This document shows positions 1 through 42,108 of a DNA stretch of 42,108 bases, piece after piece. Position 1 is the first letter of the stretch. Every line of letters starts with the position of its first letter. Below the pieces are notes generated by a model, which had not been told where the DNA came from, ran no database searches, and saw only the letters and a program-made list of their open reading frames with translations. Where the stretch lies: the NCBI GenBank assembly GCA_021298235.1, contig JAJTDX010000039.1, positions 1-42,108 on the forward strand. Reading direction: 5' to 3'. Position numbers and translations under genes: made by a program. The stretch comes from Cryomorphaceae bacterium. Its GTDB lineage: Bacteria > Bacteroidota > Bacteroidia > Flavobacteriales > Crocinitomicaceae.

Positions 1-816
1 GGGGTTTTCCCTAATCCCAATCTTAAGCCTGAGAGCAGCTGGAATGCGGAGGTGGGTGTAAAACAAGGTTTGAAGTTCGGTAAGCTGTATGGATATCTTG
101 ACCTCGCAGGATTTTGGCAAGAGTATCAAAATACAATTGAATATATGTTTGGAGTGTGGCAACCTTTGACAACTCCACAAGCTTTAGGTTCGAGTGCAGG
201 ATTTATGTTCTTGAATACTGGTCAGTCACGAGTTCTTGGCATCGATGCCTCGTTTACAGGGACAGCAAAATTGAGTAAGAAAGCAGAATTGGTTTTTATT
301 ACTGGATATAATTACATAGTTCCCAAAACTTTAACTCCGGATTATGTTTATGCGGTCGATTCGCTACAACGGCTATTCAGCTACAGTACTACTTCGTTGG
401 ATCCATCAAACCAAATTTTAAAATATAGATTTCTTCACAATGTCAAGGCGGATGCTGAATTGAACATTGGCGGCGTTCTCGGAATTGGGGTGAGTGCAAA
501 ATATTTTAGTAAGATCGTGAATATGGATGCCATTGTTGAAGACTTCGAAAATCTGACAAACGATGTTGATGTCCTGCAGAATATCCGGTACATGGATTAT
601 TTTAATTCACATCGTTTTGGAAACTGGATTTTTGATGCTCGATTGTCTTGTCAGGTTGCTGCCAATCACAAAATTGCCATTATCGGTGCTAATATCTTGA
701 ATCGAAGTTATTCGCTCCGTCCTTTGAAGATTGAGCCACCAAGGACAATAATGGTACAATATACATACAAGCTGGAGAAACAAAAGAAAAAGACGCACGT
801 CGCCCCGAATTTCTAA
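1..816 (+). CDS. TonB-dependent receptor, C-terminal part (5' end outside window)
   Basis: This is the last 271 codons of an outer-membrane TonB-dependent receptor. The frame is open from base 1, so a GTG at 52 is not the true start. The first residues contain FPNPNLKPESSW, the NPNLKPE motif typical of the C-terminal barrel. The rest alternates aromatic and polar strands, and the end (EPPRTIMVQYTYKL) resembles the last strand of Bacteroidota receptors. The plug and TonB box are not in the window. The stop lies 20 nt before a cobalamin riboswitch and the next gene is BtuG-like, so a corrinoid cargo (BtuB-like role) is plausible. That rests on context only; siderophore or other cargo is not excluded. 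Confidence 0.85.
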   Translation, partial: GVFPNPNLKPESSWNAEVGVKQGLKFGKLYGYLDLAGFWQEYQNTIEYMFGVWQPLTTPQALGSSAGFMFLNTGQSRVLGIDASFTGTAKLSKKAELVFITGYNYIVPKTLTPDYVYAVDSLQRLFSYSTTSLDPSNQILKYRFLHNVKADAELNIGGVLGIGVSAKYFSKIVNMDAIVEDFENLTNDVDVLQNIRYMDYFNSHRFGNWIFDARLSCQVAANHKIAIIGANILNRSYSLRPLKIEPPRTIMVQYTYKLEKQKKKTHVAPNF

Positions 817-836
817 ATAATGAGTAAATTCGTACC

Positions 837-992
837 GTCTTTGGTGCCACATCGTGGATTAAAAAGGAATCCGGTGAAAGTCCGGAACTGTATCTGCAGC
901 TGTAACTGTCGCAAAGATCTCCCAAAAATGTCACTGTCCGTAGGATGGGAAGACTGGGAAGATTGACAGAAGTCAGAATACTTGCCTAAGAC
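837..992 (+). promoter_or_regulatory. Cobalamin (B12) riboswitch
   Basis: The leader carries the conserved B12-riboswitch blocks in order: GGTGCC near 843, AATCCGGTGAAAGTCCGGAA at 868-887, GCAGCTGTAACTG around 896-908, TCACTGTCC at 931-939, GATGGGAAGAC at 944-954 and GAAGTCAGAATAC at 969-981. GTCTT at 837-841 can pair with AAGAC at 988-992 as the closing P1 stem. It sits between the receptor stop and the BtuG-like gene at 1101, and an intrinsic terminator follows immediately. In this class ligand binding normally lowers expression of the downstream transport gene. Confidence 0.9.
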
Positions 993-1019
993 ATTTTGAG
1001 AAGACTTCAGATTAAAGTC

Positions 1020-1063
1020 GGACTCGATGTACACAACTTTAATGTGTGCCAGTCCTCTTTTTT
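1020..1063 (+). terminator. Riboswitch-associated intrinsic terminator
   Basis: GGACT (1020-1024) pairs with AGTCC (1051-1055), and ACACA (1031-1035) with TGTGT (1043-1047), forming an interrupted hairpin followed by TCTTTTTT (1056-1063). It lies 28 nt after the aptamer and 38 nt before the gene start, where an expression platform belongs. A competing hairpin, GACTT 1003-1007 with AAGTC 1015-1019, abuts it, so an alternative fold is possible. Confidence 0.6.
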
Positions 1064-1100
1064 CATCTTCTTGTTTATTTAACCGTTTAAAAACAACAGT

Positions 1101-2381
1101 ATGAAAAGTGTATTAGTTTGCCTAAGTTTTATCTGCGTTTCAATTGTAAGTGCTCAAAACTATTTGAATCAGGTAGTGATTATTAATGAAGGATATTTCG
1201 ATTATTCGACTTCCACTATTGTCGAGCCTGTCTCTGTGGGAGTTTACAATCCTCAAACATCAACATATTCTGAAGTGAATACAATTACCGGAATGCGGTT
1301 TGCCTCAGATGCAATCATTGCAGGGGATGAATATTTTGTTGCTGCGGACCAGAAAATCCTTAAGTATGATCTTAATACGCACGCTTTGCTTGCTGAAACG
1401 ACCTATCCCGGTGTTCGTAATCTTGCGTTCGTGAATGGTAAAATTGTCGCGTCAAGAGGTGAGTATTTAACAACCTACGATTCTTATTTACATGTTTTCG
1501 ATGCTGCAGATTTATCTTCCGTAATGGCATTCAACACCACTGTTGGCCCGCAATGGGCAACTCAGAATCTTATTGTCGATGGAAACTATGTCTATGTCGC
1601 TGTAAACAATGGTTACGAGTGGGGAAATGAAAAGGGGATCATCGGACGTTTGGACATGACTACGCTCACGTATGGAAATGAGATCGATCTTGGTCCTGAT
1701 GGAAAGAACCCTGATAACCTCGTCAAGCTCAACGGCTTTCTCTATACGGTGAATAATAAGGACTGGTCAGGATCTTCTATTTCAAAAGTGGCTCTGGATG
1801 GAAGTTTGAATCAAACAGTAAATATTGCCTCTGCGAGCACTGGTTGTGGAACATCAGCATTGCGTGACAGCAAAATGGTCTACCAGATTTCAATGGAGTC
1901 GGTATTGAATGAGTTTGATGTTAGCGGAATGAACAATGTTGGTCCTTTGGCAGGATTTGACCAAAATTATTACGAGTTGGCACAAGAACCTGTTAGTGGA
2001 CACATGTATACAAGCGTTACTGACTTTTTCTCTTCAGGTGAAGTCAGAGTGTATGATGGAAATACATTGTTATCGTCATTTGCCGTTGGAGTGTCACCTG
2101 GAACGATTCTCTTTGATGTCAGGGCTCTATCCTCAGTGATTGAAAATGAAGGAAATAAAGTGTCTGTCTACCCTAATCCGGCTACGGATCAACTTCATGT
2201 GGATTTTGCAAGCTCTGCTAGTGTTGAGCTTTGTGATGCAGCGGGTCGTGCAGTACTTTCACAAAAAGCTGAGAACGATCACCTCACATTTGACCTGAGT
2301 AATTTGCCTTCGGGATATTACTTATGCAAGATTACAAATTCGAGCGGGGTGATGTTAACCCACCAGTTTTCAAAATTGTAG
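1101..2381 (+). CDS. BtuG-like secreted beta-propeller with T9SS sorting domain
   Basis: The 426-residue protein has a signal peptide (about residues 1-18, ending VSAQ), then a YncE/DUF5074-like propeller to about residue 345 with repeated blades of the type YDLNTHAL, VDGNYVYVAVNN and GEVRVYDGN. The end, about 353-426, starts VSVYPNPATDQLHVDF and has LPSGYYLCKI, which marks a type-A T9SS C-terminal sorting domain. Known BtuG proteins of Bacteroides are surface lipoprotein propellers that bind cobalamin with extreme affinity and cap BtuB. Here the lipobox is absent and a T9SS tail replaces it. The cobalamin riboswitch directly upstream supports a role in B12 capture. B12 binding itself is inferred; the fold could serve another corrinoid or a different ligand. 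Confidence 0.8.
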   Translation: MKSVLVCLSFICVSIVSAQNYLNQVVIINEGYFDYSTSTIVEPVSVGVYNPQTSTYSEVNTITGMRFASDAIIAGDEYFVAADQKILKYDLNTHALLAETTYPGVRNLAFVNGKIVASRGEYLTTYDSYLHVFDAADLSSVMAFNTTVGPQWATQNLIVDGNYVYVAVNNGYEWGNEKGIIGRLDMTTLTYGNEIDLGPDGKNPDNLVKLNGFLYTVNNKDWSGSSISKVALDGSLNQTVNIASASTGCGTSALRDSKMVYQISMESVLNEFDVSGMNNVGPLAGFDQNYYELAQEPVSGHMYTSVTDFFSSGEVRVYDGNTLLSSFAVGVSPGTILFDVRALSSVIENEGNKVSVYPNPATDQLHVDFASSASVELCDAAGRAVLSQKAENDHLTFDLSNLPSGYYLCKITNSSGVMLTHQFSKL

Positions 2382-2387
2382 AAAATG

Positions 2388-2411
2388 ATCCCGGACTTAC
2401 CGGGATTTTTT
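2388..2411 (+). terminator. Intrinsic terminator after BtuG-like gene
   Basis: A perfect 7-bp stem, ATCCCGG (2388-2394) with CCGGGAT (2400-2406), has a 5-nt loop and runs into a T tract (2406-2411) 7 nt after the stop codon. It ends the B12-regulated unit and separates it from the methyltransferase. Confidence 0.85.
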
Positions 2412-2422
2412 ATTTTTAAGGA

Positions 2423-3004
2423 ATGGCAAATGAGCTCAGCTCCGAATATTGGCAAAAGCGCTACGTGGAAGGTCAAACAGGCTGGGATGTGGGGACCGTT
2501 TCTACACCCTTGAAATCTTACATTGATCAATTAACGGATACACAAATAAAAATTCTCATACCCGGATGCGGATTTGGACACGAGGGGAAATATCTCTACG
2601 AAAAAGGCTTCAGGAATGTGTACCTTCTGGATTATTCTGAACATCCGATCAGTTACTTACGTTCAGTTCTAACAGAATTAGATGAGACACATTTCATGGT
2701 TGAAGATTTTTTCAGTCATGTGGGAAGATATGATCTGATTCTTGAGCAAACTATGTTTTGTGCGATTGATCCATCCCTCCGTACAGCATATGTAGAAAAA
2801 GTTTATGATTTACTGAATACTGGAGGAAAACTGGCAGGAGTTTTATTTAATAAGCAATTTGAAGGTGGACCTCCCTTTGGCGGTTCTGCGCAGGAATATA
2901 AAACACTTTTTTCTATGCACTTTTCCAATGTTTCTATTCAGCCTTGTTACAATTCGATTGAACCGCGCTTGGGAAACGAGGTATTTATTCAAGCGATTAA
3001 ATGA
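2423..3004 (+). CDS. SAM-dependent methyltransferase, TPMT (thiopurine S-methyltransferase) family
   Basis: This 193-residue cytoplasmic Rossmann methyltransferase has the family markers QTGWD (about residues 18-22), the SAM-binding loop ILIPGCGFGHE, the acidic turn LLDYSEHP, the EQTMFCAIDPSLR segment, LLNTGGKLAGVLF and GPPFGGSAQEY. Bacterial members methylate thiol or chalcogen compounds; the physiological substrate here cannot be read from sequence. Length matches the family. The ATG is 41 nt after the preceding stop, beyond a terminator. The next gene begins 3 nt after this stop, so the two are probably co-transcribed. Confidence 0.85.
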   Translation: MANELSSEYWQKRYVEGQTGWDVGTVSTPLKSYIDQLTDTQIKILIPGCGFGHEGKYLYEKGFRNVYLLDYSEHPISYLRSVLTELDETHFMVEDFFSHVGRYDLILEQTMFCAIDPSLRTAYVEKVYDLLNTGGKLAGVLFNKQFEGGPPFGGSAQEYKTLFSMHFSNVSIQPCYNSIEPRLGNEVFIQAIK

Positions 3005-3007
3005 TGT

Positions 3008-5599
3008 ATGAAAAAGAGTGCTGTTTTCTTTTTCGTGATGTGTGTTTGTGGTACGTTTTTCGGACAGAAAAAAGTAGATAACAGATATGCCTTCGTTGAG
3101 CATGGTTTAGATGCTTTCGGTTTTTCGTCTCCCGAAACTGATTTTCCTTCTTTATTCGATACACTCTATACCAAACAAGGTCGAACATTGATTTTGTCTC
3201 AAAAATCAGTGGCGCCAAATACGCAATCCACCGTGCTTTTTCGGGTGCGATCTAAAATTTCTAAAGAAAAAAAAGTATTTAAGTTCGAGGAATCTATCTC
3301 GAAAAGTCAACTCGACTATTCTATATTAAACGATTCCACGCTTCTGGTATACCTAAAGCCTTCCAATAAATCGTATACAGTGGATGCTTTGTCGGGTGCT
3401 TTAATGATTGGTAAATTGAAGGTAAATGTTCTGCAATATCAAGAAGAGAAGCTTGTCATTGTGCCGTTGGTTAAGACCAATTTAAATAAAGATACGCTTG
3501 GTGCTGTTGTCAATAAAATTTTCAAACAGGCTTGTCTCCAGTTGAATATTGATGTACAACCCTTGTTCAATGAATTGTTGGAAAACATGGCCAATCCCTT
3601 GTCAAAGGAACAGTATACTGATCAGATGAAAGCCTTGCGTGATGCCTATTTTGAAGCACATCCTCAAGCGAGCAAAAAAGTGTTTTATATCTTTTTGACA
3701 CCGCCATTCATGAATGGAATTAAAAAAGGGTTTTCAGTAAACGGAAAAGCGCTTGCCTTTATTCCCAGTGACACAGGAAAAGTGTTTTATCGAAATTTAA
3801 CTCAACTTTTGGCGAGGACCATTGGTTACCTTGAACCGACGACGTTAAAGAATAACTTGATGACAGGTGAGGCAGGAGTGCACCTTGGGTTTCAACAATG
3901 GGAGCAGCTGAGACACAATTCTCATTCCTATTCCTATTATGATAATTACGAGGATGTAAAGACAAACAATGGAAGTGTTGCGTTTTATTTTTGGAAAGAA
4001 AATCGGAATGGCGAAATACTGCTTGAGGATGGAAGCGTATTAGAAGCGATATATCGACCGTTCAAGAAAAATGAAATCTATTATCATCTGAACATAGATG
4101 AGTTGTTATTCTATACACTAGTCGCATGGAGGGGATTTGCTTTATGTACGTGGCACGTTCTTTCGATACTCTTAATTTTCCCAACATTGCTTATTACCAG
4201 ACGTATTATTCTTAAGTGGATAATCCCAAAAGTGGAGAAGCCGTCTTTCTGGAAAATTGCCTCTGGTTGGATGGTTTTAATACTTACTGTTTGTTTGAAC
4301 TACACGGCATTCGGCTCGATTGACAAAGGGCTCAGTCAATTTGAAGTTAAATCAGGAGTATTGAAAGAATTAACGCAGCAGGACATTGCCAAGTTCAGCT
4401 CGTTTGTTTCACGGGGTGAAACTTTCAGCAAACGCTCCAGCAAAAGACAACTTTCTCAGGTTTTTTATCTGAAAAATGGCAATTGGTATCTGAAGAAGCG
4501 TAAAAGAGTGCTTTATTTTGATGCAGTGTTAAAAGGGGATAGTGTAATTTCATTAAAACACACGAGGGACAGTGATCTGCTAGAGTTGAAAAAAGTCCAG
4601 AAAAAAGTAACAAGTCACTACATTGTGGTAACATACCGAGATGAGGCAGGTACGTTCATTGAACAAAAAGTGTTCAATCATCCGGGAGTTGAACTGACGG
4701 ACAAAATACAGTTGCCTGACCCTCCTAAACGTATATTGGTCTTCATAAATGGTTACAGACCAGTGACATCTGGACATGATTTTGAGAGTTTCTTTTCTGA
4801 TTTGGAGAAAAAAGGAATTGAATCCCCCAATTCCGGCAACTTGATTTATTCAAACGATCGTTATGAATATTGGAACAGATGGAATAAAATAGACAGCCGA
4901 TTCAAAAGCCGTATCAATCCCAGCGATACCTATTATGCGGATGGACATTTTTCAGTTGAAACGAGCAATTTTGGCAGTATATTGAATTTCACTACAGTGG
5001 CTACGGTGTATCCCAAACGTTGTCCGAACCCCAAAAAACACACATGTTATCATATTAAAATGCTGAACAATAGTCCCCTGGGGAATCAATACACCTACAC
5101 GTTCGACCTTTTAAAAAATTCTTTTAATCGCAAAGGATTCAAATTAAGAGTGAAAAATGGAAAAATTGCAGGAAGGAACCTTCTCCAGGCATTGAATGAA
5201 TTTCCAAATGGGTCAACAAATGACACTATTTTTTTGGTAGCACACAGTATGGGTTTTGCTTATTCCTTGGGAATGATTCAAGAATTGCGCGAGAAAATAA
5301 ACTTTGGTGGATTTTATATTATTGCCCCTGAGAATGCCTCATGTGGTAGGGTAACTCCGTCTGAATGGCAGGAAATCTGGCACTATGGAGTAAATTTTGA
5401 TCCCGGAAAGGAGGATCCTCCGTGTCTGCAGGATGGGATAGCGCCCCAATATCCAATTAAGGGACTCACTCAGTATAGAGCTTTTTTTCCGAAAGACTTG
5501 TACCGAAAAAAAGGATTTTACATGTCACATTTCGTAGGAAATTATACATGGATTTTGGATATTCCTAAAGGTCAAAAGGGGTACATACGGCAACGTTAA
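3008..5599 (+). CDS. Exported modular protein: degenerate metallopeptidase-like domain, two TM helices, alpha/beta-hydrolase-like C-terminus
   Basis: I do not recognise a named family for the whole 863 residues. Residues 1-19 look like a signal peptide (ending FFGQ). Around 262-302 the stretch TQLLARTIGYLEP then NNLMTGEAGVHLGFQQWEQL reads like the HExxHxxG helix and NNLMDY...QWE block of large Bacteroidota metallopeptidase modules, but the zinc histidines and glutamate are gone. Two hydrophobic helices follow at about 366-396 and 412-435. The C-terminal third resembles an alpha/beta hydrolase: ILVFINGYRP, DTYYADGHFSV, and a nucleophile elbow VAHSMG with Ser747; His841 in YMSHF is a candidate catalytic histidine. 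The layout recalls secreted toxin or effector-type proteins, but no immunity gene is evident. Confidence 0.6.
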   Translation: MKKSAVFFFVMCVCGTFFGQKKVDNRYAFVEHGLDAFGFSSPETDFPSLFDTLYTKQGRTLILSQKSVAPNTQSTVLFRVRSKISKEKKVFKFEESISKSQLDYSILNDSTLLVYLKPSNKSYTVDALSGALMIGKLKVNVLQYQEEKLVIVPLVKTNLNKDTLGAVVNKIFKQACLQLNIDVQPLFNELLENMANPLSKEQYTDQMKALRDAYFEAHPQASKKVFYIFLTPPFMNGIKKGFSVNGKALAFIPSDTGKVFYRNLTQLLARTIGYLEPTTLKNNLMTGEAGVHLGFQQWEQLRHNSHSYSYYDNYEDVKTNNGSVAFYFWKENRNGEILLEDGSVLEAIYRPFKKNEIYYHLNIDELLFYTLVAWRGFALCTWHVLSILLIFPTLLITRRIILKWIIPKVEKPSFWKIASGWMVLILTVCLNYTAFGSIDKGLSQFEVKSGVLKELTQQDIAKFSSFVSRGETFSKRSSKRQLSQVFYLKNGNWYLKKRKRVLYFDAVLKGDSVISLKHTRDSDLLELKKVQKKVTSHYIVVTYRDEAGTFIEQKVFNHPGVELTDKIQLPDPPKRILVFINGYRPVTSGHDFESFFSDLEKKGIESPNSGNLIYSNDRYEYWNRWNKIDSRFKSRINPSDTYYADGHFSVETSNFGSILNFTTVATVYPKRCPNPKKHTCYHIKMLNNSPLGNQYTYTFDLLKNSFNRKGFKLRVKNGKIAGRNLLQALNEFPNGSTNDTIFLVAHSMGFAYSLGMIQELREKINFGGFYIIAPENASCGRVTPSEWQEIWHYGVNFDPGKEDPPCLQDGIAPQYPIKGLTQYRAFFPKDLYRKKGFYMSHFVGNYTWILDIPKGQKGYIRQR

Positions 5600-5688
5600 C
5601 CGTTGATCTTTTAATTTTCACAGGATTTAATACCCCATTCATCGCATTTATTTTCAAAAGTATCACGGCAATTCTGTAATTCGTCCTT

Positions 5689-8073
5689 ATGAATTACATT
5701 CTTCCATTGGATCAACTTCGTATTGGAGATGCCGGAAAAGTAGGCGGGAAAAATGCTGCACTGGGAGAGCTAAGAGCTGTTTTTACATCCAAAGGTATCT
5801 CTGTTCCCGATGGCATTGCAGTCACAACAGATGCGTACGATTTATTCGTCGTGGAAAATAGGCTTAAAGAGAGTATTGAAAGACTTTTCCAAACAGCAAA
5901 TACAAAAAACACTTCCATTTTGTACAGGATTTCCGGAGCTCTGAGAAAAAAGATAAAACAAGGAGAGCTTTCTGAAAAATTGAAAAATGAAATTCATGAA
6001 CATTTACAGCTTATCAGAAAAACATATGGGTCGAAAGTTTCTTTTTCAGTGAGAAGCAGTGCTACCTATGAGGATGATCCAAAAACTAGTTTTGCAGGAT
6101 TGCATGACTCGTTTCTGAATTTATCTCAGGAAGAAGATATTTTTCGCGCACTTGTAAAATGTTACGCTTCCTTATGTAATCATCGCGCTTTGTTTTACAG
6201 AAACCAACATCATATTCCACATGGCATGGTCAAGATGGCTGTCGTCATTCAGGTAATGGTTCAAGCAGACAAAGCGCCAGGTTGTTCAGGAGTCTGTTTT
6301 TCCATAGATCCTGACAGTGGATTCCAAAATCTTTTGGTAATTCAATCGAATTGGGGCCTCGGAGAATCTGTTGTGAAAGGACTTGTGGATCCTGACGAGT
6401 TCACCGTTTTTAAACCTTTTTTATATTCAGTACCATGTCCAATAATCTCAAGAAAACTAGGTTTTAAGGAAAAGTTTACCTCATTTACTTTGAAGGGTAA
6501 GAATTCTGTTTTACGCAACAATCCATCGAAGCTTAGGCAGACTTTTACATTAAAGGAGGATGAAATTCTTCTCATCGCGAAATGGGCCGACATGCTCGAA
6601 CGACATTTTAAATGGCCCGTAGACATGGAATGGGTTAAAGATCGAGAATCTGGTAAGCTATATATAGTGCAAGTTCGTCCGGAAACAGTGCATGGAAAGA
6701 AAAAACGGTCAGAGTTGTTGACTTATGAACTTTCAAAACATGGTTCTCTTGCAGCCAGCGGTATTGCGGTAGGTTATGGGATAGCCACCGGAAAAGTGAG
6801 AATATTGTCTTCTGTCCGTAATGCATCTCTATTGAGAACAGGTGAGATACTTTATACAAAATCTACCTCTCCGGACTGGGATCCATTGTTTAAAAAAGCA
6901 TCTGCCGTCATAACTGAAAGAGGAGGGCGAACCAGTCATGCAGCTATTGTTGCCCGAGAACTAGGGGCACTTGCTGTAGTGGGTACAGGAGATGTGACTG
7001 CCACCTTGAAAAATGGGGATGAGATTACGATTGACAATACGGGAGCAATCGGTAAGATCTATCGTGGTCGATCATCTTGGAAGACGCTCAGTGTTGTGCC
7101 AGATAAAATTCCGGTTACACATGTCTTGCCTCAACTGATTATAGGGGATCCTGATCAAGCCTATTATAACTCCTTTCTGCCTGCTATGGGCGTTGGGCTT
7201 CTAAGGTTGGAGTTTATCATCTCAGGTAAAATTGGGATACATCCAGGTGCATTGCTTTATCCTAAGCAAGTGCATGATTTGCAGTTGCGCAAGGAGATTA
7301 AAAAAAGCATAGCGCCAATCACTTCCGGAAAAACTTTTTTCTTGGAAAAACTAATTCAGAATGTATCAATCATAGCCTCAGCATTTTATCCAAAGTCCGT
7401 ATTAGTGCGGTTTAGTGATTTTAAAACCGATGAATATGTGGGACTAACAGGAGGAGACTATTTCGAAACCAAAGAGGAGAATCCTATGTTGGGTGTAAGA
7501 GGAGCCTTCAGATATACACATGCTTCATTTTCAGATGTGTTCAGAATGGAATGCGAGGCAATCAAGAAAATCAGAGAACATATGGGTTTTCTGAATGTAC
7601 ATGTCATGATTCCATTTTGTCGAACCTTGTCAGAGGCAGAAAATACGCTTGAGTTAATGAAGAAATATGGCCTTGAGCGAGGCGTCCGTGGACTGGAGGT
7701 GTGGATGATGTGTGAAGTGCCTTCAAATGTTCTTCTTGCCAAGGAATTTCTTAAATACTTTGACGGATATTCGATTGGTTCAAATGACTTGACGCAACTT
7801 TTACTAGGTGTGGATCGGGGAAATCCTGCCTTCGGTGAGGTTTTTAATGAAAATGATCTCTCCGTTCGTCGTGCCATTACGGATGTCATTCAAAAAGCAC
7901 ATAAAATGGGTAAAACCATAGGTTTTTGTGGTCAAAAGCCCAGTGATGACCCGGAATTCATTCAGTTTCTGGTGAATTCAGGTATTGACAGCATATCATT
8001 TAACGCAGATGCTCTTCTTAAAGGTATAAATACAATCAGTCATGCAGAACGAAAAGGATCACACCACAGTTAA
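5689..8073 (+). CDS. ppsA: Phosphoenolpyruvate synthase
   Basis: PEP synthase (pyruvate, water dikinase) makes phosphoenolpyruvate from pyruvate and ATP for gluconeogenesis. The 794-residue length equals the family norm. The N-terminal ATP-grasp domain shows VGGKNAALGEL and VRSSATYED. The swivelling domain has ERGGRTSHAAIVARELG with the phosphoryl-carrier His417. The C-terminal PEP-binding barrel has LRLEFIIS, VRFSDFKTDEYVGL, ENPMLGVRGAFRY, YSIGSNDLTQL and GFCGQKPSDDPEF with the catalytic Cys747. The last 32 nt overlap the next gene, suggesting translational coupling with the SDR. Upstream 89 nt hold only a weak possible hairpin over the previous stop. Confidence 0.95.
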   Translation: MNYILPLDQLRIGDAGKVGGKNAALGELRAVFTSKGISVPDGIAVTTDAYDLFVVENRLKESIERLFQTANTKNTSILYRISGALRKKIKQGELSEKLKNEIHEHLQLIRKTYGSKVSFSVRSSATYEDDPKTSFAGLHDSFLNLSQEEDIFRALVKCYASLCNHRALFYRNQHHIPHGMVKMAVVIQVMVQADKAPGCSGVCFSIDPDSGFQNLLVIQSNWGLGESVVKGLVDPDEFTVFKPFLYSVPCPIISRKLGFKEKFTSFTLKGKNSVLRNNPSKLRQTFTLKEDEILLIAKWADMLERHFKWPVDMEWVKDRESGKLYIVQVRPETVHGKKKRSELLTYELSKHGSLAASGIAVGYGIATGKVRILSSVRNASLLRTGEILYTKSTSPDWDPLFKKASAVITERGGRTSHAAIVARELGALAVVGTGDVTATLKNGDEITIDNTGAIGKIYRGRSSWKTLSVVPDKIPVTHVLPQLIIGDPDQAYYNSFLPAMGVGLLRLEFIISGKIGIHPGALLYPKQVHDLQLRKEIKKSIAPITSGKTFFLEKLIQNVSIIASAFYPKSVLVRFSDFKTDEYVGLTGGDYFETKEENPMLGVRGAFRYTHASFSDVFRMECEAIKKIREHMGFLNVHVMIPFCRTLSEAENTLELMKKYGLERGVRGLEVWMMCEVPSNVLLAKEFLKYFDGYSIGSNDLTQLLLGVDRGNPAFGEVFNENDLSVRRAITDVIQKAHKMGKTIGFCGQKPSDDPEFIQFLVNSGIDSISFNADALLKGINTISHAERKGSHHS

Positions 8074-8812
8074 GGGAAATATTGTTTGTGTAACCGGTGC
8101 AGCAAGTGGAATTGGTAAAGCACTTACTCAGTCTTTTCTAAAGGCCGGATCTTATGTAGCCGCTATAGATCAGAATATGCTCGGTCTACATAGGTTGAAA
8201 ACCGAATTGGATGATCCAAAACTATCTGTTTTTCAGGCTCAGCTTGCCGAAAAAGAGGAAGTTGTTAAAGTGAGTAACGAAATATTATATGAAATGGGGG
8301 GCGTACATGTCTTGATCAACAATGCGGGCATTCTGGACGATTTTTTGCCTGCACACGAGATCAGCGATCTATTTTGGGATAAAGTCCTCAAGATTAATTT
8401 GTACGCCCCTTTTTTACTGTGTCGTGAATTGATTCCTCATATGCTATTGAGGGGAAACGGAAACATCATCAATATTGCCTCAGTCGGCGGTCTTCAAGGG
8501 TGTCGTGCAGGTGTAGCTTATACAACTTCTAAACATGCGCTTCTCGGAATGACCCAAAATATTGCGTTTACTTATGCGAACAAAGGATTGAGATGCAATG
8601 CAATTGCGCCGGGTGCCATTCAGACTGAAATCGCCAGTGGTATGAAGCCAGATCCACTAGGGTATGAAAGGAGTTCGATGGGGTTTAATCTTATTCCGCG
8701 AACTGGGAGTCCGGAAGAAATCGCCTCAATAGCTTTGTTTCTTGCCGGAAAAGAATCTTCTATGATCAATGGTGCTGTAATTACAGCAGATGCAGGTTGG
8801 ACTGCATACTGA
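8042..8812 (+). CDS. Short-chain dehydrogenase/reductase (SDR)
   Basis: This is a 256-residue classical SDR oxidoreductase using NAD(P)H. Visible motifs are the nucleotide-binding TGAASGIG, the structural NNAG, the catalytic serine in IASVGG, and YTTSK holding the Tyr-Lys pair; GAIQTEI matches the substrate loop. The substrate is unknown; relatives reduce 3-oxoacyl-ACP, sugars or steroids. The ATG at 8042 lies inside the end of ppsA, and no later in-frame ATG precedes the TGAASGIG motif, so the 32-nt overlap appears real. The gene ends 3 nt before the convergent MoxR gene. Confidence 0.85.
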   Translation: MQNEKDHTTVKGNIVCVTGAASGIGKALTQSFLKAGSYVAAIDQNMLGLHRLKTELDDPKLSVFQAQLAEKEEVVKVSNEILYEMGGVHVLINNAGILDDFLPAHEISDLFWDKVLKINLYAPFLLCRELIPHMLLRGNGNIINIASVGGLQGCRAGVAYTTSKHALLGMTQNIAFTYANKGLRCNAIAPGAIQTEIASGMKPDPLGYERSSMGFNLIPRTGSPEEIASIALFLAGKESSMINGAVITADAGWTAY

Positions 8813-8815
8813 TAT

Positions 8816-9769
8816 TTAGAGCAAATCCTCTATGATTCGGTCCATGGACCAGCCTTCAGCCTCAGCACGGTAGTTTCTAACCAATCTATGTCTGAGGATA
8901 GGTTTAGCTACTGCTTTTACATCCTCTATGTCCGGTGAGTATTTGCCATTCAAAGCGGCGTGACATTTTGCTCCGATGATGAGGTTTTGTGAAGCTCTTG
9001 GACCTGCGCCCCATGTAATATAATCTTTGGTGATTTGGGTTGCGAATTCAGAATTCAGTCGTGTTTTTCCAACCAGTTTTACAGCGTATTCGAGAACATT
9101 GTCTGTTACAGGAATTCTTCTGATGAGCTCCTGATACTCCAATATTTCATCTGCATGTAGAATATGATTTAATGTTGTCTTTTGGTCGGAAGTTGTTGAT
9201 TTAACAATGGCCACTTCTTCCACATAGCTTGGGTAATCCACCCAAATATTGAACATGAAACGATCCAATTGTGCCTCAGGAAGGGGGTAGGTCCCTTCTT
9301 GTTCGATAGGATTTTGAGTAGCTAGAACGAAGAAAGGGGAGGGAAGCTTATAGTTCTTGCCAGCTGCCGTAACCGCTTTTTCCTGCATCGCCTCTAAGAG
9401 TGCTGATTGTGTCTTGGGAGGTGTTCTGTTGATCTCATCTGCCAAAATGATGTTTGCAAAAAGAGGCCCTTGAATGAACTTGAAATTTCTCGTTTCATCA
9501 AGAATCTCTGACCCAATAATATCTGATGGCATCAAGTCAGGTGTAAACTGAATTCGATTAAAACTTAGTCCCAGTGTCTCTGAAATGGTATTCACTAATA
9601 GTGTCTTTGCAAGACCAGGTACACCCACCAATAGGCAATGTCCTCTCGAAAAAATTGATATCAAAAGTTGATCTACCACATCATCCTGGCCAACGATCAC
9701 CTTGTGAATTTCGTTTTTCAGTTCTTTATAATGCGCTACTAAACGGTCAATTTTCTCTTTGTCGGACAT
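8816..9769 (-). CDS. MoxR-family AAA+ ATPase
   Basis: MoxR ATPases act as chaperone-like machines that mature or activate protein complexes. The 317 residues show VIVGQDDVVDQLL, the MoxR-type Walker A GVPGLAKT, FTPDLMPSDIIG, Walker B IILADEINRTPPKTQ, sensor 1 FFVLATQNPIEQEG, the LPEAQLDRFMF block and WGAGPRASQNLI. The end RLVRNYRAEAEGWSMDRII matches full-length family members. It is the last gene of the minus-strand run after the two isomerases, starting 8 nt after the preceding stop. The usual partners (DUF58 and von Willebrand A proteins) are not adjacent here. Confidence 0.92.
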   Translation of the reverse strand: MSDKEKIDRLVAHYKELKNEIHKVIVGQDDVVDQLLISIFSRGHCLLVGVPGLAKTLLVNTISETLGLSFNRIQFTPDLMPSDIIGSEILDETRNFKFIQGPLFANIILADEINRTPPKTQSALLEAMQEKAVTAAGKNYKLPSPFFVLATQNPIEQEGTYPLPEAQLDRFMFNIWVDYPSYVEEVAIVKSTTSDQKTTLNHILHADEILEYQELIRRIPVTDNVLEYAVKLVGKTRLNSEFATQITKDYITWGAGPRASQNLIIGAKCHAALNGKYSPDIEDVKAVAKPILRHRLVRNYRAEAEGWSMDRIIEDLL

Positions 9770-9777
9770 AAGGGTAA

Positions 9778-11130
9778 TTATTCGGTTTTGTTCCAGTTGT
9801 TTTGAAATGAACAGCCGGTGAAATCACTATCTATACGGATATAGGCATTTTTAATTTTGCTTGTAATCCAGTCGTTCATTACTTTTTGTTTTTTGTCGTT
9901 TTCTGCTGCGCGTTTAACAAGGGCATAGTCTTGGGTTAGATTTGCTCTATGTGGTTCTGTTCGTTCCATTAATCGGATAATTCGAATTCCCTGCTTTCGA
10001 TCATATATATTCATGTAAAGATTGGGCTGAGAAATATCACCTTTTTCCATGGCGTCCGTAATTAGGAAAATTTGCTGGTCTACTTGATTCAGATCTTCCA
10101 TATCCCACGTTTGCTCCCCTGTGATCGGATTGGTAATAATTCCTTTATTTTGCATGGTCATCTCATCATTTGAGTACCGAACCACTGCCTGTTCCCAGGT
10201 TATTTTTCCTGAGCTCAACTGGCTGTAACAGCTGTCCATAAGTGCTGCAGCCTTTGCGAGTTCCGTTCCACTGAATTCCGGTGAAATCAAGATGTGTTTA
10301 CATACGTAGTCGTCTCCTTTACGACTAATCAACTTCACTATATGGTATCCGTAAGCTGTTTCAAAGACATCTGAAACTTCTCCCGGTTCTAAAGAAAAAA
10401 GAGCTGCCTCGAACTGGGGTACCATCATGCCTCGAGTGGCTTCAATCTTTCCACCATCAGAGGCACTGCCCAAATCCATCGAATTGATCCGCGCTTGCGT
10501 CTCAAAACTTTTTCCACCTAAAATATTTGCTCTAATTTCCGAGAGTTTATCGTAGGCCAATTGTTTATCAGCTTTCGTAATGGCGGGATAGTGTACGATC
10601 TGTTGAAAGCTCAACTGGGCATTGATGAGAGGGATAGAATCTGCCGGAATGGTAGTATAAAAAGCTTGAACTTCTTTTGGAGTGACAGAGAGGTTTTGAG
10701 TTATCGTGCGCTCCATTTCATCGGCAAGCAATTTGTTTCGAATGGCTTCGCGAAATTCATCTTTGATCTCATTCACTGTTTTTCCATAAAACTTCTCCAT
10801 TTCCGCACGACTACCGATCTGATTTTCAATTACACGGATTCTATTCTCCATTTCCGCATCGACCTGTTCATCAGAAATTACAAGGCTGTCTATTTTTGCT
10901 TGGTTCACAAGAAGCTCTTGAAACATCAATTGTTCAAGGATGTCGCAGGATAAATTAGCTGAAAGTGATGCTCCTGAGGCAAGTGCTTGCTGTTTTTGTG
11001 CTTCTATATCTGAAAGTAGAATTATGTTGTCTCCAACTTGTGCCGCAATTTTGTCAACGACTACACCCGAGGGCTGTGCGTGCAAAAAAGTTAATTGAAA
11101 AAAGACTAATAAAATCAGTATGTGCTTCAC
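9778..11130 (-). CDS. Periplasmic parvulin-type peptidylprolyl isomerase, SurA-like
   Basis: The 450-residue protein has a signal peptide (ILILLVFFQLTFLHA), a SurA-like N-terminal chaperone region beginning VVDKIAAQVGDNIILLSDIE, and PpiC-type rotamase sequence with FETQARINSMDLGSASDGGKI and FETAYGYHIVKL, followed by a second, weaker domain starting CKHILISPEF. SurA proteins escort outer-membrane proteins through the periplasm. It lies 35 nt downstream of a second, larger isomerase and 8 nt upstream of moxR, so these three probably form one envelope-biogenesis operon. Assignment to SurA is by architecture. Confidence 0.85.
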   Translation of the reverse strand: MKHILILLVFFQLTFLHAQPSGVVVDKIAAQVGDNIILLSDIEAQKQQALASGASLSANLSCDILEQLMFQELLVNQAKIDSLVISDEQVDAEMENRIRVIENQIGSRAEMEKFYGKTVNEIKDEFREAIRNKLLADEMERTITQNLSVTPKEVQAFYTTIPADSIPLINAQLSFQQIVHYPAITKADKQLAYDKLSEIRANILGGKSFETQARINSMDLGSASDGGKIEATRGMMVPQFEAALFSLEPGEVSDVFETAYGYHIVKLISRKGDDYVCKHILISPEFSGTELAKAAALMDSCYSQLSSGKITWEQAVVRYSNDEMTMQNKGIITNPITGEQTWDMEDLNQVDQQIFLITDAMEKGDISQPNLYMNIYDRKQGIRIIRLMERTEPHRANLTQDYALVKRAAENDKKQKVMNDWITSKIKNAYIRIDSDFTGCSFQNNWNKTE

Positions 11131-11165
11131 AAGCGAATAATTTGAGTTACAGATTCTAGTTTGGA

Positions 11166-13121
11166 TTATTTGCCCAGTGAATACAAAACGTCATAGTTGA
11201 TCTTTATTGCATGCTTTAGAGATAATTCATTCAGCCATTCTTTCTCCAAAAAATTCTGATAGTCCGAAGTTGCAGGACCTTTTGCTTCAGAAAATTCTTT
11301 TTGTTTCGGTTCAAGTTTGTCTGTTACCTTCACAACATATGTTTTGCCCTCAAATTCAAAAGGTTTATTTACTCCTTTTGCCAGATTTCTATCTTTCAAA
11401 TAAGTAGTACTTTCTATATCGAATTTATTCGTTCGAACACGCAGGTTTAATTCACTTTCCTTGTTGATTACCTCCAAAACATGTTTAGATGTAATGGTAT
11501 CATTTTGAATCATTTTGAATACTTTGTCAGCAATCTTTGAATCGGCACATTCGTATACAAATGCATCTAGACGTTTACCCCACATGTAGTTTGCTCTGTT
11601 TGACTCAAAATATTTTCTGAGTCCGACGGTGTCTTTCATTGCTTTATTCCAGACCTTATCCTGCATGATTTCATAAAGCAATATACCATCATGGTATTCC
11701 GTAACAAGTGCTTTGTAATCCGGGTATTTATCCATTAATCTAGATTCTTCATAGTTCAAGATCCGTTCTTTTTCCCAGCTTTTGTATTGTTGTTGCACAA
11801 TTACTTCGTTTCTGTCTTTCCGAACTACACGATAATTCATCTCTAGGAAACGAGCAAAATCTTTTTGCCCAAATTTCTTCCCATCCAAAACAAAAAGTGT
11901 TTTATCTGATTTCAATTTATCTGCTTTCCATTTGCCTTGAAAGTAGGTTGTGTCCAAATTCTTATTGAACCATTTCAAACCTTTTTTCGATGAGTTTTCA
12001 TATGCGTATGCACTTTTCAATTTCGAAACGAAAGAATCTTGTGTCTTTTTGGATCTTTCATCTCGGTTAACGCGCGTTTGAAGTTCTTTCTTCATGGCAT
12101 CGAAAGGCTTAACATCTGTCCATTCCACGCGCTTAATAATGTGATAGCCATATTCTGTTTTTACCGGCTTACTGTAATCACCGTCATTTCGAAGCAGAAA
12201 TGCTGCATCTTCAAAAGAAGTGACCATTCGTGTAGTTGTTCCGGTACCGAATGCCGGCAATTCACCGCCTTTTTGATTTGAACTTGGGTCATCAGAGAAC
12301 TCTTTCGCGAGATTTTCAAACTTTGCTCCTCCAACGAGTTTGTCGTAAATTTCATTGATCTTCTTCTCAGCGTTGGTGACTTCTTCTGTTGACGCATTCT
12401 TTGAAACTGCCACCATAATATGTGCTGTTTTTATAGTGCCTCGGGCAGGACGTTTATCTGTAACTTTCACTATGTGGTACCCAAATCTGGTACGAAAAGG
12501 GTCTGAAACCTTACCTATCGGTGTGTTATAGGCTTTCTCTTCGAATGGATAGACCATTTGAAAAGCTGTAAAATAGCCTAAATCGCCACCATTGTTAGCT
12601 GCGGAAGGGTCTTCAGAACCATTTTTACTTTTTGCAACCGATGCAAAATCTTCCCCTTTTTCTATTCGGGCTTTCAACCCCATAATTTTATTCCATGCTG
12701 CCAGCGTGTCTTCCGGAGACGCGTTGCTCTCAACTTTTATCAGGATGTGAGATGCGCGAATCTCAGTTTTGGTTCGTTCATACGCTTCTCTTACCAATAC
12801 CTGATTCTGTGCAGAATCCACCAGATAGGGGAGGGAAAGTTGTTTTTTGTAACCGTCTAGCTCTTTTTTAAGTTTTGGAATTGTATCGTATTTGAGAGCC
12901 TCGGCCTCAGCAACTTTTAATTTGAATTTTTTGAAAAGTTCCATGTATTCATCCAGAGACTCCTTATCATATTGGGGATCGTTGTTATTTTTTAGGTAAA
13001 TCTGTAAAAATTCTGATTTCGTAACCGGTTTCCCATTGATTTCCATTAATACGGGATCAGTCTGTGCACTAGCCACAATACCAACTATGAAAGATAGCGA
13101 AAAGAGAATGTATTTTTTCAT
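11166..13121 (-). CDS. Exported PpiC-type peptidylprolyl isomerase with two parvulin domains
   Basis: This 651-residue periplasmic isomerase/chaperone begins MKKYILFSLSFIVGIVASAQ, a clear signal peptide, so I place the start at 13121. The in-frame ATG at 13163 would add 14 residues ahead of the signal peptide. Two rotamase domains are visible: the first from ASHILIKV through NNGGDLGYFTAFQMVYPFEE to RTRFGYHIVKV, the second from TAHIMVAVSKN through NQKGGELPAFGTG to EYGYHIIKR. The C-terminal 300 residues are helical and lack further domains I recognise. Tandem isomerase genes next to moxR suggest joint work on outer-membrane or secreted protein folding. Confidence 0.88.
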   Translation of the reverse strand: MKKYILFSLSFIVGIVASAQTDPVLMEINGKPVTKSEFLQIYLKNNNDPQYDKESLDEYMELFKKFKLKVAEAEALKYDTIPKLKKELDGYKKQLSLPYLVDSAQNQVLVREAYERTKTEIRASHILIKVESNASPEDTLAAWNKIMGLKARIEKGEDFASVAKSKNGSEDPSAANNGGDLGYFTAFQMVYPFEEKAYNTPIGKVSDPFRTRFGYHIVKVTDKRPARGTIKTAHIMVAVSKNASTEEVTNAEKKINEIYDKLVGGAKFENLAKEFSDDPSSNQKGGELPAFGTGTTTRMVTSFEDAAFLLRNDGDYSKPVKTEYGYHIIKRVEWTDVKPFDAMKKELQTRVNRDERSKKTQDSFVSKLKSAYAYENSSKKGLKWFNKNLDTTYFQGKWKADKLKSDKTLFVLDGKKFGQKDFARFLEMNYRVVRKDRNEVIVQQQYKSWEKERILNYEESRLMDKYPDYKALVTEYHDGILLYEIMQDKVWNKAMKDTVGLRKYFESNRANYMWGKRLDAFVYECADSKIADKVFKMIQNDTITSKHVLEVINKESELNLRVRTNKFDIESTTYLKDRNLAKGVNKPFEFEGKTYVVKVTDKLEPKQKEFSEAKGPATSDYQNFLEKEWLNELSLKHAIKINYDVLYSLGK

Positions 13122-13182
13122 TGAACTATTTTTTGAGGAACCAAATTTAACGTCAAACCGCAAATGAGGATTCTTTTTAACT

Positions 13183-14730
<1,548 letters not shown>

Positions 14731-14749
14731 TTAAATTTTTGAAAAATGT

Positions 14750-14780
14750 TTTGCCGACTCAAATGAAAAGTGTACTCTTG
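14750..14780 (+). promoter_or_regulatory. Predicted Bacteroidota-type promoter
   Basis: TTTG (14750-14753), a 19-nt spacer and TACTCTTG (14773-14780) match the Bacteroidota consensus TTTG-N19-TAnnTTTG with one mismatch. The expected start of transcription is about 7 nt downstream, just ahead of the ATG at 14798. It would drive the small exported protein, divergently from guaB. Confidence 0.55.
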
Positions 14781-14797
14781 TTGCGAATTCAATGGGA

Positions 14798-15436
14798 ATG
14801 AAAGTCCTGATTACTGTCCTTAGTTTTAATCTGATTCTATGCTCTTTTGCTCAGGATTTAAAGGTCATTACGGATTCTTCTCGTTTGGTTCAACTTTCTG
14901 GGGTCGTAATTTCTGAAACAGATTTAAACCCGCTCCCATATACGACGGTCTATGATCGATCTATCAAAAAGGGAGTAGTGTCGGATTACTACGGGTTTTT
15001 CTCTACGGTTGTACTTCCTGGAGATACTCTTCTTTTTTCTGGTTTTGGATACAAGCTTTCAACCTATATCGTTCCTGACACATTGAAAGACAATCGTTAT
15101 TCCATTATTCATATGCTGCAAAAAGATACGACGAATCTTAAAATGGTTACAGTGTACCCTTGGCCTTCAAGAGAGGATTTTGCGCGTGCTTTCGTGGACA
15201 TGGAGCCTTACGATGATGCCATCCGGCGTGCTCAGAGAGAGCTTTCAGGTGAGGCTTTGGCGTTTGTTGCTGCTAAGTTGGATAATGATGCTTCTTTGGC
15301 ATACGGCTATTCTATAAACCAACGGTATACGAAGCTTTACACCAACGGCCAGCTGCCGGTGAATAATTTGTTGAATCCCTATTCTTGGGCTAAGTTAATC
15401 CAGGATTGGAAAGCCGGAAAACTATCTCGGCAGTAA
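14798..15436 (+). CDS. Small exported protein with carboxypeptidase-regulatory-like domain
   Basis: The 212-residue protein begins MKVLITVLSFNLILCSFAQ, a signal peptide. Residues about 33-110 read as a carboxypeptidase-D regulatory-like beta-sandwich: LSGVVISETDLNPLPYTTV, then GVVSDYYGFFSTVVLPGD and LLFSGFGYK. The rest, including TVYPWPSREDFARAF, is helical without a known domain. Such domains commonly precede TonB receptors, but here it stands alone, so a periplasmic or surface role is likely and unspecified. An ATG two codons earlier (14792) is possible; the promoter position favours 14798. The gene is monocistronic and convergent with the nitroreductase. Confidence 0.7.
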   Translation: MKVLITVLSFNLILCSFAQDLKVITDSSRLVQLSGVVISETDLNPLPYTTVYDRSIKKGVVSDYYGFFSTVVLPGDTLLFSGFGYKLSTYIVPDTLKDNRYSIIHMLQKDTTNLKMVTVYPWPSREDFARAFVDMEPYDDAIRRAQRELSGEALAFVAAKLDNDASLAYGYSINQRYTKLYTNGQLPVNNLLNPYSWAKLIQDWKAGKLSRQ

Positions 15437-15450
15437 ACGGTCCTCCTTGT

Positions 15451-16170
15451 TTACAATTTGAATACAACTTCCTCGTAAGGGACGCGGAAACGATCGCCCC
15501 AAATCCCTTCTTCGGTGCCCAAGCCGACTGAAATGATCATGTTTATTTCGGCTCCTCTTGGTAGGTTCAATGCGCGTTTCACTCTTTTTTCATCGAACCC
15601 CTCCATTGGACAACTGTGAAAACCTTCCGCTGCAATGGAAAGCATGAATGTCTGAGCCGCAAGCGCACAGGATTTATGTGCCATAATTCGCTGATTTGCA
15701 GTTCCTCCAGTTCTGAAAAAGGGCTTTCTCAATCCCATAAAAAAGCTAATGCTTCTCCGTACAAGACTGAAGAAACCAAAAATGTCATTTTTGTACAATA
15801 AAGGCATGATCTTTCCATAATAATTTAATCCACCCTTTTGCAATTTTGATGGCTCCCCATGAATGGTTTCTTTGATGCGATCAAGGTTCCATTTTGCTCG
15901 TTCTCTCCATTTGTCCTTTCGGGTAACAAATACCACCATTTGTTTGGCTGTTCTTGCTGCTTGTTGATTCAAGCATAAAGGAATATATTCCTTTATGGCT
16001 TTTTCAGAGGACAGCCAATAGAATTCCCAAAGCTGCATATTGCTGCTGTTCGGGGAGAGAATGGCACGCTCAAGGCTTCCTTTAATGACCTCATCAGGTA
16101 CGTTAACATTCGGATCAAAACTTCGGTTGGATCGCCTGTATTCAATTACTTTCTGGAATTCTGAGTTCAT
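15451..16170 (-). CDS. Nitroreductase-family flavoprotein
   Basis: This is a 239-residue FMN-dependent oxidoreductase. Family features are the N-terminal VIEYRRSNRSFDPN with the FMN-phosphate-binding arginines, SPNSSNMQLWEFYW, the central dimerisation helices, and C-terminal HKSCALAAQTFMLSIAAEG followed by SCPMEGFDEKRVKRALNLP and IISVGLG. These enzymes reduce quinones, nitroaromatics or other acceptors with NAD(P)H; the native substrate is not visible. A longer middle section (about 100-150, YYGKIMPLLYKND...) distinguishes it from minimal nitroreductases. It is flanked by an unrelated convergent gene and the HD hydrolase upstream. Confidence 0.85.
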   Translation of the reverse strand: MNSEFQKVIEYRRSNRSFDPNVNVPDEVIKGSLERAILSPNSSNMQLWEFYWLSSEKAIKEYIPLCLNQQAARTAKQMVVFVTRKDKWRERAKWNLDRIKETIHGEPSKLQKGGLNYYGKIMPLLYKNDIFGFFSLVRRSISFFMGLRKPFFRTGGTANQRIMAHKSCALAAQTFMLSIAAEGFHSCPMEGFDEKRVKRALNLPRGAEINMIISVGLGTEEGIWGDRFRVPYEEVVFKL

Positions 16171-16214
16171 ACGTTGGAGTTAATAACTGAGTACAATGTT
16201 TCGGAAATTAATCA

Positions 16215-17462
16215 CTAAAAAATCGGGTAGCAGATGAAGTATTTCTCAACGGGATTTGCCAATGCAGAAATATTCAAATTGTCTGACGCCTTTGACAGTT
16301 CGATGACCTCGCCATTCTTCATAAGCATGTGAATGTTTTGCTTATTTTGATTGTATGCATTATTACTCAAGATGTCAGTGTAAACAAAATGCATGGCCTC
16401 CTCAGTGCTAAGGTTTAATTGCTTTTGAACAAGCTCCTGCTCTAATCGTATTCGGTCAGGACTGAATGGATCTCTGGAGATTTCTATTTTAAAGAGTTTT
16501 CGGTTGACGAGTCCTGATGCCAAGTGAGAAAGTACTTTGTCCTCGTTATTTTGCCAGACTTTTAAAGCGCCCAGGATATCAAAGTCATCAAGCTCAGAAA
16601 AATGTTTGAGAACTGTTTCGTTGTTGTTGAATTGTACTTTATCGATCGAATTGCTAAGGAAAAATTGAAGTGCTGGACTTCCGAACAATTGCGTTCCGTT
16701 CATTGTCAAGTGTTTTGCTCTGCGCAAGGCATGTATCAGCATGAATTCAGCTGAAACGACTGTTTTATGCAAATACACTTGCCAGTACATGAGTCTGCGG
16801 GCAACAATGAACTTTTCTATCGAATAGATTCCCTTTTCTTCCAAGACAAGATTCCCTTCATGCACATTCAGCATTTCGATCAAACGGTCGCTACCAATTT
16901 TACCTTCGCTCACTCCTGAGTAAAAACTGTCTCTGTTGAGGTAATCCATTCGGTCCATATCGAGTTGACTCGAAACCAGTTGGTAAAGAAATGGTTTGTG
17001 ATATTTGTTCTTAAAAATAACAAGGGCTCTCTCCATGTCTTCCCCGAATTCAGTACAAAGCGATTCCATGAATCGAATCGAAATATCTTCGTGCGTAACA
17101 CCATTGACAATGTCATACTCCAGTGCGTGGCTAAAGGGACCGTGGCCAATGTCATGCAGCAGGATGGCTATGAGAACAGAGCGCTCCTCTTCGGGAGTAA
17201 TCTCATGACCTTTTCTCCGAATGGTTGCAATGGCCTGTGTCATAAGATGCATGGCTCCGATTGCGTGATGAAAACGGGTGTGTAATGCTCCGGGATAGAC
17301 GAGATGACTGAGGCCAAGTTGCATGATTCGGCGCAAGCGCTGAAAATAGGGGTGCTCGATCAAGTCAAAAATAATATCATCCGGAATTGAAATAAAACCG
17401 TAGATTGGATCGTTAAAAATTTTCTTTTTGTTGTTTCGGTTCAGATTCGGGCGCAAAACCAT
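16215..17462 (-). CDS. HD-domain phosphohydrolase (dGTPase-like)
   Basis: The 415-residue protein belongs to the HD-superfamily hydrolases related to SAMHD1/YdhJ. Metal-binding residues are visible in HTRFHHAIGAMHLM (first His), LLHDIGHGPFSHALE (HD pair) and DMDRMDYLNRDSFYSGVSEG (last Asp). The likely reaction is dNTP triphosphohydrolysis or a related phosphohydrolase step. I start at ATG 17462 (MVLRPNLNRNN); the frame is open to 17627, but that extension would lie inside porX and is not family-like. Only 37 nt separate it from the divergent porX start, an arrangement I remember from other Flavobacteriia. Confidence 0.88.
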   Translation of the reverse strand: MVLRPNLNRNNKKKIFNDPIYGFISIPDDIIFDLIEHPYFQRLRRIMQLGLSHLVYPGALHTRFHHAIGAMHLMTQAIATIRRKGHEITPEEERSVLIAILLHDIGHGPFSHALEYDIVNGVTHEDISIRFMESLCTEFGEDMERALVIFKNKYHKPFLYQLVSSQLDMDRMDYLNRDSFYSGVSEGKIGSDRLIEMLNVHEGNLVLEEKGIYSIEKFIVARRLMYWQVYLHKTVVSAEFMLIHALRRAKHLTMNGTQLFGSPALQFFLSNSIDKVQFNNNETVLKHFSELDDFDILGALKVWQNNEDKVLSHLASGLVNRKLFKIEISRDPFSPDRIRLEQELVQKQLNLSTEEAMHFVYTDILSNNAYNQNKQNIHMLMKNGEVIELSKASDNLNISALANPVEKYFICYPIF

Positions 17463-17499
17463 ATTTTTAAAAGTTTTCAAACATACGAAATAAACCAAG

Positions 17500-18981
17500 A
17501 TGCAAGTTAAAATACTTTGGGCAGACGATGAGATCGAGTTACTCAAACCGCACATTATGTTTCTGGAGAATAAAGGATATTCCGTCGATCCTGTCAATAA
17601 TGGGGCAGATGCTGTTGAGAAGAGCAATCAGCAGGATTATGACATTGTTTTTCTGGACGAGAATATGCCCGGAATTTCTGGATTGGAAGCTTTAAATAGA
17701 ATCAAGGAAAGTAAACCATATGTTCCAGTTGTGATGATTACGAAGAGTGAGGAAGAACATATTATGGAGGAAGCGATTGGGAGTAAAATTGCAGATTACC
17801 TTATCAAGCCGGTAAATCCCAATCAGATCTTACTGAGCATAAAGAAGAATCTGGATCAATCCAAACTTGTTTCTCAAAAAACAAACCTGTCTTACCAACA
17901 AGAGTTCAGGCAACTGGGAATGCGGTTAACAGATCCGTTGGATGCAGAGGAATGGGCAGATCTTTATGGAAAGCTTGTGTATTGGGAGCTTGAGCTGGAG
18001 AGTGCGCAAGACTCTGGCATGAAGGAGATTCTGGGCATGCAAAAAAAAGAAGCTAATAAATTGTTCTCAAGATTTGTGGAGCGTAACTATATTGATTGGA
18101 TAAATGGGGATGAAGATGCTCCTGTTTTGATCCATACCTTGGTTAAGGATAAGATCATTCCGTTGTCAGAAAAAAGAAAAACCTTCGTTCTGGTTATTGA
18201 CAACTTGCGTTATGACCAATGGAAAGTTCTTCAGCCAGTCCTTTCGAAATCGTTTACATTGGAGAAAGAAGAGATTGTGTATTCAATCCTGCCGACGGCG
18301 ACACACTACGCACGCAATGCTTTTTTTGCTGGTTTGATGCCATCAGAGATTTCAAAACGCTTTCCTCAATTCTGGAAGAATGAAGAGGAAGAAGGGGGGA
18401 AGAATGCGCATGAAAAGGATTTTTTGGAAGCCAATCTCAAGCGTCTTGGAAAAAATGTGAAGTGGTCCTATAATAAAATCACGAATCTAGATGCTGGTAA
18501 ACGCTTGTCTGACCAGTTCAGTCAGTTGAAAGAAAACGATCTGAATTTCATAGTGTATAATTTTGTGGCTTACAGATCACTAACGGTGTCGTGGTTTGAA
18601 CATTCTCCATTGAATGAAATCGTGAAAAAAATTGCAGAATCAGGTGCGAGATTGATCATAACCACAGACCACGGAACTGTAAAAGTTTCCCAACCGGTTA
18701 AGATTGTGGGTGAGCGTTCAACGAACAGTAATTTGCGCTACAAAGTTGGCAGGGGACTTTCATACAATGAGAAAGAGGTCTTCAGGGTGGCTGACCCGTC
18801 AAAGGTCCACCTTCCTTCGGGAAAGTTTGCTGCTGAGTTCGTTTTTGCTAGAGAGGATGATTATTTTGTTTATCCCAACAATTACAATCAATTTGTGAAC
18901 TACTATGCCAATACGTTTCAACATGGTGGGATTTCCATGGAAGAAGTCCTTATCCCATTTGTAGTGATGGATCCCAAATAA
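17500..18981 (+). CDS. porX: PorX-type T9SS response regulator with PglZ domain (internal segment missing)
   Basis: PorX couples signal reception to control of type IX secretion. Residues 1-125 are a receiver domain with the DD pair at 9-10, phospho-acceptor Asp53 (VFLDENMPG), a Thr in MITKSE and Lys in YLIKPVNP. After a helical linker comes a PglZ/alkaline-phosphatase-fold domain with Asp234 (VIDNLRYDQW), PTATHYARN (Thr266/268), TTDHG (Asp390, His391) and His475 (FQHGG). Between YNFV (to 356) and AYRSLT (from 357) the family usually has about 21 more residues with a DMLSH motif, expected to give metal ligands; they are absent here. Length 493 versus about 515 usual. If real, the zinc site would be incomplete. 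Confidence 0.92.
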   Translation: MQVKILWADDEIELLKPHIMFLENKGYSVDPVNNGADAVEKSNQQDYDIVFLDENMPGISGLEALNRIKESKPYVPVVMITKSEEEHIMEEAIGSKIADYLIKPVNPNQILLSIKKNLDQSKLVSQKTNLSYQQEFRQLGMRLTDPLDAEEWADLYGKLVYWELELESAQDSGMKEILGMQKKEANKLFSRFVERNYIDWINGDEDAPVLIHTLVKDKIIPLSEKRKTFVLVIDNLRYDQWKVLQPVLSKSFTLEKEEIVYSILPTATHYARNAFFAGLMPSEISKRFPQFWKNEEEEGGKNAHEKDFLEANLKRLGKNVKWSYNKITNLDAGKRLSDQFSQLKENDLNFIVYNFVAYRSLTVSWFEHSPLNEIVKKIAESGARLIITTDHGTVKVSQPVKIVGERSTNSNLRYKVGRGLSYNEKEVFRVADPSKVHLPSGKFAAEFVFAREDDYFVYPNNYNQFVNYYANTFQHGGISMEEVLIPFVVMDPK

Positions 18982-19009
18982 TCAGGGAAGATAACATTTG
19001 CTTGTTTGT

Positions 19010-19032
19010 AAACTGACATTTAGGCAGTTTTT
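19010..19032 (+). terminator. Possible intrinsic terminator after porX
   Basis: AAACTG (19010-19015) can pair with CAGTTT (19025-19030), followed by two further T. The stem is short and AT-rich with a 9-nt loop, so this is tentative. If real it separates porX from tsaE-ald. Confidence 0.35.
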
Positions 19033-19061
19033 CAAATTGAAACTATGCCTAGCTTTGTTCT

Positions 19062-19478
19062 GTGAATTTCCATTTGTCTGATATTACAGAACTACCGGCT
19101 GCGTCAAAACAATTTCTCGATGAGTTTGGACATCGCAAATGTTTTGCCTTTAAAGGTGAAATGGGATCGGGAAAAACAACATTTATTCTATCGGTTTTGA
19201 AAGCTATGGGCATACAGGATCCCGATGGATCACCAACGTATTCTCTGGTCAATACTTACGAGAGTTCAATGTTTGGTAAAGTGTATCATCTCGATCTATA
19301 CCGCCTCAAGGACATCTCAGAAACTTATGACATCGGCATCGAAGAGGTACTTTACGGTGGAGGAATATCCTTCATCGAATGGCCCGAAAAAATAGAGTCC
19401 TTGTTGCCTGAAAACACACTAACTGTCTCCGTGACGGTTTTGGAAGATCAATCTCGAACCATAAATTGTGAAGCATGA
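19062..19478 (+). CDS. tsaE: tRNA threonylcarbamoyladenosine biosynthesis ATPase TsaE
   Basis: TsaE is the ATPase of the TsaB-TsaD-TsaE complex that makes t6A37 on ANN-decoding tRNAs. The 138 residues have the P-loop GEMGSGKTT (32-40), SPTYSLVNTY, HLDLYRLKD and ISFIEWPEKIESLLP, all family hallmarks. The start is GTG at 19062; no in-frame ATG lies upstream close enough, and the next methionine would cut into the P-loop. The stop overlaps the ald start by 4 nt (ATGA), so the two are translationally coupled. Confidence 0.92.
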   Translation: MNFHLSDITELPAASKQFLDEFGHRKCFAFKGEMGSGKTTFILSVLKAMGIQDPDGSPTYSLVNTYESSMFGKVYHLDLYRLKDISETYDIGIEEVLYGGGISFIEWPEKIESLLPENTLTVSVTVLEDQSRTINCEA

Positions 19479-20695
19479 TTACAGATCCTGAAATTTTAAA
19501 GAAATTAATGAGCCAGGGTGGGCTGTTGCCCAAAGAGGAAATGCTTGAGGTTTCAAGAAAAAGGGGGCAATTGTTCATTGGAATTCCTAAAGAGATTTCC
19601 TTTCAGGAGAGACGTGTCGCTTTGGTTCCTGTTGCTGTAGCCGTTTTGGTTGCCAATGGACACCGTGTGAGGGTTGAGTCCAAAAGTGGTGAACTTGCAA
19701 GTTTTTCGGATTCTGATTACAGTGAAGCAGGCGCAGAGATTTGTCACGATCCAAAGCAAATTTTTGAATGTGACATTATTTTTAAAGTCGCACCGCCTAC
19801 TGAAGATGAGGTAGAGATGATGACCGGAAACCAGACGCTGATTTCTGCTTTACAGCTTTCCGTTCAGCCCAAGAGTTTGTTGCAGAAGCTCATGCACAAA
19901 AAGGTAACGGCTATAGCATGGGACTACATTCGGGATGATTCGGGTGTTTTTCCTGTTGTACGAACGATGGGTGAAATTGCTGGAACGACCTCTGTACTTA
20001 TTGCGGGCGAGTTGCTTTCTTCTTTTTCGGATGGAAAAGGTGTAATGCTAGGTGGGATTGCAGGTGTTACGCCTACCGAAGTGGTGGTCATAGGCGCAGG
20101 AACAGTAGGTGAATTTGCTACTCGTTCTGCTCTTGGCTTAGGTGCGTCGGTAAAGGTATTTGACAATTCGCTCTCTCGATTGCGTCGCTTGCAAAATGAT
20201 CTCGGACATCGTATATATACATCTGTCATTAACCCAAATGTTCTCGCAAAAGCATTACGTCGTGCTGATGTCGTCATCGGCGCCCTCAGAGCACCTTTGG
20301 GAAGGACTCCTTGTGTGGTAAGTGAAGAAATGGTTGAGGGGATGAAGGCAGGTTCTGTTTTAGTAGATGTGAGTATTGACCAGGGCGGATGCTTTGAGAC
20401 TTCACATGTGACGAATCATAAGGATCCTACATTTGTTAAGCATGGGGTAATCCATTATTGTGTTCCAAACATAGCCTCTCGGGTATCAAGAACGGCTTCT
20501 TTTGCTCTGTCAAATATATTTCTACCTGTACTTCTCGATATGGGGGATCAAGGGGGCTCAAGAGACCTCATAAAAAATGATCCGGGATTCAGAAATGGGG
20601 TGTATATGTACAAAGGTACCCTTACGAGTGAGGTTCTCGGGAAAGTCTTTGATTTGAATTATAAGAATATTGAACTTCTGATTCTCGGAATTTAA
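19475..20695 (+). CDS. ald: Alanine dehydrogenase
   Basis: This 406-residue NAD-dependent enzyme interconverts alanine and pyruvate plus ammonia. It has the AlaDH/PNT N-terminal half (GIPKEISFQERRVALVPVAV, then FKVAPPTEDEV) and the NAD-binding half with VIGAGTVGEFATRSALGLGA, VFDNSLSRLRRL, ADVVIGALRAPLG and VDVSIDQGGCFETS. The end YCVPNIASRVSRTASFALSN is typical. The N-terminus has about 30 residues before GIPKE, which Bacteroidota members share. It follows tsaE with a 4-nt overlap, and its stop overlaps the convergent GNAT-fusion gene by 4 nt. Confidence 0.94.
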   Translation: MITDPEILKKLMSQGGLLPKEEMLEVSRKRGQLFIGIPKEISFQERRVALVPVAVAVLVANGHRVRVESKSGELASFSDSDYSEAGAEICHDPKQIFECDIIFKVAPPTEDEVEMMTGNQTLISALQLSVQPKSLLQKLMHKKVTAIAWDYIRDDSGVFPVVRTMGEIAGTTSVLIAGELLSSFSDGKGVMLGGIAGVTPTEVVVIGAGTVGEFATRSALGLGASVKVFDNSLSRLRRLQNDLGHRIYTSVINPNVLAKALRRADVVIGALRAPLGRTPCVVSEEMVEGMKAGSVLVDVSIDQGGCFETSHVTNHKDPTFVKHGVIHYCVPNIASRVSRTASFALSNIFLPVLLDMGDQGGSRDLIKNDPGFRNGVYMYKGTLTSEVLGKVFDLNYKNIELLILGI

Positions 20696-22782
20696 TTTTT
20701 TTGTTTCAGTCGATTGATATAGTAAATTGTTCCTGTAACTGTAAAGCTAAATGCTATGGTATAAATCCAGGTCATTAGTTTGTTGCCTTCCGAAATGCTC
20801 TCAAAAATACTTTCGAACTGAAAACATGAAATCAGCGTAAGAAGTATAGTCATAAAGAGTTCATGATTCGTTTCCCGCTCTGTTTCTTTTTCATGAATTG
20901 CTAAATCGATGAGTTCCATTTTGTTCTTTACTTCTTCGATAGTATCATTTATTCCTCTTTGCTTCAATGTGTGCTCGAATATCTTTTGTTCGGTAGGATA
21001 CTGAAATAAACTTGCAGGCAAAAAATCGTCGTTGATTAATCTTTCCGCTTGCTTTCTAGCATCCCTTAGTTTCGCAATGTTAATTCCTTGATCATTATTT
21101 TTCTGGAGGGTACCGGAAAGAAGTTCAGCTGCATTTTGGATTAAATGTTCATTGTAAACTAATGCCATATGAGGAACCATCAGGTAAGCACTAATACCCG
21201 TGTTTTCCAAAGAAGCTAAATACATCTCATTGTCATGATTTATTTGAATCAAAACTCCTCTGTTCAATGCAATGAAAAAGGATTCAGAAGACCTGATCGG
21301 AATAAATGTGTCAAGGATTTCATCAAATCCCATTCTGTTGTAGTCAAAAATACCGAGAAGAAAACCTATGAATGTATTTGTGAGGTAACTGAATTCATCG
21401 TCTTTGCAATATTCAATCTCAAATTCATCTACCAGTTTTGATTCTCCTGAATTGAGTTTATTGAGATTCTTGACGAGTTGTAATACTGTTGATTCAATGT
21501 TTTCTCCAGAGCGCATCTGAATAAAATTGGCGTCCACCTGAACAATCCCCGAAGAGCAGGGCTGACACTGCTGGCCTGTCAAAAAAAGCAAGAGTTGATC
21601 CATCTCAAGAAGGTTTTCATCCTTGTCGACAGAAAATCTAATTTGCTCTTTGACGTTGGAATTTTCCTGTGAACTCCCAAAATATTGAATTAATTTGATG
21701 AATTCATTTTCAAAAAATCCTTCTTCAGAATCGCAGCTTATGATGACGCTCCAAACGGTTTTGTTTGTCGGTAAAATTGACTTGTTGAAATGAACAAATC
21801 CTGAAACAACATTGCGCTCTGAATGCTTCACGTAAAGTGTGCCTTCGGATGTATATTCGTAATATTCAGGAAAATAAATTCTTATTGACGTTTTAGCTAC
21901 AAAGGAAGAGCGGAAAGGGGTTGCTTTTTGGTATTTGTATGAAAGCAGGTCACGTTCATACGAATTTAAAAACTGACAGATTGTACCTTGGACTTCTTCA
22001 GTATCTGTTGTATCATCGATGAAATGATAACAAACAGAGCACTTTGTTAATTTGAGAAAGTTTGTTTCTTCGGTGGGTATAGGTTTCATAAACAAATATT
22101 CTTGGGACTCGATTTGTTGGATCATTTTCGCATAGAAAGGATCGTTCAGCGGTTCACTAACTCCAAGTCCAACGTAAAAATAATGTAAAAACGTTTTCAG
22201 TTCTGTGGATTGTACCTTGGTTTTTTTCGATTTCGAATAGTGAAGAAGAAATAAATTTTCTGTGTGCACCTGACCCTTGTGCAGAGAAGGTTGAACATAT
22301 GAAAGAGGTATCCATTGAACACCGAGTGAGTCGAAAAATCTGAGTCGAGTAGAAGGATCCATAGAATCTTTTCCTGTTTTCCATGGAATATTTGATTCTA
22401 GAATAATATCTTCAATGGTAGTTTGATAGTGTTTATTTAACTGTTGGATCCCATCAAAAATATGTGTTTCCATCATTTGTCTTCCGAACCCTTTTTTTTG
22501 ATGCAAAGGATTGGTAAAGAGATAGGTTACATGTAAAAAATTAGATGCTTCATACCAATCCGCAATGATGCATGCTGCGAAATGATTTTCTGTTTCGGTA
22601 AGAAACATGACAGTACTTGGCTCTCCTGAAGCTAGTAAGCCTTCTATTCGATGGATGATCGCCTTCCAGTCTTCACGTTCTTCAAAATCAGGGAATGCAT
22701 CCTGATAGGCAAGCTGTGCTTCTTTCAACAGGTAGTCGTACTCGCTGAGTTGTTCTGAGCTATGTAAAAAAATAAAGTTCAT
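20692..22782 (-). CDS. Large GNAT N-acetyltransferase fused to C-terminal two-helix membrane module
   Basis: This 696-residue protein is not one I recognise as a whole. Residues about 1-160 look like a GNAT domain: FAACIIADWYEASNFLHVTY strand pair, then HQKKGFGRQMM (94-104), the acetyl-CoA-binding motif A. Residues about 200-560 have no domain I know; they include CxxC pairs (KCSVC, QQCQPC with Cys406/409). The last 130 residues are helical and charged, then two hydrophobic helices at about 642-660 and 669-689 joined by a short polar loop and ending in RLKQKN. That end topology resembles CorA-type proteins. I start at ATG 22782 (MNFIFLHSSE) rather than 22842. It is a lone gene, convergent with ald. 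Confidence 0.7.
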   Translation of the reverse strand: MNFIFLHSSEQLSEYDYLLKEAQLAYQDAFPDFEEREDWKAIIHRIEGLLASGEPSTVMFLTETENHFAACIIADWYEASNFLHVTYLFTNPLHQKKGFGRQMMETHIFDGIQQLNKHYQTTIEDIILESNIPWKTGKDSMDPSTRLRFFDSLGVQWIPLSYVQPSLHKGQVHTENLFLLHYSKSKKTKVQSTELKTFLHYFYVGLGVSEPLNDPFYAKMIQQIESQEYLFMKPIPTEETNFLKLTKCSVCYHFIDDTTDTEEVQGTICQFLNSYERDLLSYKYQKATPFRSSFVAKTSIRIYFPEYYEYTSEGTLYVKHSERNVVSGFVHFNKSILPTNKTVWSVIISCDSEEGFFENEFIKLIQYFGSSQENSNVKEQIRFSVDKDENLLEMDQLLLFLTGQQCQPCSSGIVQVDANFIQMRSGENIESTVLQLVKNLNKLNSGESKLVDEFEIEYCKDDEFSYLTNTFIGFLLGIFDYNRMGFDEILDTFIPIRSSESFFIALNRGVLIQINHDNEMYLASLENTGISAYLMVPHMALVYNEHLIQNAAELLSGTLQKNNDQGINIAKLRDARKQAERLINDDFLPASLFQYPTEQKIFEHTLKQRGINDTIEEVKNKMELIDLAIHEKETERETNHELFMTILLTLISCFQFESIFESISEGNKLMTWIYTIAFSFTVTGTIYYINRLKQKN

Positions 22783-22868
22783 GAATAATACACGAGGTGG
22801 CAATTCAATAAAACACAAATTAACTACTTTTAATTCAAACAATTTTTGTGGCTTTGGAAGGGTTTAAC

Positions 22869-23339
22869 ATGCTTACGAAACTAAATTTACCCGTTGCTCC
22901 TCTTAAGCTGATCAACTCCCGTGGTCAGCTAAAAGTGCATTGCATTATCAGGAATTCGTCGGTTGTCCTTACTCCTGAAGAATGGGTACGTCAGCATGTT
23001 TTAAATTATTTGATAACACATGCAGGGTATCCCAAAGGAAGTATTGCGGTTGAATACTCTTTGAAATATAATGGCAGACAGAAGCGCTGTGATATTTTAG
23101 TTACTGATTTTCAAGGAGCTCCGTTTTGTATTGTAGAATGCAAGGCACCTGAAGTTTCACTGAATGACACAACATTTCATCAGATTGCTGCATATGATTT
23201 TACGCTTCAGGCAAAGATTTTAGTGGTAAGCAATGGTTTGAACCATTTTAGCATGCTGAAAACCGGTGTAAACGACGAGTTAACGATGGATCAAAAAATT
23301 CTTTCCTGGGAGGAGTTACTTACGTTGTTTCCAACTTGA
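22869..23339 (+). CDS. Small PD-(D/E)XK protein with type I restriction HsdR N-terminal-like domain
   Basis: The 156-residue protein is essentially one HsdR_N-type domain. It shows [35 protein letters not shown], then CDILVTD and IVECKAPE, giving the Asp and Glu-x-Lys of the PD-(D/E)XK nuclease core, and [10 protein letters not shown]. No helicase, methylase or specificity subunit is nearby, so this is not a restriction system; such stand-alone copies are common in Flavobacteriia. I choose ATG 22869 (MLTKLNLP) because family members begin this way; a GTG at 22848 is also open. It is divergent from the GNAT fusion and overlaps prfC by 20 nt at the 3' end. Confidence 0.8.
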
Positions 23340-24915
23340 ATTCAGAAGTCTTGTGAAAAGTAATGTCAGGATAATCTTGTTCTGCCATGGTTAATAAAAA
23401 CTGCGTTTCTGCAAGGAATACCAAGTTATCGTCTTTGTCTTTTGCCAGATGCTGACCTTTTGCTTTAATGAAGGAATCGAGCTGTGATTTATTGTCCGTA
23501 GTGAGCCAGCAGGCTTTAAAATAATTTTTGGAAACAAATCGGCAATTCGCACCATATTCATTGATCAATCGGTATTGAATGACTTCGAACTGAAGTTGAC
23601 CAACGGTACCGACAATCTTCCGGTTCCCCGGTTGAACGGTAAACATCTGTGCAACTCCTTCATCGGTCAATTGTCGTATTCCTTTTTCGAGCTGCTTTGA
23701 TTTCATTGGGTCCAGATTTTCTAGTTCCATGAAGATCTCAGGTGAAAATGAGGGAATCCCTTTGAAAAACATGTTTTCTCCTTCTGTAAGTGTATCGCCA
23801 ATTTTGAAGTTTCCAGTATCGTACAGTCCGACGACATCCCCGGGGAATGCCTCATCTATCACGTTTTTATCCTGTGCCATAAAAGAGGTAGGATTCGGAA
23901 ATTTGAAGTTTTTGTCAAGCCTTACGTGGTGGTAGAATTTATTGCGTTCAAACTTGCCGGAAACAATACGTAAGAATGCAATTCTATCCCGGTGTTTTGG
24001 ATCAAGGTTCGCGTGTATTTTAAAAACAAAACCTGAGAATTTAGGGTCTTCCGGTTCTACACGACGTGTATCCGAATCTCTTCCTATTGGAGAGGGTGAA
24101 ATTCGAATGAATGTGTCTAATAATTCCTGAACACCAAAATTATTCACGGCAGATCCAAAGAACACAGGAGCAACTTCTCCGCTCAGGTAAGGTTCGCGCT
24201 TGAATTCATCATACACCCCGTCAATGACTTCTAGTTCCTCCCTTAATTCATTTGCAAATTGATCACCGACGATGTCTGCAAGCAGAGGGTCGTTTAAGTT
24301 TTGTATGGAGACGATTTCTTCCTCTTTTTTCGTTTTATTTGCTTCAAATAGGTTGAGGTTTTTGTCGTAAATGTTGTAAACACCTTTAAATCGGTCACCC
24401 ATTCCGATGGGCCAGGTGAGAGGACGTACCTTGATGTTCAGTTTTTCTTCGATTTCGTCCAAAAGTGAAAAGGCATCCTTTCCTTCTCGGTCCATTTTAT
24501 TGACAAAAATGATCACGGGAGTGTCGCGCATTCGACAAACCTCCATCAGTTTCTCTGTTTGAGATTCCACACCATTCGCGCAGTCAATGACAAGAATTAC
24601 ACTGTCAACGGCCGTAAGTGTGCGGTAGGTGTCTTCTGCAAAGTCTTTGTGACCGGGCGTATCTAGGATGTTGATCTGTTTTCCACTGTATTCGAAAGCC
24701 ATGACGGAAGTTGCCACGGAAATTCCTCTTTGCTTTTCGATCTCCATGAAATCGGATGTGGCTGTTTTCTTGATCTTATTGTTCTTTACTGCCCCTGCAG
24801 TCTGAATAGCCCCTCCGAAAAGCAGCAACTTCTCTGTTAAGGTAGTTTTTCCCGCATCCGGGTGAGCAATAATTCCGAAAGTGCGGCGTTTTTCAATGGC
24901 TTCTGAATTTTTCAT
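23320..24915 (-). CDS. prfC: Peptide chain release factor 3
   Basis: RF3 is the GTPase that recycles RF1/RF2 after termination. The 531 residues match family length. G motifs are [15 protein letters not shown] (G1), [10 protein letters not shown] (G2), DTPGHKDF (G3) and NKMDRE (G4). Later markers are [36 protein letters not shown] and [16 protein letters not shown], which separate it from EF-G. It lies downstream of tRNA-His with a terminator between, so it either has its own weak promoter in the 21-nt gap or depends on read-through. Confidence 0.96.
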
Positions 24916-24936
24916 TCTCCAATTTCAATAAGAACT

Positions 24937-24963
24937 AAAAAAGGAATCCATTTGGATTCCTTT
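24937..24963 (-). terminator. Intrinsic terminator of tRNA-His
   Basis: An 11-bp perfect stem, AAAGGAATCCA (24940-24950) with TGGATTCCTTT (24953-24963), has a 2-nt central loop. Read on the minus strand it is followed by a T run (24937-24942). It lies 9 nt downstream of the tRNA 3' end and just before prfC. Confidence 0.8.
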
Positions 24964-24971
24964 ATTTTTTG

Positions 24972-25046
<75 letters not shown>

Positions 25047-25059
25047 GTTTTGATGGGTG

Positions 25060-25067
25060 CAAATATA
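25060..25067 (-). promoter_or_regulatory. Likely -7 element of tRNA-His promoter
   Basis: On the minus strand these bases read TATATTTG, an exact match to the Bacteroidota -7 consensus TAnnTTTG, 13 nt ahead of the mature tRNA 5' end. No clear TTG sits at the expected -33 distance. Confidence 0.45.
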
Positions 25068-25139
25068 GATAAATTCCACTTTTCAGCGTTGGGTTGACGA
25101 TTTTTTTTAATTTTAGGTACAAATCAATAATCTACGAAA

Positions 25140-25652
25140 ATGCCACTAAAGCAATTGCTGATCCTTGAGTTTGATAAAAGGGTATTTGAAGAATCTTATG
25201 AAAGAATTTACAAATGTCTCTCAATGATCGAAGAAAAGGATTTATGGCGATCACCCGCACCGAATATCCCTCCGATAGGCAACATGCTCTTGCATTTGTG
25301 TGGAAATGCACGTCAATGGATATTGTCAGGAATAGGCAATAAAGCCGACAACCGTGACAGAGATCAGGAATTCGTTCTGCAGTCTAATATTAAAAAATCT
25401 GAGTTGATCTTTTTGTTGCAAAATTTAAAAGTGAACATTCGCCAGACTCTGTCCGAAATGGAAAGTAGTTTTATACATGAAAAGCACTCTATTCAAGGAT
25501 TTGAGGTGACCGGATTTTCAATGATTATTCATGTCATTGAGCATTTTTCGTATCACACAGGTCAAATTACCACGCTTACAAAGTGGCTTACACAAAAGAA
25601 TACCGATTATTACGGTGATATTGATCTCAATAAGTTGAACAAACTTAATTGA
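25140..25652 (+). CDS. DinB-like four-helix metal-binding protein
   Basis: The 170 residues form a DinB/YfiT-type four-helix bundle. Probable metal ligands are the His in GNMLLHLCGNARQWI and two in HVIEHFSYHTGQIT. The family includes thiol-dependent transferases and many members with unknown reactions; the substrate is not visible. A weak promoter-like pair (TTG at 25089-25091 and TAATTTTA at 25108-25115) lies upstream. It is a single gene between divergent tRNA-His and the Gfo/Idh oxidoreductase 88 nt downstream. Confidence 0.82.
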   Translation: MPLKQLLILEFDKRVFEESYERIYKCLSMIEEKDLWRSPAPNIPPIGNMLLHLCGNARQWILSGIGNKADNRDRDQEFVLQSNIKKSELIFLLQNLKVNIRQTLSEMESSFIHEKHSIQGFEVTGFSMIIHVIEHFSYHTGQITTLTKWLTQKNTDYYGDIDLNKLNKLN

Positions 25653-25740
25653 TATTGTCTTTACAATGTTGATAAAAGATTCTCAGTGCAGCTAAAAGCA
25701 CCTAAGACATTTCTACTTTTGTTAAAAGTGAAAATTATCT

Positions 25741-26739
25741 ATGCTTAAAATCGGTGTTTTTGGGGCTGGTCACCTCGGTAAAATCCATATTCGTCAACTG
25801 AAAGAACTGTCGGCTTATATTGAGCTCGTTGGGTTTTATGACCCTTCCGATGCTGTCGCGGAGCTTGTAGGAAATGAATTTGGTATTCGACGTTTCGATT
25901 CGGTAAAAGAACTTCTGGAATGCGTAGATTGTGTAGATATTGTGACCCCAACGGTAAGTCATTTTGAAATTGCTTCAGCTGCGTTAAGGGCAAGCAAACA
26001 TGTGTTTATTGAAAAACCTGTGACGGAAACAGTCGAGGAATCAAAGGTGTTATTGCAATTGGCTCGAGAGGCGAATGTAAAGGTTCAAGTAGGTCACGTA
26101 GAACGATTTAACCCAGCTTTCCGTGCGGCACTTCCTTACTTCAATAAGACGATGTTTATTGAAACCCACCGGTTGGCTCAATTTAATCCACGTGGCACGG
26201 ACGTTCCGGTGGTATTAGATCTAATGATTCATGATTTGGACGTGATCCTTAATGTAGTGAAATCAGGTATAAAACGAATTTCAGCATCAGGCGTTGCTGT
26301 AGTGAGTGATACACCAGATATTACCAATGCCCGAATCGAATTTGACAATGGATGTGTAGCGAATTTGACTGCATCCAGAATCTCTATGAAAAACATGAGG
26401 AAATCCCGCTTTTTTCAGAAAGATGCATACATCAGTGTCGATTTTCTGACCAAAGAAATGGAGGTCGTTCGAATGGAAGATGTGGCAGGACAACCTAATC
26501 CTTTGGATATTGTTTTTGATCCCGGAAATGGTAAACCTGTAAAGAAAATTTATTTTGACAAGCCTGAAATAGAGGAGGTAAATGCGATTCGGGAGGAATT
26601 ATATTCGTTTTACCAGTCGATTGTTGATGACAGGACCCCATTGGTTTCCCTGGAGGATGGAGCACTTGCACTTGAGGTTGCGCAACTAATAATGGAAAAA
26701 TTAAAACTTTCGTCTTCTGTCATTGCAGACAATAATTAA
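25741..26739 (+). CDS. Gfo/Idh/MocA-family oxidoreductase
   Basis: This 332-residue NAD(P)-dependent dehydrogenase has the dinucleotide motif GVFGAGHLGKIH at the N-terminus, DIVTPTVSHFEIA, the catalytic-type EKP in HVFIEKPVTET, and VGHVERFNPAF. The C-terminal sheet includes DLMIHDLDVIL with the conserved Asp-His. Relatives act on sugars, inositols or biliverdin. Because a lipoprotein and a sugar-1-phosphate transferase follow within 27 nt and 6 nt, a role in cell-surface polysaccharide precursors is possible, but unproven. TACTTTTG at 25714-25721 fits a -7 box without a clear -33. Confidence 0.88.
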   Translation: MLKIGVFGAGHLGKIHIRQLKELSAYIELVGFYDPSDAVAELVGNEFGIRRFDSVKELLECVDCVDIVTPTVSHFEIASAALRASKHVFIEKPVTETVEESKVLLQLAREANVKVQVGHVERFNPAFRAALPYFNKTMFIETHRLAQFNPRGTDVPVVLDLMIHDLDVILNVVKSGIKRISASGVAVVSDTPDITNARIEFDNGCVANLTASRISMKNMRKSRFFQKDAYISVDFLTKEMEVVRMEDVAGQPNPLDIVFDPGNGKPVKKIYFDKPEIEEVNAIREELYSFYQSIVDDRTPLVSLEDGALALEVAQLIMEKLKLSSSVIADNN

Positions 26740-26766
26740 TTGAGCAGAGCGTTATCTTTGCAACTT

Positions 26767-27624
26767 ATGAAAGGACTGCTTTGTTTCCTAGTGTCTTTGT
26801 TTCTATTGTCGGGTTGCGTCAAGAACAATCCTGATCCCGTTTGGCTCAAAATAACTCCTTGGACACTTGTTGGTAATCCTGATCTTGTTAATGTCGAAGG
26901 GGAGCTAAGTCAAAATTTTTCGGATGCTTGGGTCTATGTAAATGATAAAATTATCGGGGTGTTTGAGCTGCCGGTTAAAATCCCTGTTTTAGAGAGTGGA
27001 ACCTGTAACATTAAAATTTACCCAGCGGTAAGAAATAATGGAATCTCTTCAACGAAAAAGATGTACCCGTTCGTGAAGCGTTACGAACTCACTGCTGAGC
27101 TGATTCCGAATAGCACCTTTACCATTGATCCGGTAACAATGTATGATTCAAATACTCAATTCTGGATTGAGGATTTTGAGGACGCAGCGGTTAAAATAAA
27201 TACAGATCAATACTCAGCTGATACGATGCTCGTGGGTACGGATCCTGCCATAATGAAATGGAATCGCTACGGGATCTCAACTTTAAATGCGATTGATTCA
27301 ACTTGGATCGCCTACACCTCTGAAGGTTTGGCCCTTCCAAAAGGACAAGAAGTCTACCTCGAATTGGACTATTACAATACGAATTCAATGGTTACAGGAG
27401 TGTTGGCAATAGTTGGTGGTGTTCCACAAAATAATATCCATGTGCGCCTGAATGCTCAAAAACTAAGTGAAGTACGTTGGAAAAAGATGTATATTGATCT
27501 TAGAGAGATTGTATCGAACTCAGCCGGAGCAAACACGTTCCTAATCTCTTTACAGGCTGCCCTAGATGAAGAGAATTCAGAAGGCATAATTATACTGGAC
27601 AATATCAAGGTCGTTCATTTTTAA
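26767..27624 (+). CDS. Lipoprotein of unknown function
   Basis: The 285-residue product begins MKGLLCFLVSLFLLSGCVKN, a signal peptide with lipobox LSGC, so it is anchored in a membrane from Cys17. A TTG nine codons upstream is open but unnecessary. The first half has beta-rich repeats of the kind VYVNDKIIGVFELP; the second half (about 140-285), from FWIEDFEDAAVKI through YLELDYYN to GIIILDNIKVVHF, resembles a jelly-roll, carbohydrate-binding-like fold. I do not recognise a named family. It sits between Gfo/Idh and the sugar transferase, with 6 nt to the latter, so the three are probably one operon. Confidence 0.75.
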   Translation: MKGLLCFLVSLFLLSGCVKNNPDPVWLKITPWTLVGNPDLVNVEGELSQNFSDAWVYVNDKIIGVFELPVKIPVLESGTCNIKIYPAVRNNGISSTKKMYPFVKRYELTAELIPNSTFTIDPVTMYDSNTQFWIEDFEDAAVKINTDQYSADTMLVGTDPAIMKWNRYGISTLNAIDSTWIAYTSEGLALPKGQEVYLELDYYNTNSMVTGVLAIVGGVPQNNIHVRLNAQKLSEVRWKKMYIDLREIVSNSAGANTFLISLQAALDEENSEGIIILDNIKVVHF

Positions 27625-27630
27625 AACGCA

Positions 27631-29022
27631 ATGTCAAGAAGAGCCGCTGTTTTTTCTCTGATTTTGATTGACTGGTTTTTTTCGCTTCTTTCGTGGTGCA
27701 CCTTTTTTTATTTCAGAAAAACCTTTGTTGAGAAGGTTGAATTTGAAGTGAGTGAAGCATTCTACTTAGGAACGATAGTGATTCCTCTTTTTTGGTTGCT
27801 CCTCTATTATCTTCAGGGGACGTATCACGATATCAAGCGTCTATATCGAATAAAAATTTTAGCACTAACATTTCAGGCAACAATTTTAGGGTCGATGGTG
27901 ATTTTTTTCACGTTTCTTTTGGACGATCAAATTACGGAGTATCATCAGTATTACACGCTTGTCATTCTGCTAACGGGGATCCATTTTCTATTCCTTCTTT
28001 TGCCTAGAATGCTTTATGTTTCTGTTCTGGTCAGAAAAATACATTCTGGAAAAGGTGCATTTGCAACCCTTCTTATTGGAGGCAGCGATAAGGCAGTCGA
28101 ACTTTTCAATGATCTCACACATCTGCCCAAAAGTATACATCGATTTATTGGTTTTCTCAATATTAATGGTGTCGACAGACAGCTGGAATCTAAATTGCCT
28201 TATTTGGGACATTTAAAGGATCTCGAACGAGTATTCCGTGAACACGAGATCGAAGAAGTAATCATTGCGCTTGATAGTACGGAGCACGATAAATTAAGAT
28301 CTATTATTTCTCGCATTGAAGGTGGGAATATTCGAATTAAAATCTTGCCGGACATGTATGATATTCTATCCGGTTCTGTTAAAATGAATAATATTTTTGG
28401 TGCACTGCTTATAGAGGTGAATCAAGAGACGATGCCTGTATGGCAGCAGGCAATTAAGCGATTTTTGGACGTTACATTATCTGTATTGGCTGTTATTTTG
28501 CTCTTACCATTGTATCTGATTTTAGCAGTTGGTGTAAAATTATCTTCTCCGGGACCAATATTTTTTCTTCAGGAAAGGATTGGTTTGAACGGAAGAGTGT
28601 TTCGTATTATAAAGTTCAGAACGATGTATGTCGACGCTGAAAAATCAGGTCCTCAGTTGTCTTCCGCAAATGATCCACGTATCACGGGAATTGGAAAATT
28701 TATGCGTAAATCTCGTTTGGACGAGTTTCCACAGTTTGTCAATGTGATAATTGGGGATATGTCTCTTGTCGGTCCCAGACCTGAGCGACAATTTTACATT
28801 GATCAGATTGTTCCGATTGAACCGCAATATCTCCAATTGACGCGCATTCGGCCAGGGATTACTTCCTGGGGACAAGTTAAATATGGGTATGCAGAAAATG
28901 TTGATCAGATGCTTCAACGGATGAAATACGATCTTCTTTATTTGAAAAATCAGACCTTGGCACTCGATTTTAAGATCATGCTCTACACTGTGTTGATCAT
29001 TCTCAAAGGCAAAGGAAAGTAA
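27631..29022 (+). CDS. Undecaprenyl-phosphate sugar-1-phosphate transferase (WcaJ-like)
   Basis: This 463-residue enzyme starts surface glycan synthesis by moving a sugar phosphate onto a polyprenyl phosphate at the inner membrane. Four hydrophobic helices (to about 135) precede a Rossmann-like CoA-binding-type domain (ATLLIGGSDKAVELF). The catalytic sugar-transferase domain starts KRFLDVTLSVLAVILLLPLY, a re-entrant helix, then SSPGPIFFLQERIGLNGRVF, IKFRTM, RKSRLDEFPQF, GDMSLVGPRPE and RPGITSWGQVKYGYAENV. All key residues are present. Sugar specificity (glucose or galactose type) cannot be told. Confidence 0.92.
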   Translation: MSRRAAVFSLILIDWFFSLLSWCTFFYFRKTFVEKVEFEVSEAFYLGTIVIPLFWLLLYYLQGTYHDIKRLYRIKILALTFQATILGSMVIFFTFLLDDQITEYHQYYTLVILLTGIHFLFLLLPRMLYVSVLVRKIHSGKGAFATLLIGGSDKAVELFNDLTHLPKSIHRFIGFLNINGVDRQLESKLPYLGHLKDLERVFREHEIEEVIIALDSTEHDKLRSIISRIEGGNIRIKILPDMYDILSGSVKMNNIFGALLIEVNQETMPVWQQAIKRFLDVTLSVLAVILLLPLYLILAVGVKLSSPGPIFFLQERIGLNGRVFRIIKFRTMYVDAEKSGPQLSSANDPRITGIGKFMRKSRLDEFPQFVNVIIGDMSLVGPRPERQFYIDQIVPIEPQYLQLTRIRPGITSWGQVKYGYAENVDQMLQRMKYDLLYLKNQTLALDFKIMLYTVLIILKGKGK

Positions 29023-29025
29023 AAA

Positions 29026-29637
29026 TTATTTTACTGAAAAGGAGAAGATTTTTTCGCCTTCAATGAATCCTTCCAACAAATCATCAATGGCTATTGGTCC
29101 AACACCCGCTGGGGTTCCGGTGTAGATCAAGTCGCCTGTCTTTAGCGTAATGTATTGAGAAACGTATGCGATTATTCTGTCTATGTTGAAGATCATGTCA
29201 GACGAATTTCCTGATTGAACTAAGTCGCCATTTTTTCTCAGCTCGAATGACAATGATTCCATTGGCAAAGTTTCCTTGTCAAGAAAAATGTTGCCCAGCG
29301 CAGCACTCTGATCAAATGCTTTTCCAATCTCCCATGGAAGACCTTTCTCTTTACATTTTTGTTGTAGATCACGCGCTGTGAAATCAAGTCCTAAGCCGAT
29401 TTGACTGTAATATTTATGTGCAAATTTTTCAGATATGTTCTTGCCGACTTTATCGATGCGAACCACAAGCTCACATTCATAATGCACATCTTGAGTGAAA
29501 TCAGGGTAATAGAAATCTTGTCCGTCTTTGAGCAGCGCTGTATCTGGTTTCAGAAAGAAAACAGGTTCAGCTGGTACTTCTGCTTGCATCTCTTTCGCAT
29601 GGTCAGAATAATTTCTACCGATACAAATGATTTTCAT
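29026..29637 (-). CDS. Fumarylacetoacetate-hydrolase-family protein
   Basis: The 203-residue protein begins MKIICIGRNYSDHAKEM and carries the metal-binding block DVHYECELVVRI, then GLDFTARDLQQKCKEKGLPW, KAFDQSAALG and TGDLIYTGTPAGVGP. These match FAH-fold acylpyruvate hydrolase/oxaloacetate-tautomerase-type enzymes of central or aromatic metabolism. The exact substrate is not visible. It overlaps the upstream exonuclease stop by 4 nt, which suggests translational coupling, and ends 3 nt from the convergent sugar transferase. Confidence 0.88.
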   Translation of the reverse strand: MKIICIGRNYSDHAKEMQAEVPAEPVFFLKPDTALLKDGQDFYYPDFTQDVHYECELVVRIDKVGKNISEKFAHKYYSQIGLGLDFTARDLQQKCKEKGLPWEIGKAFDQSAALGNIFLDKETLPMESLSFELRKNGDLVQSGNSSDMIFNIDRIIAYVSQYITLKTGDLIYTGTPAGVGPIAIDDLLEGFIEGEKIFSFSVK

Positions 29638-30356
29638 GAGTTTTTGAATTTGTTTTTCAGTGCGTCTAATTTCGATTGCATGTCACTTTCTTTCTGTTCA
29701 GCCCGTTCAGCCCGGATCTTTTCCATCTCTTTACGCAGGCATTGTTTAGTGTAAAGAGGGAAATCTGCATCCAGCATCCACCCATAGTATCCGGGTTCCA
29801 AATTCATTACCTCTTTGATGGTCTTGCCTTTGTGTTTTCCAAAATTATAGATCGATTCTCCATGCTCATTGATGGCTAGGCGACCTGCAAAATCAAGAAG
29901 ATTGTAATTGCTCCCTTCCTGATTGCAATAAAACTGGTATGCAGCAGAGAGTGTGCGTTGCTCCATGCGGTGAAATATGTTTTGAACATCAACAAATCGT
30001 CTGGCAGAGATGTCAAACGAGGAATTTGCGCGCATCAGTTCTTCAGCTAAAACGGGGATATCAAACTTATTTGAATTGTATCCAGCCAAATCAGCATTGC
30101 CAATGAATGCAACAACTTCATCTGCTATCTCCTCGAATTTTGGTTCGTTGGCAACATCAGCATCCGTAATTCCAATGATCGCCGTTATTTCTGATGGTAT
30201 AGGGATGCTGGGATTTACGCGTTTGCAAAAACTCGTTTCTGATCCGTCGACTTCCAATCTGATAATTGCAATTTCAACGATTCTATCTTTCGTAATATTG
30301 ATACCGGTAGTTTCTAGATCGAAAACTGCCAAAGGCCTTTCCAGTTTTAGTGACAT
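29634..30356 (-). CDS. DnaQ-like 3'-5' exonuclease lacking the Exo III segment
   Basis: The first 140 residues are a DnaQ/RNase T-fold exonuclease: Exo I VFDLETTGI, the GITDADV block and Exo II DLAGYNSNKFDIPVLAEEL. After EQRTLSAAYQFYCNQ (to 146) relatives continue with a stretch containing HSAxxD (Exo III) before an NVDFAGR-type segment. Here the text jumps to EGSNYNLLDFAGR, so about 45 residues with the last catalytic His/Asp seem missing in frame. A chance YNLLD resembles the YxxxD variant but lies past the usual place. The C-terminus has the NFGKHKGKTI...PGYYGWMLDADFP module seen in these proteins. Activity as written is doubtful. Confidence 0.85.
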   Translation of the reverse strand: MSLKLERPLAVFDLETTGINITKDRIVEIAIIRLEVDGSETSFCKRVNPSIPIPSEITAIIGITDADVANEPKFEEIADEVVAFIGNADLAGYNSNKFDIPVLAEELMRANSSFDISARRFVDVQNIFHRMEQRTLSAAYQFYCNQEGSNYNLLDFAGRLAINEHGESIYNFGKHKGKTIKEVMNLEPGYYGWMLDADFPLYTKQCLRKEMEKIRAERAEQKESDMQSKLDALKNKFKNS

Positions 30357-30364
30357 GAGGATTT

Positions 30365-32527
30365 TTAGAAGTTCACGATTTTGAATTCAGTGCGTCTGTT
30401 TGCCTGATGTTCAGCCTCGCTACATGTTGATTTAACTTTTCCTTCACATGCGCAATCGTTGACAAGCATTGTTTCACCATAGCCTTTCGCACTGACTCTT
30501 TGTGGATTGGAAATTTTAGCTTTAATGTAATTTGCGGAAGCTTTAGCCCGTTTCTCAGAGAGTGTGAGATTATAAGAAGCTGAGCTTCTGCAATCCGTAT
30601 GAGATCCAAGCTCAATCGATATAGTAGGGTTATCATTCAAAACTTTAACAATCTTATCCAATTCAATTTTTGCATCGGGTCTGATATTCCATTTATCCAA
30701 ATCGAAATAAATAGGATTCAACTGAAGGGTTTTGGCAAGGTCAATTCCAACGTTGACCTTTTCCAATGCATAGTTCAGATGCAGGGCAGTAACGGTATCC
30801 AACTCGGTTTTCCATTCAAAAGTTTGCGTTATGTAGTCCTCTTTACTGATTGTTATTTCCCAATGGATCTTCTTTCCAGGAAAACCATCTTTCAGTCCAT
30901 TCGATATGAATGTGCCAAGCTCTGTTGTAGTGAGGTTTTCAATTGTTTTATCTGATTTAACATCTTTAATTTGAACAGAAGAACTTTGAATCTTAGCACC
31001 TGTGGCTTTGTCTGTGACCATTCCGTCTAAGGTATAATCCAAATCCTGAACGATGGTGTTGCGTTCAATATCTAGAACAGCCTCCACATATACTTCCTGA
31101 TAGCCATGTTTACATTCTGTTCGGAATGTAGTGGAATAAACCGATTCTGAAACGGAGTCGAGCTTGAAGGATATGGTATATTCTCTACAAGGCTGAAGTT
31201 GGTCGAGAAATATGCCGTCTCGAACACGAGGAAGAATTAGTTTTGATTCAACATTGTCGCAATTGGTACATTTTACAACGGCACAAATTCGTTCAGGCAG
31301 CGGAGATCCATCGGATGTTCGAACTCTAGCCTTTAAAATAGCAAGGTCATTTTGCTTCGTTACATCATTCTCTATTTCATAAATATCCTTTTCACCGAAT
31401 CCATCTCTTCGAAAAGAGGTAAGGTAGCCTTTTGATCCATCGGCAGTTGTTGTATAGAAGACATCATCTCCGGGTGAGTTAATGGGATACCCTAAGTTAA
31501 TTGGTTCGGACCACTTATCTTCTTCGTCTCGAACGCTGACGAAAATATCGAATTCCCCCATGCTCTTGGGGCCGTTGCTCGAATAGTATAGCGTTTTGTT
31601 GTCAAGAGCGATAAATGGAGAGTCTTCATCAAACGGAGTGTTGATTGTTGGTCCCAGATTGATAGGGATACTCCAATATCCATTCGGTAGCTTTACCATC
31701 CTGTAAATATCGCGTCCACCAAGACCTCCCGGGCGATCTGATACAAAATATATTTGCTGTCCGTCGGGAGTGACAGAGCAATGTGTTTCCCAATAAGGCG
31801 TGTTGAATTTGCTGTACGGAACAATCGTTAAATCCCGAAAGTTATTCAGCCGAAAACCAGCGAAATAAATATCTCCATTTCCTGTTCTGTCCTCGTACGT
31901 GTAAATAAGCCGTTCATCCGCGCTCACACTAACAGTTGCTTCATTCAGCTGCCCTTCACACATTTGAAGTCTGGTGGGTTCGAGCCATTTATCCGTATCA
32001 AAATCTTTGTAACTTACATAAATGTCTTCTGGAAACTGATTGAGGAGCGGGTCTCGGAAGTCATCTGTTAGGTTGTCTTCCCATTGTCTTCTTGAGGTAA
32101 AATAAAGTGCACTTCCATCAAAAGAAACAACCGGTGAATATTCAGGGTAAACTGTATTGATCGTATTTCCAATATTTTTAATTTTTGCACTTCTGGGAGC
32201 CGAAATTAATTGTTTGGCAATGTCACATTGGGTGAGTCGCAAATTGGCCTTTTCGACTAATTCAGATTTGGCGTTTGATTCGGTAATAAAACGAGTATAC
32301 AACTCTTTCGCTTTATCCAATTTGCTCTGTGAATTGATTTGAAGGAGCTTATCCACAACGATTTCCGCGAAGAAGAAATAATTTTCCTGCAGCATTCTGG
32401 AATTGTCTTTAACCAGGTCGTCTTCCGAAGCGGTTCGGGCCTTTTGTCTCACATCAAATTCCGTGTATTGACAAATCCCAAGAAAGGGAAGCAGAGCTGT
32501 AACCAGAATGATGACCGAAGATCGCAT
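30365..32527 (-). CDS. OmpA-family protein with PD40 propeller, PorE-like architecture
   Basis: The 720 residues hold, in order, a signal peptide (LVTALLPFLGICQ), a short helical region (about 25-105), PD40/WD-type propeller blades (about 115-390: YPEYSPVVSFDGSALYFTS, HCSVTPDGQQIYFVSDRPGG, DEDSPFIALDNKTLYYSSNG), a beta domain and a carboxypeptidase-regulatory-like domain (about 500-590), and an OmpA C-terminal peptidoglycan-binding domain (IYFDLDKWNIRPDA, ELGSHTDCRSSASYN, NRRTEF). This is the layout of PorE, the T9SS component that anchors the machinery to peptidoglycan. Several paralogues exist per genome, so PorE function is not certain. It begins 9 nt after the E2 gene stop. Confidence 0.88.
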   Translation of the reverse strand: MRSSVIILVTALLPFLGICQYTEFDVRQKARTASEDDLVKDNSRMLQENYFFFAEIVVDKLLQINSQSKLDKAKELYTRFITESNAKSELVEKANLRLTQCDIAKQLISAPRSAKIKNIGNTINTVYPEYSPVVSFDGSALYFTSRRQWEDNLTDDFRDPLLNQFPEDIYVSYKDFDTDKWLEPTRLQMCEGQLNEATVSVSADERLIYTYEDRTGNGDIYFAGFRLNNFRDLTIVPYSKFNTPYWETHCSVTPDGQQIYFVSDRPGGLGGRDIYRMVKLPNGYWSIPINLGPTINTPFDEDSPFIALDNKTLYYSSNGPKSMGEFDIFVSVRDEEDKWSEPINLGYPINSPGDDVFYTTTADGSKGYLTSFRRDGFGEKDIYEIENDVTKQNDLAILKARVRTSDGSPLPERICAVVKCTNCDNVESKLILPRVRDGIFLDQLQPCREYTISFKLDSVSESVYSTTFRTECKHGYQEVYVEAVLDIERNTIVQDLDYTLDGMVTDKATGAKIQSSSVQIKDVKSDKTIENLTTTELGTFISNGLKDGFPGKKIHWEITISKEDYITQTFEWKTELDTVTALHLNYALEKVNVGIDLAKTLQLNPIYFDLDKWNIRPDAKIELDKIVKVLNDNPTISIELGSHTDCRSSASYNLTLSEKRAKASANYIKAKISNPQRVSAKGYGETMLVNDCACEGKVKSTCSEAEHQANRRTEFKIVNF

Positions 32528-32536
32528 ACTGTCAAG

Positions 32537-33901
32537 TTAAAGTTCCCGATTCGGGTCAAATGACTCCAGATAATCAGCTACGCGGCGAACAAATTGTCCT
32601 CCTAAGGCGCCATCTACCACGCGGTGGTCGTACGAATGCGAAAGGAACATTTTATGTCTGATACCAATGAAATCTCCATGTGGAGTCTCGATTACCGCTG
32701 GAACTTTTCGTATTGCACCAAGAGCCAGAATTGCAACCTGTGGCTGATTAATAATGGGGGTTCCCATTACATTGCCAAATGAACCAACGTTGGTAACTGT
32801 AAACGTTCCGCCTTGAATGTCTTCTGGCTTTAACTTATTATTTCTTGCATTGTTGGCTAGCTCATTTACAGATTTTGTTAACCCTGTCAGATTCAATCTG
32901 TCAGCGTTTTTGATCACCGGTACGATCAAGTTTCCGGATGGTAAGGCTGTTGCCATGCCGATATTGATGTCTTTTCTTTTAATAATGTTCGTTCCGCTCA
33001 CCGAAACATTGATCATTGGGAAGTCCTTAATCGCTTTAACAATCGCCTCAATCAAAATAGGAGTGAAGGTTATATTTTCTCCCTCTCGTTTAAGGAAATC
33101 TTTTTTAATCTTTTCTCTCCACTGAACTATTTCTGTCACGTCTGCCTCAACATATGAAGTAACGTGCGGAGAAACATGCTTGGACATAATCATATGTTCC
33201 GCAATTAGCTTTCGCATGCGGTCCATTTCAATGATTTCATCTCCAGGATTTGGAATGACGACCGGTTCTTTTATGTTAGAAAGGAAACTTGCATTCCCCG
33301 TGCTGCTTGTGACAACTCCAGAAGTGCTTGGTTCAGTAGCTGCGGATGAGGTAGAAGATGTATTTACAGAATTTGATCTTTTGCTCATGTGATCCAACAT
33401 GTCCTTTTTTGTGACGCGTCCTCCTTGACCGGAACCACTGATTTGTTCAAGTTCTTCCATAGAGATGCCTTCTTTCTCAGCGATGCTTCTAACAAGTGGA
33501 GAATAAAATTTTCCGGATGGTCCGTTCTTGTCCAATTGAGCATTGGATGCGACTTGCGCTACTACCTCCTTTACGGTGGCTATGGATTCAGTAATTTCTT
33601 TGACTGCTTCTGCAGAAACAGCTACATCATTTTGAGGCTGTGATGAGGCTAAGCCATCTCCATCTGTTGAAATCAATGCGATTACCTCGCCAACTTTGGC
33701 AACCTGGTCTTTTTCAAAAAACCTTTTTACCAGAATACCTCCGGCTTCAGATGGTAATTCGTTGTCTACTTTGTCTGTGGCAACCTCAACTAGGGGCTCG
33801 TCAATCTCTACTTTATCACCGATGTTCTTCAGCCAGTTAGTTATAGTCGCTTCGGTAACACTTTCACCCATTTTAGGTAGTCTGATCTCAATTTGTGCCA
33901 T
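32537..33901 (-). CDS. 2-oxo-acid dehydrogenase E2 component (dihydrolipoyl acyltransferase)
   Basis: The 454-residue acyltransferase is the core of a 2-oxo-acid dehydrogenase complex. It has one N-terminal lipoyl domain (VEVATDKVDNELP, lipoyl Lys44), an Ala/Ser/Thr-rich hinge, a peripheral subunit-binding domain (YSPLVRSIAEKEGI...GQGGRVTKKDML), a second hinge, and the catalytic domain with HVTSYVEADVTEIV, GTFTVTNVGSFG and SHSYDHRVVDGALGG (His426). Whether it serves the branched-chain, pyruvate or 2-oxoglutarate complex is not decidable; no E1 or E3 gene is adjacent. It lies within the close-packed minus-strand run. Confidence 0.93.
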   Translation of the reverse strand: MAQIEIRLPKMGESVTEATITNWLKNIGDKVEIDEPLVEVATDKVDNELPSEAGGILVKRFFEKDQVAKVGEVIALISTDGDGLASSQPQNDVAVSAEAVKEITESIATVKEVVAQVASNAQLDKNGPSGKFYSPLVRSIAEKEGISMEELEQISGSGQGGRVTKKDMLDHMSKRSNSVNTSSTSSAATEPSTSGVVTSSTGNASFLSNIKEPVVIPNPGDEIIEMDRMRKLIAEHMIMSKHVSPHVTSYVEADVTEIVQWREKIKKDFLKREGENITFTPILIEAIVKAIKDFPMINVSVSGTNIIKRKDINIGMATALPSGNLIVPVIKNADRLNLTGLTKSVNELANNARNNKLKPEDIQGGTFTVTNVGSFGNVMGTPIINQPQVAILALGAIRKVPAVIETPHGDFIGIRHKMFLSHSYDHRVVDGALGGQFVRRVADYLESFDPNREL

Positions 33902-33977
33902 AAGGAGACGGTTTCTGTTAAATTTCAGGGAACAAAAGTACGTTAAAAATCCATTGTAGCAAATGGAACCACATGAT

Positions 33978-35933
33978 TTATCGGTCTAGTTTTTTCCAAG
34001 CCTTGTATAGTATCTTCAGGTCTTTCTGAAGGCTGTAATCTCTTGCATAAATCAAATCCAGCTTATCTTTCGTTTCAGAGTCAGAAAGTGCTGTTTCATC
34101 GCTTGGAAAAACAATTCCTGGTTTGATCTTCGGCAAGTTTCCCGAAGAAAGTGTTACTCGGTTGCTATATCCTACGAAAGATTTCATCCCATACCAAACG
34201 GATGCAATATTTTTCAGATAATTCCATTTTTTATGAAAAACCCACAATGTTAGAGGGCTCAAAGCAATCAGTAATGTTGCAAGAATAAAATCAAGAAAGC
34301 GTTTCTTTCTGTGGTTCTCTTTACTGCTAATTGAGTTGACGTTCAATACATAATGTTCTCCGGCAGTGTCTATGGAGTTGCTACCGATCAGAGAAAGTGT
34401 ATCTGGTTGTGCAATTTTAAAATCAATTTGATCAGAACCAAGGTTGCACATCCATGAAATGATGGTTCCTGCAGAAACATTCTTTGCGCAAAAAACTAGC
34501 TCATCAATGTTGTGAATAAACACTATTTGATCCAATTGGGAAAGATTACCAATCGTATTTTCAGTCCGTTGTTCAAGTGGCTCCACCCTAAAAATTTGTT
34601 GAGTTTCAGCCCCCATTTGTATGATGATCTCTGAAACTCGTTTCGTTTCCTCAAGATCACCAACGATGGCAAATCGTTTACCATTTCCTTTTGTGAGCTT
34701 AAATTGGTTGCCGATTGAAAAATGAAGATAAATGCGAGAAATCACAAAATATCCAACAACCCATAGCGCTCCCGTTAAAATAAATAGTCTTGAAAATTGC
34801 CAGGATTTTGGGAGCAAAGCGTAAAATATCAGAATAACAAGCGTAGAATTGAACGTTCCTCGCAGCACTGAACTCACCTTTAATGGATGCTCATAGCCGC
34901 CGTACAAAGCTATTCCTGCTATCCATAGACCAAGATAAGCTGGTATCGAGATACTCAAAACATAATCCGGAAAATCGATTTGAAGCCGTTGCCATTGCAA
35001 TGTCATGGCAAACAATCCCAATAACAATAGTGCACAATCAATGAGTGGTAGAGTTGCTTTTTTGACAAAGCGAACAAGTAAGGCGAGTGTTGCCCTGAAA
35101 TAGATGGCTAAGTGAATGAGCACCGAGAAAATTCGAGCATTTTTCTGCGAAAAATGTTTGCGGGCAAAAATGGCCATCGCTTTGTAGAATACAAAAACGT
35201 AATTTACAGAGCTTTTCTTTGTGCTTTCACCCTTGTAATGAATAATAGTTGTTTTCGGAAAGTAGTAATTTTTATAGCCACCTTTCAGGATGCGATAGGA
35301 GAGGTCAATGTCCTCACCATACATAAAAAAAGATTCATCAAGTAGACCAACCTTTTCAAGAGCCGAACTTCGCATGAGCATAAATGCGCCACTCAGCACG
35401 TGTATTTCATTGATTTCAAATTCTCCAAGATGACCTGCATGGTATTGTCCGAAAAGTTTGCTTCCAGGGAACAATTTTGATAAACCGAAGATTTTATAAA
35501 AAGCGACCATGGGGGTTGGCAGGCCACGTTTAGACTCGGGAAGAAAGCGCCCTTTACCGTCTACCATTCTCACTCCCAAGCCACCAGCCTCCGGATGTTC
35601 GTCCATAAAATCGATAACCTTTTTAAAGGTGTCTTCTTCGACAACAGTGTCAGGGTTCAATAAAAGAACATACTCTGAGGTAGAATTTGAAATGGCCTGA
35701 TTGTTAGCTCGCGAAAATCCTACATTTGAGTTGTTGGCAATTATTTTTACTTCAGGGAATTTTGACTTGACTGTTTCAACAGAGGAGTCTATGGAGTGAT
35801 TGTCAACCACAAAGATCTCCGCGTCAATGTCTTGAAGCGCTTTTCTGACAGAATTGAGACACTGTTCAAGAAAATGCTCAACATTGTAATTCACAATGAT
35901 GATGGCAATTTTATGAAGCGCTTGGTCCTTCAA
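33978..35933 (-). CDS. Family 2 glycosyltransferase fused to a degenerate sugar-1-phosphate-transferase-like module
   Basis: Residues 1-290 are a GT2 glycosyltransferase of rhamnosyltransferase type: IIVNYNVEHFLEQCL, FVVDNHSIDSS, LLLNPDTVVEED and FMYGEDIDLSYRILKGGY. Then come hydrophobic helices (about 295-410) and a nucleotide-binding-like region (RFAIVGDLEETKRV). The end (about 540-651) begins KKRFLDFILATLLIALSP and contains GMKSFVGY, LPKIKPGIVFP and YARDYSLQKDLKILYKAW, counterparts of KRFLD, GDMSLVGPRP, RPGITSWG and the last helix of WcaJ-type enzymes. The catalytic part (KFRTM, DEFPQ) is absent. As I recall, this fusion recurs in Bacteroidota. It probably adds a sugar to a membrane glycolipid. 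It starts 1 nt after ridA. Confidence 0.85.
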   Translation of the reverse strand: MKDQALHKIAIIIVNYNVEHFLEQCLNSVRKALQDIDAEIFVVDNHSIDSSVETVKSKFPEVKIIANNSNVGFSRANNQAISNSTSEYVLLLNPDTVVEEDTFKKVIDFMDEHPEAGGLGVRMVDGKGRFLPESKRGLPTPMVAFYKIFGLSKLFPGSKLFGQYHAGHLGEFEINEIHVLSGAFMLMRSSALEKVGLLDESFFMYGEDIDLSYRILKGGYKNYYFPKTTIIHYKGESTKKSSVNYVFVFYKAMAIFARKHFSQKNARIFSVLIHLAIYFRATLALLVRFVKKATLPLIDCALLLLGLFAMTLQWQRLQIDFPDYVLSISIPAYLGLWIAGIALYGGYEHPLKVSSVLRGTFNSTLVILIFYALLPKSWQFSRLFILTGALWVVGYFVISRIYLHFSIGNQFKLTKGNGKRFAIVGDLEETKRVSEIIIQMGAETQQIFRVEPLEQRTENTIGNLSQLDQIVFIHNIDELVFCAKNVSAGTIISWMCNLGSDQIDFKIAQPDTLSLIGSNSIDTAGEHYVLNVNSISSKENHRKKRFLDFILATLLIALSPLTLWVFHKKWNYLKNIASVWYGMKSFVGYSNRVTLSSGNLPKIKPGIVFPSDETALSDSETKDKLDLIYARDYSLQKDLKILYKAWKKLDR

Positions 35934-35934
35934 G

Positions 35935-36315
35935 TTAGAATTTTACGGCAATGCAGGAAATCTCCACAGAAACATCCAAAGGCAATTTAGCAACTTGTAC
36001 AGTTTCTCTTGCCGGAGGTATATTTGAAAAATAACTGGCATAGACATCATTCATTTTCGAAAAATCATCCATGCTCTTAAGGAAAATACTGCATTTTACA
36101 ATATTTTCTACAGAAAGACCAGCCTCCTCTACAAGTGCAATGATATTCTTCATTACCTGATGTGTAGCCTCTTCAATGGATCCTGTGATTAATTGTCCGG
36201 TGGAAGGTACAAGAGGAATTTGACCGCTGACATACAGCGTATTTTCTGTCATTATCGCCTGACTGTATGGACCGACCGGGGCAGGAGCACCTGAAATCTG
36301 AATTTGTTTTTTCAT
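35935..36315 (-). CDS. ridA: RidA-family reactive imine/enamine deaminase
   Basis: RidA hydrolyses 2-aminoacrylate and related reactive imines, protecting PLP enzymes. The 126-residue protein has GPYSQAI, LYVSGQIPLVPSTGQL, SIEEATHQVMKNI, FLKSMDDFSKMNDVY and PPARETVQVAKLP with the catalytic Arg103, then VEISCIA with Glu119. I start at ATG 36315 (MKKQIQ); another ATG is one codon earlier and a far one at 36366 adds an unlikely 17 residues. It opens the minus-strand run, one base ahead of the glycosyltransferase gene, and is divergent from the amidotransferase. Confidence 0.93.
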   Translation of the reverse strand: MKKQIQISGAPAPVGPYSQAIMTENTLYVSGQIPLVPSTGQLITGSIEEATHQVMKNIIALVEEAGLSVENIVKCSIFLKSMDDFSKMNDVYASYFSNIPPARETVQVAKLPLDVSVEISCIAVKF

Positions 36316-36390
36316 CATCAAAATTGTCTTGGGTACTTTTCGAACGTGTTGTCTATTTTTGTGCAAGTTTAATCATTCGACAAAGATATT

Positions 36391-36954
36391 TTGAAAGTTC
36401 TGCTTGTAGATTTTTACGATTCGTTCACTTTTAACATCCATCATTATCTATGGTCTGAAGGAGCTGAGGTGGTCGTAGTACAGCATGACAATCTAGAGTT
36501 AAGCATTCTAAAAGGATTTACACATGTTGTTTTGTCTCCGGGACCCGGGCTTCCTCAAGAAAAGGAAAATATGTTCGAAATCATTGAAAACATTTCAAAA
36601 AACACTGCACTGTTGGGGATTTGTCTCGGAATGCAGGCGATAGCGCAATATGACGGCGCACAACTATACAATCTAGACCAAGTCAGACATGGGGTGAGTG
36701 CTGCAGTAACTAAAACAGGCGGTTCTAGACTTCTTAAAAGTCTGCCTGAACATTTTGAGGTTGGTCTGTACCACAGTTGGGCCGTTGATGGAACAACATT
36801 GAAAAGTTATGAAATAACCGCGATTAGTGATGAAAATATTGTCATGGCAATAGAACATAATGAAAAAAGAATCTATGGTGTTCAGTTTCATCCGGAATCA
36901 ATTCTGACATCAGAAGGAAAAAAAATCTTTAATAACTTTCTTTCGCAGGGCTAA
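36391..36954 (+). CDS. Glutamine amidotransferase component (PabA/TrpG type)
   Basis: This class I glutamine amidotransferase of 187 residues supplies ammonia to anthranilate or 4-amino-4-deoxychorismate synthase. Evidence is the N-terminal VDFYDSFTFNIHHYL, LSPGPGLP, the nucleophile loop GICLGMQ (Cys78), the HSWAVD region and QFHPES (His167, Glu169). The start is TTG at 36391: the frame begins in the right place (MKVLLVDFYDSF) and no ATG is available before the first motif. No trp or pab synthase gene is adjacent, so pathway assignment (folate versus tryptophan) is open. Confidence 0.9.
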   Translation: MKVLLVDFYDSFTFNIHHYLWSEGAEVVVVQHDNLELSILKGFTHVVLSPGPGLPQEKENMFEIIENISKNTALLGICLGMQAIAQYDGAQLYNLDQVRHGVSAAVTKTGGSRLLKSLPEHFEVGLYHSWAVDGTTLKSYEITAISDENIVMAIEHNEKRIYGVQFHPESILTSEGKKIFNNFLSQG

Positions 36955-36995
36955 ATCGATACATTTAATGGACTTGTTAACAGGAAATTAAGCGT

Positions 36996-37481
36996 ATGAA
37001 ATCAATCTTTTTGAGTCTCTTCGTATTTACTGCACTTGTATCAAATGCACAAACTTGTGTCGGTAAATGGATAACAATTGATGATGAAACAGGGAAACAA
37101 AAGTCAATTGTTGAATTGTACAAAAGCAACGACAAACTGTATGGTAAATTTACCTATTTGTATCCGCGAGAGGGAAGGGGGCCCAATCCTAAGTGTACCA
37201 AATGTACGGATGACAGAAAGGATCAGCCGTTGGTTGGATTACAAATTGTTCGTGGATTGAAATGGGACGGAGATGAGTGGAAAGGTGGAACAATTGTCGA
37301 CCCTGAAAATGGAAAAAGATATTCTGTTGCTTTGTGTTTGGATGAGGACAACAAAGATAGGTTGAATGTCCGGGGATATATCGGTCCGTTCTTTCGTACC
37401 CAACAATGGAAAAGGGTAACTGAGACAAATAAATTCAAGAAGGCCGCACATGCGGTCTTTTTTTATCTCAAAACAATTTAA
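36996..37481 (+). CDS. Exported DUF2147 protein
   Basis: The 161-residue protein has a signal peptide (MKSIFLSLFVFTALVSNAQ) and a DUF2147 beta-barrel-like domain: CVGKWITIDDETGKQKSIVEL, KCTDDRKDQPLVGLQIVRGL, WKGGTIVDPENGKRYSVAL, LNVRGYIGPFFRTQQWKRV. DUF2147 function is unknown; lipocalin-like binding in the periplasm is often suggested. Family members normally end soon after the W-x-R-V. Here about 18 more residues follow (TETNKFKKAAHAVFFYLKTI), partly encoded by a terminator hairpin, so the tail may not be functional. It starts 41 nt after the amidotransferase. Confidence 0.82.
   Translation: MKSIFLSLFVFTALVSNAQTCVGKWITIDDETGKQKSIVELYKSNDKLYGKFTYLYPREGRGPNPKCTKCTDDRKDQPLVGLQIVRGLKWDGDEWKGGTIVDPENGKRYSVALCLDEDNKDRLNVRGYIGPFFRTQQWKRVTETNKFKKAAHAVFFYLKTI
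37442..37464 (+). terminator. Intrinsic terminator inside the 3' end of the DUF2147 gene
   Basis: GGCCGC (37442-37447) pairs with GCGGTC (37452-37457, one G-T pair), loop ACAT, followed by seven T (37458-37464). A-rich sequence upstream can extend pairing with the T tract. It overlaps codons before the DUF2147 stop at 37479-37481. Confidence 0.75.
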
Positions 37482-37518
37482 GCTTTATTTTGTCTATTGA
37501 TTAAAAGCTTATGAAATT

Positions 37519-39838
37519 ATGCGAAATCTATTTCTTCTTCATTTAATTCTTCTTTCCTCAATAGCTTTCTCTCAAGTTTCTAAAGTAACCGGAAAGGTCT
37601 ACAATTCTACCAATAATGAAGCCTTGCCTTTTGTCAAAATATCGGTCATTGGTCAGCAATTTGGGGCTGTTTCTGATGCCGATGGAAACTATTTGATCGA
37701 AGGTCTGCCAGCGGGAGTGTATTCCTTCAAAGCTAGTTCGAGCGGTTATCAAGATTTGATCATCAACGATATTACCGTTACCATTTCCAGGGTAGTAGAC
37801 CTCGATTTCGGGATGGAACCATTTGTGAAAGAGCAGAAAGAAATTGTAGTGAAGGCCTCGCCCTTCGTTCCAAGGTCTGAATCTCCGGTTTCACTTAGAA
37901 CCTTAAATGCAACGGAGATCGAACGACAGCCTGGTGCCGGTCGTGATGTTAGTAAAGTTCTTCAGGCTCTGCCCGGAGTAGCTTCCAGAGCAACATTTCG
38001 CAATGACATCGTTATTCGTGAACGTAAATTTCATCCGAGAGGTAGACTTTTACTCCGGGGCTTTTCCCTCCAATCGTGCAAATGGATTGAGCTCTGTTAT
38101 TTCATTCAAGCAAAAGGATGGAAACTCGGATGGCTTGATTACAAATTTCGCACTCGGATCAAGTGATGCTGCTCTAACATTTGACGGTCCACTTGGTAAA
38201 AAAGCAGATTTTATTTTCTCAGCCAGAAGGTCCTATCTGCAATTTTTGTTCGCTGCATTGCAATTGCCATTTTTGCCAACATACAATGATTTTCAGTATA
38301 AACTTAATCTGAAGTTAAATCAGAAGAACAGAATCACATTCATTGGATTGGGCGCCCTAGATGATTTCAAATTAAACACGAAAGTCAATGATAAGGTTAC
38401 TGACTCGACGACAAAAGAATTTAACGATTATATTCTAAATAACATTCCCACCCAGGATCAATGGAATTATACGTTAGGAATTAACTGGTTGCATTACTCA
38501 AAGCGGAGCTACCAAAATATTGTAGTAAGTCGGAACATGCTCAAAAATATTGCAACTCGTTATGCAGGAAACATCGAGACAGCTGAAAATAGAATTCTCG
38601 ATTATTCATCTTTTGAAGCTGAAAATAAATTCAGGTTCGAACATACGGTAAACTGGAAAGGCTGGAAATTCAATACAGGTTTTGGATACGAATATGCAAG
38701 ATATAACAATAGCACCTTTAATCGGATCAGTATTCAAGGTGTGCCTGTAACCATCGATTACACATCAAATCTTTTTTTAAGCAAAGGTTCTATGTTTGCG
38801 CAGTTATCGAACGGTTCGGCAGATGAACGCTTGAATTTCTCATTTGGATTACGAACAGATTTCAACAATTACTCAAGTTCGATGAGTGATCCAAGGGAGC
38901 AGCTCTCACCGATGTTTTCACTAACGTATAAAATCAACAATCGATTAACTCTTAATGGTAATATGGCACGCTTTCATCAATTGCCTGCCTACACCATTCT
39001 TGGATTCCGTGACAATGCAGGCGAACTTGTCAACAAAAACAATAAGTTGAAATATATCAGTGCAGACCATTTCGTTGTTGGAGCAGCTTATCTGACCGAG
39101 CTTAATTCCCGTTTCTCTGTAGAAACATTCTTCAAAAAATACCACAATTACCCATTCTCAATTAAGGATTCTATTTCATTAGCTAACCTGGGGTCAGACT
39201 TTGGAGTTGTTGGGAATGAATCTGTGACATCTAGCTCTGAAGGAAGGTCTTATGGGGTTGAATTTTTATATCAACAGAAGCTTTGGAAAGGATTTTATGG
39301 AATTGTGGCTTACACGTACGTTCGCTCAGAATTCATAGACAGATATGGTGTTTACATTCCAAGTTCATGGGATAGTAGAAATATCGTTTCTCTTACCGGA
39401 GGTAAGCGATTCAAAAATGGATGGGAGCTCGGAATGCGATGGCTGTTCAATGGCGGTTCGCCCTACACTCCGTACGATGTTGAAACATCGAGTCTTAAAC
39501 CGGTTTGGGATGTTACAGGTCAAGGCTTGTTCGATTACAGTCGTTTGAATACCTTGAGAGAAGGTGCAAACCATCAATTAAATGTTAGGGTGGATAAAAA
39601 GATATTTTTGGACAAATTCTCCATGAATTTCTATCTAGATATTCAAAACCTGTATGGTCATAAAACGCCTGTTGCACCGTACCTTCTTGTGGTGAAAGAT
39701 GCGAATGGAAATCCGCTTACAGATCCGAATGACCCGTCACGTTACCTAACAAAAACAGTGGAAAATACCTCGGGAATTGTTCAGCCTACGATCGGAATCA
39801 TCATCGAGTTTACTGCCAAGAAAAAGTCGGTTAAATAA
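37519..39838 (+). pseudogene. TonB-dependent receptor with carboxypeptidase-regulatory N-terminus, broken by internal deletion and frameshift
   Basis: The first frame (37519-38166) encodes a signal peptide, a carboxypeptidase-like domain (VTGKVYNSTNNEALPFVKI, DADGNYLIEGLPAGVYSF) and the start of the plug (VSKVLQALPGVASRATFRNDIVIR). The second frame resumes at NVNFIREVDFYSGAFPSNRA near 38021 and runs to a full barrel ending GIVQPTIGIIIEF at 39838. At about 38020 the intervening plug sequence, usually about 35 residues around FYLDGIEIPxINHFATQG, is missing and the frame shifts. The implied loss is 3n+2 bases. As written, no complete receptor can be made. Cargo unknown. The stop overlaps the convergent OmpA gene by 8 nt. 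Confidence 0.85.
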
Positions 39839-40694
39839 AAGAGAAGTCGACGCGACGGTTTTTTTGTTTGCCTTCCGGAGTAGAATTGTTGTCTACAGGA
39901 TCTTTTTCGCCTCTAAAGTCGATCTCAATGCGATCCTCACTGAGCCCATGGTCAACAAAAAAGTCTATCAGAGCCTTCGCTCGTCTTTTTGATAACTCCA
40001 CATTGTAAGCATCACTGCCGTCGGAATCAGTATGACCTGTTACCCGTATTCTTAAGTCTGAATGTCCATCAACTACTCTCACCATTCGCACTAAAAAATC
40101 GGTATATTCTGACCTGATCTCGGCTTTGTCATGATCGAAATAGACAGGCTGAAAGGTAAAGTTCTTTCTTTCGAGCTCCAGTTTTTCGGGTGCTGCATAT
40201 CCCTTTTTGAAATTGTAAATAAACGGTTTGAACCATGCATGTGAAATTGCAGAGGTGTCCGATTCTGAAAATGAAGCCGTTGATCGATACAAGATGATTT
40301 TCCCTGTATTTCTTTTGCAATCTGTACTAGTGTAGCGCCCTTCTAGATAACCGGAGCTGTCTGAATAGAAAAGTGTTGCGGAAATTAGGCACCAATTGGT
40401 TTTGGATGAACTTTTTTTACGTTCAATAACACTCTGTTTGAATGTTATCGAGTTTTGATTGGCTGTTCCTTTAAATCGTTTCACTGCGTACTGATCGGTG
40501 TTGTACAATTCATCTCTTGTTTTTCCTTCAATACCTTCACTACTTACTTTAATGTCAGCAAATAAAATACTGGATTGCTCTATGGTAGAACCATCTTTGA
40601 TCATAATTCCTTGCCAGATTCCAATTAAAGAGGACTGACACATCACTGGAAAAAAGAAAATCAAGGAAAAAAATATCTTCGTTAATGAGCGCAT
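39831..40694 (-). CDS. Exported OmpA-family protein
   Basis: The 287-residue protein has a signal peptide (about 1-20, SLIFFFPVMCQ), an N-terminal beta-rich domain of about 125 residues with no family I know (SSLIGIWQGIMIKDG, GYLEGRYTSTDC), a linker, and a C-terminal OmpA domain: YFDHDKAEIRSEYTDFL, RIRVTGHTDSDGSDAYN, ELSKRRAKALIDFFVDHG and KQKNRRVDFSF. The last domain anchors to peptidoglycan. The N-terminal part may be lipocalin-like by its GIWQG start, which is a guess. It is a single gene, divergent from the peroxidase. Confidence 0.87.
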   Translation of the reverse strand: MRSLTKIFFSLIFFFPVMCQSSLIGIWQGIMIKDGSTIEQSSILFADIKVSSEGIEGKTRDELYNTDQYAVKRFKGTANQNSITFKQSVIERKKSSSKTNWCLISATLFYSDSSGYLEGRYTSTDCKRNTGKIILYRSTASFSESDTSAISHAWFKPFIYNFKKGYAAPEKLELERKNFTFQPVYFDHDKAEIRSEYTDFLVRMVRVVDGHSDLRIRVTGHTDSDGSDAYNVELSKRRAKALIDFFVDHGLSEDRIEIDFRGEKDPVDNNSTPEGKQKNRRVDFSFI

Positions 40695-40744
40695 TTGATA
40701 GTATTATTCGGAAAAACGCAAAAAATGTTCCTAAAAAACAATTA

Positions 40745-40773
40745 TTGTAATGAACAAAGGAAGCTTATATTTG
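40745..40773 (+). promoter_or_regulatory. Predicted Bacteroidota promoter of the peroxidase gene
   Basis: TTG (40745-40747), an 18-nt spacer and TATATTTG (40766-40773) match the consensus exactly. Transcription should start near 40780, 16 nt before the GTG start codon. Confidence 0.7.
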
Positions 40774-40795
40774 TCTCAATTCTTAAAGAATCGTC

Positions 40796-41326
40796 GTGAA
40801 AAGTATCTTAAATGTTATTTCTAGCTTGTTTGTTATGACTGCATGTGCTCAAAGTATCCACACCTTTACCGTGAAGGACATCTCGGGGAATGATTTTAAC
40901 TTGTCATCACTTAAAGGGAAAAAGGTGATGGTGGTGAACACAGCCTCGAAATGTGGTCTGACTCCGCAGTATGAGCAATTGGAAGAACTTTATCAAACCT
41001 ACAAGGACAGCAATTTTGTGATTGTAGGTTTTCCGGCAAACAACTTCATGTCTCAGGAACCCGGGACGAATGAGGAAATTGCCGAATTCTGCCAAAAGAA
41101 TTATGGGGTAAGTTTTCCGATGATGAGTAAAATCTCGGTGAAAGGTGATGACATGCATGAGGTGTACAAATTTCTAACTACCAAGACCCTAAATGGATTA
41201 GAAGACAATGAGGTAAAGTGGAATTTTCAGAAGTATCTTTTGAACGAAGAAGGAAAACTCGAAAAAGTTATAGGTCCTCGTACACTGCCTAATGATCCTG
41301 AGATTATCAAGTGGATCACGAAATAA
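40796..41326 (+). CDS. Glutathione-peroxidase-family lipoprotein
   Basis: This 176-residue thiol peroxidase reduces hydroperoxides, probably with thioredoxin-like donors as for most bacterial members. The peroxidatic cysteine is Cys53 in NTASKCGLTPQYEQLEEL. QEPGTNEEI and KWNFQKYLLNEEGKL hold the Gln and the Trp-Asn of the active site. The usual GFPCNQF reads GFPANNF here, so the second cysteine of that motif is absent. The N-terminus ends in a lipobox (LFVMTAC, Cys17), placing it in the envelope. The start is GTG at 40796, well placed behind a consensus promoter. Confidence 0.9.
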   Translation: MKSILNVISSLFVMTACAQSIHTFTVKDISGNDFNLSSLKGKKVMVVNTASKCGLTPQYEQLEELYQTYKDSNFVIVGFPANNFMSQEPGTNEEIAEFCQKNYGVSFPMMSKISVKGDDMHEVYKFLTTKTLNGLEDNEVKWNFQKYLLNEEGKLEKVIGPRTLPNDPEIIKWITK

Positions 41327-41380
41327 CCTTTCGTTAATATATTGTTGATAAGTTAAGGGCTGGATGGGTATCTCAAGGCC

Positions 41381-41409
41381 TTGTAAAACCTGCGCTTTGG
41401 TTAAATTTG
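41381..41409 (+). promoter_or_regulatory. Predicted Bacteroidota promoter of gyrB
   Basis: TTG (41381-41383), an 18-nt spacer and TAAATTTG (41402-41409) match the consensus. The gyrB ATG is 28 nt downstream of the -7 box, giving a leader of about 20 nt. Confidence 0.7.
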
Positions 41410-41436
41410 TGAGTTGAGAAAAAACTCCAAAATACT

Positions 41437-42108
41437 ATGAGCGAAGATTTAGCGAAAGACAATTATTCAGCAGACAATATTCAGGTCCTTGAAGGACTCG
41501 AAGCGGTAAGAAAACGTCCTGCCATGTACATCGGTGATGTGGGTGTCAAAGGACTTCATCACTTGGTTTATGAGGTAGTAGATAATTCCATCGATGAGGC
41601 ACTTGCCGGTCATTGTGACACCATCGGGGTATGGATCAATCAAGACAATTCAATTACAGTTAGGGACAACGGTCGTGGTATTCCTACCGCAATCCACACA
41701 AAAGAAAAGAAATCGGCACTTGAAGTTGTTATGACGGTTTTGCATGCTGGTGGAAAATTCGATAAGGACACCTACAAAGTTTCAGGTGGTCTTCATGGAG
41801 TGGGGGTTTCTTGTGTCAACGCGCTTTCAACACACTTGAAAGCCACTGTTCGTAGAGAAGGTAAAGTGTTCGAGCAGGAGTACAGCATTGGAAAACCTCT
41901 ATATGATGTTCGCGTTGTTGGAGAATCTAACGAAACAGGTACTGAGGTGACGTTCAAGCCGGATGCTTCCATTTTCGAGTTCACTGAATACAACTACGAT
42001 ACGCTCGCCGCCAGAATGAGGGAGCTTGCATTCTTGAATAAAGGAATTACAATTACCTTGACTGATCTTCGTGAAGAGGACGAAAAAGGGAATCCCATTG
42101 TTCATACA
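41437..42108 (+). CDS. gyrB: DNA gyrase subunit B, N-terminal part (3' end outside window)
   Basis: The frame is open from ATG 41437 to the window end, giving 224 codons. It is the GHKL ATPase domain of a type IIA topoisomerase: [30 protein letters not shown] (the Mg-binding Asn), VRDNGRGIP, and the ATP lid [22 protein letters not shown], ending in the transducer-side [15 protein letters not shown]. GyrB rather than ParE is favoured by the N-terminal [20 protein letters not shown] and strong match to Bacteroidota GyrB as remembered. With GyrA it introduces negative supercoils. Confidence 0.95.

Follow-up and report, generated by a model that had tools for sequence, protein, structure and literature searches.

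A cobalamin riboswitch-linked, BtuG-like propeller with a type IX sorting tail in a group of Flavobacteriales

Known corrinoid-capture proteins and the propeller locus

In Bacteroides, BtuG forms a lipid-anchored lid on the receptor BtuB, and the pocket of BtuG2 is narrowed by Trp194, Trp272 and Tyr316 (PMC10404256). Of two similar proteins of B. thetaiotaomicron, BtuK1 bound cobalamin and BtuK2 did not (PMC12751083), and the DUF4465 family, built on a jelly-roll domain, includes B12 binders (PMC13398666). A cobalamin riboswitch precedes a TonB-dependent transporter in Flavobacterium psychrophilum (PMC9723704), and in Flavobacterium johnsoniae the type A tails of the type IX secretion system (T9SS) are concluded to be compatible with static anchoring as well as with release (PMC12618676). 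A search of open-access papers by title and start of abstract, with subscription papers outside its reach, returned no T9SS-tailed BtuG and no riboswitch-linked propeller; PMC12578637 cites the BtuG paper.

The locus described here lies in a 42,108-nucleotide stretch of a Cryomorphaceae bacterium (contig JAJTDX010000039.1, assembly GCA_021298235.1), which we call the window and of which the relevant features are collected in Table 1. The first gene after its cobalamin riboswitch (1101-2381, forward strand) encodes a protein of 426 residues. Like BtuG (PDB 8bmy, 8blw, 8okv, 3dsm), its best structural match, this protein has an acidic propeller, stands behind a B12 riboswitch and is meant for the outside of the cell; unlike BtuG, it has no lipobox, carries a T9SS tail, belongs to no BtuB operon, lacks two pocket tryptophans and is only 17-19% identical to BtuG in the VIA structure comparison. 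The same comparison finds the fold of the B12 binder BtuK1 similar (PDB 9s6c; PMC12751083). The DUF4465 proteins of Flavobacteriales resemble the window protein in being encoded by the first gene after a cobalamin riboswitch and in carrying a T9SS tail, and differ in having a jelly-roll domain (PMC13398666) and no propeller. We consider it likely that the window holds a single-gene B12 regulon, whose product is a T9SS-exported, BtuG-like propeller that binds corrinoids and replaces the lipid-anchored BtuG.

Table 1. Features of the propeller locus, in window coordinates.
Feature	Position	Strand	Basis
C-terminal part of a TonB-dependent receptor	1..816	+	PF00593; upstream of the riboswitch
Cobalamin riboswitch aptamer (RF00174)	825..1003	+	cmscan 99.5 bits (gathering threshold 31.5), E 7.7e-24; full length, model positions 1-189
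Expression platform, hairpin then T run	1004..1066	+	MFE -17.2 kcal/mol, z -3.41
Signal peptide, residues 1-18, without lipobox	1101..1154	+	judged by eye
BtuG-like beta-propeller, about residues 19-342	1155..2126	+	AF2 model, VIA, hhalign
T9SS type A C-terminal sorting domain, residues 356-426	2166..2378	+	PF18962 and TIGR04183 above cut-off
Intrinsic terminator-like site after the propeller gene	2387..2417	+	8-pair stem with 5 G-C pairs, then TTTTATTTTT

Riboswitch control, fold and export signals

An earlier, sequence-only reading of this DNA had recognised a cobalamin aptamer and placed the propeller under B12 control. The first claim was confirmed and the second is supported: the Rfam covariance model matches the aptamer at full length and far above its gathering threshold (Table 1), and in 71 of the 73 genomes that carry the family an aptamer ends 91-151 nt upstream of the matched propeller start, on the same strand. 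Contig ends interrupt the arrangement in the other two, one of which (G070) has the riboswitch followed on the same contig by an N-terminal piece of the propeller gene, while the propeller locus of the other (G020) has just 187 nt upstream. Each of the 73 genomes yields exactly one RF00174 match, in scans that, like those of the 399-genome draw discussed below, used stricter filters by which weak matches can be lost, and the exported propeller is the sole gene seen under B12 control in the window's group. The expression platform is a probable transcription attenuator. By a custom script, 67 of 72 leaders have a terminator-like hairpin and T run behind the aptamer, compared with 64 of 360 mononucleotide shuffles; a separate scan for consensus terminators called no site at this platform.

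The terminator-like site behind the propeller gene suggests a unit of one gene; the region holds four such sites, this one among them, against 1.2 (sd 1.1) in shuffles. With the genes 3' of the propeller differing between loci, riboswitch and propeller most likely form a single-gene unit. Behind the site, the window continues with a thiopurine methyltransferase-like gene (2423-3004, PF05724), whose cluster occurs in 11/75 loci, and a gene for an 863-aa protein (3008-5599) that has no Pfam match above cut-off and whose cluster occurs in 6/75.

At E 1e-5 the propeller family comprises 1274 of 7995 scored candidates, some of which may match through the tail alone; among the matches listed (120 of the 1274), identity is at least 56%. 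The species-genome scan gave 74 loci in the 73 genomes, which are labelled Crocinitomicaceae, Cryomorphaceae, Flavobacteriales, Flavobacteriia or Bacteroidetes MAGs, some of them under the names of cultured species (Lishizhenia, Chitinophaga, Chryseobacterium); viral contigs held no relative of the propeller. The combination of riboswitch, propeller and sorting tail, first read from a single sequence, is thus found throughout these relatives, the riboswitch being linked in the 71 genomes mentioned above and PF18962 matching all 67 complete proteins of the family alignment (A5, window included).

The BtuG-like fold that had been proposed was borne out by structure prediction. The AF2 model of the propeller has a mean pLDDT of 85.1, and its first 11 matches by VIA are all BtuG-type; Foldseek alone placed generic propellers on top and was less informative than VIA. 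Searched against the PDB, the family propeller profile (A1) finds nine BtuG-type chains at E 3e-5 to 2.4e-3, a match limited to profile positions 287-339, the last part of the propeller. Aligned by hhalign with the lipoprotein BtuGs of other Flavobacteriales (alignment A3), it reaches a probability of 98.8 over 291 columns, with an E-value of 6.3e-17 that applies to one comparison. Among Pfam and NCBIfam models, only those of the T9SS tail match the window protein above cut-off (residues 356-418). PF16819 (DUF5074) has no match to it at E 1 and is absent among the families listed for 43 proteins of A1; OLF and LVIVD models match some family members weakly.

The median net charge of the propeller is -19 in 60 proteins, compared with -17 for the stretch of BtuG2 used. 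Tyr316 of BtuG2 has a counterpart in Tyr291, which is invariant in A5, and the positions of Trp194 and Trp272 are taken by Asn169 and Gly248. The pocket comparison does not decide B12 binding, since 13 Flavobacteriales BtuGs in the same alignment also lack both tryptophans. The window protein is BtuG-like and probably works as BtuG does. We do not file it as a BtuG, because the lipoprotein, DUF5074 and BtuB-linkage features of that protein fail here.

The gene layout described after the aptamer (signal peptide, no lipobox, propeller, sorting tail) is correct, as is the claim that a T9SS tail stands in for the lipoprotein signal, a replacement conserved across the lineage. None of 66 complete homologues shows a lipobox-like pattern in its first 35 residues (six of the 66 were read from beyond the start codon). 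The protein combines a signal peptide, seen by eye, with a TIGR04183/PF18962 tail, as a T9SS type A substrate does, and both SprA and PorU, markers of the T9SS machinery, occur in 34/34 related genomes hand-picked from the 73. Because type A tails allow anchoring or release, surface-attached and released fates are both possible for the propeller.

Cobalamin loci across the Flavobacteriales

Cobalamin riboswitches were detected in 299 of 399 genomes drawn from Flavobacteriales. We took 40 riboswitch loci, each from a different genome that lacks a strong member of the propeller family; they were hand-picked, mostly for the strongest riboswitch matches, and are not a random sample, and two genomes (G086 and G078) were chosen in the knowledge of a weak match to A1. 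One locus (L201) is too short to hold a gene, contig ends truncate two (L174, L186), and one (L188) has an apparently broken gene. A common operon encodes, in this order, a DUF4465 protein with a T9SS tail, in many cases a further protein (about 320 aa), a TonB receptor (about 620-670 aa) and a lipoprotein (about 350 aa). The ~320-aa protein of one such operon (L196:4920-5897) has the T9SS tail as its sole Pfam match, and similar proteins recur in many of the other B12 operons sampled. Such lipoproteins were found in 26/40 loci, 25 of the 26 being members of the search profile itself; these 25, aligned as A3, share an invariant cysteine. The A3 profile ranks BtuG chains of the PDB ahead of other propellers (E down to 4.8e-91) and 22 of the 25 carry DUF5074 (PF16819) at E 0.001, so we regard these lipoproteins as BtuGs. 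We call the operon receptor BtuB-like from its position beside BtuG and from a match of the L196 receptor, the one receptor scanned, to TIGR01779 at E 5.5e-20, far below the model's cut-off. Among 39 first genes after the riboswitch, PF18962 matches 25, DUF4465 17 and the TonB plug 9, counts that refer to a pooled set of unrelated proteins and not to a homologous alignment. Other Flavobacteriales, then, retain a lipoprotein BtuG operon whose first gene is often T9SS-tailed (25/39), an observation that is new here.

The window's group presents a different picture in the 34 of 73 genomes tested, all hand-picked and all drafts. Searches for a lipoprotein BtuG hit nothing but the T9SS propeller and partial matches to propellers; DUF4465 was found in 0/34 and CbiC in 0/34 (CbiC likewise in 0/3 operon-bearing control genomes). 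Methionine synthase MetH is present in 33/34 (32 above cut-off, one, G002, in pieces; G008 is without it). The group appears to need B12 and, judged from the one marker gene CbiC, seems unable to make the corrin ring. Since the genomes are drafts, single absences mean little; the overall pattern is still consistent.

A search of the 34 genomes for a BtuB-like receptor elsewhere, using the profile of the Flavobacteriales BtuB-like receptors (A4), gave weak matches only and identified no partner. Eleven genomes have nearly full-length matches at 95-144 bits, the upper figure being the best of all, and three (G002, G013, G046) have none at E 1e-10; control scores of 664-750 bits come from three genomes whose receptors belong to A4. 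TIGR01779 matches receptors in 36/36 genomes, none above cut-off, a result that says little because only 1 of 14 control genomes passes that cut-off. A divergent BtuB is possible in these draft MAGs. Short TonB receptors of 613-680 aa at 16 loci (L153-L168) weakly resemble the BtuB-like profile and are candidates for the missing B12 receptor; no cobalamin riboswitch was found at the 11 of these loci that were scanned, and the genes often beside them resemble trpS and gatC, judged from their N-termini.

Two genomes link these arrangements. In G086 (L197) and G078 (L204) the operon opens with a T9SS-tailed propeller, followed by a BtuB-like receptor and a lipoprotein BtuG, and these first-gene propellers score 57 and 83 bits, respectively, against the family propeller profile. 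Neither genome has DUF4465 anywhere, for which reason the propeller seems to occupy the DUF4465 slot. In a deep, unrooted tree, a branch supported at 100/100 separates these two propellers, the window's group and its divergent relatives from the lipoprotein BtuGs; R_L197, G_L172 and BtuG2 have uncertain placements, clade A does not resolve as one group, and two loci labelled clade B (L151 and L152, the latter with a riboswitch) score closer to clade A.

We also observed a second group of riboswitch-linked, T9SS-tailed propellers (L171:804-2747, L178:797-2755, L190:778-2727, L202:777-2504, L205:5174-6907). These proteins of 575-652 aa score 52-65 bits against the BtuG profile A3 and lie on the same side of the tree as the BtuGs, their exact position having support of 94/77 only. 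They are like the window protein in riboswitch, BtuG-profile match and T9SS tail, and unlike it in length and in a HYR-like domain (tail and HYR-like domain were found in L171 and L202, the two scanned). T9SS tails and BtuG-like propellers either came together on two occasions, or did so a single time and the lipoproteins then lost the tail.

The divergent branch of the window's own family (L109-L150) has a cobalamin riboswitch at 0/42 of the loci fetched, shorter fragments having been left out, and none of its 42 genomes is among the 299 riboswitch positives, a list read by eye. The propeller of this branch appears not to be under cobalamin riboswitch control. By eye, its proteins carry a signal peptide, lack a lipobox and show a D-x-x-GR motif at the C-terminus in place of the PNP tail. 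MetH, complete or fragmented, was found in 7 of the 13 genomes tested and is absent from the other 6.

Competing explanations and biological meaning

We propose the following course of events. Low intracellular B12 would, as expected of this riboswitch class, let transcription past the attenuator, so that the propeller is made. The protein would cross the inner membrane by Sec, lose its signal peptide near A18/Q19 and fold; the type IX system would then carry it over the outer membrane by means of its type A tail, which the sortase PorU would remove. Outside, the acidic propeller would bind corrinoids as BtuG does and deliver these to a receptor of the outer membrane whose gene lies elsewhere, replacing the lipid-anchored BtuG found in related lineages, and the captured B12 would serve at least MetH.

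The earlier reading had suggested as partner the TonB receptor just upstream, and a BtuB-BtuG-like pair would fit its presence directly upstream in the window and at 13 of 74 related loci. We rejected this candidate as poorly conserved and not BtuB-like, and think such a pair very improbable. The receptor precedes the riboswitch, which therefore cannot control it from there, and it was not seen at 61 of all 75 loci, a figure that includes six loci with at most 500 nt upstream that are unable to show it. For a full-length homologue (L001), the eight solved relatives are TonB-linked, heme, colicin I and siderophore receptors, with no BtuB among them. Against A4, 12 of the 14 upstream copies score 26-56 bits and two are unmatched at E 1e-3, and the 271-aa piece in the window has no TIGR01779 match at E 1. 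The receptor probably lies outside the riboswitch-propeller unit; it often follows a surface protein gene and looks like a unit of its own with that gene. At three loci (L015:2073-6704, L065:3338-6689, L074:102-4145) the surface proteins encoded ahead of the receptor match Ig, PKD or, weakly, PCMD models, and some of them carry a T9SS tail. It is scarcely to be expected, either, that the tail goes unused and the propeller stays in the periplasm or is otherwise retained: sorting is a prediction, yet all 67 complete proteins of A5 keep the tail and all 34 genomes of the group that were tested have SprA and PorU.

The most serious alternative, which we nevertheless hold to be unlikely, is that the propeller responds to B12 and sits at the surface, yet serves another ligand or a structural purpose and binds no corrinoid. 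The missing pocket tryptophans, the divergent relatives without a detected riboswitch, the weak OLF and LVIVD matches and the precedent of BtuK2, which resembles BtuK1 and bound no cobalamin (PMC12751083), all speak for it. Against it, no riboswitch target other than the propeller was seen in the 73 genomes, two relatives are encoded in one operon together with a BtuB-like receptor and BtuG, and the closest fold is that of BtuG.

Under the preferred reading, that of an exported corrinoid-binding propeller, these genomes make a BtuG-like catcher tagged for a different export machine where neither the usual lid nor a close BtuB was found, and the finding points to a B12 receptor still to be found. 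A bolder extension, which we put forward as a distinctly doubtful idea, is that lid and receptor have become separate in this aquatic lineage, with the control of B12 uptake reduced to a single riboswitch and a single gene and the released propeller acting as a diffusible corrinoid carrier analogous to haptocorrin, and that T9SS-tailed corrinoid propellers possibly arose twice. If this extension were true, the carrier could be shared or stolen between cells. Many bacteria rely on others for B12. The locus raises the question of whether the captured vitamin is kept on the cell or the catcher is freed as a public good.
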